From positions 1 through 64,000 of the forward strand of contig JAMOBD010000009.1 in assembly GCA_039908345.1 (NCBI GenBank): 64,000 nt of DNA, read 5' to 3'. The notes beneath the pieces were generated by a model. That model ran no database searches and was not told where the DNA came from. It worked only from the letters and a program-made list of their open reading frames with translations. The stretch is from Magnetospirillum sp. WYHS-4. GTDB lineage: Bacteria; Pseudomonadota; Alphaproteobacteria; Rhodospirillales; GLO-3. Positions 1-64,000 of the stretch are shown here, piece after piece (within the stretch, counting starts at the first letter, position 1; every line of letters starts with the position of its first letter). Position numbers and translations under genes: made by a program.

Positions 1-313
1 CGCCTGTCGCGGTTGATCCTGTTCATGGCCCTGCCCCTCTACTGGGCCGTTTCCACCGGATTGTGGGGCGCCGCCAACCATCCGACGCCCGCCGAGATAA
101 ACGTCCGGCCGCTCCCCCCGCAAGGCGGCGCGCAGCTTGATATCCCTCTTCACGCGCGACATCCAGCGCCTCCACTCCCCTGCCACTCCTCTGGCGGGCC
201 TGGAATCGCCGCTATTGACGGGGAAGACCGTTCCGGGATAACCGATCCCGTTCCGGCTCACCGCCCGTTCGCGGGGCAGCCGGCCATTCCGTTCGTCGGT
301 GGCGTGCTTTTTC
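1..313. other. Left-edge stretch with no recognised gene
   Basis: No gene can be assigned here. The first plus-strand frame begins with a hydrophobic stretch (about residues 4-22) but has no stop before the penicillin-binding protein reading frame, and it resembles no protein I know. The usual neighbour of this PBP in related bacteria, an N-acetylmuramoyl-L-alanine amidase, is not visible. A gene entering from the left edge on either strand cannot be excluded. Confidence 0.4.
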
Positions 314-2857
314 ATGTTGATGCGACTGATCCGCTTCGTCGCCATGCTGTTCGGCATCGCCACGGTCCTGGCCATCGCCGGGGCCGTCGGGGCGGTCTAT
401 GTCTTCCACGAGTTCGGGCGCGATCTGCCCGACTACCGCCAACTGGCCGACTACGAACCGCCGGTGACCACCCGCGTCCATGCCGGCGACGGCCGCCTGC
501 TGGCCGAATACGCGGTGGAAAAGCGCGTCTTCGTGCCCATCCACGTCATGCCCAAGCATGTGGTGCAGGCCTTCCTGTCGGCCGAGGACAAGCACTTCTA
601 CCAGCACCAGGGTATCGATCCCTTGGGCATCGTCCGCGCCGCGCTGACCAACGTCAAGCAGATGGGTTCGGGCCGCCGCCCGGCCGGCGCTTCCACCATC
701 ACCCAGCAGGTGGCCAAGAACTTCCTCTTGACCAACGAGGTTTCCATCGCCCGCAAGATCAAGGAGGCCATCCTGGCCTTCCGTATCGAGCAGGCTTTCA
801 GCAAGCAGCGCATCCTGGAGCTTTATCTCAACGAGATCTACCTGGGGTTCAGCGCCTACGGCGTGGCCGCCGCCTCGGTGAACTATTTCAACAAGTCCCT
901 GGACGAACTGACGGTGGCCGAAGCGGCTTACCTGGCCGCCCTGCCCAAGGCGCCCAACAACTATCACCCCATCCAGAAGCACGAGGCCGCCAAGGCACGG
1001 CGCGACTGGGTGATCTCGCGCATGGAAGAAGACGGCGTCCTCACCGCCCAGGAGGCCCAGGCCGCCATGGCCGACCCCTTGATCGTCCGCCAGCGCAACG
1101 AGGGCGAGCAGGTGCGCGCCGACGTCTTCGCCGAGGAGGTGCGGCGCGAACTGGCCCAGCGCTTCGGCGAAACCGCTCTCTACAAGGGCGGTCTTCTGGT
1201 GCGCACCACCCTCGATCCCCGTCTGCAGGACATCGCCGTGCGGGCCTTGCGCCGCGGCCTGGAACGCTACGACCGTCGCCACGGCTGGCGGGGTCCGCTC
1301 AACCGGATCGACATCGCCGGCGACTGGATGCCGACCTTGCGGTCCATCGAGCGGCCCAAGGGCACAGATCCCAATTGGACCTTGGCGGTAGTCATCCACA
1401 TGGACGACGCCTTGGCGGAAATCGGCTTGCCCAACGGCACGCGTGGGCGCATCCCGCTGTCCGAGATGAAATGGGCCCGCGCCCAGCGCCGCGACGACGA
1501 CGGCGACGAAACCCTGGGGCCCCCGGTGAAAAAGCCGGCCGAGGTGGTCGGGCCGGGCGATGTGATCCTGGTGGAATCCCTGGCCGGCAGGCCGGTGGAC
1601 GGCGAGCCGGATACCGACGAACCGCCCGTCGACGCCAAGGGCAAGCCCCTGCCGCCCAAGCCGCTGCATCCGGCGGGCATCTACGGCCTGCGCCAGGTCC
1701 CGGAAATCGACGGCGCCATCGTGGCGCTCGATCCCCACACCGGGCGGGTGCTGGCCATGGTCGGCGGCTACGCCTACGAGCGCAGCCAGTTCAACCGGGC
1801 CGTCCAGGCCCACCGCCAGCCGGGGTCGGCCTTCAAGCCCTTCGTCTACCTGCCGGCCCTGGAAGAAGGGTACACGCCGTCCACCCTGATCCTGGATGCC
1901 CCCTTCGTCATCGACCAGGGGCCGGGTCTGCCCAAGTGGCGTCCCGAGAACTATACCCAGAAGTTCTACGGCCCCAGCACGATGCGTTTGGGGATCGAGA
2001 AGTCGCGCAACCTGATGACCGTGCGCCTGGCCCAGACCATCGGCATGGAAAAGGTGGTGGATTCCGCCAAGCGCTTCCACGTGGTCGATTCCATGGACGC
2101 CCTGCTTTCGGCGGCGCTCGGATCGACCGAGACCTCGCTGCTGCGCCTGACCACCGCCTACGCCATGCTGGTCAACGGCGGCAAGGCGATCACCCCGTCC
2201 CTGATCGACCGCATCCAGGACCGCAACGGCCGGACCGTGTTCCGCCACGACGCCCGCCCCTGCGCCAGTTGCCGGGCGTTGCAATGGGCCGGCCAGGAAG
2301 TTCCCGCGATCCCCGACAACCGCAAGCCGGTGACCGATCCGGCTTCCGCCTACCAGATGGTCTCCATGTTGCAGGGCGTGGTGGAACGGGGTACCGGCAC
2401 CTCGATCAAGGCGGTGGGCAAGCCGCTGGCCGGCAAGACCGGCACCACCAACAACAGCATGGACACTTGGTTCGTCGGCTTTTCCCCCGATCTGGCGGTG
2501 GGGGTCTTCATGGGCTACGACGAACTGCGGCCCCTGGGCAAGAAGGAGACCGGCGGTTCGGTCTCGGCGCCCATTTTTCGCGACTTCATGATGGAAGCCT
2601 TGAAGGGCAAGCCGGCGACTCCCTTCCGCATTCCCCCCGGCATCCGCATGGTGCGCGTCAAAGCCAGCGACGGCCGTCCGGCGGGGCCGGGCGACACCGA
2701 CGTCATCCTGGAAGCCTTCAAGCCCGACAACGTCCCTTCCGGCCGGGGCGAGGTCCTGGAAGGCCGGGGCAGCCAGGACGGGCCCGCTTCCGGCTTCGAC
2801 GCGGTGGGCAGCGGCTCCGGCGACGCGCCGTCCAGCGGAACGGGGGGCTTGTATTGA
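314..2857 (+). CDS. mrcA: Penicillin-binding protein 1A (bifunctional glycosyltransferase/transpeptidase)
   Basis: This class A PBP polymerises and cross-links peptidoglycan at the inner membrane. The protein is about 847 aa, normal for PBP1A. It has a short cytoplasmic tail and one TM helix (about residues 4-25), then a GT51 glycosyltransferase domain with the catalytic Glu in a SAEDKHFYQHQG motif and the STITQQVAKN motif. The transpeptidase domain carries SAFK (Ser about 505) and KTGTT (Lys about 708). An inserted acidic and proline-rich domain (about residues 385-450) lies between them, as in other alphaproteobacterial PBP1A. I chose the ATG at 314; an in-frame GTG at 299 and an ATG at 320 are alternatives. 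The tail is Gly/Ser-rich. The gene appears monocistronic; a hemerythrin gene follows on the same strand. Confidence 0.95.
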   Translation: MLMRLIRFVAMLFGIATVLAIAGAVGAVYVFHEFGRDLPDYRQLADYEPPVTTRVHAGDGRLLAEYAVEKRVFVPIHVMPKHVVQAFLSAEDKHFYQHQGIDPLGIVRAALTNVKQMGSGRRPAGASTITQQVAKNFLLTNEVSIARKIKEAILAFRIEQAFSKQRILELYLNEIYLGFSAYGVAAASVNYFNKSLDELTVAEAAYLAALPKAPNNYHPIQKHEAAKARRDWVISRMEEDGVLTAQEAQAAMADPLIVRQRNEGEQVRADVFAEEVRRELAQRFGETALYKGGLLVRTTLDPRLQDIAVRALRRGLERYDRRHGWRGPLNRIDIAGDWMPTLRSIERPKGTDPNWTLAVVIHMDDALAEIGLPNGTRGRIPLSEMKWARAQRRDDDGDETLGPPVKKPAEVVGPGDVILVESLAGRPVDGEPDTDEPPVDAKGKPLPPKPLHPAGIYGLRQVPEIDGAIVALDPHTGRVLAMVGGYAYERSQFNRAVQAHRQPGSAFKPFVYLPALEEGYTPSTLILDAPFVIDQGPGLPKWRPENYTQKFYGPSTMRLGIEKSRNLMTVRLAQTIGMEKVVDSAKRFHVVDSMDALLSAALGSTETSLLRLTTAYAMLVNGGKAITPSLIDRIQDRNGRTVFRHDARPCASCRALQWAGQEVPAIPDNRKPVTDPASAYQMVSMLQGVVERGTGTSIKAVGKPLAGKTGTTNNSMDTWFVGFSPDLAVGVFMGYDELRPLGKKETGGSVSAPIFRDFMMEALKGKPATPFRIPPGIRMVRVKASDGRPAGPGDTDVILEAFKPDNVPSGRGEVLEGRGSQDGPASGFDAVGSGSGDAPSSGTGGLY

Positions 2858-2870
2858 CCCGCCGGAAAGT

Positions 2871-2894
2871 GTGAATATTCACCCGAACGGGTGA
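2871..2894. promoter_or_regulatory. Two overlapping palindromes upstream of the hemerythrin gene
   Basis: GTGAATATTCAC (2871-2882) is a perfect 12-bp palindrome. It runs directly into TCACCCGAACGGGTGA (2879-2894), an inverted repeat with 7-bp arms and a 2-nt centre. Both lie just before the hemerythrin ATG at 2916. They could be operator sites or, for the second, a small hairpin near the ribosome binding site. The assignment is inference from symmetry and position only. Confidence 0.35.
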
Positions 2895-2915
2895 TTGGGG
2901 AACAGGGACCGTCCA

Positions 2916-3317
2916 ATGGCCTTTCTCGACTGGAAGGACAAGATGAGCGTCGGCAACGACGCATTGGACACCGACCACAAGAAGCTGGTCGGGTTCATCA
3001 ACGATTTGCACGACCGCATGGACGGCAACCCCGATCCGGAGATCGTGGCCAGGATCGTGGACAAGCTCATCGACTTCGCCCAATACCACTTCGAGTTCGA
3101 GGAGAAGCTGCTCCGACTCTGCCGCTATCCCGAACTGGACCGCCACAAGGAACGGCATAAGGACTTGCTGGACCGCCTGCACGAGATGCGCGACAGCTAC
3201 GCCGCCTCGCCCAGCGACTTCCGCCTGATCGGCATTTTCGACTTCCTGTCCAATTGGCTGATGAAGCACGTGCTGCGGGAAGACATGGCCTACAAGCCCT
3301 TCATCGAGCGGAAGTAG
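2916..3317 (+). CDS. Bacteriohemerythrin
   Basis: A stand-alone hemerythrin-domain protein of 133 aa that should bind O2 (or NO) at a non-heme di-iron centre in the cytoplasm. The ligand pattern is present in order: His in the DTDH motif, His and Glu in HFEFEE, two His in HKERH, and His and Asp in the HVLRED motif. No other domain is fused. The start is the ATG at 2916, followed by the typical MAFLDW opening; a TTG at 2895 is a less likely alternative. Such proteins are common in microaerophilic magnetospirilla. Its position just before an oxygen-sensitive nif operon fits a role in oxygen buffering or delivery, but that link is inference. Confidence 0.92.
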   Translation: MAFLDWKDKMSVGNDALDTDHKKLVGFINDLHDRMDGNPDPEIVARIVDKLIDFAQYHFEFEEKLLRLCRYPELDRHKERHKDLLDRLHEMRDSYAASPSDFRLIGIFDFLSNWLMKHVLREDMAYKPFIERK

Positions 3318-3353
3318 CCGTCCGCCCCTTGTCGGCCTTGTCCGACAATCCCC

Positions 3354-3369
3354 TGTCGGTCTTGCGACA
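3354..3369 (+). promoter_or_regulatory. NifA upstream activator sequence
   Basis: TGTCGGTCTTGCGACA fits the NifA consensus TGT-N10-ACA exactly. Its centre lies about 76 bp upstream of the start expected from the sigma-54 promoter at 3411. A second, imperfect site (TGT-N12-ACA) lies at 3330-3347. The pairing with a perfect -24/-12 element makes NifA control of nifE very likely. Confidence 0.8.
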
Positions 3370-3410
3370 GGCCTCCCTGGAACCTCCTGGAAATCCGCGG
3401 CTTTCCCGAC

Positions 3411-3426
3411 TGGCACGGGCTTTGCT
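3411..3426 (+). promoter_or_regulatory. Sigma-54 (-24/-12) promoter of the nifE operon
   Basis: TGGCACGGGCTTTGCT matches the RpoN consensus TGGCACG-N4-TTGC exactly, with GG at 3412-3413 and GC at 3424-3425 and the required 10-bp spacing. Transcription should start near 3437, about 20 nt before the nifE ATG. The sigma factor it needs is encoded in this window (11633-13180). Confidence 0.88.
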
Positions 3427-3457
3427 GCTGTAGGCCCGTCAGGTTGCGGAGGCCGCC

Positions 3458-4840
3458 ATGCTGAAGCAGAAGGTCCAAGGTCTGTTCGACGAGCCGGGCT
3501 GCGCCGCCAACCGGGCCAAGTCGGACGGTGCGCGCAAGAAGGGTTGCGGCAAGGCCCTGGTGCCGGGCGCCGCGGCCGGCGGCTGCGCCTTCGACGGCGC
3601 CAAGATCTGCTTGCAGCCCATCGCCGATGCCGCTCATCTGGTGCATGGACCCCTGGCCTGCGAGGGTAACAGCTGGGACAGCCGCCACGCCCTCAGTTCC
3701 GGCCCCACTCTCTACCGCACCGGCTTTACCACCGACCTGTCCGAATTCGACATCATCCATGGCGGCGAGAAAAGGCTCTACCGTGCGATCAAGGAGATCG
3801 TCGCCCGGTACGATCCGCCCGCCGTCTTCGTCTACCAGACCTGCGTGCCGGCCCTGATCGGCGACGACGTCGTGCGCGTCTGCCGCCACGCCTCGGAAAA
3901 GCTGGGCCGGCCGGTGATCCCCGTCGAGGCGCCGGGGTTCGTCGGTTCCAAGAACCTGGGCAACAAGCTGGGCGGCGAGGCTTTGCTGGACTACGTCATC
4001 GGCACCCGCGAGCCGGCGGTATCCACCCCCACCGACATCAACATCCTGGGCGAATACAACGTGGCCGGCGAAATGTGGCAGGTCACGCCGCTGTTCGCGC
4101 GCCTGGGGATACGCATTCTCGCTTCCGTCACCGGCGACGGGCGTTATGCCGACGTCGCCGCCGCCCATCGCGCCCGGGTCAACATGCTGGTTTGCAGCCA
4201 AGCGTTGATCGCGCTCGCGCGGAAGATGGAGGAACGGTGGGGCATTCCCTATTTCGAGGGCTCGTTCTACGGCATCTCCGATACCTCGGAGGCCTTGCGC
4301 ACCACCGCCCGCCTGCTGGTGGCGCGGGGCGCGCCGACCGACTTGGCGGCGCGTACCGAAGCCCTGATCGCCGAGGAGGAAGCCAAGGCCTGGGCCCGCC
4401 TGGCGGAATTCCGACCCCGTCTGGCCGGCAAGCGGGTGCTGCTCTACACCGGCGGCGTCAAGTCCTGGTCGGTGGTGGCGGCACTCCAGGAAGTCGGCAT
4501 GACCGTCGTCGGAACCTCGGTGCGCAAGTCCACGGAAGGCGACAAGGAGCGCATCCGCTCCCTGATGGGCGAGGAAGCCCCCATGTTCGACGCCATCCCG
4601 CCCCGCGAAATGTACCGCATGCTGAAGGAAGGCGAGGCAGACATCATGCTGTCGGGCGGGCGCACCCAGTTCGTCGCCCTGAAGGCCCGCGTGCCCTGGC
4701 TGGACATCAACCAGGAACGATCCCACGCCTACGCCGGCTACGTCGGCATGGTGGAACTGGTGCGGCGCATCGACCTGGCCCTGTCCAATCCCGTCTGGGC
4801 CCAGGTGCGTGCCCCGGCGCCTTGGGAAGGGGAGGCCTGA
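3458..4840 (+). CDS. nifE: Nitrogenase iron-molybdenum cofactor biosynthesis protein NifE
   Basis: NifE forms the NifEN scaffold on which the NifB cofactor matures to FeMo-co before transfer to NifDK. The 460-aa protein shows the nitrogenase component 1 fold. Cys43 (GGCAFDGAK), Cys68 (GPLACEGN) and Cys129 (VYQTCV) sit where cluster ligands are expected. The ITPLF-like WQVTPLF and the [11 protein letters not shown] segment are typical of NifE. It is the first gene behind the sigma-54 promoter, and nifN starts 3 nt after its stop, so the pair is co-translated. nifHDK is not in this window. Confidence 0.97.
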
Positions 4841-4843
4841 GAC

Positions 4844-6178
4844 ATGACCGAAGCCCCCCGCAAGGCCTGCGCCGTCAATCCGTTGAAAAGCAGCGCGCCT
4901 TTGGGCGCGGCGCTCGCCTTCCTGGGAATCGACGGCTGCCTGCCCCTGTTCCATGGCTCCCAGGGCTGCACCGCCTTCGCCCTGGTGCTGATGGTCCGCC
5001 ATTTTCGCGAGGCCATCCCCTTGCAGACCACGGCGATGAACGAGATTTCCACCATCCTGGGCGGTTCGGACAACGTGGAACAGGCCCTGGTCAACATCGT
5101 CGGCCGCACGAAGCCCAAGGTGATCGGCCTCTGCACCACGGCGCTCACGGAGACCCGCGGCGAGGACTTCTCGGGCGACCTGCGCCTGACGCTGGCCCGC
5201 CGCGACGACCTGGGAGAGACGGCGGTGGTGGTGGCTTCCACCCCCGACTTCGACGGCGGCCTGGAGACCGGCTGGAGCAAGGCGGTAACCGCCATGGTCG
5301 AACAACTGGTCCCCGCGGGGCCGCGCGAAGTGGTAGCGCCCCGCCAAGTCAACCTGCTGGCCGGCAGCCACCTGACCCCGGGTGACGTCGAGGAACTGCG
5401 TGAGATCGCCGAATCCTTCGGCCTTGATGTCATCTTGCTGCCCGATCTGGCCGGTTCGTTGGACGGGCATGTGCCCGACCGCTACATCCCCACCACCTAC
5501 GGCGGCACCCGGCTGGAGGACATCCGCCGCATGGGGCGCTCGATGCTCACGCTGGCCCTGGGCGAACAGATGCGCCCCGCCGCCGAAGCCCTGGAACGCC
5601 AAGCCGGCGTGCCCTTCCGGGTGCTGGACCGCCTGACCGGGCTGGAAGCCTCCGACACCCTGGTTGCGGTCCTGGCCGAACTGTCGGGACGTCCGGTGCC
5701 GCCCAAGCTCCGCCGCCAGCGCAGCCAACTGGTCGATGCCATGTTGGACGGGCATTTCTTCTTCGGCGGCAAAAGCATCGCCCTGGCCGGGGAGCCGGAT
5801 CTGCTGTGGGCCCTGGGCTCGTTCCTTGCCGGCCTGGGGGCAAAGATCGCCGTCGCCGTCGCCACCGACGGCCGGTCGCCCCTGCTGGCCCGACTGCCCG
5901 CCGCCAAAGCCTTCGTCGGCGACCTGGGCGACCTGGAAGATGCCGCCGCCGGCTGCCACCTGATCGTCGCCCCGGCCCACGGCCGCCAGGCCGGGGACCG
6001 GCTGGGCATTCCCCTGTTCCGGGCCGGCTTCCCGGTCTTCGACCGCCTGGGCGGGCCGCAACGGGTGAGCGTCGGCTACCGGGGCACCCGCGAGCTGCTG
6101 TTCGCTGTCGCCAATCTCCTGATCGAGGCCGATTCCGGCCACGAGGTCGCCCATGATGCGCAAACTGCGGCTGGTTGA
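4844..6178 (+). CDS. nifN: Nitrogenase iron-molybdenum cofactor biosynthesis protein NifN
   Basis: NifN is the partner of NifE in the FeMo-co assembly scaffold. The 444-aa sequence starts with the AVNPLKSSAPLGAALAFLG segment diagnostic of NifN, followed by GCLPLFHGSQGCTAFA with the conserved Cys, and later DFDGGLETGW. Length is normal. Its 3' end overlaps the start of nifX by 26 nt, which argues for translational coupling through the operon. Confidence 0.97.
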   Translation: MTEAPRKACAVNPLKSSAPLGAALAFLGIDGCLPLFHGSQGCTAFALVLMVRHFREAIPLQTTAMNEISTILGGSDNVEQALVNIVGRTKPKVIGLCTTALTETRGEDFSGDLRLTLARRDDLGETAVVVASTPDFDGGLETGWSKAVTAMVEQLVPAGPREVVAPRQVNLLAGSHLTPGDVEELREIAESFGLDVILLPDLAGSLDGHVPDRYIPTTYGGTRLEDIRRMGRSMLTLALGEQMRPAAEALERQAGVPFRVLDRLTGLEASDTLVAVLAELSGRPVPPKLRRQRSQLVDAMLDGHFFFGGKSIALAGEPDLLWALGSFLAGLGAKIAVAVATDGRSPLLARLPAAKAFVGDLGDLEDAAAGCHLIVAPAHGRQAGDRLGIPLFRAGFPVFDRLGGPQRVSVGYRGTRELLFAVANLLIEADSGHEVAHDAQTAAG

Positions 6179-6623
6179 AGCCGAACCGCAAGGAAAGGAA
6201 GGGGCCATGAAGGTCGCCATCGCCACCACCGACATGCAGGCCCTGAACGCCCATTTCGGCAGCACCCCCAAGTTCGCCGTCTACGAGGTGACCAAGGCCG
6301 ACTGGCGCTTCGTCGAGGCGCTGGAATTCGGCGCCGTGTCCGACCAGTCCGGGCAGCATGCCGACGACGGCGAGGACCGCATCGGCCAGAAGGTGGAAGC
6401 CCTGAAAGGTTGCGCCCTGGTCTTCGTGCTGGCCATCGGCGGGCCGGCCGCCGCCAAGGTGGTCAACGCCCGTGTCCATCCGATCAAGGTGCCCGAGCCC
6501 CAGCCCATCGAGCAGGTGCTGGACCGGGTGAGGACCATGCTGTCAGGCACGCCCCCGCCCTGGTTGCGCAAGGCGATGGGCGGAAGCGCCCCGGCCGATC
6601 TGGATGAGGAGGACCGGCCATGA
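6153..6623 (+). CDS. nifX: Nitrogen fixation protein NifX
   Basis: NifX is a small cytoplasmic protein that binds FeMo-co precursors during transfer between NifB, NifEN and apo-nitrogenase. The 156-aa protein has the MRKLRLVE start, the KVAIATTDMQALNAHFGS core and the SDQSGQHADDGEDRIGQKVE segment characteristic of the NifX/NafY/VnfX fold. I keep the ATG at 6153 because the MMRKLRL start is conserved in NifX; this places the start inside nifN. The next gene begins within its last codons (ATGA overlap at 6620). Confidence 0.95.
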   Translation: MMRKLRLVEAEPQGKEGAMKVAIATTDMQALNAHFGSTPKFAVYEVTKADWRFVEALEFGAVSDQSGQHADDGEDRIGQKVEALKGCALVFVLAIGGPAAAKVVNARVHPIKVPEPQPIEQVLDRVRTMLSGTPPPWLRKAMGGSAPADLDEEDRP

Positions 6624-7072
6624 ACGACACCGATCGGGGGCTGGAGACCCCCTTCGTCAAGACCCTGGCGTCCATCGTGCGCGCCGAGGACCGATTCGGG
6701 GTCTGGGAAGGCCGGTCGGATGCCGACCTGTTGGCCGATTTCATCGTCACTCGGGAGCAGCGCCGCGAAATGCCCTTGATGGCCGATCCCGATCCCGACC
6801 TGCTGGCCCGGCTGGAACAGTTCCACAAGGCCGTCGGGCTGACCATCGAGAAGGAAACCGGCCTGATGGCCAGCCCCATGATGACCATGCATCATGAAGG
6901 ATTCGGACGCGTGGTGCTGCTGGCCGGTCGCCTGGTGGTGCTCAGCCGCCATTTGCGCGACGTCCACCGCTTCGGCTTCGAAAGCTTCGCCAAGCTGGCG
7001 GACCAGGGCATGAAGCTGGTCGCCGACGGGCTGGCCGCCATCGAAAAGTTCCCGGACGCGGCGAGGGCCTGA
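6620..7072 (+). CDS. NifX-associated nitrogen fixation protein (DUF269)
   Basis: A 150-aa protein of the DUF269 family, found almost always directly after nifX in diazotrophs. Recognisable features are the FVKTLASIVRAEDRFGVWE opening and the GFGRVVLLAGRLVVLSRHLRDVHRFGF core. Its biochemical role is not settled; context ties it to FeMo-co handling. The start overlaps nifX by 4 nt and the downstream gene starts 3 nt after its stop, so it lies inside the operon. Confidence 0.93.
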   Translation: MNDTDRGLETPFVKTLASIVRAEDRFGVWEGRSDADLLADFIVTREQRREMPLMADPDPDLLARLEQFHKAVGLTIEKETGLMASPMMTMHHEGFGRVVLLAGRLVVLSRHLRDVHRFGFESFAKLADQGMKLVADGLAAIEKFPDAARA

Positions 7073-7075
7073 ACC

Positions 7076-7276
7076 ATGGGCGAGATCGACGACCTGAAGG
7101 CGGACTTGCGCAAGCTGTCGGCCCGCGCCACCACCTGGAAGATGAACCTGCACGACCTGTCCGAGGAACTTCCCGTAAACTGGGAGACCATCCCGGAGAT
7201 CGCGCGCCAGACCCACGAGGCCTACGCCAAGCTCGCGGAGGCCAAGGCCAAACTCGCCGCCCTGGGCGGCGCCTGA
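7076..7276 (+). CDS. Small nif-operon protein (DUF683/CCE_0567-like)
   Basis: A 66-aa, mostly helical protein with repeated heptad-like patterns, containing the LPVNWETIPEIARQTHEAYAKL-type segment typical of DUF683 proteins next to DUF269 genes. Members have been described as small metal-binding coiled-coil proteins. Function in nitrogen fixation is unknown. It sits between the DUF269 gene and fdxB with short gaps and an RBS-like purine run at its end for the next gene. Confidence 0.85.
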   Translation: MGEIDDLKADLRKLSARATTWKMNLHDLSEELPVNWETIPEIARQTHEAYAKLAEAKAKLAALGGA

Positions 7277-7292
7277 CAAGGAGCGAAGCACC

Positions 7293-7592
7293 ATGACGGT
7301 GGCAACCCTGGTTACCCGCGACGGCAGTCCCTGGATTCCCCGGTACCTGCTGGAGATCGACGCCGAATCCTGCATCGGCTGCGGTCGCTGCTTCAAGGTT
7401 TGCGGGCGCGGCGTGATGAACCTGAAGGGCGTGGACGAGGACGGCAATCTGGTGGCGGTCGATCCCGACCTGGACGACGACGACGAATTCGAACGCAAGG
7501 TCATGGTGGTGGACAAGGGCGGCGCCTGCATCGGCTGCGGCGCCTGCGGCCGGGTCTGCTCCAAGAACTGCCAGACCCACGGGACCGCCTAG
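7293..7592 (+). CDS. fdxB: Nif-specific ferredoxin III (2[4Fe-4S])
   Basis: A 99-aa ferredoxin with two cluster motifs, CIGCGRCFKVCGRG near residue 29 and CIGCGACGRVCSKNC near residue 79, separated by an acidic stretch (DPDLDDDDEFE). This long-spaced architecture is that of FdxB/ferredoxin III found in nif operons, where it probably feeds electrons to cofactor assembly or nitrogenase reductase. The start has a good RBS (AAGGAG) at 7279-7284. Confidence 0.95.
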   Translation: MTVATLVTRDGSPWIPRYLLEIDAESCIGCGRCFKVCGRGVMNLKGVDEDGNLVAVDPDLDDDDEFERKVMVVDKGGACIGCGACGRVCSKNCQTHGTA

Positions 7593-7602
7593 GAGACCGG
7601 CC

Positions 7603-8178
7603 ATGACGGACTATGGGCGCCTGATGGCCGACCGGGGCGAAGGCGACGCCTTCGACCGGCACGTCTTCGCCGGCGTCCTGGCCGTCGCCATCCAGGAGGG
7701 CGGGCCGCTCACCGAGGCTCTCGGATTGTCCCCGGACGCTCTGGGGGACTTGGTGGCGCGCTACTTCCCCGGCGCCCGTTCCGTCCTCCTGGAGCTTGTC
7801 CCGCCCCTCGATCCGGACCGCGCGGCCATCGAGGAGGCGGACCTCCGCCAGCTGTTGCTCGATCACCGGACGGCGGATCGGCCGGAGGAGGGCTGGCTGG
7901 CCGCCATCGTCGCCCGGCGCAGCCAGCGCCCCCACCATCTTTGGCAGGATCTGGGACTCCATTGCCGCCAGGACCTGTCGCGCCTGCTCGCCCGCCACTT
8001 CGCCCCCTTGGCGGCCTTGAACGCGACCAACATGAAGTGGAAGAAGTTCTTCTACCGCCAACTCTGCGAACGGGAAGGCGTGCTCGTCTGCAAGGCACCC
8101 CACTGCGCCGTCTGCGACGACCGGGGGAGTTGCTTCGGCGAAGAGGCCGGATTGGCGCTGTTGCAAGGCGCCGCGTGA
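7603..8178 (+). CDS. nifQ: Nitrogen fixation protein NifQ (molybdenum donor)
   Basis: NifQ supplies molybdenum to the NifEN scaffold as part of an Fe-Mo-S cluster. The 191-aa protein has the helical NifQ core (HLWQDLGL, FAPLAALNATNMKWKKFFY) and ends with the family's cysteine signature C-X4-C-X2-C-X5-C in CKAPHCAVCDDRGSC. It is the last gene of the nifE operon here; the next gene has its own likely promoter. No clear terminator is seen after it. Confidence 0.95.
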   Translation: MTDYGRLMADRGEGDAFDRHVFAGVLAVAIQEGGPLTEALGLSPDALGDLVARYFPGARSVLLELVPPLDPDRAAIEEADLRQLLLDHRTADRPEEGWLAAIVARRSQRPHHLWQDLGLHCRQDLSRLLARHFAPLAALNATNMKWKKFFYRQLCEREGVLVCKAPHCAVCDDRGSCFGEEAGLALLQGAA

Positions 8179-8254
8179 TTTCCTTATCCGACGCCGAGCC
8201 GCATTCTTCGTTCGATAGAACGACGTTATGGGAATTGCATCATTTTCGGCACCG

Positions 8255-8284
8255 TTGACCGCCCGCCGGGCCGGGCGGCATACT
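8255..8284 (+). promoter_or_regulatory. Putative sigma-70 promoter for kdsD
   Basis: TTGACC (8255-8260) is followed after 18 bp by CATACT (8279-8284), which would start transcription near 8291, shortly before the kdsD ATG at 8315. The match is reasonable for a high-GC genome but not perfect. Confidence 0.4.
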
Positions 8285-8314
8285 GTCCTTCGGAATTTCG
8301 GAACCCTTCGCATC

Positions 8315-9289
8315 ATGGACAGCACTCTTTCTTCCGGCGATCGCGATCTGGCGTCGGCCCGCCGCGTCCTCAAGCTGGAGGCGGCGGCCCTGGACGAACT
8401 TGCCGCCAGCCTGGGCGAGGCCTTCGTCGCCGCCGTGGGCATCCTGGAAGGCATTCGCGGGCGCGTCGTGGTCACCGGCATGGGCAAGAGCGGCCACGTG
8501 GCTCGCAAGATCGCCGCCACCATGGCTTCCACCGGCACCCCGGCCTTCTTCGTCCATCCCGGCGAGGCCAGCCATGGCGACCTGGGCATGATTACGGGCG
8601 AGGACGCGGTGATCGCGCTGTCCAATTCGGGCGAGACGGCGGAACTGGGCGACATGGTAGCCTACGCCTGCCGGTTCGATATCCCCCTTATCGCCCTGAC
8701 GCGTAAGCCGTCCAGCGCCTTGGCCAAGGCGGCCACCGTCGCCCTGGTGCTGCCGCCTTCGGACGAGGCCTGCCCCATGGGCCTGGCGCCGACCACATCG
8801 ACCACCGCCATGCTGGCCCTTGGCGACGCCCTCGCCGTGGCGCTGCTGGAACGCAAGAACTTCTCGTCCGACGACTTCCAGGTCTTCCACCCGGGCGGCA
8901 AGCTGGGCCAGCGGCTGCTCAAGGTGGCCGACATCATGCACCAGGGCGACCAGCTTCCCCTGGTCGACCGCGGGACCCCCATGCACGATGCCCTGCTGAC
9001 CATGACCGCCAAGCGTCTGGGCTGCGTCGGCGTGCTGGACGGTGAGGGGCGGCTATTGGGCATCGTCACCGACGGCGACCTGCGCCGCCACATGGGCCCC
9101 GACCTCCTGGCGCGCAAGGTCGAAGACCTCATGACCGCCGGCCCCAAGACCATTTCACCCGACGCCCTGGCCAGCGAGGCGGTGCGGATCATGAACAAGA
9201 AGGCCATCACCACCCTGTTCGTCCTGGTGGACGGGCGGCCGGAGGGCATCCTCCACATCCACGATTGCCTGCGGGCCGGGGTGGTGTGA
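8315..9289 (+). CDS. kdsD: D-arabinose 5-phosphate isomerase (KpsF/KdsD family)
   Basis: The enzyme converts ribulose 5-phosphate to arabinose 5-phosphate, the precursor of KDO for the LPS core. The 324-aa protein has an N-terminal SIS domain (VVVTGMGKSGHVARKIAATM, SNSGETAEL) and a tandem CBS pair at the C-terminus (VADIMHQGDQLPLV, GIVTDGDLRRH). Length and order are typical. I chose the ATG at 8315; an in-frame ATG at 8228 would add 29 unlike residues over the promoter. It heads a tight run into lptC, lptA and lptB, the usual alphaproteobacterial order. Confidence 0.95.
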   Translation: MDSTLSSGDRDLASARRVLKLEAAALDELAASLGEAFVAAVGILEGIRGRVVVTGMGKSGHVARKIAATMASTGTPAFFVHPGEASHGDLGMITGEDAVIALSNSGETAELGDMVAYACRFDIPLIALTRKPSSALAKAATVALVLPPSDEACPMGLAPTTSTTAMLALGDALAVALLERKNFSSDDFQVFHPGGKLGQRLLKVADIMHQGDQLPLVDRGTPMHDALLTMTAKRLGCVGVLDGEGRLLGIVTDGDLRRHMGPDLLARKVEDLMTAGPKTISPDALASEAVRIMNKKAITTLFVLVDGRPEGILHIHDCLRAGVV

Positions 9290-9296
9290 CGCGGCC

Positions 9297-9956
9297 ATGA
9301 GTGGCGACCCCTCCCCCTCCCTGCGAAGCGGTCCGGCCCGTCTCCTGCCGACCCGGATCGCCGGGTACAGTCGTTTCGTCGCCACCGCGAAGCGCTTGCT
9401 GCCGGTGGGCGCTGCGGTCCTGATCGGGTTGGTGGCGCTCTGGCCGCACATCAACAAGAAGGACAACCGGTTCCGTATCGGGATATCCGTCCTGCAGGAA
9501 GGCGATTCCTCGGCGCCCAACATGCTCAACCCGCGCTACGTCGGCACCGACAAGGAGAATCGTCCCTTTTCCATCACCGCCGACTTGGCCCGCAATATCA
9601 GCCCGGGCGCGACGACGGTGGACCTGGAAATGCCCAAGGCCGACGTTACCATGAACGACGGCACCTGGCTGGTGCTCACCGCCGCCGAAGGACGCTACGA
9701 CCACATCGCCCGCAGCCTGCTGCTTGCGGGAAACGTCAATCTCTTCCACGATACCGGCTACGAGATTCGGACATCGAAGGTGATCGTCGACCTGAGCGAA
9801 GGAACCGCCAAGGGACCCGACGCCGTCGAAGGCCAGGGGCCCTTCGGCGACATGAAGGCCGAAGGGTTTCAGATCTACGATCGGGGAACGACCATCTTGT
9901 TGACCGGCCGCGCCAAAGTCATCATGTACCCGGGGGCGAGGGAAGACCTGAAGTGA
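9297..9956 (+). CDS. lptC: LPS export ABC transporter periplasmic protein LptC
   Basis: LptC is the bitopic inner-membrane part of the Lpt bridge that passes LPS from LptFGB to LptA. The 219-aa protein has a TM helix at about residues 34-50, and a periplasmic beta-jellyroll (DUF1239) with the ENRPFSITADLA, GTWLVLTAAEGRYD and GYEIRTSKVIVDL segments. It is slightly longer at the N-terminus than E. coli LptC, as usual in this class. Its stop overlaps the lptA start (TGATG). Confidence 0.92.
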   Translation: MSGDPSPSLRSGPARLLPTRIAGYSRFVATAKRLLPVGAAVLIGLVALWPHINKKDNRFRIGISVLQEGDSSAPNMLNPRYVGTDKENRPFSITADLARNISPGATTVDLEMPKADVTMNDGTWLVLTAAEGRYDHIARSLLLAGNVNLFHDTGYEIRTSKVIVDLSEGTAKGPDAVEGQGPFGDMKAEGFQIYDRGTTILLTGRAKVIMYPGAREDLK

Positions 9957-10798
9957 TGCGCATCCAGCAAAAGCACCTGGCTCTGGCCGCCCTTCTCCTG
10001 GTGGCGTCTCCCGTCCTGGCCCAGATGGCCAGCTTCGGGAGCGCCGAGGGCGGCCCCATCGAGGTACAGGCCGACAACGGCATCGAATGGCAGCAGGAAA
10101 GGAAGGTCTTCCTGGCGCGCGGCAATGCCGTGGCGACCCGCGGCGCGACCAAGGTCAACGCCGATACCTTGCGGGCCCATTACCGGGAAAAAGGCGCCCA
10201 GGGGGGCGGAGCCGACATCTGGCGCCTGGAGGCCGAGGGCAACGTGGTCATCTCCACCCCCGGCGAAAAGGCCTACGGCGACCGGGCGGAATACGATGTC
10301 GACCAGGCGGTTGTCATCCTGACCGGCCGCCAGGGGGCGAAGCTGGTGGCGCCCAACGATACTGTCACCGCCGACCGCCAGATCGAATACTGGCAGGGGA
10401 AACGCTTGGCGGTGGCCCGCGGCAACGCCCAGGTCGTCCACAAGGACCAGGGCCAGAACAAGAAACTGCGCGCCGAGATCGTCACCGCCCATTTCCGCGA
10501 GGACAAATCCGGCAAGACCCAAGTCTTCCGCGTCGAGGCCTTCGAGCGCGTGCAGATCGATACCGAAACCGAGACCGTGACCGCCGACAAGGCGGTCTAC
10601 AACGTGGAAAGTGGTATCGCGACCCTTACCGGATCGGTTAAGATAAGGCGCGGTCCCAACGAGTTGAACGGTTGCGCGGCCGAGGTGAACCTGAATTCCG
10701 GCGTTAGCCGGCTGCATGGCTGCGGCCAAGCCTCCGACGGTGGGCATGGCCGGGTGAAGGGGACCTTGATGCCGACCAAGCGGAGGGAGAGCCCGTAA
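9956..10798 (+). CDS. lptA: LPS transport periplasmic protein LptA
   Basis: LptA forms the periplasmic bridge of the LPS export machine. The 280-aa protein has a signal peptide (residues 1-22, cleavage after PVLAQ) and an OstA-like beta-jellyroll, with repeats such as [21 protein letters not shown] and GNAQVVHK. It is longer than E. coli LptA. I prefer the ATG at 9956 that overlaps the lptC stop over the in-frame GTG one codon earlier. lptB follows after 26 nt. Confidence 0.92.
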
Positions 10799-10824
10799 CG
10801 CCAGCCGGGGCCGCAGGGGGAAGA

Positions 10825-11625
10825 ATGCTGAAGCGCAAGAGCGCCGCGTCCGCCAAGAACCCGCCGTCCGGGCCGGGTCCGGCGCCGCGTCTGGTGGCCG
10901 ACAACAAGGGCTTGGTGGCCAACCGGTTGGGCAAGCGCTTCAAGAAGCGGCCCGTCGTGCGCGGCGTGTCCCTGCGCATCCAGCGCGGCGAAGTGGTGGG
11001 ACTGCTGGGGCCCAACGGCGCGGGCAAGACCACTTGCTTCTATATGATCACCGGCTTTATCCAGCCCGACTACGGGACCGTGATCCTGGACGGGGAGGAA
11101 ATCACCGACCTGCCCATGTACCGCCGCGCCCGCTTAGGCATCGGCTACCTGCCTCAGGAAGCGTCGATCTTCCGGGGGCTTTCGGTCGAGGACAACATTC
11201 GGGCCGTCCTGGAGGTGGTGGAAAAATCCCGCGACCGCCGGGAAGCCATCCTGGACGCCCTGCTGGCCGAGTTCTCCATCACCCATCTGCGCCAGGCTCC
11301 GGCCCTGGCGCTCTCGGGAGGCGAGCGGCGGCGCGTCGAGATCGCCCGGGCGCTTGCCTCGAACCCGCACTTCATCCTGTTGGACGAACCTTTTGCCGGG
11401 ATCGACCCCATCGCCGTGGGCGATATCCGCGACCTGGTCAAGCATCTCAAGGACCGCGGCATCGGCGTCCTGATCACCGACCACAACGTCCGCGAGACCC
11501 TGGACGTCATCGACCGCGCCTACATCATCCACGACGGCATGATGCTGATGGAAGGCCGGCCCGCCGACATCGTCGGCAACGAAGACGTCCGCCGCGTCTA
11601 CCTGGGCGATCGCTTCAGCCTGTAG
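10825..11625 (+). CDS. lptB: LPS export ABC transporter ATPase LptB
   Basis: LptB is the cytoplasmic ATPase powering LPS extraction by LptFG. The 266-aa protein has Walker [10 protein letters not shown], the signature [15 protein letters not shown], Walker [13 protein letters not shown], and the H-loop ITDHNV. A basic, low-complexity N-terminal extension of about 30 residues precedes the ABC domain, common in this class. Only 7 nt separate it from rpoN, a conserved linkage in proteobacteria. Confidence 0.95.
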
Positions 11626-11632
11626 ACCGGAC

Positions 11633-13180
11633 ATGGTGCTCACCCCTCGCCTCGACCTCCGCCAGGCCCAGACGCTGGTCATGACGCCGCAACTGCAGCA
11701 GGCGATCAAGCTGCTGCAATACAACAACATCGAGTTGACGGAGTACGTGGAACAGGAGTTGGAACGCAATCCGCTCCTGCTGCGCGAAGAGGAGGAACCC
11801 CCCATTCCCGGCGAGGCGGGGACCAGCCCTGACCCGGGCGAGTCCGTCGACGGTTCGGAGCGCATCCAACGCGACGGATTGGAAACCCTGGACCTGTCGC
11901 GCGACGCCGACATCGGCGAACGGCAGGAGGCCGCCCTCGATATCGACATCGACAACATGTGGAACAACAGCGAGGGCGGCCCAGAACCGGCCATGGGAGC
12001 CGGTCTGGGCTCGCAGGCCTTCGCCGAATGGGGCGGCGGGCGAGGCGGCAGCTTCGACGATTCCGAGTTCAACTTCGAGCAAACCCTGTCTGGTGAGGAA
12101 AACTTGCGCGATCACCTGATCGGCCAGTTGAACATGGGCACCCCCGACCCGGCCGAACGCCTGATCGGCATGCACCTGATCGACATGCTGGACGAGGCCG
12201 GCTACGTCAGCGGCGACCTCGAGGCCTTGGCCGAGATGTTGGGCTGCCCCTTGGCCCAGGTGGAAAAGATGTTGGCCCGCCTCCAGCAGTTCGATCCGGC
12301 CGGGCTCTTCGCCCGCAGCCTCAAGGAATGTCTGGCGCTTCAATTGCGCGACCGCAACCGGCTCGATCCGGCCATGGCGGCCCTGCTCGACAATCTAGAA
12401 CTGCTGGCCCGGCGGGATATGGCCGGGCTGCTCAAGCGTTGCGGCGTCGACGCCGAGGACCTGAGCGAGATGGTGGCGGAAATCCGTGCCCTCGATCCCA
12501 AGCCGGCCCTGGCCTGGGACCATTCCCTACCACAGCCGGTCACCCCCGACGTCCTGATGCGGGCCAAGCAAGGCGGCGGCTGGATCATCGAGTTGAACAG
12601 CGACACCCTGCCCCGGGTCCTGGTCAACAACCACTATTATTCCCAGGTCACCAAGGCCGCCCGCTCGCGCGACGACAAGAGCTACATCAACGAGTGCTTC
12701 CAAACCGCGAACTGGCTCGCCCGTTCCCTGCACCAGAGGGCGACCACCATTCTCAAGGTCGCCACCGAACTGGTGCGCCAGCAGGAGATGTTCTTCCTGA
12801 AAGGCGTCCAGCATCTCAGGCCCCTGGTGCTGCGCGATATCGCCGACGCCATCGGGATGCACGAAAGCACGGTCAGCCGGGTAACTTCGAACAAGTACAT
12901 CTCGACGCCGCGCGGCATCTACGAGATGAAATACTTCTTCACCACCGCCATCGCCCACAGCGGCGGTGGCGAGGCTCATTCGGCGGAAGCGGTGCGGCAT
13001 CGTATCAAGGCCCTGATCGACGCCGAGGCGGCGGGCGAAATCTTGTCGGACGACCGCATCGTCACCATCCTCAAGGAAGAAGGCATCGACATCGCCCGAC
13101 GGACGGTCGCCAAGTATCGCGAGGGTATGGGCATCGGCTCCTCCACCCAACGCCGCCGCGAGAAGGCATCGGGAATCTGA
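11633..13180 (+). CDS. rpoN: RNA polymerase sigma-54 factor
   Basis: RpoN directs transcription from -24/-12 promoters, including the nifE promoter in this window, with help from AAA+ activators such as NifA. The 515-aa protein has the Gln/Leu-rich activator-interacting region I (TPQLQQAIKLLQYNNIEL), an acidic region II (about residues 50-120), the core-binding domain, a helix-turn-helix (DAIGMHESTVSRVTSNKY), and the RpoN box ARRTVAKYRE at residues 488-497. The lptB-rpoN-hpf-ptsN order is widely conserved. Confidence 0.97.
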   Translation: MVLTPRLDLRQAQTLVMTPQLQQAIKLLQYNNIELTEYVEQELERNPLLLREEEEPPIPGEAGTSPDPGESVDGSERIQRDGLETLDLSRDADIGERQEAALDIDIDNMWNNSEGGPEPAMGAGLGSQAFAEWGGGRGGSFDDSEFNFEQTLSGEENLRDHLIGQLNMGTPDPAERLIGMHLIDMLDEAGYVSGDLEALAEMLGCPLAQVEKMLARLQQFDPAGLFARSLKECLALQLRDRNRLDPAMAALLDNLELLARRDMAGLLKRCGVDAEDLSEMVAEIRALDPKPALAWDHSLPQPVTPDVLMRAKQGGGWIIELNSDTLPRVLVNNHYYSQVTKAARSRDDKSYINECFQTANWLARSLHQRATTILKVATELVRQQEMFFLKGVQHLRPLVLRDIADAIGMHESTVSRVTSNKYISTPRGIYEMKYFFTTAIAHSGGGEAHSAEAVRHRIKALIDAEAAGEILSDDRIVTILKEEGIDIARRTVAKYREGMGIGSSTQRRREKASGI

Positions 13181-13217
13181 GGGCCGGATCGGCGGAATGG
13201 TTGCCCTCAACAGTCTA

Positions 13218-13246
13218 TTGACACCGTCCGCCCTCGCCACTAACTT
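13218..13246 (+). promoter_or_regulatory. Putative sigma-70 promoter for hpf-ptsN
   Basis: TTGACA (13218-13223) is a perfect -35 hexamer, followed after 17 bp by TAACTT (13241-13246), a weak -10. It lies in the 208-bp gap between rpoN and hpf, and would give a leader of about 135 nt. Confidence 0.45.
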
Positions 13247-13388
13247 CCGGGCTTCCGCGAGCCGAGGGGGGCGGGCCGCGGGTCGGGGGTTTTTGTCTCC
13301 GGCGACAAGGGACGCTTCGAAGACAAGTACCGACGCCTGCATCGACGATCATTCTTTCATTTCCCATCCGGTGGGACGAACACGGCTC

Positions 13389-13961
13389 ATGGAAATCACG
13401 GTCAAAGGCAAGCAGATGGATGTCGGCGAGGCCCTGCGCGGCCACGTCGAGCAGCAGCTCAACCAGGCGGTCACCAAGTATTTCGACCGCGCAATCGACG
13501 CTACGGTCGTCTTCCAGAAGACGGGCCATCAGTTCCTGGTCGACATCTCGGTGCATCCGGGTCGCGGCCTGCTGGTGCAGGGCTCTGGCAATGCCGGCGA
13601 CGCCCACCAGGCGTTCGACGGAGCCATGGAGCGCATCGGCAAGCAGCTCAAGCGCTACAAGCAGCGCCTGCGGGACCACCACAAGGGTCCTGCCGACGAC
13701 GAAAAGGTCGTCCTCGCCCAGCGCTATATCCTGAAGGCGGAAGGCGAGCACGAGGAAGTGCCGGCCGTGGCCCATCCCGCCATCGTCGCCGAAATGCCCA
13801 CCACCGTCGCCACCATGACGGTGAGCGAGGCGGTGATGCGCATGGACTTGGCCGACGTCGCCGCCATGATGTTTCGCAATTCGGCGCATGGACGGCTGAA
13901 CGTTGTCTATCGCCGTCCCGACGGCAATATCGGGTGGATCGATCCGAGCGAGAGTCACTAG
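13389..13961 (+). CDS. hpf: Ribosome hibernation promoting factor, long form
   Basis: This protein (also called sigma-54 modulation protein or RaiA/YfiA) binds the small subunit and promotes ribosome dimerisation in stationary phase. The 190-aa protein has the N-terminal S30AE domain (VKGKQMDVGEALRGHVEQ) and the C-terminal dimerisation domain (MTVSEAVMRMDLADVAAMMF, DGNIGWIDP), so it is the long form. Start chosen at the ATG at 13389; an in-frame GTG/ATG-type extension back to 13197 crosses the promoter and is not conserved. ptsN follows with a 29-nt gap. Confidence 0.93.
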   Translation: MEITVKGKQMDVGEALRGHVEQQLNQAVTKYFDRAIDATVVFQKTGHQFLVDISVHPGRGLLVQGSGNAGDAHQAFDGAMERIGKQLKRYKQRLRDHHKGPADDEKVVLAQRYILKAEGEHEEVPAVAHPAIVAEMPTTVATMTVSEAVMRMDLADVAAMMFRNSAHGRLNVVYRRPDGNIGWIDPSESH

Positions 13962-13990
13962 ACCCTCGCCCGTCCGCGCAGGAGGTGCCG

Positions 13991-14455
13991 ATGGAGATCT
14001 CCGACCTGCTTTCGTCCGACGGAGTGGTCGCCAGCCTGAGGGCGACCAGCAAGAAGCAGGCGCTGCAGGAACTGGCGCGGCGCGCGGCGGGGATCACCGG
14101 CCTGCACGAACGGGCGATCTTCGACGTGCTGATGGAGCGCGAGCGCCTGGGCACCACCGGAGTCGGCAACGGCATTGCCATCCCCCATGGCAAGCTGCCC
14201 AACCTGGGCCGTCTGCATGGCCTGTTCGCCCGCCTGGAACAACCCATCGACTTCGATTCCATCGACGAACGGCCGGTCGATCTGATTTTTCTGCTGTTGG
14301 CTCCGGAATCGGCGGGTGCCGACCATCTGAAGGCCTTGGCCCGGGTATCGCGTCTGCTCCGGGATCGCAGCATCTGCGAGAAGCTGCGCGGCACCGACCA
14401 GCCGGATGCTCTTTTCGCCCTGCTCACCGACTCCACCGCCACCCGCGCCGCCTGA
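13991..14455 (+). CDS. ptsN: PTS IIA-like nitrogen-regulatory protein
   Basis: EIIA(Ntr) is the terminal phosphoacceptor of the nitrogen PTS relay and regulates potassium transport and other targets. The 154-aa protein has the phosphorylatable His in GNGIAIPHGKLP and the LGRLHGLFARLEQPIDFDSID segment. The start ATG at 13991 has a strong RBS (AGGAGG at 13980-13985). It closes the rpoN string; the next gene is convergent and ends 5 nt away. Confidence 0.95.
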   Translation: MEISDLLSSDGVVASLRATSKKQALQELARRAAGITGLHERAIFDVLMERERLGTTGVGNGIAIPHGKLPNLGRLHGLFARLEQPIDFDSIDERPVDLIFLLLAPESAGADHLKALARVSRLLRDRSICEKLRGTDQPDALFALLTDSTATRAA

Positions 14456-14460
14456 CCGGC

Positions 14461-15279
14461 TCAGACCGACCAGGCCATCCGGGCCGCCGTCAATGCCAGG
14501 AACAGGGCGAAGACGCGGCGGAGCATCCGGATGTCCAGGCGGTGGGCCAGTCCGGCCCCCAGCGGCGCACAGACCATCGAGGCCGGTGCCAGGAACGCCA
14601 AGCCGGCCAGGCTGACGTAACCGAGGCTGAAGGGCGGGCGCCCGGTTACCTCCAGGCCCGCGAGGGCGAAACCCAGCACCCCCGGAATCCCGATCACGAA
14701 TCCCATGGCCGCCGCCGTCCCCACCGCCCGGCGGACGGGATAGCCGTGCATGGTCAAGACCGGCACGACGAACGTTCCGCCGCCGATGCCCAGCAGTGCC
14801 GACAGGGCGCCGATGGCCCCGCCGAGGGCAGCCCCTCCCGGCCCTTCGGGAAGTCGGTCGCCCAGGCGCCAAGCCGGGTTGCCGAAGGCGATCTGCAGGG
14901 AAACCACGAAGGCGACGGCGGCGAACAGGCCGGCTAGTACCGATCCGTCGAGACTCGAAGCCAGCAGCGCCCCGGCCAGAACGCCACCCACCACCCAAGG
15001 CCCCAGGCGCCTCAACACCTCCTGGTCGACGGCTCCCCGTTCCCAATGGGCGCGCGCCGACGCCCAGGCGGTGACGACTATGGTGGCAAGCGACGTGCCG
15101 ACCGCCATCTTCATGGACAGAGCGGGCTCGATGCCCAGGTGCCCGAAGACGTGGAACAGCACCGGCACCACCACGATGCCGCCCCCCACCCCCAGCAGAC
15201 CGGCGATCAACCCTGCCCCCGCCCCGGCAAGAAGAAGGAGCACGGCGAAGGGCGCCAGTGCGGCAAGATCGGCGCCCAC
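14461..15279 (-). CDS. TauE/SafE-family (TSUP) membrane transporter
   Basis: A 272-aa integral membrane protein with about eight TM helices and the two family repeats containing GLLGVGGGIVVVPVL and ALLGIGGGTFVVPVL. The family exports sulfite, sulfoacetate or related anions. The likely start is the GTG at 15279, one base after the stop of the upstream gene; a longer in-frame start at 15372 would lie inside that gene and adds non-membrane residues. It is the last gene of the hydrogenase operon, which suggests a link to sulfur chemistry if the hydrogenase also reduces sulfur, but that is speculative. Confidence 0.9.
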   Translation of the reverse strand: MGADLAALAPFAVLLLLAGAGAGLIAGLLGVGGGIVVVPVLFHVFGHLGIEPALSMKMAVGTSLATIVVTAWASARAHWERGAVDQEVLRRLGPWVVGGVLAGALLASSLDGSVLAGLFAAVAFVVSLQIAFGNPAWRLGDRLPEGPGGAALGGAIGALSALLGIGGGTFVVPVLTMHGYPVRRAVGTAAAMGFVIGIPGVLGFALAGLEVTGRPPFSLGYVSLAGLAFLAPASMVCAPLGAGLAHRLDIRMLRRVFALFLALTAARMAWSV

Positions 15280-15280
15280 G

Positions 15281-16147
15281 TCAATCCCGGTCGTAGACGA
15301 AGAAGTCGAGTTGGCCGTCCAGATGCAGAACCAGATTGAACTGCCGGGTATAGGCCGGCGCCGCTGCGGCAAGTCCGGCGAGGGCGGCCCGATCCGCCTC
15401 CTCCAGGCGGGACTGCTTGGCGATCACGGCATAGGCATCCGTATAGACGGGCGCCACCAGTTCGCATAGCCGGGTTCCATCGGCCTTGAGCGCGCAGGCC
15501 AGGTAGCCATGCAGCCACAGGTCCTGGTGGCGGAACAGCACGTAGCCGCTGATCGGCTGCAGGTAGTCTTCACCGAAGTTCACATAGCGGCTGGGCGCGT
15601 AAAGGGTATGGGCGGTGGCGCCTTCCTGCCAGGAAAAGCGCAGGAACAGATCGCCAAGCGCCAAGCCGCCGGCGCGAAGTCCGTCCATCACCGCGTCCGC
15701 CGTCGCAAGGCGGATCGGGCGCTCCGGGCAATGGACCCGGGAAACCCAGTCGTCCTCGCCATGGGGCTGGAAGACGAAATGCCGCCCCAGCCGGACATGG
15801 GGATAGGCGGCAAGAAGATCGCCCCCGAACACCGTCTCGGTGCCAAGAATTTGGTAGAAGCGTCCGCCCCGGCTGAAGGTCAGGAACTCGGCAGGGGAAT
15901 TCTTCTGGATGATCCCCCCTTCGGGTCCTGCCCCGCCTGCGGCGAAGGGCACGTTCTCCTTGCGGCATTCGTGGCCCAGGTAGGCGGTCTCGCGGCGGCC
16001 GTCCCGGACTTCCTCCAGCACGGCCTGGATGGTGGTGCACCAGGCATTCGCCCCGCCCGTCCCGTTGACGATGCGACCGGATACAAGATCGGGGGCGCGA
16101 AGAGGTACCATCCGGCGATTGTAGGGGAACAGGGACCGGGCCGCCAT
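15281..16147 (-). CDS. Unrecognised 288-aa protein in the hydrogenase operon
   Basis: I do not recognise this protein. It has no signal peptide or TM segment, is rich in aromatic residues and Gly, and has scattered cysteines (TAYLGHECRKE, VHCPERP, RLCELV). It starts 8 nt after the hydrogenase large-subunit stop and ends 1 nt before the transporter start, so it is co-transcribed with both. Codon use looks native. An alternative ATG lies at 16111. Its position suggests a soluble accessory factor for the hydrogenase or its substrate; no catalytic motif supports any specific role. Confidence 0.7.
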   Translation of the reverse strand: MAARSLFPYNRRMVPLRAPDLVSGRIVNGTGGANAWCTTIQAVLEEVRDGRRETAYLGHECRKENVPFAAGGAGPEGGIIQKNSPAEFLTFSRGGRFYQILGTETVFGGDLLAAYPHVRLGRHFVFQPHGEDDWVSRVHCPERPIRLATADAVMDGLRAGGLALGDLFLRFSWQEGATAHTLYAPSRYVNFGEDYLQPISGYVLFRHQDLWLHGYLACALKADGTRLCELVAPVYTDAYAVIAKQSRLEEADRAALAGLAAAAPAYTRQFNLVLHLDGQLDFFVYDRD

Positions 16148-16155
16148 GCCCGACG

Positions 16156-17469
16156 CTATTCCCGCTCCACCGTCAGCTTGAGGAAGTGGGTGGCGCAGGA
16201 AATGCAGGGATCGTAGTTGCGGATGGTCTGTTCGCAGCGGAGGGTCAGTTTGTCGTCGGGCATGTCGAGGTTATGGGCCACCACGTGGCGCAGGTCTTCC
16301 TCGATCTGTTTCTGGTTCTGGGCCGTCGGGGGCACGATACGCGCCAATTCGACCCGCCCCTCGCGGTCCAGGCGATAGTGGTGGAAGCAGATGCCGCGCG
16401 GCGCCTCGGTGCAGCCGTAGCCCACCCCCTTCTTGGCCGTGACCTGGACGCAAGACGCATCGGGCTCCTCGTAGGCCTTGACCAGCCGCAGAGCCTCTTC
16501 GCAGGCATAAAGGGTCTCGATCATCCGGATCAGGAGACTTTGGTAAGGGTTGTTGCAGACCTTGCCCAGCCCGGCTTCCTTGGCGGTGCGCTTGGCCAGC
16601 GCGGAAAGCTGGGAATAATTGTTGTTGTAGCGAGCGTTCGGCCCCACCAGGTAGTTGGCCGGGCCTTCCTTGGCGAACCCATGCAAGGCATTGGAATGGC
16701 GGACGTGTTCCTCGTCGAAGTGATCGAAGAACTGGGTCAGCGGAATGTCGAGCCCCCGGTTTGAAACGATGCGCCCTTCGCAGATGGCATACTCGTCCGG
16801 ATGGCGTAGCGAAACGCAGGTGTAGTCGTACTCGAAGTCCGGGAAGTCGAAGCCGGCGAAGGCCTGGGTCAGCTCGATGGAAGCCTGGATGCCCCATTCC
16901 AGTTCGGGGATGAGGGCGCGCAGCTTCTCCTTGCGCGGCGTGCCCCAGAAGCCGCCCACCTTCAGGTTCACCGGATGGATGGATCGCCCGCCGATGACTT
17001 CCAGCAGCGAATTGCCGAGCTTCTTCAGGCGTAAAGCCTTTTCCACCAGGGCCGGGTTCTTGGCGGCGATCTGGATGGCGTCGTCCAGGCCCAGGAAGTC
17101 GGGGGCGTGCAGCATGGCGGCGTGCAGGACGTGGCTTTCGATCCATTCGCCGCAATAGGAGATGCGGCGCAGGTCGCGCAACGGACCGGTCACGGTGACG
17201 CCCAGGGCGTCTTCCATGGCTTGGCTGGCGCCCATGATGTAGGCCATGGGGCAGATGCCGCAGATGCGCGCCGTGATGTCGGGCACGTCCGAATACATCC
17301 GCCCGCGCAAGAAGGCCTCGAAGAAGCGGGGCGGCTCGAAGATGCGGAACTTGATGTCCTGGATCTCGCCGCCCTTGACCCGCACGTAGAGGGCGCCCTC
17401 GCCTTCCACGCGCGCCAGGGCATCCACCTTGAGGGTCCGGGTCTTGGCCGGGGCCTTGGGCTTATTCAT
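16156..17469 (-). CDS. [NiFe] hydrogenase large subunit, group 3b-like
   Basis: Catalytic subunit of a cytoplasmic bidirectional hydrogenase. The 437-aa protein has both Ni-Fe ligand motifs: RICGICP (Cys70, Cys73) and DPCISCATH near the C-terminus (Cys422, Cys425). Nine residues follow the His after the last motif, so a short C-terminal peptide may be removed on maturation. Sequence and partners (a FAD/NAD subunit and an Fe-S subunit) fit group 3b, NAD(P)H-linked hydrogenases also called sulfhydrogenases. Its start overlaps the small-subunit gene by 8 nt. Maturation genes (hyp) are not in this window. Confidence 0.92.
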
Positions 17470-18241
17470 GGGCCTCGCTCTCCCTGCGGAAGGCTTCCGC
17501 GTTGGCGGTGAAGCCGCGATAGAAATGCTTGATCTGGCGCTTGCCCATGCCGTGGGCGGCCAGCTGCTTGCTCAGCGACGCCGTGTTCGGCGTTTCCTTG
17601 GGGCCGAAGCAGCCGAAGCAGCCCCGTTCGCAAGACGGGCAGACATTGCCGCAGCCGGCCTGGGTCACGGGGCCCAGGCAGGGCTGGCCCTGGGAAACCA
17701 TGACGCAGACGGTGCCCTGGCGCTTGCACTCGATGCATTGGCTGTAGGTGGGCACGTTGGGCTTGCGGCCGTTCAGGGTGGCGTTGAGCAGTTCCAGCAA
17801 TTGTTCCTTGGAAATCGGGCAGCCGCGCAGTTCGAAGTCCACCGGCACGAAATCCTGGATGGGCGAGGCGTGGCTCAGGGTCTCGATGTATTCCGGATGG
17901 GCGTAGACCGCATGGATGAAGGAGGTCACGTCCTTGAAGTTCCGCAGGGCCTGGATGCCGCCCGCGGTGGCGCAGGCGCCGATGGTTATCAGCACCCGGG
18001 ACTGCTTGCGGATATGGACGATGCGTTCCACTTCTTCCGGCGTGGTCACCGAACCTTCGACCAGCGACACGTCGTAGGGACCGGCGATGCGGGCCCGGGT
18101 CGCCTCCAGGAAGTAGCCGATCTCGACTTCGCCCAGGACGGCCAGCAGTTCGTCCTCGCAATCCAGCAAGGACAATTGGCAGCCGTCGCAAGACGAGAAT
18201 TTCCAAACCGCGAGCCGGGGTTTCTTCCGTGCCGGAGCCAT
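17462..18241 (-). CDS. [NiFe] hydrogenase small subunit, group 3b-like
   Basis: Electron-transfer subunit carrying Fe-S clusters next to the Ni-Fe site. The 259-aa protein begins directly with the proximal-cluster motif [17 protein letters not shown] (Cys18, Cys21), followed by [24 protein letters not shown], and a C-terminal Cys-rich segment with [26 protein letters not shown]. It lacks a twin-arginine leader, so the enzyme is cytoplasmic. The ATG at 18241 lies 3 nt after the preceding gene's stop. Confidence 0.93.
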
Positions 18242-18243
18242 GG

Positions 18244-19071
18244 TCAGATCTCCCTCACCTGGAAGATGTCGCGGATGGTATCGAAGCGGAACACCGGCCC
18301 GTCCTTGCAGACGAACTTGGGCCCGAACTGGCAGTGGCCGCAGAAACCCACGGCGCACTTCATGTTGCGTTCCATGGACACCCAGATGCGGTCGTCGCCG
18401 ACGCCGCGCTGGTTCAGGGCCTGGATGGTGAAGCGCATCATCACCTCGGGCCCGCAGACCAGGACGGTGGCGTTGGCCGGATCGAAATCGGCGCGCGGGA
18501 TCAGCTTGGGCACCACGCCCACGTTGCCCTGCCATTCGGTGCCAGCGGCATCCACCGTCACGTCCACGTAGGTGTCGATGCGCGAACGCCAGCCTTCCAG
18601 TTCCTTGCGGAACAGGATATCGGCCGGCGTCCGGGCCCCATAAAGGATGATGAAGCGGCCGTACTTCTTGCGGTTGGCCAGCACGTGGTAGATGGCCGGG
18701 CGCAAGGGGGCCAGGCCGATGCCGCCGGTGACGATCACCACGTCGGCGCCTTCGGCTTCCTTCATCGGCCAGGCGCTGCCGAAGGGGCCGCGCACGCCGA
18801 CCATGTCGCCCGCCGCGAGGCCGGTGAGCGCGTTGGAGACCCCACCCACGGCGCGGATGGTATGGACCAGCACCCCGCCGTCGGCGGCATCGCCGCTGAT
18901 GCTGATCGGCACCTCGCCGATACCGAACTGGTAGAGCATGTTGAACTGGCCCGGCTGGAACGCGAAAGGCCTGCGGCCTTCCGCCGGAACCAGGTCGAGG
19001 GTGAAGGTGTCGGCCAACTCGCGGCGGACGCGCGTCACCTTGAAAGGCGTGGGGATCATCGGATCGACCAT
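18244..19071 (-). CDS. Hydrogenase FAD/NAD(P)-binding subunit (gamma, HydG-like)
   Basis: This subunit passes electrons between NAD(P)H and the hydrogenase Fe-S clusters. The 275-aa protein has a FAD-binding region ([21 protein letters not shown]), a nucleotide-binding region ([17 protein letters not shown]), and a C-terminal [2Fe-2S] cysteine cluster ([17 protein letters not shown]) like dihydroorotate dehydrogenase electron-transfer subunits. I start it at the ATG at 19071 (VDPMIPTPF); the frame continues open upstream into the neighbouring gene, which is not conserved. Confidence 0.92.
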
Positions 19072-19088
19072 GGCGTCCCCGCTTTCCC

Positions 19089-19586
19089 CTACTTCTTCTT
19101 CGACCGGGACCGGCGTTCCGCCGGCTGGCCATAGAGATCGAGCAACTGCAGGCGGGCGGCCCCCACCCGTTCGGCCATCACCGGGATGAAGCGCTTGAAC
19201 AGTTCGTAGCCCAGGGAATGGTCCTTTTCCAGCTTGCCGCGCAGGCACTTGGCGTCCAGGCTGATGACTCGGGTCAGTTCCACCGCGCGTACGTCGAAGG
19301 TCCAGGTATAGGGCTGCACCATCCAGGACCAGCCGAAGATGTCTCCCTTGCGCAGGGTCTCCAGCACCATGGGGTCATGGCCCGGCGCATGCAACTCGAC
19401 CGCCACCGTGCCGTGGCGGATCAGGTAGAACTTGTCGGCCGGCTCGCCCTCGCGGAAGACGTACTCGTCGGCATCGAAGACCTCGTTCTTGGCGCAGCCG
19501 GACAGCAACTCGCGGTCCTTGGATTCCATGCCGTCGAAGAACGGGTGTTCGGCCAATTCCTTGCCCATGCCCTCGATCTGGACCAT
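19089..19586 (-). CDS. Cyclic-nucleotide-binding-domain protein of the hydrogenase operon
   Basis: A 165-aa protein made of a single CRP-like cNMP-binding beta-roll ([33 protein letters not shown]) and a helical tail rich in Arg/Lys at the very end (RRSRSKKK). It has no helix-turn-helix, so it should not bind DNA. Its place between the Fe-S and FAD subunits is seen in other group 3b operons, which suggests it is a subunit or an allosteric sensor of the hydrogenase. Only 1 nt separates it from the upstream gene. Confidence 0.88.
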
Positions 19587-19587
19587 G

Positions 19588-20721
19588 TCATGCCCTCCCG
19601 TCGCTGTCCCGGATGGCCCGGGCTTCCTCGGTGATGTCGATGCCCACCGGGCACCAGGTGATGCAGCGCCCGCAGCCCACGCAGCCCGATGTCCCGAACT
19701 GGTCGTGCCAGGCGGACAGCTTGTGGATCATCCACTGGCGGTAGCGGGCCTTGGCGTCGCGCCGGATGGGCCCGCCGTGGATGTAGCTGAAGTCCACGGT
19801 GAAGCAGGAATCCCACTTGCGCACCCGCTCGGCGGAATCGCCCTTCAGGTCGGTCACGTCCTCCACCGTGGTGCAGAAGCAGGTGGGGCAGACCATCGTA
19901 CAGTTGGCGCAGTTCAGGCAGCGCTTGGCGACCTCGTCCCAACGGGCGTGGGTCGGGTTGGCCTTCAGCACCACGCCGATATCGTCCGGCACCGTCCGGG
20001 TCATCGATTTGGCGCAGGCGTCCGAACGCTTGGCCGCCGCCTTGCGGTCGGCGTCCTCGGCCGGCCGGCCCTTCAGCTTGGGCAGCAGGCGGGCGCCTTT
20101 CTCCGAGCCGGCCTCGACGAGGAACTCGTGGCGCTTGCCGTCCACCAGTTCGGTAAGGGCGAGGTCGTACCCGGCCGAGGCCCTGGGCCCGGTGTTCATC
20201 GAGGCGCAGAAGCAGGTCGCCGCCGCCCGCCCGCAATTGACGGCCACCAGGAAGGCGCCCTTGCGCCGCAGCAGGTAGCCGGAATCGGTGAACTGGCCGT
20301 TGTCGAAGACCTTGTCGTGGATGGCGATCGCCGCCAGTTCGCAAGGGCGCACCCCGACCAGCGCCATGCGCTCGGCTTCCACCTTGTCGCCGAGGATGAA
20401 GCCGCGACCCTTGCGCACCGCCGTCCAGAGAGTCTGTACCGGCGGATAGAGGAAGCGCTTCCAGGAGTGAGGTCCGACCACATGGTCGAACAGGGCGGGG
20501 CTCTTGGATTTCTTCAGGCGGTAATGGCCGCCTTCCTGTTCGTCCGTCCAACCGCCCGGCAGGTCGGCGGCCGAAGCGACAGGGCCATAGACCACGGCGC
20601 CGGCCTCGACACGCGGGCCCAGGGTCGCATAGCCCTCCCGGCTCAGCGCCTTGACCAGCGCGTCGATACCGTCGAGACCGACGATCACCGCTTCGCCTGC
20701 GGGGTTCTTCTTGGCTGCCAT
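19588..20721 (-). CDS. Hydrogenase Fe-S subunit (beta, HydB-like, 4Fe-4S)
   Basis: First gene of the hydrogenase operon. The 377-aa protein resembles sulfhydrogenase beta subunits: an N-terminal coenzyme-F420-hydrogenase-beta-like region, and two ferredoxin-type cluster motifs, [16 protein letters not shown] (about residues 267-282) and [14 protein letters not shown] (about residues 348-361). It should wire the FAD subunit to the catalytic pair. The 140-bp region upstream shows no clear Fnr or RpoN site. Confidence 0.9.
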
Positions 20722-20861
20722 GCAATCCCCCTTCTCCGCCCAGCGATCCCATGATTGTCGCCGAACCCGCGCGATTCGTAAACATCATTTCCGGAAAGGG
20801 TTACCTCTTGATGACACGGGGATGCCCAAACGCTGCCACAATCGCGCTCTCATAATGACGC

Positions 20862-21182
20862 ATGCGATGGCGAATTCTGGCCCTGTCCGCCTTGTTGGCG
20901 GCTTGCACGCCGGTCCACTGGAGCAAGCCGGGTGCCGGCTTGACCGATCTCCAGGACGACCGGACCGATTGCCGCCGCGCCGCCATGGACCAAGCCTGGC
21001 GGGAGGAACGGCTGTCATTCTGGGGGCGGCCGGCATGGATGGGCTCGCGATTCGCTTCTCCGGCCTTTTCCTTCCACCGTCGGCCTTCCCTGCTTGACCG
21101 CATGATGCACGAGGACGAACTGGCGTCCTTCTGTCTGCGCAACAAGGGCTGGAAGCTGGAATCCGTTCAGGACGGCAAATAG
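20862..21182 (+). CDS. Small predicted lipoprotein
   Basis: A 106-aa protein with a lipoprotein signal peptide (MRWRILALSALLAAC, lipobox LAAC, Cys15). The mature part has Cys residues at DDRTDCRRAA and ASFCLRNKGW and no recognisable domain; it resembles small outer-membrane lipoproteins of unknown function. Its 3' end overlaps the convergent nlpD gene by 16 nt. Confidence 0.75.
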   Translation: MRWRILALSALLAACTPVHWSKPGAGLTDLQDDRTDCRRAAMDQAWREERLSFWGRPAWMGSRFASPAFSFHRRPSLLDRMMHEDELASFCLRNKGWKLESVQDGK

Positions 21183-22312
21183 CGGAGCGGGTCCACAGGC
21201 TGCTTGCCCTTGCGGACCTCGAAATGCAACTGCGGCGCCTTGACGCCGCCGGTGGCCCCGACGCGGGCGATGGTCTGGCCCTTGGCGACCGTCTCGCCGC
21301 GCTTGACCAGGATTTCCTCGGTATGGGCGTAGGCGGTGGTGACGCCGTCGGAATGCTTTATCAGCACCAGATTGCCGAAGCCGCGCAGTTCGTTGCCGAC
21401 ATAGGCGATGACGCCGTCCTCGGCCGCCAGGATCGGCGTTCCGGCCGACGCGGCGATATTGATCCCGTCGTTCTGCAGCCCCTTCTCCTTGGGCCCGAAG
21501 CCGGACAGAACCTTGCCCTTGACCGGCCACGCAAAGCCCTTGCCCGAAACCGGTGGCGGTTCGGGCAGGCTGGGACGAGGCGGGGGCGGGGGGGCGTCGG
21601 CGACCGCAGCACCCGGGGCCTGTCCGACATCGATGGGAGGCGGCAAGGGGGCAACGGGGGCTTGGCTGGCCGGCATGGCCGGGGGCGGCAGCGGTGCCGG
21701 CGCCGGACCGGCCGGAGCCGTGGGTGGCGGCAGAGCCTCGATACCCATGCTGGAAGGCGCGGTGTAGGTATCCCTGTCCTTGGGCGGTTCCAGGGTCACG
21801 CCTTCCACGCGCGGCACCGGCTGCGCGGCGGGCGGTGGCGCCGCCTGTGCCGTGACGGCGCCACCGCCCGTTGCCGAGCCGGGAATGCGCAGCCGCTGGC
21901 CCATCAGCACCTTGTAGGGCGGCGAAAGGCCGTTCAGGCGCGCCATCTCATAGCTGTCGACATTATGGAAGCGCGCGATGGCATGCAGTCCCTCTCCCTT
22001 CTGGACCACGTGTTCGCGGTCGCGCGGCAGGACGATGCGCTGCCCCACTTTAAGCGTATAGGGGGCCTTGAGGCCGTTGGCGTCGATGATGGCGCGCGCC
22101 GAAACGCCGTGCCGCTTGGCCAGGCCGTGGACGGAGTCGCCCTTGCCGACCGTCACCGCTTCCGCCCCGGCGAACATGGAACTCGTTTCGGCCGGCTGGG
22201 CGGGCTGGGATACCTGGCCTTGGCCGCCGCGCGGCGGCCATTCCACGTAGGCGCAGCCGGAAACCAGAAGTCCCGTCGCCGCCGCCAGCAGGAGTCCTCG
22301 CAAGTTCCGCAT
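21167..22312 (-). CDS. nlpD: NlpD-like LysM/M23 lipoprotein
   Basis: A predicted outer-membrane lipoprotein that activates cell-wall amidases during division. The 381-aa protein has a lipobox (LLVSGC), two LysM repeats (about residues 50-95 and 100-145), a long Pro/Ala-rich linker, and a C-terminal LytM/M23 domain ending in LHFEVRKGKQPVDPLRYLPS. In that domain the first metal-binding His/Asp positions read NDGINIA, so the zinc site is degenerate. That fits an NlpD/EnvC-type activator rather than an active peptidase. Start taken at the ATG at 22312; an ATG at 22336 is possible. It is the distal gene of a surE-pcm-nlpD string. Confidence 0.9.
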   Translation of the reverse strand: MRNLRGLLLAAATGLLVSGCAYVEWPPRGGQGQVSQPAQPAETSSMFAGAEAVTVGKGDSVHGLAKRHGVSARAIIDANGLKAPYTLKVGQRIVLPRDREHVVQKGEGLHAIARFHNVDSYEMARLNGLSPPYKVLMGQRLRIPGSATGGGAVTAQAAPPPAAQPVPRVEGVTLEPPKDRDTYTAPSSMGIEALPPPTAPAGPAPAPLPPPAMPASQAPVAPLPPPIDVGQAPGAAVADAPPPPPRPSLPEPPPVSGKGFAWPVKGKVLSGFGPKEKGLQNDGINIAASAGTPILAAEDGVIAYVGNELRGFGNLVLIKHSDGVTTAYAHTEEILVKRGETVAKGQTIARVGATGGVKAPQLHFEVRKGKQPVDPLRYLPS

Positions 22313-22332
22313 GGGCCGATTATCGCCAAAAG

Positions 22333-22995
22333 TCATGACAGAGCCAAGCCCGCGACGAGAGGAACGAAGCGGACCGGCCCCAGGTCCTCGGTCTCGTAGC
22401 CTTCCTCGGTGCGCACCACCTTGACCAGGCGCTGGTCGTGGTCGGCGTGTTCCTCGGTCTCGTGGTAGCCCACGGGCACCACCATGATGCCGCCCAACGC
22501 CATCTGGGCCACCAGTACCGGCGGCACGTCGTGGGCCGCCGCGGTCACCATGATGCGATCGAAGGGCGCCTGCTCGGGCCAGCCGCGGCTGCCGTCGCCG
22601 GCCAGGGTCACGACGTTGGACAGACGCAGGTCGGCGAATCGCCTTTCCGCGTCGCGCAGCAGTTCCCGATGGCGTTCGATGGTGAAGACGCGCCGGGCCA
22701 GGCGGGCCAGGATCGATGTCTGGTAGCCCGATCCTGTGCCCACTTCCAGCACCTTCATGCGGTCGCCGACGTCGAGGGCCTGGGTCATCAAGGCGACAAC
22801 CTCGGGTTGGCTCACGGTCTGGTGGCGGCCGATGGGCAGGGTGACATTATCGTAGGCCTTGGCGCGGAAAGGGGCGGGAACGAACATTTCGCGCGGGACC
22901 CGCTCCAGCGCTTCCAGGACCCGGAGATCGCGGATGCCCGAACGGCGCAGTTCCATCACCAGATGGACCTTGGCGGCGGCCATGTCGTCGGTCAC
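22333..22995 (-). CDS. pcm: Protein-L-isoaspartate O-methyltransferase
   Basis: The enzyme methylates isoaspartyl residues in damaged proteins using SAM, allowing repair. The 220-aa protein has the PIGRHQTVSQPEVVALM substrate-binding segment and the SAM motif VLEVGTGSGYQTSILA. The start is probably the GTG at 22995, which overlaps the stop of the toxin gene (GTGA); the ATG at 22983 is an alternative. In many relatives pcm directly follows surE; here a toxin-antitoxin pair separates them. Confidence 0.95.
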   Translation of the reverse strand: MTDDMAAAKVHLVMELRRSGIRDLRVLEALERVPREMFVPAPFRAKAYDNVTLPIGRHQTVSQPEVVALMTQALDVGDRMKVLEVGTGSGYQTSILARLARRVFTIERHRELLRDAERRFADLRLSNVVTLAGDGSRGWPEQAPFDRIMVTAAAHDVPPVLVAQMALGGIMVVPVGYHETEEHADHDQRLVKVVRTEEGYETEDLGPVRFVPLVAGLALS

Positions 22996-23282
22996 CGGAA
23001 GGCCTCCGGAAGGGAACGGGCGCCGTGCATGATGCGGAGAATCCATAACTGATCGAAAGTCACGCGATAGACGACAATATAGGGAAGATCGGACATCACA
23101 AGCTCGCGCGTGCCCACGATCCGTCCGGGCCGGCCACGGTTGGGGAATTCCGCGAGGGAAGCCACGGAATCCCGTATCCGCTCATCGAGCCGTGCCGCCG
23201 CAGGTGGGTTTTTGATGTCGAGATAGTCCATGATCGCGTTCAGGTCGCACCTTGCGGGAATCGACCATCTCACGAGCATCAT
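22992..23282 (-). CDS. RelE/ParE-family toxin
   Basis: A 96-aa protein of the RelE/ParE fold, with the WSIPARCDLNAIMDYL start, the FPNRGRPGRI segment and the LRIMHGARSLP end typical of ParE-like toxins. Members inhibit gyrase or cleave mRNA on ribosomes. It overlaps its antitoxin gene by 4 nt and the pcm start by 4 nt, so it is translationally embedded in the surE-pcm string. Confidence 0.9.
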   Translation of the reverse strand: MMLVRWSIPARCDLNAIMDYLDIKNPPAAARLDERIRDSVASLAEFPNRGRPGRIVGTRELVMSDLPYIVVYRVTFDQLWILRIMHGARSLPEAFR

Positions 23283-23533
23283 GCCGGTCCCCGCCTCTGG
23301 GCCCGGTGGCGATCCAGGTCGGCTAGAATGTCTTCGTGGGAGACAAGCTCCCCGCGTTCGGCGGCCGCAATGCCTTCCTCGACGGCGGCGATGAAGGCCG
23401 CCTCGTCGGCCACGTAGCGTTCGATGGCTTCCGCGGCCAGAAAGGACTTGCTGCGGCGGGTGGCCTTGGAAAGGGATTCCAGCCTCGACTTGGTTTCCTG
23501 ACCGAGGCGTACCGTCACCACGGCACTGCTCAT
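23279..23533 (-). CDS. Ribbon-helix-helix antitoxin
   Basis: An 84-aa antitoxin with an N-terminal ribbon-helix-helix DNA-binding segment (VVTVRLGQETKSRLESLSKATRRSKSFLAAEAI-type pattern) and an acidic, toxin-binding tail. It should neutralise the ParE-like toxin and repress the pair. I prefer the ATG at 23533 (SSAVVTVRL) to one 12 nt upstream. Only 53 nt separate it from surE. Confidence 0.88.
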   Translation of the reverse strand: MSSAVVTVRLGQETKSRLESLSKATRRSKSFLAAEAIERYVADEAAFIAAVEEGIAAAERGELVSHEDILADLDRHRAQRRGPA

Positions 23534-23586
23534 AAAGGGCTCCAATTCCGGTTGATTCTCATGTACACACTAGCATCCCGCCGACC

Positions 23587-24375
23587 TTACCGGAAGGCCT
23601 CCCGCAGCGCTTTCAGCATGGGGGCGTGGGTCATGTCCATGCTCAGGGGCGTGACGGCGATGGCGCCGCGCAGCACAGCCTCCAGGTCGGTATGCTTCCT
23701 GTGGCGGTCCTCCTGGCGCTGGGCGCCGATCCAGTAGTAGGCGTCGCCGCGCGGGTCGCGCCCGGCGACGATCTCGCCGCCCGGTTTGCGACGGCCCTGG
23801 CGGGTGATCTCGATTCCGCTCACCGTCTCGGCCGCCACATCGGGAAAATTGACGTTCATCAGCACCCCTTCGGGCCAGGGCAGGCGAGCCAGTCCCTTCA
23901 GCACCTCGGGCAGCCAGCGCTCGGCGGTCGACCAGCGGGCGTTGCCCTCCGCGTCCGTCACCAAGCTGAGCGCCACAGCGGGATAGCCCAGCAGAGTCGC
24001 TTCCATGGCGGCGGCGATGGTGCCCGAATAGGTCACGTCCTCGCCCAGGTTGCCGCCCCGGTTGATGCCGGACAGCACCAAGTCGGGCCTGCGTCCTTGT
24101 TCCTTCATGATCCGGTTGACGCCCAGCAGGGCCGCATCGGTGGGCGTGCCGTCGACCGCATAGCGGCGGCCGGAGACATGGCGGATGCGCAAAGGCCGGC
24201 GCAGCGTCAGGGAGTGCCCGGCGCCGCTCTGTTCGGTCTCGGGCGCGGCAATCCACAACTCGGCCACCAGGGGAGCGACGATCCTTTCCAGATGCCCGAG
24301 GCCGGGGGCGTCGATGCCGTCGTCGTTGCACAGCAGGACGACGGCCTTCGCCAGGTCGGGCACCCGGTCACGCAT
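23587..24375 (-). CDS. surE: 5'/3'-nucleotidase SurE
   Basis: SurE dephosphorylates nucleoside monophosphates and short polyphosphate during stress. The 262-aa protein has the N-terminal metal site [11 protein letters not shown], the SLTL loop, [29 protein letters not shown] and the NVNFP motif. It starts inside the end of serS (8-nt overlap), as in many alphaproteobacteria, so serS-surE are coupled. Confidence 0.96.
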
Positions 24376-25642
24376 GGGGCTTGATGACCTCGATGCCCAT
24401 GAAGGGCCGGAGAACCTCGGGCACCACGACGGAACCGTCGGCTTGCTGGTAGTTCTCCAGGATGGCGACCAGGGTCCGCCCCACCGCGAGGCCGGACCCG
24501 TTGAGAGTATGGACGAAGCGGGTGTCCTTCTCGCCCTTCTTGCGGCACCTGGCCTTCATGCGCCGGGCCTGGAAATCGCCGCAATTGGAACAAGACGAAA
24601 TCTCGCGGTAGCGGTTCTGGCCCGGCAGCCAGACTTCCAGGTCGTAGGTCTTGCGGGCGGAAAAGCCCATGTCGCCGGTACATAGCGCCACCTTGCGATA
24701 AGGCAGCAGCAGGGCGCGCAGGATGCCTTCGGCGCAAGACGTCATGCGTTCCAGTTCCAGGTCGGAGGCCTCGGGCACCACCACGCTCACCAGTTCCACC
24801 TTGGTGAACTGGTGCTGGCGGATCATGCCGCGGGTGTCCTTGCCCGCGGCGCCGGCCTCGGAACGGAAGCACCAGGTCATGGCGGTATAGCGAAGCGGCA
24901 GTTTTTCCGCGTCCAGGATCGAATCGGCCGCCAGGTTGGTCAGCGGAACCTCGGCGGTGGGGATCAGCCAGTAGCCGTTCTCGGTCCGGAACAGGTCGGC
25001 GGCGAACTTGGGCAACTGGCCGGTGCCGAAACAGGCCTCGTCCTTGACCAGGGCCGGCGGGTTGACTTCGGTATAGCCGAACTTGCCGGTATGCATGTCG
25101 AGCATGAAATTGGCGATGGCCCGTTCCAGCCGCGCCAGTTCGCCCTTCAGCACCACGAAGCGGGCGCCGGAGATCCGGGAAGCGGCATCGAAATCCATCA
25201 GGCCCAGCGTCTCGCCGATCTCGAAATGCTCCTTGGGCGCGAAGGCCAAGGGGGTTGGGCTGCCCCAGCGAGAGATCTCGACGTTGGCCGATTCGTCGGG
25301 TCCGACGGGGACGTCGGTACCCGGCAGGTTGGGAATCGTGGCGAGCGCTCTGTCCAATTCCGCCGTCGCCTGCTTGGCTTCCTCCTCGACCGCCGCTTGC
25401 TCGTCCTTGGAGCGGGCGACATCGGCCATGACGGCGGAGGCGTCCTCGCCCTTGGCCTTCTTCTGGCCGATTTCCTTGGACAGGCTGTTGCGCCGGGCCT
25501 GGATTTCCTGGGCCCGGGTCTGGGCTCCGCGTCGCCGGGCGTCCAAGTCCAGCAAAGCCGCCGCCTGAGGTGTCAAGCCGCGCTTGACCAGCCCGGCGTC
25601 GAAGGCTTCGGGATTGTCGCGGATCAGTTTTATGTCGTGCAT
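24368..25642 (-). CDS. serS: Seryl-tRNA synthetase
   Basis: A class II aminoacyl-tRNA synthetase charging tRNA-Ser. The 424-aa protein has the N-terminal tRNA-binding coiled coil (about residues 25-100) and the class II motifs, including [21 protein letters not shown] (motif 2), [14 protein letters not shown], and a C-terminal motif 3 around [20 protein letters not shown] start it at the ATG at 25642 ([12 protein letters not shown]); an ATG 9 nt earlier exists. It leads the serS-surE unit. Confidence 0.97.
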
Positions 25643-25848
25643 GGAAGCCACCCGGACGAAGGAAGGTGCCGACCCTTATACGGCCAAGGCGCGGGGGCGT
25701 CCAGAGCGCTGGCCCCCGGGTTAACCGTCTGGAAAGAGTCGGGGCGCTATCCTGGGTATCGGGGGAAGTTTCCCCTCCCTTTCCCCCGCCTGGGCTGGCA
25801 TGGCCCATGCGGGGATCGGGACAGGACCCCAGGCAATGGGAGGCCGCC

Positions 25849-26037
25849 ATGCAATTCCACTCTTGTCCCGACTGCGAGACCGGCTGGCGCTATGCCGACG
25901 AGTTGGCCGCCCGGCACCGTACCGGAGCCCAAGGCGGCTTGGTGCGCTGCCCTACCTGCGGCGGCACGGGCCGCATCGACGGCCGGCAATATCTGTCGGC
26001 CCGCTTCGGCCGGGCGGAAGGCCGGACCTACTGGTGA
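25849..26037 (+). CDS. Small zinc-ribbon protein with DnaJ-like CxxC motifs
   Basis: A 62-aa protein with two CxxC knuckles, CPDCETGW near the start and CPTCGGTGRI in the middle; the second is identical in style to the DnaJ cysteine-rich repeats. It probably binds one zinc. Function is unknown. An RBS-like GGGAGG precedes the ATG at 25849. The frame is open upstream to 25666, but the upstream residues look non-coding. The 206-bp gap to serS holds the divergent promoters of both genes. The IS630 fragment abuts its 3' end. Confidence 0.7.
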   Translation: MQFHSCPDCETGWRYADELAARHRTGAQGGLVRCPTCGGTGRIDGRQYLSARFGRAEGRTYW

Positions 26038-26289
26038 GAATCTAACGTTTGGTGCCCACGCTTAACGGCGGCAATGATTTTTTCCGGGTCGGCGGTCCAG
26101 ACGAAGGGCCTCGGGGATTGGTTGTGCTGGCGGATGTAATTTCGGATGGCCTCCTGGAGATCGCCGACCGACGTGAAGACGCCGCGCCGGATGCGCCTGC
26201 GGGTGATGATTGAGAAGAAGCCCTCGACGGCGTTGAGCCAGGAGGCGGAGGTGGGGGTGAAATGGAAGAACCATCGCGGATGATCTGCC
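26028..26289 (-). pseudogene. IS630-family transposase, C-terminal fragment
   Basis: The minus-strand frame from 26289 to the stop at 26028 encodes the C-terminal part of an IS630/Tc1-type DDE transposase: DHPRWFFHFTPTSASWLNAV, the EGFFSIITRRRIRRGVF segment with the catalytic Glu, and the DLQEAIRNYIRQHN tail. The catalytic N-terminal half is absent; upstream of 26289 the frame runs into antisense helicase sequence. Positions 26200-26289 are repeated in inverse orientation at 28747-28836. It is a remnant, not an active element. Confidence 0.85.
26200..26289. repeat. Left arm of a 90-bp inverted repeat (IS630 sequence)
   Basis: Positions 26200-26289 are the reverse complement of 28747-28836 with one mismatch (89/90). 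Both arms are the same part of an IS630 transposase gene. They bracket 2.46 kb containing the helicase remnant and a diguanylate cyclase. Confidence 0.9.
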
Positions 26290-27033
26290 CTGATCGCCGC
26301 CCGCGAGGCCAACACCCTGGTGCTGGTCCATCGGCGGCAGTTGCTCGACCAGTGGGTGGCCCGGCTGGGCACCTTCCTGGACCTGCCACCCGAGGCCATC
26401 GGCCAGATCGGCGGCGGCAAGCGCAAGCCGACGGGAATCGTCGACGTGGCGGTCATCCAGAGCCTGCTCCGCAAGGGCGAGGCGGACGACCTCCCGGGCG
26501 ACTACGGCCATCTGGTGGTGGACGAATGCCATCACCTCTCGGCGGTCGGCTTCGAGGCGGTGGTCCCGCGTTGCAAGGCCCGGTACGTGCTCGGCCTGTC
26601 GGCCACCGTGACCCGCAAGGACGGCCACCATCCCATCGTCTTCATGCAGTGCTGCCCGGTGCGCTTCCGGGTCGACGCCCGGAAGCAGGCCTCGCTGCGG
26701 CCCTTCCGGCACCGCGTGGCGGTCCGGCGCACCGGCTTTCGTCCGTCGCCGGCAATGGCGGAGGGGCGCCCGGCCATCCAGGACCTCTATGCCGCCCTGG
26801 CCGCCGACGAGGGCCGCCTGGATACCCTGTTCCTGACCCTGCCCATCTCCTGGCGCGGCACGCTGGCCCAATACGCCGGGCGCCTGCATCTCCTCCATCC
26901 CGACAGGCGCGAGGTCGTCGTTTACGACTACGTGGACGAGGCGGTCCCCGTCCTCGCCCGCATGGCCGCCAAGCGCATGAAAGGATACGCCTATCTCGGC
27001 TATGACATCCAACCCACGGCCGAGCTGGAGTGA
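26287..27033 (+). pseudogene. Superfamily II helicase remnant, truncated and internally deleted
   Basis: The plus frame from 26287 encodes part of an SF2 helicase: IAAREANTLVLVHRRQLLDQW (motif Ia), VVDECHHLSA (DExH box), GLSATVTRKDG (motif III), and near the end LPISWRGTLAQYAGRLH (motif VI region). The Walker A part is missing because the frame begins at the IS630 junction. In addition YAALAADE (near 26805) runs straight into GRLDTLFLTLPISW, so the linker and motifs IV-V of the second RecA domain are gone. A GTG at 26320 could start a 237-aa product, but it could not be a working helicase. It most resembles the helicase part of multi-domain primase/helicase conflict proteins; that family call is uncertain. 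Confidence 0.75.
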
Positions 27034-27157
27034 TCCGGACAGATTTCCGTCCTGCCGGTACCATGTCTGGGTGACCATTCTTGCCGGTTGAATGCCGAGA
27101 CCGGAGACGGCACCATCGGTGCGCGGGCCGATATCCAGGGATGAAGGTGGAGTGGCG

Positions 27158-28255
27158 ATGAATGGGATGCGGATGCTGTTCGGCGACGCGGAGTTCCACG
27201 AGGGCGAGGAGTACCGGAAGTTCCAGTACCGGTTCACCTGCGCCATCCTGCTGTTCAGCGTCCTGATCACTGCCATCTTCCAGGTCGCCGTGCTCGAGGG
27301 GCAGGCCCAGGCCGATCCATCGTACCTGAACGTCTCGCGCGCCTATCTTGCGATCAGCGTCCTCTATTACGCAGTCCTGCGCGGCCGGCCGTCCCGGCTC
27401 GGGCCCGTCGCCTGGACTTACGCCGGCCTGTCCTGGCTGCTGCACCTGAGTACTTTCCTGCTCAACACGCCGGACGAACTGCGGATCGTCTGGTTCGTCC
27501 TCAACCTGCCGGGGGTCTATCTGGTCCTCGGCTCGGCGGCCGGCATCGGGTTCACGGTCCTGTCGATGGCGGCGGTCGTGGCGGCGAACGGCTTCCTCGA
27601 CACGCCCTATTCCTCCACCGCCATCGTCACCTGCCTGATGGGGATGGTCTACCTAAGCGTCTTCTTCCATGCTTTCGCCGCCCGGTCGATCTCGTTCCAC
27701 CACGCCATGGTGGAGGCCAACCGCAAGCTCGCCGAGATGGCGGCCCGCGATCCGTTGACGGGCCTGTTCAACGCGCGGGCCTATTACCGGCTGTGCGAGG
27801 GGGCGCTCCGCCAATCGCAACGCTCGGGACGGCCCTTCGCCATGCTGTTCGTCGACCTGGACCACTTCAAGAGCATCAACGACAAATACGGACACGAGGC
27901 AGGCGATACGGTGCTGCGCTCAGTGGCCGAACGCTTGCAGGCGAGCCTGCGCCAAAGCGACATCGTCGGGCGGATCGGCGGCGAGGAGTTCTCGGTCCTG
28001 CTGCCCGACAGCGACATGGACGGCGCGCGTGACCTGGCCGAGAAGCTGCGGCTCGACATTGAGGCCCTGATGCCGGACATCGGATCGGAACGCCTCAGGA
28101 TCACCGCCAGCATCGGCGTCGCCGCCAGCCGTCCCACCCTGATAAGCATCGCCGAGGTCCAGAGCCAGGCCGACGAGGCCATGTATGTCGCCAAGCGGCA
28201 GGGGCGCAACCGCGTCACCTGCATCGGCGATGGCACCGCGCCGGGACCGGCATGA
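27158..28255 (+). CDS. Membrane-bound diguanylate cyclase (GGDEF)
   Basis: A 365-aa protein that should make cyclic di-GMP. The N-terminal half is a membrane sensor of about six TM helices (residues 28-185). The GGDEF domain (about residues 195-360) starts DPLTGLFNARAYY, has the metal site DLDHFKSINDKYGH, and the active loop IGGEEF near residue 272. RQSD five residues before that loop is an RxxD inhibitory site, so product feedback is likely. I start it at the ATG at 27158 with a GGTGGAG RBS; a longer frame from 27092 exists. It is the only intact gene inside the segment bracketed by the IS630 repeats. Confidence 0.93.
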   Translation: MNGMRMLFGDAEFHEGEEYRKFQYRFTCAILLFSVLITAIFQVAVLEGQAQADPSYLNVSRAYLAISVLYYAVLRGRPSRLGPVAWTYAGLSWLLHLSTFLLNTPDELRIVWFVLNLPGVYLVLGSAAGIGFTVLSMAAVVAANGFLDTPYSSTAIVTCLMGMVYLSVFFHAFAARSISFHHAMVEANRKLAEMAARDPLTGLFNARAYYRLCEGALRQSQRSGRPFAMLFVDLDHFKSINDKYGHEAGDTVLRSVAERLQASLRQSDIVGRIGGEEFSVLLPDSDMDGARDLAEKLRLDIEALMPDIGSERLRITASIGVAASRPTLISIAEVQSQADEAMYVAKRQGRNRVTCIGDGTAPGPA

Positions 28256-28257
28256 AC

Positions 28258-28318
28258 GGCTATTAAGGAGGCGGTCTCGAGTTCGGCGACGCAGGTGAAA
28301 ACGCCATGCCGGATGGAG
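28258..28318 (-). pseudogene. Third IS630-like scrap within a gene-poor gap (28256-28595)
   Basis: On the minus strand, 28318 down to 28261 translates as SIRHGVFTCVAELETA, which matches the RRGVFTSVGDLQEA part of IS630 transposases but differs in DNA from the two larger fragments, so it comes from another copy. The rest of the 28256-28595 gap has a minus-strand frame ending at 28330 with a possible TM helix (AFWGLVIGLVAFMVLNG) and a charged tail. That may be the tail of a lost membrane protein; I cannot name it. Confidence 0.4.
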
Positions 28319-28589
28319 GCGTATGGCCGTCATTCGGCCGCGCTTTCGATGACCGCCAGATCGGGGCGCTGCTTGCGGGGCGGTCGGCCGTTCAGCACCA
28401 TGAAGGCGACAAGGCCGATCACCAGCCCCCAGAATGCTTGGCGGCCGAGGCGAGGAACGTTATCAGCGCCGCCTCGCGGGACGCAGGCTCCGCCGATGAA
28501 GGTCGCGGGGAAAGAGCTGGCCGGAATCGTTTGGACAGTTCCCGGCGTCGGATAAGTGGATTGCCTGCCGGCTTTCGTCTGCCGTCGCC

Positions 28590-28876
28590 TGCGGCAGGGT
28601 GTCGGCCGCTGCATGCCGAAGCACACTCACCAGGAATTCATCAAGCTTCTCAACGCGGTCGAGCGGGCGATCCCGACAGGCAAGATTATCCACGCCATCG
28701 CCGACAACTACGCCACCCACAAGCACCCCAAGGTCAGGGAGTGGTTGGCAGATCATCCGCGATGGTTCTTCCATTTCACCCCCACCTCCGCCTCCTGGCT
28801 CAACGCCGTCGAGGGCTTCTTATCAATCATCACCCGAACAGCGCCGCGAGGACCTCTTCCCGGCGGGTGGGCATGA
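28590..28876 (+). pseudogene. IS630-family transposase, middle fragment
   Basis: From about 28590 the plus frame encodes GRCMPKHTHQEFIKLLNAVE, then IIHAIADNYATHKHPKVREWL (with the second catalytic Asp in DNYATH) and DHPRWFFHFTPTSASWLNAV, typical of IS630 transposases. The match stops at about 28836, after which the residues are unrelated and a stop follows at 28876. The N-terminal third and the C-terminal end are missing. Its last 90 bp are the right arm of the inverted repeat with 26200-26289. Confidence 0.85.
28747..28836. repeat. Right arm of the 90-bp inverted repeat (IS630 sequence)
   Basis: Reverse complement of 26200-26289 with a single mismatch near 28822. The orientation of the two arms means that recombination between them would invert the intervening 2.46 kb and place the transposase middle fragment in frame with its C-terminal fragment. 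Confidence 0.9.
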
Positions 28877-28939
28877 CCGATCCTTGAAGTGTGTGACTAG
28901 GGGGCGTACATTTTCACAAGGACAACCGGAGTACCCGCC

Positions 28940-29221
28940 ATGCCCAGGACCGCCCAACGGCAAGAACGCGTCAGCCTGCGCTTAAGCCCGCAGTCGAAGC
29001 GGAAGCTGGAACGCGCCGCCGCCTATTCGGACAAGACGCTGACCGACTTCGTGGTCGATGTGGCACTGCAGAAGGCGGAGGCGGTGGTGCGCGAGCACGA
29101 GATGATCACACTCACGCCCGAGGAATGGGAGCGGTTCCAGGAAATGCTCCTCAATCCGCCGGAGCCGAACGAGAAGCTCAAGGAGGCTTTCGCCTGGTAC
29201 GCCCGGGTGACCGGCGGATGA
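28940..29221 (+). CDS. DUF1778 antitoxin
   Basis: A 93-aa ribbon-helix-helix antitoxin of the DUF1778 (TacA-like) family: QERVSLRLSPQSKRKLERAA, then AAYSDKTLTDFVVDVAL, and the tail ITLTPEEWERFQEMLLNPP. It should bind the acetyltransferase toxin encoded next and repress the pair. An RBS-like AAGGAC precedes it. Its stop overlaps the toxin start (ATGA). Confidence 0.92.
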   Translation: MPRTAQRQERVSLRLSPQSKRKLERAAAYSDKTLTDFVVDVALQKAEAVVREHEMITLTPEEWERFQEMLLNPPEPNEKLKEAFAWYARVTGG

Positions 29222-29727
29222 GCGAATTCCATCCGCCCCGCGTCGAGCCGCTGGGGCCGCATCACGACCGGAACGTCTTCTCCTGCGGGGAACCTGCCCT
29301 CGACGACTACCTCCGGAACCATGCGGGCCAGGACAGCCGCCGGAACGTCACCAGCGTGTTCGTGGCGGTGGGGGACGCCCCGGCGACCATCATCGGCTAC
29401 TACACCCTGAGCGCCGCCAGCTTCAGCCGGAACGACCTGCCTGACGCCTTGGCCCGCAAGCTGCCCCGCTATCCGATTCCGGCGGCCCTGATCGGCCGTC
29501 TGGCCGTGGACAAACGTTTCCGGGGACAACTCTACGGCAGGTTCCTGCTGATCAACGCCTTCGAACGAATCATGCGGGCCAGCGAGGCCCTGGCGGTCCA
29601 TGCCATCGTGGTCGAAGCCAAGGACGAGAAGGCGGAAGCCTTCTACAGGCGGTATGGCTTCGAGGCCTTTTCCGGGCAGTCCCGCCGCCTGTTCCTGCCC
29701 CTTGCCAGACTCAAGGCGCGGTCCTGA
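29218..29727 (+). CDS. GNAT-family acetyltransferase toxin (TacT-like)
   Basis: A 169-aa GCN5-type acetyltransferase whose family acetylates charged tRNAs to halt translation. Recognisable parts are FSCGEPALDDYLRNHAGQD, GYYTLSAASF, the acetyl-CoA loop region LAVDKRFRGQLYGRFLL, and FYRRYGFEAF. Start at the ATG overlapping the antitoxin stop. Its last 17 nt overlap a convergent phage-gene remnant. Together with the DUF1778 gene it forms a complete module within the scrapyard region. Confidence 0.93.
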   Translation: MSEFHPPRVEPLGPHHDRNVFSCGEPALDDYLRNHAGQDSRRNVTSVFVAVGDAPATIIGYYTLSAASFSRNDLPDALARKLPRYPIPAALIGRLAVDKRFRGQLYGRFLLINAFERIMRASEALAVHAIVVEAKDEKAEAFYRRYGFEAFSGQSRRLFLPLARLKARS

Positions 29728-30010
29728 CGGGCTCCCGCCAGTGGCGGACCACCAGCCGGGGCAGTTCGGCGATCCATTTCTGGGCGGCGCCGGACACGTC
29801 GAGGCGCTTCCTGACGGTGACCTGGGGGACCATGATGAACATCGGCACGGTGGCCAGCCCGCGCCCGGTGCGGAGGGCCGATTCACTGGCCTTCCCGAAA
29901 CCGCCCCGCTTGCCGGCACGGGCGTGCCGGTTCTCGGCGACCAGGAGCGACGGCCCGCCGCGCCGGTAGATGAAGCGAAAATGGTTTCGCCAGATTTGGG
30001 AGTGGATAGC
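29711..30010 (-). pseudogene. Phage tail-protein remnant (DUF6441-like C-terminus)
   Basis: In the minus strand a frame from about 30010 to the stop at 29711 reads RNHFRFIYRRGGPSLLVAEN, then GKASESALRTGRGLATVPMF and VPQVTVRKRLDVSGAAQKW, ending REPVRTAP. This has the look of the C-terminal part of a phage tail-assembly protein (DUF6441 type, VPMFILVPQV signature). There is no start codon and the upstream part is lost, so it is a prophage relic. The family call is from memory of the motif and should be treated as moderate. Confidence 0.55.
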
Positions 30011-30119
30011 GGGGGCCCGGACACGCTATGATGGGGACGTGCCCGCCCGGTGACGGGCGGACGGAGCGACGGAGTGCTGCGAACACCCCGCCGCCCCCGG
30101 CCGGTTTCGACATTCGGCC

Positions 30120-30666
30120 ATGGAGAGAGGAATCGGAATCGCCGTCCTGGCGGTGCTGCTGGCCTGTCCGGCCGGCGCCGCCGAAGTCCTGGACGGGGCC
30201 CCTACCGGGCTCGCGTCGTCCGGGTGGTGGATGGCGACACCTTCGAGGCGCGCATCCGCATCTGGCTGGACCAGGACTTTGTCCGCCTCGGCCGATAGGT
30301 CCTGCGCCGCCTTGATGGCGCGGATGAAGGTGTCCCCCGAGACTGAGCGGAAGGTGGCGAGCACCGAGGAGGCGTCCATCACTCCCTCGGCGGTGGCCAT
30401 GGTGGAGGCCTCCATGGCGTCGGCGAGGTCGTTCAGTTCCTGCCGTGCGCCTGGCGGGCATCGACGCCCCCGAATTGCGGGGCCCTTGCGCAGAGGCCGG
30501 GCGGGCGGCGCAAGAAGGCCTGCGCGCCTTGCTGCCCGATTCCGTCCGCCTGGTCGACATGAAGCGCGACAAGTACGGCGGCCGGGTGGTGGCGGCGGTA
30601 CGCCTGGCCGACGGCAGCCGCCTGCAACCGGGCGGGGAGGCCTGGTTTCGGGCTTGCGGAAAATAG
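30120..30666 (+). pseudogene. Secreted staphylococcal-nuclease-like gene, broken
   Basis: Three pieces in three frames add up to one SNase-family nuclease. Piece 1 (30120 on) is a signal peptide, MERGIGIAVLAVLLACPAGA. A 1-nt deletion near 30200 shifts to piece 2, PYRARVVRVVDGDTFEARIR, with the DGDT metal site. Piece 3 (about 30443-30666) continues VRLAGIDAPELRGPCAEAGR and KYGGRVVAAVRLADG, with the Arg and Glu catalytic positions. Between pieces 2 and 3 about 160 bp of foreign antisense DNA is inserted (30282-30443). The product cannot be made as one protein. Confidence 0.8.
30282..30443 (-). mobile_element. Phage tape-measure gene scrap inserted in the nuclease gene
   Basis: On the minus strand this stretch reads LNDLADAMEASTMATAEGVM, then DASSVLATFRSVSGDTFIRA and IKAAQDLSAEADKVL with no stops. 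The pattern matches the central part of phage tail-length tape-measure proteins, in which a similar ATF-SG-F-R-AAQDL block occurs. It lies exactly where the nuclease reading is interrupted. The left border is ambiguous within about 10 bp. Confidence 0.6.
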
Positions 30667-30750
30667 AAGGGGGCTGTCCGATTCCGTAGCTTGATCGCGG
30701 GCCCGGCGGCGAGGATGATGAACGGAACGATTCCAGTGCCTGAGGGGGCC

Positions 30751-31782
30751 ATGACCGCATCCGTCCATACGACCGACGTCGCCGTGATCGGGGCCGGGCC
30801 GGCCGGCCTGTTCGCCGTGTTCCAGTGCGGCATGCTCAACATGCGCTGCCAGGTGGTCGATGCCCTGGAGGCGGTGGGGGGGCAATGCCAGGCGCTCTAT
30901 CCCGAAAAGCCCATCTACGACGTCCCCGCCCACCCGTCCATCCTGGCCGGCGATCTGGTGCGCAGGCTGGAGGAACAGGCCGCCCCCTTCCATCCCGGCT
31001 ACCATCTGGGCCAGCAGGTGGTGGCGCTGGCGCAGATCGACGGCAGACGCTGGCGCCTGGAGACGTCCAAGGGTACCCGGATCGAGGCGGCGGCGGTGGT
31101 GATCGCCGCCGGGGTCGGCGCCTTCGGGCCCAACCGGCCGCCGCTGGAAGGCATCGAACGCTACGAAGGCCTGGGCGAGGGCCTGGGCGTCAACTATCTG
31201 GTGACCCGCCGCGAGGCCTTCCGGGGCAAGCGGGTGGCGATCGCCGGCGGCGGCGATTCGGCGGTCGACTGGGCGCTGTCCCTGTCCGAGGTGGCGGCCA
31301 GCGTCGCCGTCGTGCACCGGCGCCCCAAGTTCCGCGCCGCGCCGGGCAGTGCCGAAAAGCTTACGGAACTGGCGGGCCAGGGCAAGGTCGAACTGGTAAT
31401 TCCCTACCAGCTTTCCGGCCTGGAAGGCGAAGGCGGCCTGACCGCCGTCCTGGTCGCCGACCTGGACGGCAAGGAACGGCGCCTGGAGGCCGACGTGCTG
31501 CTGCCCTTCTTCGGCCTGTCCCAGAACCTGGGCCCGATCGCCGACTGGGGCCTGGACCTGGACGGCGGCCGCATCGCCGTCGATCCGGCAACCTGCAACG
31601 CCGGCCAGCCCGGATTGTTCGCCGTGGGCGACATCGCCGCCTATCCGGGCAAGCTGAAGCTGATCCTCAGCGGATTTTCCGATGCCGCCCTGGCCGCCCA
31701 TGCGGCTTTCGCCGTCGTTCATCCGGGCGAGGCCCTGCATTTCGAGCACTCCACCAGCCGCGGCGTCCAGGCAAAGGAATGA
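30751..31782 (+). CDS. Ferredoxin-NADP+ reductase, thioredoxin-reductase-like (type 2)
   Basis: A 343-aa flavoprotein that transfers electrons between NADPH and ferredoxin or flavodoxin. It has the FAD motif VIGAGPAGLFAVFQCGML, the NADPH motif VAIAGGGDSAVDWALSL, and GLFAVGDIAAYPGKLKLILSG near the end. It lacks the CxxC of thioredoxin reductase, so it belongs to the YumC/TrxR-like FNR type. The start is the ATG at 30751 after GAGGGGG. The cytochrome gene follows directly and probably shares its transcript. It could serve the nif system, but that is inference. Confidence 0.92.
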   Translation: MTASVHTTDVAVIGAGPAGLFAVFQCGMLNMRCQVVDALEAVGGQCQALYPEKPIYDVPAHPSILAGDLVRRLEEQAAPFHPGYHLGQQVVALAQIDGRRWRLETSKGTRIEAAAVVIAAGVGAFGPNRPPLEGIERYEGLGEGLGVNYLVTRREAFRGKRVAIAGGGDSAVDWALSLSEVAASVAVVHRRPKFRAAPGSAEKLTELAGQGKVELVIPYQLSGLEGEGGLTAVLVADLDGKERRLEADVLLPFFGLSQNLGPIADWGLDLDGGRIAVDPATCNAGQPGLFAVGDIAAYPGKLKLILSGFSDAALAAHAAFAVVHPGEALHFEHSTSRGVQAKE

Positions 31783-31784
31783 CC

Positions 31785-32459
31785 ATGAGAATTCTCCCCT
31801 CCCTGGCCGTCGGGTTCCTGCTCGCGGCGGCCGGCGTCGGGGCGCAGCAGCCGGGAGAGACGCCCATTTCCTCCGGGCCCGCGCTTCCCAAGGGCGATCC
31901 GGCGCGGGGCGCCCGCCTGGCCGCCGAGCGGTGCATCGAATGCCACGATGTCTCGGGCGCCGGCAAGGGCCTGCACCGGCCCAACCTGGCCGGGCAGAAG
32001 GAACCCTATCTGGTCAAGCAATTGCTGTCTTACCAGGCTTCCTCCAGGGGAGCGGAAGAACAGAGGCTCCTGGGCTGGCGCTGGCATCCACGGATGGCCT
32101 CGGTGGGGGGCGGGATGACCGGCAGCGACATCGCGGATCTGGCCGCCCACTTTTCCGGCCGGGCCTGCCTGGGGTCGGGAACCCGTCCCCAGCCCCGGCC
32201 CGAGATCGCCGAGCGCTGCAACCTCTGCCACGGGCCGCACGGCCGGGGCCTTTACCCGACCATCCCCAACATCGCCGGCCAGAAGGAACTCTACCTGCTC
32301 CGCCAGTTGGATGCCTTCCGGGCCCGGGGCAAGGCGGTCGGCACCGGAGATACCGAGGTCCGCCGCTCCAATCCCATGATGGACCGCCAGGCCCACCTGC
32401 TGTCGGAAAACGAAATCGTCCTGCTGTCCGCCTATTTCTCCGGCCTGCCCTGCGCCTGA
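31785..32459 (+). CDS. Periplasmic di-heme cytochrome c (c4/c553-like)
   Basis: A 224-aa secreted cytochrome with a signal peptide (residues 1-20) and two heme-attachment sites, CIECH (50-54) and CNLCH (145-149), each followed by a NLAGQKEPYL or NIAGQKELYL block typical of cytochrome c4-like proteins. It should carry electrons in the periplasm. ATG at 31785 has AAGGA at good spacing; an ATG at 31779 overlapping the previous stop is also possible. It ends convergent with, and overlapping by 28 nt, the Lrp-type gene. Confidence 0.92.
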   Translation: MRILPSLAVGFLLAAAGVGAQQPGETPISSGPALPKGDPARGARLAAERCIECHDVSGAGKGLHRPNLAGQKEPYLVKQLLSYQASSRGAEEQRLLGWRWHPRMASVGGGMTGSDIADLAAHFSGRACLGSGTRPQPRPEIAERCNLCHGPHGRGLYPTIPNIAGQKELYLLRQLDAFRARGKAVGTGDTEVRRSNPMMDRQAHLLSENEIVLLSAYFSGLPCA

Positions 32460-32926
32460 GGCAGGGGAAGCGCTTCCGAACGCTTCACCGTGGCGATGGC
32501 GAAATTGCTTTTCACGCCCGTGACGCCCGGCAGCTTCAGCAAGGTGCCGAGAACCAGGTCCGAATAGGCCGCGAGGTCCGCCGCCACCACTTCCAACAGG
32601 AAATCGCTGTCGCCGCTCACCACGTAGCAGGCGACGACTTCGGGCAGGGCGCGCACGGCGGCCTGGAAGCCCTCGCCGCCCGGGTCCTTGGCATGGTCGA
32701 TGCCGGCGGCCACGAACACCCGCACCCCCAGGCCCAGCCGCTCCGGATCGAGTATCGCCCGATAGCCACGGATCGCGCCCGCGTCTTCCAGGCGCCGCAC
32801 CCGGCGCAGGCAGGGCGACGGCGACAGGCCGATGCGGGCCGCCAGATCGACGTTGGTCAGCCGCCCGTCGGCCTGCAGGGCCGCAAGGATACGCAGATCT
32901 GTCTCGTCAAGGTCGATATTCGGCAT
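32432..32926 (-). CDS. Lrp/AsnC-family transcriptional regulator
   Basis: A 164-aa regulator with the N-terminal winged helix (LDETDLRILAALQADGRLTN, ARIGLSPSPCLRRVRRLE) and a C-terminal RAM ligand-binding domain (VSGDSDFLLEVVA). It is divergent from metZ across a 98-bp gap, which suggests it controls methionine synthesis or itself in response to an amino acid. No effector can be read from the sequence. Confidence 0.93.
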   Translation of the reverse strand: MPNIDLDETDLRILAALQADGRLTNVDLAARIGLSPSPCLRRVRRLEDAGAIRGYRAILDPERLGLGVRVFVAAGIDHAKDPGGEGFQAAVRALPEVVACYVVSGDSDFLLEVVAADLAAYSDLVLGTLLKLPGVTGVKSNFAIATVKRSEALPLPQAQGRPEK

Positions 32927-33024
32927 AACGTGCCAATAACTAGCCCATTTGGGGGCGATAACGCAAGGACATGCCCCCGGTTATCGGTGTATTCAATAAG
33001 CGGCATCGAACGGCGGAGGATTCC

Positions 33025-34212
33025 ATGGCGAAGCAATGGCGGCAGGCGACGCGGCTGGTGCGCGGCGGCACCAAGCGGAGCAATTTCGACGAAACCAGCG
33101 AAGCGCTGTTCCTTACCTCCGGCTACGTCTACAAGTCGGCGGAAGAAGCGGAGGCGACCTTCAAGAACGAGGTGGTGCGCTACCAGTATTCCCGCTTCGC
33201 CAACCCCACCGTGGGCATCTTCGAGGAACGCCTGGCGGCCCTGGAAGGGGCGGAGATCTGCTTTGCCACCGCCAGCGGCATGGCGGCCGTCTTCGCCGGG
33301 CTGATGGGCATGCTGCGCCAAGGCGACCGGGTGGTGGCCTCGCGGGCCCTGTTCGGGTCCTGCTATTTCATCGTCAACGAACTGCTGCCCCGCTACGGCA
33401 TCGAACGGGAATTCGTCGACGGCACCGACCTTGCCCAGTGGGAAGCGGCGCTGGCCAGGCCCACGGCCGCCGTGCTGCTGGAAACGCCGTCCAACCCCTG
33501 CCTGGAAATCATCGACCTGAAGGCGGTCTGCGACTTGGCGAACCGGGCGGGCGCCAGGGTGATCGTCGACAACGTCTTCGCTACGCCGGTCCTGCAAAGG
33601 CCCCTGGAGTACGGAGCCCACACGGTGGTCTATTCCACCACCAAGCACATCGACGGCCAGGGCCGCTGCCTGGGAGGCGCCATCCTGACCAACGACAAGG
33701 AGCTGTTCGCCAGCCACCTGATGCCTTTCCTGCGCAACACCGGGCCGGCCATGAGCCCCTTCAACGCCTGGGTGATGCTGAAGGGGTTGGAAACGCTGGA
33801 ACTGCGCCTCGCCCGCCACTGCGACAACGCCCAGACCGTGGCCCGTCGGCTGATCGGACGGCGGGGGGTGACGCGGGTGCTCTACCCCACCCTGCCCGGC
33901 CATCCCGGCCACGCCCTGGCCATGGCGCAGATGGCCGGCAAGGGCGGCAGCGTGCTGGCCTTCGAGGTGGCGGGCGGCAAGGAAGGGGCCTTCCGCTTCC
34001 TGAATGCGCTGGACCTGGTGGACATCTCCAACAACCTGGGCGACGCCAAGAGCCTCGCCACCCACCCGGCCACCACCACCCACCAGCGCCTGAGCGCCGA
34101 GGAAAAAGCCCGGCTGGGCATCACGGACGGTCTGGTCCGCCTCTCGGTCGGCCTGGAGGACCCCCAGGACCTGATCGAGGACATCGACCAAGCCTTGGCG
34201 AGGAGTTACTGA
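33025..34212 (+). CDS. metZ: O-succinylhomoserine sulfhydrylase
   Basis: A PLP enzyme that makes homocysteine directly from O-succinylhomoserine and sulfide. The 395-aa protein has the Cys/Met-metabolism fold: YSRFANPT, ATASGMAAVFAGLM, ETPSNP, and the PLP-Lys in STTKHIDGQGRCLGG. The GQGR after the Lys is typical of MetZ rather than cystathionine enzymes. Start at the ATG at 33025 after GGAGGA; a longer frame begins at 32971. The tail overlaps the convergent DUF423 gene by 7 nt. Confidence 0.93.
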   Translation: MAKQWRQATRLVRGGTKRSNFDETSEALFLTSGYVYKSAEEAEATFKNEVVRYQYSRFANPTVGIFEERLAALEGAEICFATASGMAAVFAGLMGMLRQGDRVVASRALFGSCYFIVNELLPRYGIEREFVDGTDLAQWEAALARPTAAVLLETPSNPCLEIIDLKAVCDLANRAGARVIVDNVFATPVLQRPLEYGAHTVVYSTTKHIDGQGRCLGGAILTNDKELFASHLMPFLRNTGPAMSPFNAWVMLKGLETLELRLARHCDNAQTVARRLIGRRGVTRVLYPTLPGHPGHALAMAQMAGKGGSVLAFEVAGGKEGAFRFLNALDLVDISNNLGDAKSLATHPATTTHQRLSAEEKARLGITDGLVRLSVGLEDPQDLIEDIDQALARSY

Positions 34213-34643
34213 GCAGAACGCCGCTTCCACAAGGCGATGCCCCCGGCCAGGGAGAGAAACAGCCAGGCCAGGATCATCAGGCCGCCGCCGATGGGGGCGG
34301 CATAAGGCAGAAGAACCCGTCCGGTGAGACCCAGGACGTAAAGCGTGCCCGAAAACAGCACGATTCCGCCCAGGAACATGGCACCCGCCACCTGCACCAG
34401 CACGCCCGCGCCACGCCCGGCCAGGGCGGCGATACCCAGCAAAGCCAGGGCATGCCACATCTGGTAGGTGACGGCGAAGCTCATCATCTCGCGGGCATTG
34501 GCGTCGGTGCCCAGGGCATGCCAGCTGTAGGCCCCCATCGCCACGGCACAGGCGCCGTTCAGCCCCGCCAGCACCAGCCAGAGCCGCGAGGCGGGGGTCG
34601 GAAAGGGATTGGGAACGGCCGAGGCTGCAGAATCGTCGGCCAT
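34206..34643 (-). CDS. DUF423 small integral membrane protein
   Basis: A 145-aa membrane protein with four TM helices and the family's conserved parts: LAGLNGACAVAMGAYSWHAL, YQMWHALALLGIA, FLGGIVLFSGTLYVLGLTG, and PIGGGLMILAWL. Function is unknown. Its ATG overlaps the stop of the DUF1178 gene (TGATG), so the two are translationally coupled. Confidence 0.93.
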   Translation of the reverse strand: MADDSAASAVPNPFPTPASRLWLVLAGLNGACAVAMGAYSWHALGTDANAREMMSFAVTYQMWHALALLGIAALAGRGAGVLVQVAGAMFLGGIVLFSGTLYVLGLTGRVLLPYAAPIGGGLMILAWLFLSLAGGIALWKRRSAQ

Positions 34644-34885
34644 CAGAAGGGACACATGCCGCCGCCGCAACCGCCGCCGCCGCAGGTCGGCATGGGCGGC
34701 GCCGAGGGCGTGGAAGGTTTGGACGTCGCGACGCTGGGCGCCATCAGCGCCTTGGCCACCTGCTTGTCGCCGCACTTCGGGCAGGCGATTTGCTTCTTCT
34801 TGGCCAACTTCTCGAATTCGCCGGAACTGGCGAACCATTCCTCGAAGGTATGGCCCTTCGAGCACTTGAGATCGAACACGATCAT
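34643..34885 (-). CDS. DUF1178 zinc-ribbon protein
   Basis: An 80-aa cytoplasmic protein with the DUF1178 start MIVFDLKCSKGHTFEEWFAS, a CPKCG knuckle and a Gly/Cys-rich end (CGGGGCGGGMCPF). It probably binds zinc; role unknown. Start set at the ATG at 34885, where family members begin; the frame is open further upstream without similarity. Confidence 0.9.
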   Translation of the reverse strand: MIVFDLKCSKGHTFEEWFASSGEFEKLAKKKQIACPKCGDKQVAKALMAPSVATSKPSTPSAPPMPTCGGGGCGGGMCPF

Positions 34886-34976
34886 CGCATTCCTCCGGAC
34901 AGGGATTTTGCCCGGAATATAGCGACGACCGGTCCGCGTTAACAGCTTTTTCACCCTCCCAGGGTCCAATGGGAGG

Positions 34977-36209
34977 ATGGATTTCGATCTGCGCAAGGCC
35001 GTCGTACCCCTGTTCGCCCCCGCGTTACTGCTGGCGGCGTCCTTCCTGCTGGTCGAGCCCCTGCGCGGGCTGCCCAAGGCCATGGCCCAGGTGCCGGCCT
35101 TCGCGCCTTACCTGCTGGCGACCATCGGCATCGCCCTGGCAGTCTGGTTCCAGAGAACACGGGTGGTCTATCCGCTGCTGCTGCTGATCCTCGCCTATGC
35201 GGCGCTCAGCGCCTATGTGCCGGGTCTCCCCGACAAGGGGCCGCGCGGCCAGGTGGTCTATGCCGCCATCGCCGTCCTGCTGCCCATCAACTTGGCAGTC
35301 TTCGCCTTCTTCGAGGAGCGGGGACTCACCTCCTTGCCCGGACTGGCCCGCCTGGCCGCCATCGCCTTGCAGGCGGCCGCCATCGCGGCGGCTGCGGGCG
35401 GCGGGCTGTGGCAGGACATCGGCGGGTTGCTGCATTACCGCTTCCTTTCGCCCGCCTTCGACAAGGGCACCCACCTGCCCCAGCCCGCCATGCTGAGCCT
35501 GTTGCTGGCCGGTCTTGCGCTGGCGGGCCGGCTGGCGCTGAAGCGCCTGCCCCTGGAAGGCGGCGCCCTGGGCGCCCTGGTGGCGTCCGGCATCGCCCTG
35601 CACATGATCGGCCAGGGTTCGGCGCCCGCCCTGTTCCTGGGAGCCGCCCTGCTGGCCTACGTGGTGGCCCTGGCCCAGGAAGCCTATCGTATGGCATTCC
35701 TGGACGAACTGACCGGCCTGGCGGCCCGGCGGGCCTTGTTCGGGCTGCTGAAGACCCTGTCCGGGCGCTATGTGGTCGCCATGCTGGACGTCGACCATTT
35801 CAAGAAGTTCAACGATACCTACGGCCACGACGTGGGCGACCAGGTGCTGCGCATGGTGGCCTCCTGCATGGACCGGGTGACCGGCGGTGGCCGACCGTTC
35901 CGTTACGGCGGCGAGGAATTCACCGTGGTCTTTCCGGGCAAGAGCCTGAAGGAAGCCAAGATCCATCTGGAATCCCTGCGCGAAAGCATCGCCGCTTGCG
36001 AATTCCGCCTGCGGAGCAAGGACCGCCCCGACGAGAGGCCCGACAAGCCGGGGGTCAAGGGAGACGACGCCAAGACCGTGAGCGTCACCATTTCCATCGG
36101 CATGTCGGAAAAGAAGGCGGAGCACGCCACCTTCGAGGAAGCCCTGAAAGCCGCCGACGAGGCGCTCTATCGCGCCAAGGAAGGCGGCCGCAACCGGGTG
36201 AGCGCCTAG
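34977..36209 (+). CDS. Membrane-bound diguanylate cyclase (GGDEF)
   Basis: A 410-aa protein with an N-terminal sensor of about seven TM helices (residues 8-235) and a C-terminal GGDEF domain with DVDHFKKFNDTYGHDVGD and the active loop YGGEEF near residue 309. No RxxD site lies at the usual position before the loop, unlike the other cyclase in this window. A charged insertion (about residues 345-370, SKDRPDERPDKPGVKGDDAK) interrupts the domain, as seen in several GGDEF subfamilies. Followed by nikR after 51 nt. Confidence 0.92.
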   Translation: MDFDLRKAVVPLFAPALLLAASFLLVEPLRGLPKAMAQVPAFAPYLLATIGIALAVWFQRTRVVYPLLLLILAYAALSAYVPGLPDKGPRGQVVYAAIAVLLPINLAVFAFFEERGLTSLPGLARLAAIALQAAAIAAAAGGGLWQDIGGLLHYRFLSPAFDKGTHLPQPAMLSLLLAGLALAGRLALKRLPLEGGALGALVASGIALHMIGQGSAPALFLGAALLAYVVALAQEAYRMAFLDELTGLAARRALFGLLKTLSGRYVVAMLDVDHFKKFNDTYGHDVGDQVLRMVASCMDRVTGGGRPFRYGGEEFTVVFPGKSLKEAKIHLESLRESIAACEFRLRSKDRPDERPDKPGVKGDDAKTVSVTISIGMSEKKAEHATFEEALKAADEALYRAKEGGRNRVSA

Positions 36210-36260
36210 CCACAGGGCGCGAAGCGGTCTAGACTGCCGACGGCAAGGCAGGGGCAAGGC

Positions 36261-36734
36261 ATGGAACGCATCACCATCAGTCTGGACGAGGACTTGGTCC
36301 GCGAACTGGACGGCTTCATGGAACGGCGCGGCTACGGCAACCGGTCCGAGGCCTTCCGCGACCTGTTGCGGGAAAAGCTGGAAGCCGACCGCCTGGAACG
36401 CGACGAGGGCGGTTTCTGCGTCGGCTGCCTGACCTACATCTACGACCATGCCTCGCGGGAACTGGCCAGCCGCCTCACCCACGCCCAGCACGACCACCAC
36501 GACCTGGCGGTATCCACCCTGCACGTCCATCTCGATCACAAGACTTGCCTGGAAGCCGTGGTACTGCGTGGCGAGACAAGGCGGGTCCGCCAGTTCGCCG
36601 ATAGCGTCACCTCCCAGCCGGGGGTGCGGCACGGCAAGCTCTACATCGTGCCGGCCGATGTCGAGATGGGCCATCACCGCCACGGGCCCGGCCCGACCCG
36701 CGTCCCCCACTTCCACAGCCATCCCAAGACCTGA
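36261..36734 (+). CDS. nikR: Nickel-responsive regulator NikR
   Basis: NikR represses nickel import genes when nickel is sufficient. The 157-aa protein has a ribbon-helix-helix (MERITISLDEDLVRELD, residues 1-50) and a C-terminal ACT-like domain with the high-affinity nickel ligands His77, His88, His90 and Cys96. The tail is His-rich (GHHRHGPGP, HFHSHP), which may add metal binding. No nickel transporter lies beside it, but the cell has a [NiFe] hydrogenase 16 kb away that needs nickel. Confidence 0.95.
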   Translation: MERITISLDEDLVRELDGFMERRGYGNRSEAFRDLLREKLEADRLERDEGGFCVGCLTYIYDHASRELASRLTHAQHDHHDLAVSTLHVHLDHKTCLEAVVLRGETRRVRQFADSVTSQPGVRHGKLYIVPADVEMGHHRHGPGPTRVPHFHSHPKT

Positions 36735-36745
36735 GAAGCCCCAAC

Positions 36746-37402
36746 ATGTTCCTTGATGAATCCTTTGTCATCGGCGCCTTCGAACTGGGCATCGTGGTGA
36801 CCAGCCCGCCTTGGTACGAGAACTGCTACCTGGTGCGCCACAAGCCGAGCGGTGAGCAGGTAATCGTCGATCCGGGCGGCGACCCCGGCCGCATCGTCGA
36901 GACCGCCCGTGAACGGACGGGGGTGCTGAAGGAAATCCTGCTGACCCATGGCCACCCGGACCACATCGGCGGGACGCGAAAGGTGCAGGACGCCTTCGGG
37001 ATCGGCTGCCGCGCCCATGTGGACGAGGAAGCCGTCATTTCCCGTGCCGGCGGCTTTGCGGCGGCACTCGGCATCCAGGCATTCGAGGGGCCGAAGGACT
37101 GCGGCTATTTCGAAGGCGAGCCCGAGATGACCTTGGGCGGGGTGCCGTTCCGGGTCCTCCATACTCCCGGCCATACGCCGGGCGGGGTCTGCTTCCTGTT
37201 CGACGGCTTCGCCTTGACCGGCGACACCCTGTTCAATCATGGCGTCGGACGCACCGATTTTCCAGGCGGAGATGCCCGCCAGTTGTCCCTGTCCATTACC
37301 CGGCTGCTCGATTCGGTACCGGAAGGCACCTTGCTGTTCAGCGGCCACGGGCCGCACTGGGCGGCCGGCGAAGCGAAGCGCTGGTGGCGGTCGATGATCT
37401 GA
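36746..37402 (+). CDS. MBL-fold metallo-hydrolase (glyoxalase II-like)
   Basis: A 218-aa metallo-beta-lactamase-fold hydrolase with the di-metal site THGHPDHIGG (His68, His70, Asp72, His73), the LHTPGHTPGG His, ALTGDTLF Asp and the SGHGP His. It is short enough to be a single-domain hydrolase of the glyoxalase II/YcbL type; the substrate is not evident. Starts 11 nt after nikR; stop overlaps the next start (TGATG). Confidence 0.9.
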   Translation: MFLDESFVIGAFELGIVVTSPPWYENCYLVRHKPSGEQVIVDPGGDPGRIVETARERTGVLKEILLTHGHPDHIGGTRKVQDAFGIGCRAHVDEEAVISRAGGFAAALGIQAFEGPKDCGYFEGEPEMTLGGVPFRVLHTPGHTPGGVCFLFDGFALTGDTLFNHGVGRTDFPGGDARQLSLSITRLLDSVPEGTLLFSGHGPHWAAGEAKRWWRSMI

Positions 37403-37860
37403 TGCTCTATTTCGCCTACGGGCTCAACATGGACGAGGCGGGAATGGCCGGGCGCTGCCCCGGTGCCCGCCTACTGGGAACGGCCCTGCTGGCGGGCCAT
37501 CGCTTCGCCATCACCCGGCTGGGGGTGGCGACGGTGCTGGCGGACCGGCGGGCATCGGTTCCCGGCCTGCTCTGGCACCTGACCCCGGCGGACGAACGGG
37601 CGCTCGACGCCTTCGAACTGGTGGCCGCCGGCCAATACCGCAAGGCTTGGTGCGCCTTGCCGACGCCCGGCGGGCGCTTTCGGCGGTGCCGGGTCTACCG
37701 GGCCGCCGATTCCCGGCCGGGCCGGGCCGGGCCCGGCTATCTGGAGGCGGTCTGGGCGGCACGCCGACGGCACGGCTTGCCGACGCCTACCAGCGCAGGA
37801 ACAGGCGGTCGTCCTCGACGCGGTGGCTTATCACCACGACGCGCTTGGGCTCCAGGGTGA
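37402..37860 (+). CDS. Gamma-glutamylcyclotransferase-like protein
   Basis: A 152-aa protein with the GGCT/AIG2 start LYFAYGLNMDEAGMAGRCPGA, the GLLWHLTPADERALDAFE segment and GPGYLEAVWAARRRHGLP near the end. The family cyclises gamma-glutamyl peptides, but many members have unknown substrates. After HGLP the frame is Arg/Gly-rich, unlike the family, and runs 74 nt into the convergent gene. A frameshift near 37785 or a poorly conserved tail may explain this. Confidence 0.75.
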   Translation: MLYFAYGLNMDEAGMAGRCPGARLLGTALLAGHRFAITRLGVATVLADRRASVPGLLWHLTPADERALDAFELVAAGQYRKAWCALPTPGGRFRRCRVYRAADSRPGRAGPGYLEAVWAARRRHGLPTPTSAGTGGRPRRGGLSPRRAWAPG

Positions 37861-38533
37861 TGGTTTCCTCAAGCCGATGGTCGAAGTCGGCCTTGTCCTG
37901 CTTCAGGCGCATCAGGGCCACCAGCTTGTGGGTTCCCGCCGGAACCAGGAACTTGGCGTAGAAGACCGAATTGCCGTCGCTGGACAGCCCCGAAGGCTTC
38001 ACCGTCCGCTCGTAGAGCGCCTTGCCGTCCAGTTCGACCCTGATGGTCACCGGCGAACGGCCTCGGCTTTCGCAGACCGTCTTGATGCGGCCCTGGGGGG
38101 GCAGCTTGGCCAGTTCCTCCGGAGTGCGCTCGCGACAGGCCCCGGAATGGAGGCCGGGCCGGCTGAGACTGAGCTTGATCTCGGCTTGATCGGCAGCGTG
38201 CAGGTGATAGGTCGGGTTGTTGGAATAATAGGCGATGGGCAGGCCCAGCAGCCCATAGAAAGCGGCCTGGCCCAGCAACTGGACCGGAGTCCGGCGCTCG
38301 CTGCGCTTGATGATCCGCTGGGCATCGCCCATCTTCTTGCGCCGCTCCGCCATCAGCGAGTCGCGTTCCGCCTTTTCCCGACGCAGCTTGCGCATGATCT
38401 CGCCGGGCAGGAACACCACATGCCCGATACCGATGTTGTACATGGCCCAGATCAGGATCGGACCGAAGAACATGATCGGCACGATGTAGAAGACGGGAAC
38501 GCCGCCGATCTTGGTGAAGAGGATATCGAACAT
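37787..38533 (-). CDS. Unrecognised membrane protein at the end of the oxidase-like operon
   Basis: I do not recognise this 248-aa protein. It starts MFDILFTKIGGVPVFYIVPI with a TM helix (about 14-36), then a charged, helical segment (about 45-75), a second hydrophobic helix (about 87-103) and a soluble C-terminal domain rich in beta-strand (VTIRVELDGKALYERT, KFLVPAGTHKLVALMRL). It begins 12 nt after the cytochrome b fusion gene, so it is probably a subunit or accessory of that complex. No heme or Fe-S motif is seen. Confidence 0.75.
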   Translation of the reverse strand: MFDILFTKIGGVPVFYIVPIMFFGPILIWAMYNIGIGHVVFLPGEIMRKLRREKAERDSLMAERRKKMGDAQRIIKRSERRTPVQLLGQAAFYGLLGLPIAYYSNNPTYHLHAADQAEIKLSLSRPGLHSGACRERTPEELAKLPPQGRIKTVCESRGRSPVTIRVELDGKALYERTVKPSGLSSDGNSVFYAKFLVPAGTHKLVALMRLKQDKADFDHRLEETITLEPKRVVVISHRVEDDRLFLRW

Positions 38534-38545
38534 GACGGTTTCCCC

Positions 38546-40126
38546 CTACTCGGCCGCGGCTTCGGCGGCGGTCGGCTTGCCGGCCGGTGGAGGCGGCAGG
38601 GTTCTGAGACGGCCACGGAAGGCCGCGATCTCTTCGCTCAACTGGGCAGCATCGATGGGGCCGGCGAAGGACACATGCAGACGTTCGCGCGGGACGCGGC
38701 GGCGCAGGTAGGGGTCCCGCATGCCGTCCATGCGCTCCTCCATCCAGCGGTCGCCCAGCCGATTGAAGCAGTCGCAGGATCGGCAGGAGGCCACGACCAC
38801 GCCGTCGGCCCCATCGGCGGCCAGGGCGAAGTCGATGAAAGAAGGCGGCAGCATGGAAATGCACGGCAGCGCCACGCCCTTGACCCCTCCGGTCTCCACC
38901 TCGTTCACCCGGGCGCCGTGGTAGCAGCCCAGCACCAGGACGACGGGTTCCCCTGCCGGCGCATCCCCGCGGGCCTCGGCGATGGCCTTCACCGTCAGCG
39001 CCCGTAGCTCCTTCAGGCGGAAGTCGGGCAGATCGATACCGGTGGTCAGCTCCTCCGTATGGCGGAAGGGTGTCGAGGTGGGGCAAGCCCCCACGCAGAT
39101 GCCGCAAGCGGTGCAGAGGGAGGGATCGACCACCGCCTCCTCGTCGAAGGGCCGGCCGTCGGTACGGGCCTGCATCTGCACGGCGCCGAAGGGGCAGTCG
39201 ACGAAGCAGCGGGTGCAGCCGTTGCATTTCTCCAGGTCGACCACCGCGGCGCGGGGCAGCTTCACCGGCGGCAGCCAGGGCATGGCGGCGACCAGGAACG
39301 ACACGCCCACCATGACGATCCACAAGGGCCCGGCGCCGTACTTTTCCAGCACCGGATAGAACAGCATGTAGAACCAGTCCAGGTTCACCTGGGCCGGCGA
39401 CATCCCCAAATCGGCGGGACCGTGGGATCGGGCCGGATAGATCAACGACACGGCGACCAACATGAACAGGATGCCGAGGCCCAAGCCGCGGGGCGGGTTG
39501 ATCTTCGGATGCTGCACGCGCAGCACGTGGATCCACATGATGAAAAGCAGGAACAGCGGCGCGAAGATGTGCATGAAGACCAGCAGCGTGAAGAAGCGGT
39601 CGGTCAGGCTGCCCCGCATGAGGAAATTGTTGGCGATCGGCTCGCCGAAGATGCCCAGCCAGTCCAGCCATTCCATGGACCGCACGGCCACGTACTGGGC
39701 CAGTTCGTCCCACACCAGCCAATAGCCGCTGATCCCCGAGGTGTAGAGGAACCACAGAATGGGCACGCCGGTGAACCAGGTGAACCAGCGGGCGTCACGG
39801 TAGCGGTCGAAAAGAAACTCGCGCCCCATGTGCCAGACCGCCGTCACCACCATGGCGTCGGAGGCGTAGCGGTGGATGCTGCGCATCACGCCGGCCAGCC
39901 ACCACTGTGCGGTGATCCTTTCCACCGACTGGTAGGCGTTGGGCACGTGGGTGTCGAACATCACGTAGACCCAGATGCCGCTGATGGCCACCAGCCAGAA
40001 CAGGAAGAACGAGATCGTTCCCATCTGGCGCATGGGGTTCCACTTGGGGCCGAAGGGCTTGTCGACCAGGGCCTCCAGACGCAGAAGGGCGTTCTGCAGG
40101 GGCTCGCGGATGAGTCTCTTCTTCAA
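38546..40126 (-). CDS. Cytochrome b / 2[4Fe-4S] ferredoxin / MvhD-FlpD-like fusion protein
   Basis: A 526-aa three-part fusion. Part 1 (about 1-285) is a bc1/b6-type cytochrome b N-terminal domain. His85/His99 and His186/His200 each have 13 residues between them, as needed for two b hemes. Part 2 (about 292-352) is a ferredoxin with CNGCTRCFVDC (301-311) and CTACGICVGAC (338-348). Part 3 (about 393-490) resembles the MvhD/FlpD Fe-S subunit of hydrogenase/heterodisulfide reductase complexes, with GCYHG (Cys401), PCISML (Cys422) and CRSCDC (448-453). The fusion could move electrons between a cytoplasmic donor and quinone or subunit II. A Nnr-type promoter precedes it. Confidence 0.88.
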   Translation of the reverse strand: MKKRLIREPLQNALLRLEALVDKPFGPKWNPMRQMGTISFFLFWLVAISGIWVYVMFDTHVPNAYQSVERITAQWWLAGVMRSIHRYASDAMVVTAVWHMGREFLFDRYRDARWFTWFTGVPILWFLYTSGISGYWLVWDELAQYVAVRSMEWLDWLGIFGEPIANNFLMRGSLTDRFFTLLVFMHIFAPLFLLFIMWIHVLRVQHPKINPPRGLGLGILFMLVAVSLIYPARSHGPADLGMSPAQVNLDWFYMLFYPVLEKYGAGPLWIVMVGVSFLVAAMPWLPPVKLPRAAVVDLEKCNGCTRCFVDCPFGAVQMQARTDGRPFDEEAVVDPSLCTACGICVGACPTSTPFRHTEELTTGIDLPDFRLKELRALTVKAIAEARGDAPAGEPVVLVLGCYHGARVNEVETGGVKGVALPCISMLPPSFIDFALAADGADGVVVASCRSCDCFNRLGDRWMEERMDGMRDPYLRRRVPRERLHVSFAGPIDAAQLSEEIAAFRGRLRTLPPPPAGKPTAAEAAAE

Positions 40127-40240
40127 CGGACTGCTCCTTGCCGGGGAAAGGCCCCGGAACGGGATGGGGACGTTGCCAGCGATACCAGGCGGTACTCTCC
40201 GAAAGGCTCAAGGCCCGAGGGATGACCGTGGCGGGTGGGA

Positions 40241-40282
40241 TTTATCACCATCCGCCATGTAAAACACCTTGACAGCGGTCAA
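40241..40282 (-). promoter_or_regulatory. Nnr/Fnr-type promoter of the cytochrome b fusion gene
   Basis: TTGACAGCGGTCAA (40269-40282) is a perfect inverted repeat of the TTGAC-N4-GTCAA form used by NO-responsive Nnr/Dnr regulators; Fnr would prefer TTGAT-N4-ATCAA. On the minus strand 22 nt separate it from GATAAA (40246-40241), a good -10. That spacing puts the box centre at -41.5 from a start near 40234, the classic class II position. The box overlaps the stop codon of the SCO gene. Confidence 0.72.
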
Positions 40283-41163
40283 GCTTGTCCTTCGCGGGCC
40301 GCGATCTCCGCATCGCGACGGCGCTGCCGGTCGCGGCGGGCGAGGCGGATCCAGGAATAGATCACATAGCCGGCGATGGCGCTGACGATCATGCCCTGGA
40401 CCACGATCTTGTAGATGCGGACCCAGTCGAAGCGATAGGTGTTCGATGCCGGATCGTAGATCGTGCAGAACAGCTTCACCTTCTTGACGAAATCCCGAAC
40501 GCTGGCATAGGGCGTGCGGGTACCGAAGACCAGTTCCTTCAAAGGCTCCACCAGATGGGGCGTTTCGAAGTTCTCGTCGAAGACTTGGCGGTAGACCGCC
40601 CCCTGTTGGTCGATGACGCTGACCATGGCGACGTGCTCGAAGCCGCCGGCCCGCGAGACGAAGGTGAAGCCCAGTTCGTCGGACAGGCCCGACACCGCGG
40701 GCAGGTCGCCCGACAAAAACAGCCAGTTGCCGTCGTCGATGCCTTGTTTACGGGCGAAGGCCCGCATCTGCTGCGGCGTGTCGGTCCGCGCGTCGAAGCC
40801 AACGGTCAGGATGTAGAAGGCATCGCGGCCCAGCGCCTTGCGGGCCACGGCGACCGAATGCTGGATCGTGTTGGTGATGGTCGGGCAGACGTCGAAACAG
40901 CCAGTATAGACCAAGCTGAGGACCAGAGGCTTGCCGGAGAAGTCGGAAAGCTTCACCTGCCGGCCGTCGGGATCGACGAACTGGAAGTCGGAAATCTTAC
41001 GCCCGATGGCCGCTTCGGCACGCATCAGCGCCGATTCGGGATCGATGCGGCTGACCGGGCCTCCGGCCTCGGGGGCCTTGCCGATGTCCGGCTGCTTGGC
41101 CGACGCCGGGCATACGGCAGCCAGGGCGAGGGCCAGGGCGAAAAGAAAGGAATGTCGGTTCAT
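40279..41163 (-). CDS. SCO1/SenC/PrrC-family protein with C-terminal membrane anchor
   Basis: A 294-aa copper-binding thioredoxin-fold protein that helps assemble CuA or relays redox state. It has an N-terminal signal or TM segment (residues 5-22), the copper motif TGCFDVCP (Cys89, Cys93) with the distant His177 (FEHVAM), and, unusually, a second TM helix near the C-terminus (about 252-270) followed by an Arg-rich cytoplasmic tail. It lies between the subunit I gene and the cytochrome b fusion, so it probably matures the CuA site of subunit II. Confidence 0.92.
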   Translation of the reverse strand: MNRHSFLFALALALAAVCPASAKQPDIGKAPEAGGPVSRIDPESALMRAEAAIGRKISDFQFVDPDGRQVKLSDFSGKPLVLSLVYTGCFDVCPTITNTIQHSVAVARKALGRDAFYILTVGFDARTDTPQQMRAFARKQGIDDGNWLFLSGDLPAVSGLSDELGFTFVSRAGGFEHVAMVSVIDQQGAVYRQVFDENFETPHLVEPLKELVFGTRTPYASVRDFVKKVKLFCTIYDPASNTYRFDWVRIYKIVVQGMIVSAIAGYVIYSWIRLARRDRQRRRDAEIAAREGQA

Positions 41164-41208
41164 GGGTTCTTCTTAGACCATTCCGGGGCCCGAGAGAAAG
41201 ACCAAGGT

Positions 41209-41247
41209 CAAGAACGGGAAAGGGCGGGAGGCTTGCGCCCCCCGCCC
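41209..41247 (-). terminator. Hairpin between subunit I and SCO genes
   Basis: On the minus strand an 11-bp GC stem (41247-41237 with 41232-41222, one G-U pair) closes a GCAA tetraloop and is followed by TTTCCCGTTCTT. The T-tract is weak, so it may be a leaky terminator or an mRNA-stabilising structure that separates the highly expressed oxidase genes from the SCO gene. Confidence 0.5.
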
Positions 41248-41273
41248 CGTCTCGTCTCGCATCGTCTGTCGGC

Positions 41274-42947
41274 TCAGGAGAGCGGCCAGACGGAAGCCAG
41301 ATATTTCCAGTTCACGAAGTAATAGAGCACGAACGTGATCAGGAAGATGATCGCCAGAACGAAGGTGCCGGGAACCGACACGCCCTCGCCGTGGCCGCTC
41401 ACGCCGGCCGGAGCCGGAGCAGCGGGGGCGGGAGCGGCAGCCGCGGTCTTGCGCTTGCCGATCAGGATGGTGCCGACCATGTTCAGGATGAAGATGGCAC
41501 CGCCCAGCGAGGCCGCCAAGGCCGCCACGCCGTTCATGCCCATCATCAGGAACGAAGCCGCCGGCAGATCGTAGCCGATGGTGGCGTCCGCCAGAGTCAT
41601 GTCCCAGTGGCGGCGCGGAGCACCGAGAGTACCCGCACCCATCTGGAACACGCCGACGAAGCTGACGCCCAGGCCGAACAGGTACGGCGCCCACTTGGCG
41701 AGACCGGGGGCGAAAAGCTCCCGCTGCCACAGGGTGGGAACCGCCCAGTAGGCCATGGCCATGAAGGCCAGGGTCGTACCGGAACCGACCGTCGTGTGGA
41801 AGTGGCCGGGGACATACATGGTGTTGTGCATGATCAGATTGAGCTGCTCGGTGCCAATCACCACGCCGGAGATGCCGCCCAGGAAGCCGAACGTCACCAC
41901 CGAGATGGCCATGCCGGAGAACACCGGGTTGCCCCAGGGCGCCTTGCGGAGCCACTCGAACAGACCCTTGTTGTAGCCCTTCTTGCGCATCGCCGCCTCG
42001 ACCGAGCCGGGCACGGTCAGACCGTGGATCATCGAACCCAGCACCGCCATGTAGAGGGCGTACGAGGTGTTGAAGATCTTGTACTCGGAGCTGAGACCCG
42101 GTTCCACCAGGAGGTGGTGGGCGGAGGCCAGCTGGAGGAACAGGATGTACAGGAAGAAGGCCATGCGGCTCACCTTCTCGCTGAGCGGCTTCGCCCCGAA
42201 CAGGATGGCGGCGATACCGTACCAGCAAGCGATGTGGGCCGACACGTTGATCTGCTGCGACGAATGGCCCATGCCCCACCAGACCACCTTGTAGAGCAGG
42301 GAGTCGATGTGGGGAATGATGCCCGCCGACCACAGCAGGGTCGGGATGAGGATCACCGCGCCGGTGGCGATGGTGAAGACCGCGATGATCGCGGCCACCA
42401 TGGCGCCGAAGGTCACCAGCGGCATGGAACCCTCGAAGGTCTTTTCCTTCTTCGCGGTCACCAGGGTGGCGAAGAAGATGCCGCAGCCGATCAGCGCGCC
42501 CACGGCGAACAGGATGATGCCGAGGTAGAAGTGCGGAGCGGCCTTGAGCGGGACGTAGGACGTGAACATCACGCTCGAGTCGCCCTGCAGCACCGCCACG
42601 TTGGTGATGGCCGCGCCGACCAGCATGAGCCCATATTGGACCCAGCCGAGCGTCGGTGCCACCAGGCGGGCGTTAAGCAGGATCGCCGAGGTGAAATAGA
42701 GCAGGACCATCTCGAAGAAGATGACCCAGACGAGCAGGATGTCGAGACCGTGACCGGTCAGGACAAGGTAGTAGAGGTCGGCGCCGAGAAGATGGACCTC
42801 GGGCCAACGGGTCAGTGCCACCAAAAGACCGAAGAGACCGCCGACCAGAAGAAACACCACCGACGTGACGGCATTCCATTTGATCAGCTTCTCCGCCGCA
42901 AGGTCAACCTTGAGGCCGGTCTCGGGGCAGGTGCGGAATTCAGCCAT
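41274..42947 (-). CDS. Heme-copper oxidase-like subunit I lacking the active-site Tyr (candidate NO reductase)
   Basis: A 557-aa membrane protein with about 13-14 TM helices. The metal ligands are present: His66 (LTGHGLDI) and His384 for the low-spin heme, His382 (VPGHFH) for the high-spin heme, and His228, His277 and His278 for CuB. In O2 reductases of the A and B types a Tyr lies four residues after the first CuB His (HPEVY or HPIVY). Here the sequence is WWGMGHSSQQINV, giving Gln232. Loss of this Tyr is the mark of heme-copper enzymes assigned as NO reductases (the sNOR/eNOR/gNOR/CuA-NOR groups). I infer NO reduction; an atypical O2 reductase cannot be excluded. A Pro/Ala linker precedes the last TM helix. 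Confidence 0.88.
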   Translation of the reverse strand: MAEFRTCPETGLKVDLAAEKLIKWNAVTSVVFLLVGGLFGLLVALTRWPEVHLLGADLYYLVLTGHGLDILLVWVIFFEMVLLYFTSAILLNARLVAPTLGWVQYGLMLVGAAITNVAVLQGDSSVMFTSYVPLKAAPHFYLGIILFAVGALIGCGIFFATLVTAKKEKTFEGSMPLVTFGAMVAAIIAVFTIATGAVILIPTLLWSAGIIPHIDSLLYKVVWWGMGHSSQQINVSAHIACWYGIAAILFGAKPLSEKVSRMAFFLYILFLQLASAHHLLVEPGLSSEYKIFNTSYALYMAVLGSMIHGLTVPGSVEAAMRKKGYNKGLFEWLRKAPWGNPVFSGMAISVVTFGFLGGISGVVIGTEQLNLIMHNTMYVPGHFHTTVGSGTTLAFMAMAYWAVPTLWQRELFAPGLAKWAPYLFGLGVSFVGVFQMGAGTLGAPRRHWDMTLADATIGYDLPAASFLMMGMNGVAALAASLGGAIFILNMVGTILIGKRKTAAAAPAPAAPAPAGVSGHGEGVSVPGTFVLAIIFLITFVLYYFVNWKYLASVWPLS

Positions 42948-42963
42948 GATTCCCTCTCCCCCC

Positions 42964-43506
42964 TCAATTGTCCGTCACGTAGATCTTGCCGGTCATGATG
43001 TGGTGGCCCGTGCCGCAGTACTCGTTGCACAGGATGCCGTAGGAACCGGAACGGGTCGGAGTGACCTTCAAGATCATTTCGTATTCGGGATGGACTTGGA
43101 TGTTGATGTTCTCGGGCAGGAGCGAGAAGCCGTGCTGCACGTCCATCGAGGACATGTGCAGACGATAGGTCGCGCCCTTCTTCAGTTCGAGCACCGGCCA
43201 CCACTGGAACTGGCGGCCGAGCAAATAGGCGTCGCCACCCACCGGCGGACGAACCACCGGAATGCCGGTCGTGCCCTCTTCACGCACCTTGTGCTTCTCG
43301 GCGGAAGCCTCGACCTTGGCCAAATAGGCGTCGGGCTTCACCCGATAAGCCTCGTTGGACAGGTTCTGCTCGCCGGCGAAATGCCAGTAAGGCATCATGA
43401 AGAACATAACCAGGGCCCACACCAATGCGATGGTGACCCAGAGAACCTCCGTCTTTTCGACGGGTTCGTTCCACCAAACCCGTTGTTCTGGAGGAGTAAT
43501 AGCCAT
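42964..43506 (-). CDS. CuA-containing subunit II of the oxidase-like complex
   Basis: A 180-aa subunit with one TM helix (about 21-40) and a periplasmic cupredoxin domain. All CuA ligands are present: His125 (DVQHGF), Cys160 and Cys164, His168 and Met171 in CNEYCGTGHHIM. It can therefore take electrons from a soluble donor such as a cytochrome c. The single-helix layout is like subunit II of ba3-type enzymes. It lies 16 nt before subunit I. Confidence 0.93.
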   Translation of the reverse strand: MAITPPEQRVWWNEPVEKTEVLWVTIALVWALVMFFMMPYWHFAGEQNLSNEAYRVKPDAYLAKVEASAEKHKVREEGTTGIPVVRPPVGGDAYLLGRQFQWWPVLELKKGATYRLHMSSMDVQHGFSLLPENINIQVHPEYEMILKVTPTRSGSYGILCNEYCGTGHHIMTGKIYVTDN

Positions 43507-43521
43507 GTAGTATCCCCCTCT

Positions 43522-43671
43522 CTAACGTCCCATGGGAATTGCTACGACTTCCATCACGCCCCAGATGGTGTAGAGCACCGTCGGGAACAGGACGCCGAGC
43601 ACCAATAGCAGAATCGGATTATCAAGAACCTGCTGCATAAACGGCACAGGCTCCTGCGAATGGTCGGCCAT
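43522..43671 (-). CDS. 49-residue single-helix membrane peptide, first gene of the oxidase-like operon
   Basis: The minus-strand ATG at 43671 opens a 49-codon frame ending TAG at 43522. The product has a polar start (MADHSQEPVPFMQQVLDNP) and one TM helix (about residues 20-43, ILLLVLGVLFPTVLYTIWG) with a short tail. The AGGGAGG just upstream (43674-43680) is a good RBS. Subunit II starts 15 nt after it. By size and position it resembles the small IIa-type subunits of ba3 oxidases, though no sequence match can be claimed. Confidence 0.7.
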   Translation of the reverse strand: MADHSQEPVPFMQQVLDNPILLLVLGVLFPTVLYTIWGVMEVVAIPMGR

Positions 43672-44185
43672 AGCCTCCCTCCTCTTCTTTCACAACCTAA
43701 GAACCCCCCCCCGGTCGATCGCTCGCCGAGGCGGAAAACCCTCTTCTTCAGTAACCCGAACATCCACCATGCCCGGGGGGCATAGGGCCTTAACCTAAGT
43801 CAATTTTGGGCGCTTTTCCAGGATTTCGTCGAACAATTCACGGGACCGCCGGGTGAAATGCTACAGATTCGCATCGGCTGTCGGGGCGCCGGCCAAGGAA
43901 AGGAAGCATACCTTACTTTTTATTTATTCTAAGCAAAGATAATTCCAGCACTTGCGTCAAATGACTCGGGACGGTGTGTGATATGACGCATTTTTATCTT
44001 CGGTCGGTGGCGCTCGTCCACCAGGAATATCCAGGAATAGCTTGGAATACGGCCACTTTCTTGGACTTGGCCTGCCTCTTGCGGTCAGGAGTTCACGGAT
44101 GTCTCCGCCATGCCGGCGGGGAATGGATCCCTTCAGCCAACAAGGCGCCAAGACTGTGAGATGGATCGACACGATACGCAGGACA
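43672..44185. other. 514-bp divergent intergenic region
   Basis: This gap separates the minus-strand oxidase-like operon from the plus-strand SCO gene. It holds the Nnr-type box at 43790-43803, a long pyrimidine/C-rich stretch near 43700, and an AT-rich patch (43911-43940) that stands out against the GC-rich genome and may contain promoter elements for either side. Open frames in it look like noise. Confidence 0.6.
43790..43803. promoter_or_regulatory. Nnr-type box upstream of the oxidase-like operon
   Basis: TTAACCTAAGTCAA fits the TTAAC-N4-GTCAA pattern of Nnr boxes upstream of nitrite and NO reductase genes in alphaproteobacterial denitrifiers. It lies 119 bp from the start of the 49-aa gene. 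A good -10 at the class II spacing is not obvious here, so the exact promoter is unclear. Confidence 0.6.
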
Positions 44186-44749
44186 ATGCGGAAGGGAGGG
44201 GCGGCGACGGCCTTCGTCCTTCTTCTGGCCGGGGCGGCAGGTGCGCGCCTGCTGCCCGTTCCACCGGCCCCCGCTTTCGTCGATGCCTCTTTTCATCTGG
44301 TCGACTCCCAAGGGCGCAGCCACGTTCGGCAGGATTTCCTGGGCACCCCCTCCCTGATCCTCTTCGGCTATACCTCCTGCCCCGATGTCTGCCCTACCGG
44401 TCTCGGCCGCATGGCGGAAACCCTCGCCCGCCTTGATGCCGACGGCAATCGCCCGCGAGCCTTGTTCATCACCCTGGACCCGGAACGCGATGGGGCGGAG
44501 CGAATCGGAGACTACCTGGCCGCCTTCGATTCCCGCATCCAGGGATTGACCGGCAGTCCCGCCGAGGTGGCCCAGGCGGCCAAGGCCTTTCGGGTCTACC
44601 ACGCGAAAGTGGGCGGCGAGGACTACCGCATCGACCATACCGCGGCTATTTTCCTGGCGGGAGCGGACGGCCGTCTCCTGGCCTCCTTCGGGCCCGACGA
44701 TCCGCCCGAGGCGATGGCCACGGAGATCCGCCGCCGGCTCGCATCCTGA
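44186..44749 (+). CDS. SCO1/SenC-family copper chaperone
   Basis: A 187-aa thioredoxin-fold copper protein anchored by an N-terminal helix (residues 6-23). It has the CPDVC motif (Cys65, Cys69) and the ligand His151 ([12 protein letters not shown]). It should deliver copper to, or reduce, a CuA site. I prefer the ATG at 44186; a GTG at 44156 is an alternative. It is followed after 35 nt by the PCu(A)C gene, and the pair forms a copper-delivery unit divergent from the CuA-containing complex. Confidence 0.92.
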
Positions 44750-44784
44750 TACCCATTCATGCAGACCCCTAGGAGAATATCGCG

Positions 44785-45261
44785 ATGACCCCTTTCCGCA
44801 CCGCTCTGCTGGCCGCCGCCTTTGCGACCCTCGCGCTGCCCGCTCTCGCCGGCTCGATCACGGTGGAGGAGCCCTGGGCCCGAGCCTCGGCGGGCATGGC
44901 CAAGGCCGGCGCCGCCTTCCTGACGCTCCGCAACGACGGCGACGCGCCGGACCGCCTGGTAGGCGCCAAGTCCGACGCCAGCGCCAAGGTCGAGCTGCAT
45001 ACCCACAAGAACGTGGACGGCGTGATGATGATGCGTCCGGTCGAGGCCATCTTGGTGCCGGGCAAGGGTTCCGCCATGCTCAAGCCGGGCGGCGACCACG
45101 TGATGTTCATGGGGCTGAACAAGCCCCTGGTGGAGGGGCAGAGCGTTTCCGTCACCCTGGTTTTCGAGAAGGCCGGCGAGGTCAAGGTCGCCATCCCCGT
45201 CAAGGCGGCCGGCGCCATGGGGGCCATGCCCAAGGGGGCCATGGACCACTCCAAGCACTGA
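44785..45261 (+). CDS. PCu(A)C-type periplasmic copper chaperone
   Basis: A 158-aa protein with a signal peptide (residues 1-22) and the family's copper site H-X10-M-X21-H-X-M, here His72, Met83, His105 and Met107. PCu(A)C works with SCO proteins to load copper into CuA and CuB centres. An AGGAG RBS precedes the ATG. The tail contains Met and His residues ([14 protein letters not shown]) that may add metal binding. A strong terminator follows. Confidence 0.95.
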
Positions 45262-45318
45262 GGCTTTCGCGACCGGTTCCATCCAACGACCGACACCTTC
45301 CTCGTTGGATTCGCCTGA

Positions 45319-45351
45319 GGGGAGGCACTTCGGTGCCTCCCCTATTTTTTT
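45319..45351 (+). terminator. Rho-independent terminator after the copper-chaperone genes
   Basis: GGGGAGGCAC (45319-45328), a TTCG tetraloop and GTGCCTCCCC (45333-45342) form a perfect 10-bp stem followed by TA and a run of eight T. It ends the SCO-PCu(A)C transcript. Confidence 0.92.
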
Positions 45352-45423
45352 CGTCCGCGCGGAACCGCCTTCGATGTTCTTCGTTTTTGCATCGCACCCG
45401 GAATTCGGGCTACAAAGGCGGGC

Positions 45424-47577
45424 ATGAAGCAGATCATCCAGAGCGCCCGCACGGGCAAGCTGGCCCTCCGCCAGGTTCCCGACCCCAAGGTCAAGGGCGG
45501 GCACCTCCTGGTGCGCACGCGGGCTTCCCTGATTTCCGCCGGCACCGAGCGCATGGTCGTCGAATTTGCCCGCAAGTCCCTGGTCGGCAAGGCCCAGGCG
45601 CGGCCCGACCTGGTGCGCAAGGTGCTCGACAAGGCCAAGCGCGACGGCATCGCCGCCACCTTGAAGGCGGTGCTCGCCCGCTTGGACGAACCCTTGCCGC
45701 TCGGCTATTCGGCGGCCGGCGAGGTGGTGGCGGTGGGCGCCGGACTGGAAGGTGTCTTCCGGGTCGGCGACCGGGTGGCCGTCGCCGGCGCCGGGCTCGC
45801 CAACCATGCCGAACTGAACGTGGTGCCGCGCAACCTGGCGACTCGCATTCCCGCCGGCGTCGCCTACGAGGAAGCCTGTTTCGGCACCCTGGGCGCCATC
45901 GCGCTGCATTCGGTGCGCAACCTGGAAGCCGGACTGGGCGACGTGGTGGCCGTGATCGGCGTCGGGCTGCTGGGGCAGTTGGCGGTGCAGTTCCTGGCCC
46001 TGCAGGGCTGCCGGGCGGTGGTTCTCGACTACAACCCGGATCGTCTGGCCCTCGCCAAGCGGCTGGGGGCGGAAGCGGGCCTCGCCCTGAACGAGCCGGG
46101 CCTGGAGGAAGCCGTCCGCGGCCTGACCGGCGGCCTGGGCTGCGACCGGGTGCTGATCGCCGCCGCCACCGAATCCTCCGAACCCTTCGAGGTTGCCGCC
46201 CTCGTGGCCCGCGACCGCGCCAAGGTCGCCATGGTCGGCATGACCGGTACCGCCTTCCCTTACGCCGCCTTCATGAAGAAGGAACTCAGCCTGGTGGTCT
46301 CGCGCTCCTACGGGCCGGGCCGCTACGATCCGGACTACGAGGGCCGGGGCGTCAAGTATCCGGAAGGATGGGTGCGTTGGACCGAGACCGAGAACCTGGC
46401 GGAAACGGTCCGCCTGATGGCCGGCCCGGCGGGCCGGCGCCTCGACGTGGGAGCGCTGACCACCCACACCTATGCCCTGGACGAGGCGGAAGCCGCCTAC
46501 GCCCTGGTCACCGAGGGCAAGGAGCCCCACCTGGGCGTGGTGCTCGCCTATGCCGGCGAGCCCCCCCGTCCCGCCATCGCCAGGCCTGCCTCCGCCAGGC
46601 CGGTCCTGCCGGCCGGGCGCTGTGTGCTGGGGGTGATCGGGGCCGGCAACTTCGCGCGCACCGTGCTGCTGCCCGAACTGAAGCGCCTGCCGGGCGTGGA
46701 ATTGCACACCCTGGCGACCCAGCGGGGCGCCACTTCCGATCACGGCCGGCAAACCTTCGGATTCCGCCATGGGGTGGCCGACGAGGCGGAAGTCCTGGAC
46801 AATCCCGAAATCAATGCGGTGCTGATCGCCACCCGCCACGACAGCCACGCGGCGCTGACCGCCCGGGCCCTGGCGGCCGGAAAGAACGTGCTGGTGGAAA
46901 AGCCCCTCGCCCTCAGCCTGGAGGAAGTCAACCGGGTGGCCGAGGCGCGCAACGGCTCCGCCGCCTTCTTCCAGGTCGGGTTCAACCGCCGCTTCGCACC
47001 CCTGGCCGTGAAGATGCGCGATGGGCTGGCGAAGGCCTCCGGGCCCAAGTTCCTGACCATCCGGGTCAACGCCGGCCATGTGCCGCCGGAAAGCTGGGTC
47101 CATGCCGACGAGGGCGGCGGCCGCGTACTGGGCGAGGTCTGCCACTTCGTCGACTTGGCCCGCTTCTTCGTCGGGGTGCCGATCGTTTCCGTGCAGGCCG
47201 ACGCCGCCCAGGCAATTCGGGGCGGGGCGGACGACGTGGCGGCGACCCTGCGCTTCGCCGACGGCAGCTTGGCGACGCTGGCCTACACGGGTCTGGGCGA
47301 TTCCGCCTACAGCAAGGAACGCTACGAGGCCTTCGCCGGCGGAGCCGTGCTGGCGCTGGACAATTTCCGCAGCCTCAGGGTCACCGAAAACGGCCGCAGC
47401 CACGTCGGCAAGGCCCAGGTGCAGGACAAGGGCTTCCAGGGATCGCTGGCCGCCTTCGTCAAGGCGGTGGCCGAAGGCGGGGCCGCCCCCATCGACGAGG
47501 CCGAACTTGTCGAAACCGCCACCGCCACCGTGCTGGTCATGGAATCCTTGAGGCGCGGCGAACGCATGGATATGTAG
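45424..47577 (+). CDS. Two-domain oxidoreductase (Zn-dependent dehydrogenase-like + Gfo/Idh/MocA)
   Basis: A 717-aa fusion. Residues 1-375 form a medium-chain dehydrogenase with a NAD-binding motif [19 protein letters not shown], but without the usual catalytic zinc Cys/His set. Residues about 400-717 form a Gfo/Idh/MocA domain with [16 protein letters not shown] and [11 protein letters not shown]. Such fusions are found in capsule and LPS sugar clusters; the substrate is unknown. It precedes gmhA by 6 nt, so it is probably part of a surface-polysaccharide or heptose operon. Confidence 0.9.
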
Positions 47578-47583
47578 GAAGAG

Positions 47584-48162
47584 ATGGACCTCAACAAGTT
47601 CTTCGCATCCGAACTGGCCCAGCACCGGGCGGCCGTCGAGGCCGTGCAGGGGAGCCTCCGCGAACCCTTCGTCCGCTTGGTCGGGGTCTGTGCCGCCGCC
47701 ATCCGTTCGGGCCGCAAGATCCTGTTCTTCGGCAACGGAGGCAGTGCCGCCGACGCCCAGCACCTGGCGACGGAACTGACGGTGCGCTACAAGAAGGACC
47801 GCGCCCCCATCGCCGCCCTGGCGCTGACCACCGACACATCCACCCTGACCGCCGCCGGCAACGACTTCGGCTTCCAGGACCTGTTCGCCCGCCAGGTGCA
47901 TGCCCTGGGGCAGGCCGGCGACGTGGCCATCGGCATTTCCACCTCGGGCCGCAGCGAGAACGTCAACCGGGCGCTGAACACCGCCCGCAACCTGGGCCTG
48001 ACGGCGGCCGCCCTGGGCGGGCGCGACGGCGGCCCCATGAAGGACATCGCCGACCCCATCCTGATCGTGCCGTCCGACGACACGGCACGCATCCAGGAAA
48101 TGCACATCCTGATCGGCCATATGCTCTGCGGGGCGCTGGAAAAGGAGCTGGGGCTGCTGTGA
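47584..48162 (+). CDS. gmhA: D-sedoheptulose 7-phosphate isomerase
   Basis: First enzyme of ADP-heptose synthesis for the LPS inner core. The 192-aa SIS-domain protein has [20 protein letters not shown], the [10 protein letters not shown] motif and the [11 protein letters not shown] active-site segment with Glu and His. The stop overlaps the GTG start of hldE. Confidence 0.95.
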
Positions 48163-49616
48163 CCGATCTCGTTCCCCTCGTCGCCGTTCTGGACCGGGCC
48201 CGGGTGCTTTGCATCGGCGACGTGATGCTGGACCGTTTCGTTTACGGCGAGGTGGAGCGCATCTCGCCCGAGGCCCCCATCCCGGTGCTGCAGGTAGCGC
48301 GCGAGACCGCCATGCTGGGCGGCGCGGGCAACGTGGTGCGTAACCTGACATCGCTGGGCGCCTCGGTGCGTTTCGTCGCCGCCGTCGGCGACGACGGGGC
48401 CGGCGCCGACATCGACCGCCTGCTGGCCGATCAGGCGACGGCAAAAGCCACCCTGGTGGCCGTGGCGGGGCGCCGCACCGCCATCAAGACCCGCTTCATC
48501 GCCGGTTCGCAGCAGTTGCTGCGCGCCGACCGCGAGACCAAGGCGCCCTTGTCCGAGGACGCCCGCAGCCAAGTGATCGAGGCCGCCCGCGAGGCGCTGC
48601 CCGAAGTCGCGGTGGTAGTGCTTTCCGACTACGGCAAGGGCGTGCTGGAAGCCGGCATGGCGGCCGAACTGATCGCGCTGGCCCGGGCGGCCGGCAAGCC
48701 GGTGATCGTCGATCCCAAGGGCAGCGACTACGAACGCTACCGGGGGGCCGGCCTGCTCACCCCCAATCGCAAGGAATTGCACGAGGCGACCCGCATGCCG
48801 GTGGACGGTCCGGACCGGATCGCCGCCGCCGCCCAATCCCTGATCGCCGCCCACGGCGTGGACGCGGTGCTGGCCACCTTGGGCGCCGACGGCATGATGC
48901 TGGTGCGCGCCGATGGCCGGCGGACCGCCCTTTCCGCCGAAGCCCGCGAGGTGTTCGACGTCTCCGGGGCAGGCGATACGGTGGTCGCCACCCTGGCCGC
49001 CGCCCTGGCTTCGGGCGCCGACCTGGAACAGGCCGCGGCCCTGGCCAACGTGGCGGCGGGCATCGTGGTCGGCAAGGTGGGCACCGCCACCTGCTACCCG
49101 GACGAGGTCACCGCCGCCCTGCACCACCGCGACATCTCGGATGCCGAAATCAAGGTGCTGTCCCTGGAACAGGCGCTGCAGCGCCGGGAAGCCTGGCGCG
49201 GCCAGGGCCTCAAGGTGGGCTTCACCAACGGCTGCTTCGACCTGTTGCACGCCGGCCACGTGGCCCTGCTGGCCCAGGCGAGGGCCAATTGCGACCGCCT
49301 GATCGTCGGCCTGAACGCCGACGATTCGGTCAGGCGCCTGAACAAGGGCCCGGAACGGCCGATCAACGGCGAGATGGCGCGCGCCGTCGTTCTCGCCTCC
49401 CTGGGCAGCGTCGACGCGGTGGTGCTGTTCGGCGAGGATACGCCGCTGAAGCTGATCGAGATCCTGAAGCCCGACCTGCTGGTCAAGGGCTCCGACTACA
49501 CCCTCGATACCGTGGTGGGGGCGGAGATCGTCCAGTCCCACGGCGGGCGCGTCCTGCTGGCCGACCTCAAGCCCGGCTTCAGCACCACCGGCATCGTCGC
49601 CAGGCTGAGCCAGTAG
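48159..49616 (+). CDS. hldE: Bifunctional heptose 7-phosphate kinase/heptose 1-phosphate adenylyltransferase
   Basis: The 485-aa enzyme phosphorylates and then adenylylates heptose for LPS core assembly. The N-terminal kinase (PfkB fold, about 1-320) has [10 protein letters not shown] and the anion-hole motif SGAGDT near residue 269. The C-terminal nucleotidyltransferase (about 345-485) has [13 protein letters not shown] with the HxGH signature. It starts at a GTG that overlaps the gmhA stop (GTGA). Length is normal for the fused enzyme. Confidence 0.95.
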
Positions 49617-49628
49617 ACGCAAGAAGAG

Positions 49629-50195
49629 ATGGACCACCTATCCTACGCCCTCGCCTGGCTGAGTTTCGGGGCCGGCCATTCCTGGCTGGCTTCCCAGGCG
49701 CCGAAGCGGCGGCTCGCGCCCTGGCTCGGCCGGGGCTACCGGCTGGCCTACAACGCCTTCGCCGCTTGTCATGTCGTCGCCGTCGTCGCCTTCGGATATT
49801 GGCTGTTCGCGGCGCCGGCCCGCTTCGCCAATCCCTTCTGGCCTTTGGCCTTGGCCGGGCTGGCGGTGGTGGGGTTCGGCCTGAAGGACTACGACCTGGG
49901 ACGGCTGCTGGGCACCTTCCAGTTGCGCCATCCGGACGCCCCCGAGGACGAGCCCCTCAGCCGCGACGGCTTGCACCGTTATGTCCGCCATCCCCTCTAT
50001 GCCGGCAGCTTCCTCGTTCTCTGGGGCAAGGCGGCAGACGAGTTCGAACTGGCGACCGCCGTCTGGGCCAGCCTCTACCTGCTCATCGGCGCCGCCTGCG
50101 AGGAAAGGCGCCTGCTGGCCCGCTACGGCCAGGCCTACGCCGACTACCGCCGCCGGGTACCGGCCTTCGTTCCCTGGAAGGGGCGGGCATGGTGA
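49629..50195 (+). CDS. Methyltransferase-like (ICMT/NnrU-type) membrane protein
   Basis: A 188-aa integral membrane protein with four to five TM helices and a C-terminal signature, RDGLHRYVRHPLYAGSFLVLWG followed by EERRLLARYGQAYADYRRRV, typical of isoprenylcysteine carboxyl methyltransferase-like and NnrU-like proteins. The substrate is unknown. It follows hldE by 12 nt and its stop overlaps the MFS start. Confidence 0.85.
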   Translation: MDHLSYALAWLSFGAGHSWLASQAPKRRLAPWLGRGYRLAYNAFAACHVVAVVAFGYWLFAAPARFANPFWPLALAGLAVVGFGLKDYDLGRLLGTFQLRHPDAPEDEPLSRDGLHRYVRHPLYAGSFLVLWGKAADEFELATAVWASLYLLIGAACEERRLLARYGQAYADYRRRVPAFVPWKGRAW

Positions 50196-51355
50196 CCGCT
50201 TCCCTTCCCTTGGCCGCCCTTCTCACGGCCCTGGTGTCCTTCGGGCCCCTGTCCACCGACATGTACCTGCCGGCCCTGCCGGCCATGACCGGGGACCTGG
50301 GTACCGGCGTGGCCGAGGTGCAGCTCACCCTCAGCCTGTTCGTCGCCGGCTTCGCGCTCGCCCAGTTGTTGGTCGGGCCCCTGTCGGACCGCTTCGGGCG
50401 GCGGCCGGTGCTGATGGGCGGCCTGACCCTCTATGTCCTCGCGGGGCTGGCCTGCATGCTGGCGCCTAGCGTCGAGACGCTGACCGCCGCCCGCTTCGTC
50501 CAGGCCCTGGGCGCCTGCACCGGATCGGTGCTGGGGCGGGCCGTGGTGCGCGACTTGCACGAGCCCGACCAGGCGGCCCGGCTGCTCGCCTACATGGGGG
50601 CCGCCATGGCTCTGGCCCCCATGGTGGCGCCCCTGCTGGGCGGCTTTCTGACGGTCCGATGGGGTTGGCGGTCGATTTTCGGCGCCCTGGTCCTCATCGG
50701 CGCCGTCCTGCTGGCCCTGGTCGCCCGCCGCCTGCCCGAGACCAACGCCCATCCGGACGCCTTGGCCTTGCGGCCCGGACGCATGCTGGCCAACTACGCC
50801 GGCCTGCTCCGCCACCGGGTCTACGTCGGACACCTCTTGACCGTCGCCTTCGGCTTCGCCGGGCTGTTCGCCTTCATCTCCGGCTCATCTTTCGTGCTGA
50901 TCGGCGACTTCGGGGTCGATCCCCAGGATTTCGGCTTCGCCTTCGGCCTGGTGGTAGCCGGCTACGGCCTGGGCAGCCTGGCCTCGGGCCGGCTGGTACG
51001 GCGTCTGGGAATCGCCCGGCTGATTCCGCTGGGCTGCTCGACCAGCCTGGCGGGCGCGCTGGCCCTGCTGGCCCTGGCAGGCGTCCATCAGGTCGCCGCC
51101 GTGGTCGGCCCCATGGCGATCTTCGCCGCCGGCACCGGGCTCCTGCTGCCCAACGCCCTGGCCGGTGCCATCGGGCCCTTCCCCCGCATGGCGGGCGCCG
51201 CCGCCCTGGTGGGCTTCGTCCAGATGGGGACGGCCGCCCTGGCGGGGGTGGCGGTCGGGCAGTGGCACGACGGCACGGCCCTGCCCATGGCCTCGGTCAT
51301 CGCGACCACGGCGACGGCCGCCTTGGCGGCCCACTTCGCCGTGGCCCGGCGATGA
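50189..51355 (+). CDS. Bcr/CflA-family drug efflux MFS transporter
   Basis: A 388-aa, 12-TM major facilitator. The first helix carries the family motif STDMYLPALPAM, followed by GPLSDRFGRRPVLMGGL (MFS motif A) and LGACTGSVLGRAVVRDL (motif C region). Members expel drugs such as bicyclomycin. The ATG at 50189 overlaps the previous gene; a GTG one codon later is possible. It ends 4 nt from a convergent gene. Confidence 0.93.
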   Translation: MVTASLPLAALLTALVSFGPLSTDMYLPALPAMTGDLGTGVAEVQLTLSLFVAGFALAQLLVGPLSDRFGRRPVLMGGLTLYVLAGLACMLAPSVETLTAARFVQALGACTGSVLGRAVVRDLHEPDQAARLLAYMGAAMALAPMVAPLLGGFLTVRWGWRSIFGALVLIGAVLLALVARRLPETNAHPDALALRPGRMLANYAGLLRHRVYVGHLLTVAFGFAGLFAFISGSSFVLIGDFGVDPQDFGFAFGLVVAGYGLGSLASGRLVRRLGIARLIPLGCSTSLAGALALLALAGVHQVAAVVGPMAIFAAGTGLLLPNALAGAIGPFPRMAGAAALVGFVQMGTAALAGVAVGQWHDGTALPMASVIATTATAALAAHFAVARR

Positions 51356-51359
51356 TGGC

Positions 51360-51548
51360 CTACTTGGTCTTGCAGGTCTTGATGCCGAAGGGCAGGTAGG
51401 CGGGGCACCAGCCGATGAGGGCGGTGAGCAGCGGCACGACGCCGATATAGCCCCATACCGGCAGCACGCCGACGATGGTCAGGTTGATGAGCACCGCGCC
51501 GATCAGGATGCGCAGGATGCGGTCGATGTTGCCGATGTTCTGGTACAT
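51360..51548 (-). CDS. DUF2892 small membrane protein
   Basis: A 62-aa protein with two hydrophobic helices and the DUF2892 pattern NIGNIDRILRILIGAVLI then ALIGWCPAYLPFGIKTC. The two cysteines resemble the YgaP-type rhodanese-associated membrane domain. Start set at the ATG at 51548. It is directly downstream of a Crp-type regulator on the same strand, which probably controls it. Confidence 0.88.
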   Translation of the reverse strand: MYQNIGNIDRILRILIGAVLINLTIVGVLPVWGYIGVVPLLTALIGWCPAYLPFGIKTCKTK

Positions 51549-51616
51549 GGGGGGACGCTCCGTCGAAAAGTGGTTACGGCGCCATTCCACCACGAAGCGG
51601 CGCCCCCGTCGGTGAC

Positions 51617-52273
51617 CTAGTCACCGACCGCCGCCAGGGCCCGCAACGCCGGAAGGTCCAACAGGTCGATGCGCCCGCGTTGCAGGGCCACCCAGCCGCG
51701 CCTTTCGAAGTCCTTCAACTGGCGGCTGACCACTTCGCGGGCGGTGCCCAGTTCGGCGGCGATTTCCTGGTGGGTGGCGGCGATGGCGCCGCCGCGGCCG
51801 GCCAGCCAGGCCGCCAGGCGGGCGTCGACGCGGCGGAAGGCGACCTCCTCGATCAGGGCAAGGAGGTCCGAAAGCCGCGTGGCGTAGGCGGAAAAGACGA
51901 ATTCGCGGAAGGCCGGGGACCCGTCGACCAGGGAACGGAAGGCTTGGCGCGGCAGGACCAGGGCCTTGACCTCGCCTTCGGCCACCGCTTCCGCCGAATA
52001 GTCCTCCCCGGCCAGCAGGCAGTTGGTGGTCAGCACGCAGGATTGGCCGCTTTCCACCCGGTAGAGGACGATTTCGCGGCCGTTCTCGGCGGTCTTCTGG
52101 ACTCGCACCGAGCCCTCCAGCACCAACAGGTAGCTGGTGCATTCCGCCCCGTCCCGGAAGACCACGGTGCCGGCCGGCAGGGTAACCACATGAGCGCTTT
52201 CACCCAGCAGCCGGGCCGCTTCGGCGTCGAGGAAGGCATGGCGGGGAAAAGCGGCCAGAAGGTCGGACGACAT
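51617..52273 (-). CDS. Crp/Fnr-family transcriptional regulator
   Basis: A 218-aa regulator with an N-terminal cNMP-like sensor fold (LPAGTVVFRDGAECTSYLLV) and a C-terminal winged helix (THQEIAAELGTAREVVSRQL). It lacks the Fnr N-terminal cysteine cluster; single cysteines occur at AECTSY, QSCVL and TNCLL. The recognition helix TAREVVSRQL resembles regulators that respond to sulfide or redox rather than cAMP. The neighbouring DUF2892 gene fits such a sulfur-related unit. Effector unknown. Confidence 0.9.
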   Translation of the reverse strand: MSSDLLAAFPRHAFLDAEAARLLGESAHVVTLPAGTVVFRDGAECTSYLLVLEGSVRVQKTAENGREIVLYRVESGQSCVLTTNCLLAGEDYSAEAVAEGEVKALVLPRQAFRSLVDGSPAFREFVFSAYATRLSDLLALIEEVAFRRVDARLAAWLAGRGGAIAATHQEIAAELGTAREVVSRQLKDFERRGWVALQRGRIDLLDLPALRALAAVGD

Positions 52274-52315
52274 GGCGCCATCCTGCAGCAGGTTCTTCGG
52301 GCCGGCTAGTTGGGA

Positions 52316-54301
52316 TTACTCCATACCGGGCGGACGTCCGCTGGACGGGTGCTGCGGGGCGGTGGCCGGGGGAGTCCAGGCGGCGGAGGGCGGGGTATTG
52401 GAGGTTCCGCCGGGCAGGCCCCGGACGGCCAAGCCCTCGTGAGCGCCCGCCATGAAGGATTTCCAGATGCGGGCCGGAGCGCTGCCGCCGGTGACGCCGC
52501 GCATGGCGCCGCCGTCGTCGTTGCCCACCCAGACGCCCGCCGTCAGGTCGGCGGTGTAGCCGACGAACCAGGCGTCGCGGAAATCGGAACTGGTACCGGT
52601 CTTGCCTGCCGCCGGCCGGGCGCCCAGGGAGGCGCGCTTGCCGGTGCCCTGGGCGATCACGCCGGACAGCAGCTCGTTCAGCGCGGCCACGGCTTCGGGC
52701 CGGATGACCTGGCCCGGCCCGCCGCCGGAGCGCCGGTAGAGCACCCGGTCACGGGCGTTGCGGATTTCCACGATTGCGTAAGGCCAGATGCCGCGACCGC
52801 CGTTGCCGAAGGCGCCGTAGGCCGATGTCAGCTCCAACAGGTTCACCTCGCTGGCCCCCAGCGCCAGGGCCGGCGCGGCCAGCAGCGGCGAGGTGACGCC
52901 CAGGCGCTGGGCGGTCTCGGCCACGCGTTTGCTGCCCACCGCTTCAGAGACTTGCACCGCCACCGTATTGACCGATTCGGCCACCGCTTCGCGAAGGGCG
53001 ATCTCGCCGCGGAACTTGCCGTCGAAGTTGGCGGGCGACCAGCCTTTGATGCTTACGGGGCGGTCGGTCACCCGGGTCTCGGGAGTGTAGCCCTGCTCCA
53101 GGGCCGTCAGGTAGACGAAGGGCTTGAAGGAGGAACCGGGCTGGCGCTGCGCCTGGGTGGCGCGGTTGAAGCCGCTTTGCTGCAACTCGCGTCCGCCCAC
53201 CATGGCCCGCACCGCCCCGTCCGGCGCTACCGCCACCAGCGCCGCCTGGGAGATGCGGTCCCGTTCGCCCACCTCGTCCAGGACCGCGTCGACGGCCCTT
53301 TCGGCATGGATCTGCATGCGCGGGTTCAAGGTGGTGAAGACCTTCAGGTCCTCATCGCCCTGGGCGATGTAGTCGGCCACCTGTTCCAGCACCCAGTCGG
53401 CGAAGTGGCGGCCGACGCGCCCGGTGGCGCGCGCCGCGGCCTGGGCGACGGCCCGGCTTTTTCCGGCTTCGGCGGCCTGGCTGCCCGAGATCACTTCGGC
53501 GGCCACCATGTTGGCCAATACCTGCAAGGTACGCTGATGGGAGGCTTCGGGATTGGCCTGCGGGTTGTAGCGGCTGGGCGCCTTGAGCAGTCCGGCGATC
53601 AGGGCCGATTCGTAAAGCCCCAGTTGGCGGGCGGAACGCCCGAAGTAGCGCTGGGCCGCGGCCTCGACGCCATAGGTGCCGGCCCCCAGATAGACCCGGT
53701 TCAGATAAAGGGTGAGGATCTGGTCCTTGGTGAACTTGCGTTCCAGCCAGATGGCGAGCAGCAGTTCCTGCACTTTGCGCTTGAGGGTCTTTTCCGGAGA
53801 CAGAAACAGGTTCTTGGCCACCTGCTGGCTGATGGTGGAACCGCCCTGCACCACTCGTCCGGCCCTGAGGTTGCTGACCGCGGCCCGCGCCAGGCCGATG
53901 GGGTCGAGCCCAAAATGGGATTGGAAGCGGCGGTCCTCGGTCGCCAACACGGCGGCGGGAAGGGACGGCGACATCTCCGACAGCCGCAAGGGCGCGCCGT
54001 AAAGATCGCCTACCGTCAGGATCTCGGAGCCGTCGGCGGCGATCAGCGCCACCGTGGGCCGGCGGCTGGCGGCGACGGCCTGTTCCACGTCCGGCAGGTC
54101 GGTGGCGAACCAGGCCACCAGAATCCCCACCGCGATGGCCGCCCAGACGGCGGCCACGGCGGCCCACTGGAACAGCCGGCGCAGCCAGTCGCCGGCCAGC
54201 CGCGAAGTCCGGACCGCCCGCTTGCGGCCGGGCGGCTTGGGTTCCGGGGCGGAAGCCTTGTGCGGCCGGGATTCGGCCCGCAGGGGACGCTTGTGGGTCA
54301 T
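52316..54301 (-). CDS. Class A penicillin-binding protein (PBP1A family, second copy)
   Basis: A second bifunctional peptidoglycan synthase, 661 aa, shorter than the one at the left edge. It has a basic cytoplasmic tail, a TM helix (about 47-66), a GT51 domain with catalytic Glu122 (ATEDRRFQSHFG) and QGGSTISQQVAKNLFL, and a transpeptidase domain with SSFK (Ser390, Lys393), SVN (443-445) and KTGTS (Lys567). The Pro/Ser-rich tail is disordered. It is not beside other cell-wall genes. Confidence 0.94.
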   Translation of the reverse strand: MTHKRPLRAESRPHKASAPEPKPPGRKRAVRTSRLAGDWLRRLFQWAAVAAVWAAIAVGILVAWFATDLPDVEQAVAASRRPTVALIAADGSEILTVGDLYGAPLRLSEMSPSLPAAVLATEDRRFQSHFGLDPIGLARAAVSNLRAGRVVQGGSTISQQVAKNLFLSPEKTLKRKVQELLLAIWLERKFTKDQILTLYLNRVYLGAGTYGVEAAAQRYFGRSARQLGLYESALIAGLLKAPSRYNPQANPEASHQRTLQVLANMVAAEVISGSQAAEAGKSRAVAQAAARATGRVGRHFADWVLEQVADYIAQGDEDLKVFTTLNPRMQIHAERAVDAVLDEVGERDRISQAALVAVAPDGAVRAMVGGRELQQSGFNRATQAQRQPGSSFKPFVYLTALEQGYTPETRVTDRPVSIKGWSPANFDGKFRGEIALREAVAESVNTVAVQVSEAVGSKRVAETAQRLGVTSPLLAAPALALGASEVNLLELTSAYGAFGNGGRGIWPYAIVEIRNARDRVLYRRSGGGPGQVIRPEAVAALNELLSGVIAQGTGKRASLGARPAAGKTGTSSDFRDAWFVGYTADLTAGVWVGNDDGGAMRGVTGGSAPARIWKSFMAGAHEGLAVRGLPGGTSNTPPSAAWTPPATAPQHPSSGRPPGME

Positions 54302-54455
54302 GGACCGGACTATGGCGAGACGGCGTTAGGAACGGGTTAAGAGCGAGCCCCCCCGGCTCGGCATTCTATCGAACGCCGGCCGACGGCCTCACCGCCCACC
54401 TCCTATGGAGGGCGCTTCGCAAGGATTCCCTAGGCCCCCGGCGAAAAGTCGGAGC

Positions 54456-56952
<2,497 letters not shown>

Positions 56953-56960
<8 letters not shown>

Positions 56961-58416
56961 TCTTGTTATCCTCCCGCAGACGCCTGGCGACCTGCCGGTA
57001 GAGACCGACGTAGGCCTCGGCCGATTGGCGCCACCCAAAATCCTGCTTCATCGCGCGCTTCTGAAGGGCGCGCCATTCCTTCGGCCTGCGGTAGATATCC
57101 ACGGCGCGCCGGAGCGCGGCCAGCAGGTCCCAGGCCAGAACATGATCGAACATGAAGCCGGTGCCTCCCCCGGCCTCGCTGGCATCGACTACCGTGTCGG
57201 CCAGACCGCCGGTACGCCGCACCACCGGGATGGTGCCGTAGCGCAGGGCGTACATCTGGGTCAGGCCGCAGGGTTCGAACCGCGAGGGAACCAGGAACAT
57301 GTCGGCACCGGCCATCACCTTGTGGGCCATGTCTTCGCTGTAGCCGCCGAAGAAGGCCACCCGGTCCGGATAGAGCCGGGCAGCCATCTTCGCCCAGTCC
57401 TCCAGCCAGGGCTTGCCCGAGCCGACGATGGCCACCTGGCACCCCAGTTCCAGAATGCCCGGCAAGGCCTCGACCAGCAGGTCCATGCCCTTCTGTTCGG
57501 TCATGCGGGCCACCATGCCCAGCACCGGCGCATGGGAGTCCACCGGCAGCCCCAGGGCGCGCTGCAGGTCGTCCTTGCTGGCGGCCTTGTCGTCCAGGCG
57601 GTTGGCGTTGTAGGGCTTGACCATCATCGGATCGTGGGAAGGGTTCCAGACGTGATAGTCGGCCCCGTTGAGGATGCCCGACAGAACCTCCCGCCTTGTC
57701 CAGAGCAACCCCTGGAATCCGCCCCCCAGATCGGTGTCGCGGATCTCCCGGGCATAGGTGGGGCTGACCGCCACGATCCGGTCGCTGAAAGCCAGGGCCG
57801 CCTTCAGGAAGGAAAAGGCGCCGTTGAACTCCACCCCGTCGATGGTGAACATCTCGGGAGCCAAGCCAACCGGAGTCATGGCCTCGGGACCGAACAGGCC
57901 CTTGTAGTTGATGTTGTGGACGGTGAAGACGGTGGGCGTCGGCCATGGCTCCCAGCGCCGCAGGTAGGCCGGTATCAACCCGGTCTGCCAGTCGTTGGCA
58001 TGGACCACGTCGGGCTGCCATTCCAGCATGCCGCCGCCCACCGCGATCAGGGCCGCGACACGAGACAGCAGGGCGAAGCGCAGGTGATTGTCCGGCCAGT
58101 CGTGACCGTCCGGTCCCGTATAGGGATTCCCCGGCCGGGCGAACAGGGTTGGGCAGTCGAGCAGCCAGAGCTTGCTTTGCGAACCGGGCATGCGGGCGGG
58201 GATCAGGCTGGCCTCGTAGGAGCCGAGCACCCGCCCCATGGGCACGGCCTTGCCTTTGCTTTGCGCCTTGTCGAGCGCTTCCGGGTAGGCGGGCATGAGG
58301 ATTCGCGGGTCTTCCCCGATTTCCTCGAGTGCGCCCGGCAGCGCACCGCAAACGTCCGCCAGCCCGCCGGTCTTGACCAGCGGATAGGCTTCGGAACAAG
58401 CGAACAGCACCTTCAT
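56953..58416 (-). CDS. glgA: Glycogen synthase (ADP-glucose)
   Basis: GlgA extends glycogen chains from ADP-glucose. The 487-aa GT5 enzyme has the N-terminal substrate motif KTGGLADVCGALP, DVVHANDWQTGLIPAYL, and the C-terminal SRFEPCGLTQMYALRYGTIPVV motif with the catalytic Glu. It is divergent from glgC across a 176-bp gap that has a possible -10 (CATAAT at 58521-58526) on the glgC side. Confidence 0.97.
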
Positions 58417-58592
58417 ACGAGAAAGCCCCCGAACCCAACAGCCTCAGGCGGCCGGACTATGGCACGGGCTTGGTCTCGTTTTAAGAAAAAAAAGCATAAC
58501 CACGGCGCGGCGATTAAAGGCATAATGCGGCATCGAACAACAGGGGGCATCGCGCTCCGGGGCCCGTCCCACAAGAAATTTGAGGCTGTCCG

Positions 58593-59858
58593 ATGGCAGA
58601 CGTTTGTCAAGACCTGAACACCGCCCTGAAAAACACCCTGGCGCTCGTCCTTGCCGGCGGGCGCGGCAGTCGCCTGATGCAGTTGACCGATACCATCGCC
58701 AAACCGGCCATGCCGTTCGCCGGCAAGTTCCGCATCATCGACTTTCCGCTATCCAACTGCATCCATTCGGGCATCCGCAAGGTGGCGGTGCCGACGCAGT
58801 ACAAGGCCCATACCCTGATCCAGCACGTGCAGCGCGGCTGGGGCTTCCTGAAATCCGAAATGCAGGAGTTCATCGAGGTTTGGCCGGCCCAGCAGCAGAC
58901 CGCGGACGAATCCTGGTACCGCGGCACGGCCGATGCCGTCTGGCAGAACCTGGATCTGATCAAGGCCATCGAGCCCCGTTACATCCTGGTCCTGGCCGGA
59001 GACCACGTCTACAAGCAGGACTACAGCCGCATGCTGGCCCAGCACATCCGGCGCGGCGCCCTGGCGACCGTGGCCTGTGTCGAAGTTCCCCTCGAAACCG
59101 CCAGCGCCTTCGGAATCGTCGGGGTGGACGATCAGGACCGCATCGTCAATTTCGTCGAAAAGCCCAAGAATCCGCCGGCTATTCCCGACCGGCCCACCCA
59201 TGCCTTCGCCAGCATGGGCATCTACGTCTTCGACGCCGATTTCCTGATCCAGCACCTGGAGCACGATTCCGGCCTCGAGGACTCCTCCCACGACTTCGGC
59301 AAGGACGTGCTGCCCAGTCTGGTGAGCGGCGGCCGGATGTATGCCCACCGCTTCGCCGACAGTTGCATCCGCACCGAGGGCACACCGGAGCCTTACTGGC
59401 GGGACGTAGGCACGGTCGACGCCTATTGGGAAGCCAACATCGACCTGACCCACGTGACGCCGGAACTGGACCTCTACGATCCCGACTGGCCGATCTGGAC
59501 CTCTCAGGAGCAGCGGCCTTCCGCCAAATTCGTGTTCGACGACGAGGAACGACGCGGCATCGCCTTGGATTCCATGGTCTCGGCCGGCTGTGTCATCTCG
59601 GGCGGCCGAGTGTGCCGCTCGCTGCTGTTCAACAACGTGCGGGTCAATTCCTACAGCGTGGTCGAGGACTCGGTGATCCTTCCTTCGTCCGACATTGGGC
59701 GTTATGCCAAGCTCAAGAAGGCTCTGGTCGGTTCCAACTGCCGCATTCCGGAAGGACTGGTGGTCGGCGAGGACCCGGAACTGGATGCCAAGCGCTTCCA
59801 TCGCACCGAGAAGGGCGTGGTCCTGATTACCGCTTCCATGTTGGAGGCCCTTGGGTGA
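58593..59858 (+). CDS. glgC: Glucose-1-phosphate adenylyltransferase
   Basis: GlgC makes ADP-glucose for glycogen synthesis. The 421-aa protein has ALVLAGGRGSRLMQLTDTIAKPAMPFAGKFRIIDF (nucleotide loop and allosteric region, given here as its key blocks GGRGSRL and KPAMPF), VLVLAGDHVYKQDYS, VEKPKNPP and the C-terminal left-handed beta-helix. Start at the ATG at 58593. The reading frame ends 13 nt before the next gene, so glgC probably co-transcribes the two putative glycosyltransferases that follow. Confidence 0.97.
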   Translation: MADVCQDLNTALKNTLALVLAGGRGSRLMQLTDTIAKPAMPFAGKFRIIDFPLSNCIHSGIRKVAVPTQYKAHTLIQHVQRGWGFLKSEMQEFIEVWPAQQQTADESWYRGTADAVWQNLDLIKAIEPRYILVLAGDHVYKQDYSRMLAQHIRRGALATVACVEVPLETASAFGIVGVDDQDRIVNFVEKPKNPPAIPDRPTHAFASMGIYVFDADFLIQHLEHDSGLEDSSHDFGKDVLPSLVSGGRMYAHRFADSCIRTEGTPEPYWRDVGTVDAYWEANIDLTHVTPELDLYDPDWPIWTSQEQRPSAKFVFDDEERRGIALDSMVSAGCVISGGRVCRSLLFNNVRVNSYSVVEDSVILPSSDIGRYAKLKKALVGSNCRIPEGLVVGEDPELDAKRFHRTEKGVVLITASMLEALG

Positions 59859-59871
59859 GCTACGGCGAGGA

Positions 59872-60954
59872 ATGACGGAATCCCGGAGGCCGGTCGTCGC
59901 GTCCTTTCTCGGGGCCCAGGCCTTGGGCAATTTCGTGATGCATCACGTGGCGACCGCCTCGGTGGCTCGGGCCATCCCGGATTGCCGGCTGGTGGCGATC
60001 TATCGCGACGACCGCCCCTACAAGAAGTTCATCACCCTCCTGAACCCATATGTGACGCTGCCCGTGGCCCTGCCCGACATTCCCGGCAGCATGGCCCCCA
60101 TCGACTGGTTCGACGGACGGCCGGACGGGATTCTCGGGCCCTTGGGACGGTTCTGGCGGGACGAGGGGCTTCACGATCCCGATGTCTTTCTTCTCCCTAA
60201 TGCCACCCTGTTGCAACGCTGTCCGGGCGTCCCGGCGGGCCTGCGCATTCCGGCCGCCCTCGAAGCCCCGCTGGCTGGCCTTCTGGAAAAGCAGGGACTG
60301 CGGAAGGATACCTGGTTCGTCTGCCTGCACCTGCGGGAGCAGGGCTATTGCTACCGGCCGACCGACGACGACCGCAGCGTCGATCCCCTGTCCTACCTTC
60401 CGGCGATCCGACGCATCGTCGCCGACCACGGCGGCCAGATAGTCCGGATCGGCGATCCCTCGATGACGCCGTTACCCCCCTTGCCGGGCTTTGTCGATCT
60501 CTGCGGTCTTCCCGACTCCTTCCCGTTGCAAGCCTATGCCATCGCGCGGGCGCGCTTCTTTCTCGGCACCGATTCCGGCCCGACCCAGTTGGCCTGTGCC
60601 CTCAAGACGCCCGTGGCGACCACCAACTGCCTGACGGCGACAGTCTGGAACGATGGCGATCTGGTGGTACACAAGCGCGCATCGCTCGACGGGCGCCCGC
60701 TGCCTCCGCCGGTCATGAGGGAAATAGGTTTTGCTATGGGCAACCTTAGGTCGCCGAGGCTGGCCTTCCGCGCCAATCCGCCGGAGCTTCTGGTTCGTGC
60801 GGTCGACCGGATGGTCGAGGCAACCGGCGACTGCCCGGAATGGCGTCCTTCGGCGCGCCTCGAACCGATGGAGGATTCGGGCGAGATCGACCTTCCGGTC
60901 CCTTGGCGACGTTTCGACGAAATCGGCCGGCTGGCATACCTCGATGATGTCTGA
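59872..60954 (+). CDS. Putative glycosyltransferase (TIGR04372-like), copy 1
   Basis: A 360-aa cytoplasmic protein with VVASFLGAQALGNFVMHHVA at the start, FVCLHLREQGYCYR and GGQIVRIGDPSMTPLPPLPG in the middle, and ARFFLGTDSGPTQLACALKT before the end. The last motif resembles the donor-binding Ser/Gly region of GT-B enzymes and the TIGR04372 family of putative glycosyltransferases; I hold that name loosely. It is a close tandem paralogue of the next gene. Start at the ATG at 59872 after GGCGAGG. Confidence 0.7.
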   Translation: MTESRRPVVASFLGAQALGNFVMHHVATASVARAIPDCRLVAIYRDDRPYKKFITLLNPYVTLPVALPDIPGSMAPIDWFDGRPDGILGPLGRFWRDEGLHDPDVFLLPNATLLQRCPGVPAGLRIPAALEAPLAGLLEKQGLRKDTWFVCLHLREQGYCYRPTDDDRSVDPLSYLPAIRRIVADHGGQIVRIGDPSMTPLPPLPGFVDLCGLPDSFPLQAYAIARARFFLGTDSGPTQLACALKTPVATTNCLTATVWNDGDLVVHKRASLDGRPLPPPVMREIGFAMGNLRSPRLAFRANPPELLVRAVDRMVEATGDCPEWRPSARLEPMEDSGEIDLPVPWRRFDEIGRLAYLDDV

Positions 60955-60963
60955 GGGGGAGGC

Positions 60964-62040
60964 ATGGTCAAGGAACCGGTGATCGCCGCCTTCCTGGGCG
61001 CCCAGGCCCTCGGCGACTTCGTCATGCATCATGTGACCGTGGCTTCGGTCGCGCAAGCCCTGCAGGGCTGCCGGCTGGTGGCGATCTATCGCGACGATCG
61101 CCCGTACAAGAAGCTGGTCACCATGATGAACCCCTTCGTCACCCATCCCCTGGCGGCTTCGGACCAGCCCGGCGCGATGGTCCCGCTCGACTGGTTCGAC
61201 GGTCGCCGTCGCGGGCTCGCGGGACCGTCGGGACCGCGCTGGCGGGAGGAAGGGTTGCATGCCCCCGATGTCTTTCTGACCCCGGCCATGACCCGGATGA
61301 ACCAATGCCTGGGCCAGCCGCCGGCCCTGCGCTTCCCCGACTCCCTGGACGAAGCCATGGGGACGGCTCTGGAGCGTCTGGGTCTGCAGCGGAATCGCTG
61401 GTTCGTCTGCCTGCACCTCAGGGAGGAGGGCTATCGTTTCCGGGGCGTCGAGGAGGCCCGTTGCGTCGACCCGCGCAGCTACTTGCCGGCGATCCTGCGC
61501 ATTATCGAACATCACTGCGGCCAGATCGTCCGTATCGGAGATCCCGCCATGACTCCGATGCCGGCCCTGCCCGGCCTGATCGACCTCAGCCGCTTTCCCG
61601 ATTCCTTTCCCTTGCAGGCTTATGCAACGGCTCGGGCCCGCTTCTTCCTCGGCACCGACTCGGGACCCACCCAGCTTGCCTGCGCCCTCAAGACACCGGT
61701 AGCGACCACCAATTGCCTGACCGCCACGGTCTGGAACGATGGCGACCTGGTGGTGCACAAGCGGCCGGTCCTTCCCGACGGCACCCGGCTGTCGTTCGAG
61801 ATCATGCGTGAAATCGGCCACGCCCTTGGCAACCTTCGCCCCAAAGGGCTTTCGTTCCGGGACAACTCGCCCGCCGTCCTGGTGCGGGCGGTCGACCACA
61901 TGGTTGCCGCGACGGCCGACTGCCCCGAATGGCGCTTCCTGCCGTCCGCCCCGCCGGCCGTTGGCGACAGGGTGAACCTGCCGCTGTCCTGGCGCCGCTA
62001 CGACGAAATCGCCCGCCCCGTGTACCTGGACGATATCTGA
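60964..62040 (+). CDS. Putative glycosyltransferase (TIGR04372-like), copy 2
   Basis: A 358-aa paralogue of the preceding protein, collinear over its whole length and sharing long identical blocks such as GCRLVAIYRDDRPYKK-type and ARFFLGTDSGPTQLACALKT. Divergence is highest in the middle (about residues 75-140) and at the C-terminus, which suggests the two copies recognise different acceptors. It lies 9 nt after copy 1. Substrate unknown; linkage to glgC points to a glucan or glucosylated product. Confidence 0.7.
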   Translation: MVKEPVIAAFLGAQALGDFVMHHVTVASVAQALQGCRLVAIYRDDRPYKKLVTMMNPFVTHPLAASDQPGAMVPLDWFDGRRRGLAGPSGPRWREEGLHAPDVFLTPAMTRMNQCLGQPPALRFPDSLDEAMGTALERLGLQRNRWFVCLHLREEGYRFRGVEEARCVDPRSYLPAILRIIEHHCGQIVRIGDPAMTPMPALPGLIDLSRFPDSFPLQAYATARARFFLGTDSGPTQLACALKTPVATTNCLTATVWNDGDLVVHKRPVLPDGTRLSFEIMREIGHALGNLRPKGLSFRDNSPAVLVRAVDHMVAATADCPEWRFLPSAPPAVGDRVNLPLSWRRYDEIARPVYLDDI

Positions 62041-62114
62041 CGAGGGGAAAGCTCCCTGTTGGGCTGACGAACGCGGATGGTATACACTTCCGTGGAGGGT
62101 GGCCGGTATCGTCG

Positions 62115-64000
62115 ATGTCGATTGGGACAAGAAGGGAACCCGTGGTCGTTTCCCATGAACCGAGGAATGAAGCGAAGTCGGCAACCTGGCTGGGGGTCGG
62201 CGCCTTCCTGGCCTGGACCCTGCTGATGGTCGTCGCCTTGGCTTGGCATGATCGCCACAACCAGGAAGAAACCCTGGAGCGCGCGGTCTACGAGGCGCGG
62301 ACCAATCTCAACAAGGACATGGCCTTCCGCTATTGGGCGACGGCCCACGGCGGTGTCTACGTCCCCGTCACCGAGCAGACCCAACCCATCGACCTTCTGG
62401 AAGGCATCCCCGAGCGGGACATCGCGACGCCTTCCGGCAAGCGGCTGACCTTGGTCGACCCGGCTTCCATGGTTCGCCAGGTCATGACCCGGTTCGAAGG
62501 GCTCTACGGCATCCGCGGGCGGATCACCAGCTTGAACCCGCTCAACCCGGCCAATACGCCGGACGACTGGGAACGGCTTGCCCTGCAGGCCCTGGCCAGA
62601 GGGACTCCCGAGGTCACGGGTCTGGCCCAAATCGACGGCCTCGTCCATTTCCGCCTCATGGCGCCCATGCGGGTCGAGGACGGTTGCCTCAAATGCCACG
62701 AAGGACAGGATTACGAGCTCGGGGTGGCTTCCGGCGGGGTCGGGGTGGCGGTGCCGCTCGCTCGCCAGCCGGAGACGTTGCTCCGGCACCTGTCGCGGGA
62801 GGGGCGGATATTCTTCGCCATCTGGCTGGTCGGGGTGGGGGGAATCGGCGCCGTGACGGCCCGTTCGCGGGGCCGGGCGCGGGAACGGGCCCAAACCATG
62901 GCGGCCGTGCTGGCCGGCGAGGAGCGATTCCGCCTGTTGTTCGCCGGCGCCCCCTTGGCCTATCAGTCCCTGGATGGCGACGGACGGTGCATCGAGGTCA
63001 ACGAGGCCTGGCTCGAGATGATGGGCTACGACGACGCCCGGCAGATCGAAGGACAGGCATTCCTCGACTTCGTGGCGCCGAACTTCCGGCCGGCAGCGGC
63101 CGCGAGCATGGCCCGCTTCATGCGCGAGGGAACGGCCGGGGGCACGGAATTGGAGTTGCTGCGCCGGGACGGTTCCCTTTGTCCGGTGGTCGTCGAAGGC
63201 CGGATCGGCCGCGACGTCCGGGGACGGTTCCTGCAGACCCATTGCATCCTGATCGACATGACCGAGAATCGGCGCGCCGAAGCCGCCATCCACAAGTTCT
63301 CCCAGGCCATCGAGCATAGCCCCGTGGTCGTGGTGATGACCGACACCTCGGGCACCATCGAATACGTCAACCAGCGCTTCGTCGAGGTGTCCGGCTATTC
63401 CCGCGAGGAGGCTCTCGGCCGGAACCCCCGCTTCCTCAAGTCAGGACGGGCCGATGGGGCCGACTATCGCGAACTCTGGTCGACCCTGAAATCCGGGCGG
63501 ACCTGGCAAGGGGTATTCTGCAACCGGCATAAGAATGGGACACTCTACTGGGAAGAGGCCCTGGTGGCGCCGGTGAGCGGGGCCGACGGCCAGACCGTGC
63601 ACTACATCGCCTTCAAGACCGACATCACCGAACGCCGCCGCACCGAGGAGCGGCTCGAACAGAGCGAGGCGCGCCTGGCCGAGGCCCAGCGCATCGCCCG
63701 CCTCGGCAACTGGTCTTGGGACGTGGCCGGAGGCGACTTGTTCTGGTCCGAAGAAACCTATCGCATCTTCGGACACTGCCCCGGCGAATTCGTGCCTTCC
63801 TACGAAGGCTTTTGCGCCATGGTCCATCCGGATGATCGGGCAAGGGTCAAGGAGTCCGAGTCCCTGGCCTTCGGCAAAGGGATACCCCATGCCATCGACC
63901 ATCGCATCGTCCTGCCGGATGGGCGTATCCGCTGGGTCCACCAGGAAGCGATCGCGGTCCGCGGCGCGGACGGCCGCGCCGACCGCCTGTCGGGCACCGT
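62115..64000 (+). CDS. Heme-binding DUF3365 / multi-PAS sensor protein (cut by window end)
   Basis: At least 628 aa, continuing past the right edge. It has a TM helix (about 26-46), a periplasmic DUF3365-type domain with a c-type heme site CLKCH (191-195) after FRLMAPMRVEDG, a second TM helix (about 235-255), then three PAS domains: one starting near EERFRLLFAGAPLAY, one near FSQAIEHSPVVVVMTD with the YRELWSTLKSGRTWQG block, and one near LAEAQRIARLGNWSWD. A GGDEF, EAL or kinase domain probably follows outside the window. The ATG at 62115 is my choice; a GTG at 62142 is possible. Confidence 0.85.
   Translation, partial: MSIGTRREPVVVSHEPRNEAKSATWLGVGAFLAWTLLMVVALAWHDRHNQEETLERAVYEARTNLNKDMAFRYWATAHGGVYVPVTEQTQPIDLLEGIPERDIATPSGKRLTLVDPASMVRQVMTRFEGLYGIRGRITSLNPLNPANTPDDWERLALQALARGTPEVTGLAQIDGLVHFRLMAPMRVEDGCLKCHEGQDYELGVASGGVGVAVPLARQPETLLRHLSREGRIFFAIWLVGVGGIGAVTARSRGRARERAQTMAAVLAGEERFRLLFAGAPLAYQSLDGDGRCIEVNEAWLEMMGYDDARQIEGQAFLDFVAPNFRPAAAASMARFMREGTAGGTELELLRRDGSLCPVVVEGRIGRDVRGRFLQTHCILIDMTENRRAEAAIHKFSQAIEHSPVVVVMTDTSGTIEYVNQRFVEVSGYSREEALGRNPRFLKSGRADGADYRELWSTLKSGRTWQGVFCNRHKNGTLYWEEALVAPVSGADGQTVHYIAFKTDITERRRTEERLEQSEARLAEAQRIARLGNWSWDVAGGDLFWSEETYRIFGHCPGEFVPSYEGFCAMVHPDDRARVKESESLAFGKGIPHAIDHRIVLPDGRIRWVHQEAIAVRGADGRADRLSGT

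Follow-up and report, generated by a model that had tools for sequence, protein, structure and literature searches.

To our knowledge, nitric oxide reductases draw their electrons either from cytochrome c or from quinol. The FlpD (MvhD) domain is best known from hydrogenase-Hdr bifurcation. In Sporomusa ovata, MvhD was found mostly in the membrane fraction, and a link of an Hdr-type enzyme to membrane electron transport was proposed (PMC9430772). eNOR is a Gln-type, B-family-related nitric oxide reductase (PMC8756737; PMC11388526, which cites Murali et al. 2024), and its hallmark is a glutamine at the position of the active-site tyrosine (PMC8756737). We analysed a window of 64,000 nucleotides, positions 1 to 64,000 of contig JAMOBD010000009.1 of Magnetospirillum sp. 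WYHS-4, in which a gene that joins an FlpD-like domain to a cytochrome b lies next to eNOR-type genes (Table 1).

Table 1. Features of the eNOR-type locus and its surroundings (window positions).
Feature	Position	Strand	Evidence
TM/beta protein: 248-aa membrane protein, periplasmic beta domain, two invariant Cys (133, 154)	37787..38533	-	AF2 pLDDT 87.5
Fusion, 526 aa: cytochrome b (two b hemes) + 2[4Fe-4S] ferredoxin + FlpD/MvhD-like	38546..40126	-	ORF, Pfam, family alignment, AF2 model
Fusion, FlpD/MvhD-like part, residues 415-510, predicted [2Fe-2S] site	38597..38884	-	PF02662, conservation, QmoB alignment, MvhD chains of solved structures
Fusion, 2[4Fe-4S] ferredoxin part, residues 294-352, Cys301/304/307/311 + Cys338/341/344/348	39071..39247	-	Pfam, conservation
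Fusion, cytochrome b part, residues 22-292, bc1 helices A-F, His85/99/186/200	39251..40063	-	Pfam, hhalign/mafft vs own bc1 cytochrome b
Perfect inverted repeat TTGACAGCGGTCAA between SCO and fusion; NNR-like box or short hairpin	40269..40282		Repeat/box scan
SCO1/SenC copper chaperone, C-terminal TM	40279..41163	-	PF02630; conserved in operon
eNOR-type heme-copper subunit I: His66, His374/382/384, CuB His228/277/278, Gln232	41274..42947	-	COX1 Pfam; Gln232 in relatives
Subunit II with CuA motif CNEYCGTGHHIM	42964..43506	-	Profile matches; motif in 69/70 relatives
49-aa single-TM small subunit, upstream of subunit II	43522..43671	-	Similar ORF in 54/69 loci
FNR/NNR-like box TTGACTTAGGTTAA, one mismatch to TTGAC-N4-GTCAA, 284 bp before subunit II	43790..43803	-	Box scan
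Second, divergent SCO1/SenC gene; possible CuA assembly helper	44042..44749	+	Pfam
PCu(A)C copper chaperone; possible CuA assembly helper	44785..45261	+	Pfam

The fusion gene, which starts with a TTG codon, encodes the single three-part chain that the initial annotation had read from the sequence, and three Pfam matches above the Pfam cut-offs confirm that reading: Cytochrome_B at residues 22-204 (E 8e-15), paired Fer4 at residues 294-352 (E 2e-11) and PF02662 at residues 415-510 (39.4 bits against a curated cut-off of 22.3, E 7e-10). The MvhD profile, whose failure had been considered a risk, thus detects its domain clearly. The four histidines named earlier as heme ligands, on helices B and D, are invariant among 63 relatives, consistent with two b hemes, and each of the eight ferredoxin cysteines, also recognised earlier, is retained in 55-63 of them. 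In the FlpD part, Cys401, Cys422, Cys448 and Cys453 are kept in 56-59 of the 63, with Cys401 just N-terminal to the Pfam stretch; these conserved residues are predicted to bind a [2Fe-2S] cluster. Losses of ferredoxin and FlpD cysteines are almost entirely confined to seven members of the alignment in which these domains have been swapped for others, as described below.

We looked for full-length three-domain relatives in two genome samples; 24 of 385 genomes carry one in the class sample and 34 of 399 in the phylum sample. A pattern scan of GTDB genomes confirmed the fusion at no fewer than 332 loci; almost all of the 80 scan loci listed are alpha-, beta- or gammaproteobacterial. The survey of the domain order called for in the initial annotation therefore shows a layout that is widespread in Proteobacteria and not unique. 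The reading frame is unbroken in every listed class genome that carries the fusion, and one TGA lies inside a handful of the phylum matches. Because the frame is intact in so many genomes, the false joining of three genes by sequencing error, raised at the outset, is ruled out. Our literature search found a cytochrome b-ferredoxin-FlpD fusion described nowhere, and an earlier mention in Murali et al. 2024 is possible.

What is the partner of the fusion? The neighbouring subunit I reads WWGMGHSSQQ where O2 reductases show HPEVY, such that glutamine (Gln232) takes the place of the cross-linked active-site tyrosine; this glutamine is present in 80 of 81 relatives, and the CuB and heme histidines are retained. 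Subunit II is of the cupredoxin CuA type with a complete motif, and subunit I shares 43-45% identity with its Thermus and Thermomicrobium homologues. Because of the active-site glutamine and the CuA subunit, we assign the heme-copper enzyme of the window to the eNOR-type nitric oxide reductases. Its subunit I is currently annotated as 'cbb3-type cytochrome c oxidase subunit I' and the fusion only as 'cytochrome b N-terminal domain-containing protein'; under such names, the system is likely to be overlooked in surveys.

The linkage between fusion and eNOR is tight. Of the 78 loci whose sequence extends at least 3.5 kb upstream of the fusion, 76 encode eNOR subunit I inside that stretch and in the orientation of the fusion. 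Two loci deviate: L093, where the eNOR operon adjoins divergently, and L122, an orphan. The orphan copy (L122:7881-9536), in a MAG labelled Acidobacteriota, adjoins a cyclic-nucleotide-binding/rhodanese protein. In the class sample, all 23 genomes with eNOR subunit I are among the 24 with the fusion, and in the 24th the contig is cut. The conserved gene order runs from the small TM subunit through subunit II, subunit I, heme O synthase (often within the operon in relatives, missing from the window), SCO and the fusion to the TM/beta protein, after which hemerythrin often follows; ORFs similar to the small TM subunit also occur in Defluviimonas, Thermus and Thermomicrobium. From these results, we conclude that the fusion is almost certainly a component of the eNOR operon.

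In 90 of 92 loci the fusion has a homologue of the TM/beta protein on its downstream side, the window copy having an extra N-terminal stretch relative to the others. A Pfam search with this protein gave no match to a known family. Comparison of its model with known folds yielded no clear match: the beta-sandwich hits were unspecific, and no hit reached E <= 0.001. A further heme-copper subunit-I homologue, with the motif GGGHVLQF and no CuB His-His pair, is predicted to be CuB-less; in the Magnetospirillum genome it adjoins ctaB (G000:C33:54653-55990; L155:8639-10066), and in many beta- and gammaproteobacteria it lies directly downstream of the eNOR operon. It was also seen at L058, L076, L079, L081, L096, L099-L107, L111-L116, L123 and L126. 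As a required partner of the fusion it was rejected: at family-specific scores it is absent from most fusion-bearing alphaproteobacterial genomes, with strong matches in that sample only in G000, G059 and the fusion-less G344.

We examined eight-kb surroundings (six kb for Natrialba) of plasmid-borne eNOR-like genes in Thermus thermophilus, Thermomicrobium roseum and the haloarchaeon Natrialba magadii. In these regions we found subunits II and I, and no cytochrome b of the fusion type; the Thermus genes lie near a nitrite reductase, an Rrf2 regulator and a DUF542 protein. Because these eNORs have no such gene nearby, the fusion appears dispensable for the core NO reaction, and it looks like a proteobacterial addition to eNOR. 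The same comparison bears on the idea that the conduit serves maturation instead of catalysis, with electrons sent to the periplasm to reduce SCO, or else the two-Cys TM/beta protein, while CuA is being assembled. Such a role would fit the gene order, in which the fusion is flanked by SCO and by a periplasmic protein whose two cysteines are invariant, as well as the frequent heme O synthase. However, the three reference eNORs have a subunit II and no fusion nearby, and a two-heme conduit with several clusters seems heavy machinery for an assembly task; we consider this explanation quite unlikely.

The surroundings of the operon point to nitric oxide. FNR/NNR-like boxes (TTG(A/T)N-N4-N(T/A)CAA, within 600 bp upstream of subunit II) are present at 43 of 68 loci as compared with 7% of random windows, a background drawn from the same loci with coding sequence included, which makes the size of the enrichment rough. 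Pfam searches of 112 neighbouring ORFs identified hemerythrin (16), Crp/FNR regulators (12), cytochrome d1 (4), ApbE (4) and NnrS (3). The Magnetospirillum genome that carries the fusion contains cytochrome d1 (NirS-type) genes, and no NirK above the cut-off was found in it. These NO-related neighbours and boxes, together with the glutamine that replaces the active-site tyrosine, argue against an O2 reductase operon fed by the fusion cytochrome b, a view close to that of the initial annotation; although there are distant matches to the COX1/COX2 families and to CtaD/CoxB models, we regard it as highly improbable. Of the 'subunits I and II' named there, both are indeed present, but subunit I is eNOR-like rather than an O2 reductase, and the small TM subunit had gone unnoted.

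The clearest indication of how the fusion works comes from betaproteobacteria. In their eNOR operons, Fer2, FAD_binding_6 and NAD_binding_1 domains (BenC type) take the place of ferredoxin-FlpD on a cytochrome b that belongs to the same family and mostly occupies the same operon position. This swapped form was identified by Pfam at eight loci (L081, L093, L100, L104, L107, L114, L116 and L125) and by motif at L099, L103, L106 and L112; the cytochrome b-2Fe-2S/FAD/NAD(P)H reductase fusion at L081:3711-5645 has relatives that include those of Gallionella and Ferrigenium. P0001 is 42% identical to the window fusion across the first 352 residues. In a cytochrome b tree, the swapped forms make up one clade (support 100/100) nested among the FlpD forms, and thus one replacement event would suffice, probably after duplication. 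BenC-type 2Fe-2S/flavin reductases normally draw electrons from NAD(P)H. Mainly because the swapped version carries such a reductase, we take the cytoplasmic part of the fusion to be an electron entry, and probably an exchangeable one.

The membrane part resembles the cytochrome b of the bc1 complex. By hhalign, residues 1-292 align with the bc1 cytochrome b of the same genome up to the cytoplasmic end of helix F, with corresponding heme ligands and with LDWF at the position of PEWY; D250-W251, on the periplasmic side, is invariant in all 63 relatives. At the point where the bc1 protein continues into the Qi-side de-loop (Lys-Asp) and helices G and H, which are absent from the fusion, the ferredoxin begins (hhalign/mafft). 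In the AlphaFold2 model (pLDDT 92.4, pTM 0.89) the top PDB fold matches are bc1 cytochrome b. In profile searches, an HdrA2 model matches residues 292-510. The invariance of the DW motif is suggestive of a quinone site, quinone may be used on the periplasmic side, and quinol may be the real donor. In that case the cytochrome b would oxidise quinol at a periplasmic, bc1-like Qo site and pass electrons to CuA, with the cytoplasmic domains in a side role. Besides the motif and a fold and alignment that span bc1 through helix F, the lack of a conserved cytochrome c gene in the operons examined is consistent with this. This explanation is possible but doubtful, as it accounts neither for the retention of eight cytoplasmic cluster ligands nor for the betaproteobacterial exchange for a complete NAD(P)H reductase.

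A variant of quinol oxidation would, as in bc1, split the two electrons of quinol: one would go to CuA and NO, and its partner would travel via the b hemes into the cytoplasmic clusters, yielding reduced ferredoxin or NAD(P)H with NO reduction as the driving force. The bc1-like two-heme layout, the p-side DW motif and the replacement of the Qi site by clusters are in keeping with such bifurcation, as is the fact that many fusion carriers among the listed loci belong to metal or sulfur lithotroph lineages such as Gallionella. We nevertheless judge it very unlikely: it would be thermodynamically tight, a Rieske-like mobile domain was not seen, and the listed carriers also include Litoreibacter, Seongchinamella and Bradyrhizobium.

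We hypothesize that the fusion is an accessory subunit that feeds eNOR with electrons from the cytoplasm, a reading to which we give a probability of about 0.55 and for which we infer the complex, the direction of flow, the donor and the last transfer step. The bc1-like cytochrome b would hold its two b hemes across the membrane, with ferredoxin and FlpD at the cytoplasmic end; that the ferredoxin follows the cytoplasmic end of helix F argues for this topology, as do the loss of the Qi-side residues and the invariance of the periplasmic DW motif. Electrons from a cytoplasmic donor, probably a soluble iron-sulfur protein or flavoprotein for the FlpD form and NAD(P)H directly for the betaproteobacterial form, would enter at the FlpD [2Fe-2S] cluster and pass via the 2[4Fe-4S] ferredoxin to heme b(n) and heme b(p). 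On the periplasmic side their acceptor would be CuA of subunit II, reached either in one step or by way of a quinone held close to the DWF motif, and the heme-CuB site of subunit I would then reduce NO to N2O. Several points count against such feeding: the Thermus, Thermomicrobium and Natrialba eNORs do without a fusion gene nearby, no cytoplasmic partner gene is conserved beside the fusion, the DW motif may mean that quinol is the donor, and moving electrons out to the periplasm would cost membrane potential. The initial annotation had suggested a path between a cytoplasmic redox pool and a CuA enzyme; this is the best-supported idea, strengthened by the NAD(P)H reductase version, but the partner is eNOR instead of a generic CuA oxidase.

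If feeding from the cytoplasm is correct, denitrifiers would have a new way to draw on cytoplasmic iron-sulfur or NAD(P)H pools for making N2O, a step that yields a greenhouse gas, and the FlpD domain would be part of an NO respiratory complex. With the naturally swapped form at hand, the direction of electron flow can be tested directly. A bolder and unlikely proposal is that the eNOR of Proteobacteria works as a transmembrane complex linked to energy conservation, in which cytoplasmic entry modules (ferredoxin-FlpD or NAD(P)H reductase) plug into a bc1-like cytochrome b, possibly a quinol bifurcator that uses NO to obtain low-potential electrons; it would be an uncharacterised kind of NO reductase and of b-cytochrome.

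How does this operon compare with known systems? The initial annotation had placed MvhD/FlpD proteins in bifurcating complexes as the normal case, and precedents outside them exist in the membrane-linking Sporomusa MvhD (PMC9430772) and in a QmoB-like protein of the Magnetospirillum genome. The latter, encoded in a QmoA-QmoB-HdrC-HdrB-like cluster (G000:C2, L156:4401-9507), is the product of the only other FlpD gene of that genome, and shares 26% identity with the fusion over residues 301-502, with corresponding FlpD cysteines. HdrA/MvhD flavin-bifurcating complexes combine an FAD-containing HdrA with hydrogenase or HdrBC, whereas no HdrA-like, hydrogenase or HdrBC gene was found in the operon at the loci examined. 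The window does encode, elsewhere, a [NiFe] hydrogenase cluster (16156-20721, minus strand; large subunit Pfam-confirmed) that resembles NAD(P)-linked group 3 and contains no MvhD-type subunit, as well as a NikR-type nickel regulator (36261-36734, plus strand; Pfam) and nitrogenase-component-type genes, likely nifE and nifN (3458-6178, plus strand; the first Pfam-confirmed). The COX operon type a-I of Degli Esposti (PMC4013037) was considered and set aside as a different, ACIII-linked cluster.

Known eNOR shares with the operon of the window the active-site glutamine of subunit I and the CuA subunit II, and a small TM ORF likewise lies upstream in Thermus and Thermomicrobium; the eNORs examined from these two and from Natrialba consist of subunits I and II only, to which the operon of the window adds SCO, the fusion and the TM/beta protein. 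With bc1/b6f cytochrome b the fusion has in common the four histidines with their 14-residue spacing, helices A-F and a PEWY-like motif, but it lacks helices G and H and the Qi-side residues, carries cytoplasmic Fe-S domains instead, and has no Rieske or cytochrome c1/f partner gene in its operon. The best NCBIfam match of the cytochrome b part is the ExtP/ExtQ b-type cytochrome of a selenite/tellurite operon, at 91.5 bits far below the family cut-off of 290, and ExtP and ExtQ are separate proteins without an Fe-S fusion. The C-termini of QmoB and HdrA2 show the same ferredoxin-FlpD order; these, however, are FAD proteins of soluble or membrane-attached complexes, whereas the fusion has no flavin domain and joins the module to a cytochrome b. 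Finally, BenC/AscD-type 2Fe-2S flavin NAD(P)H reductases, which substitute for the ferredoxin-FlpD part in betaproteobacterial eNOR operons, usually feed oxygenases, whereas in the swapped form they are fused to a cytochrome b within a NOR operon.
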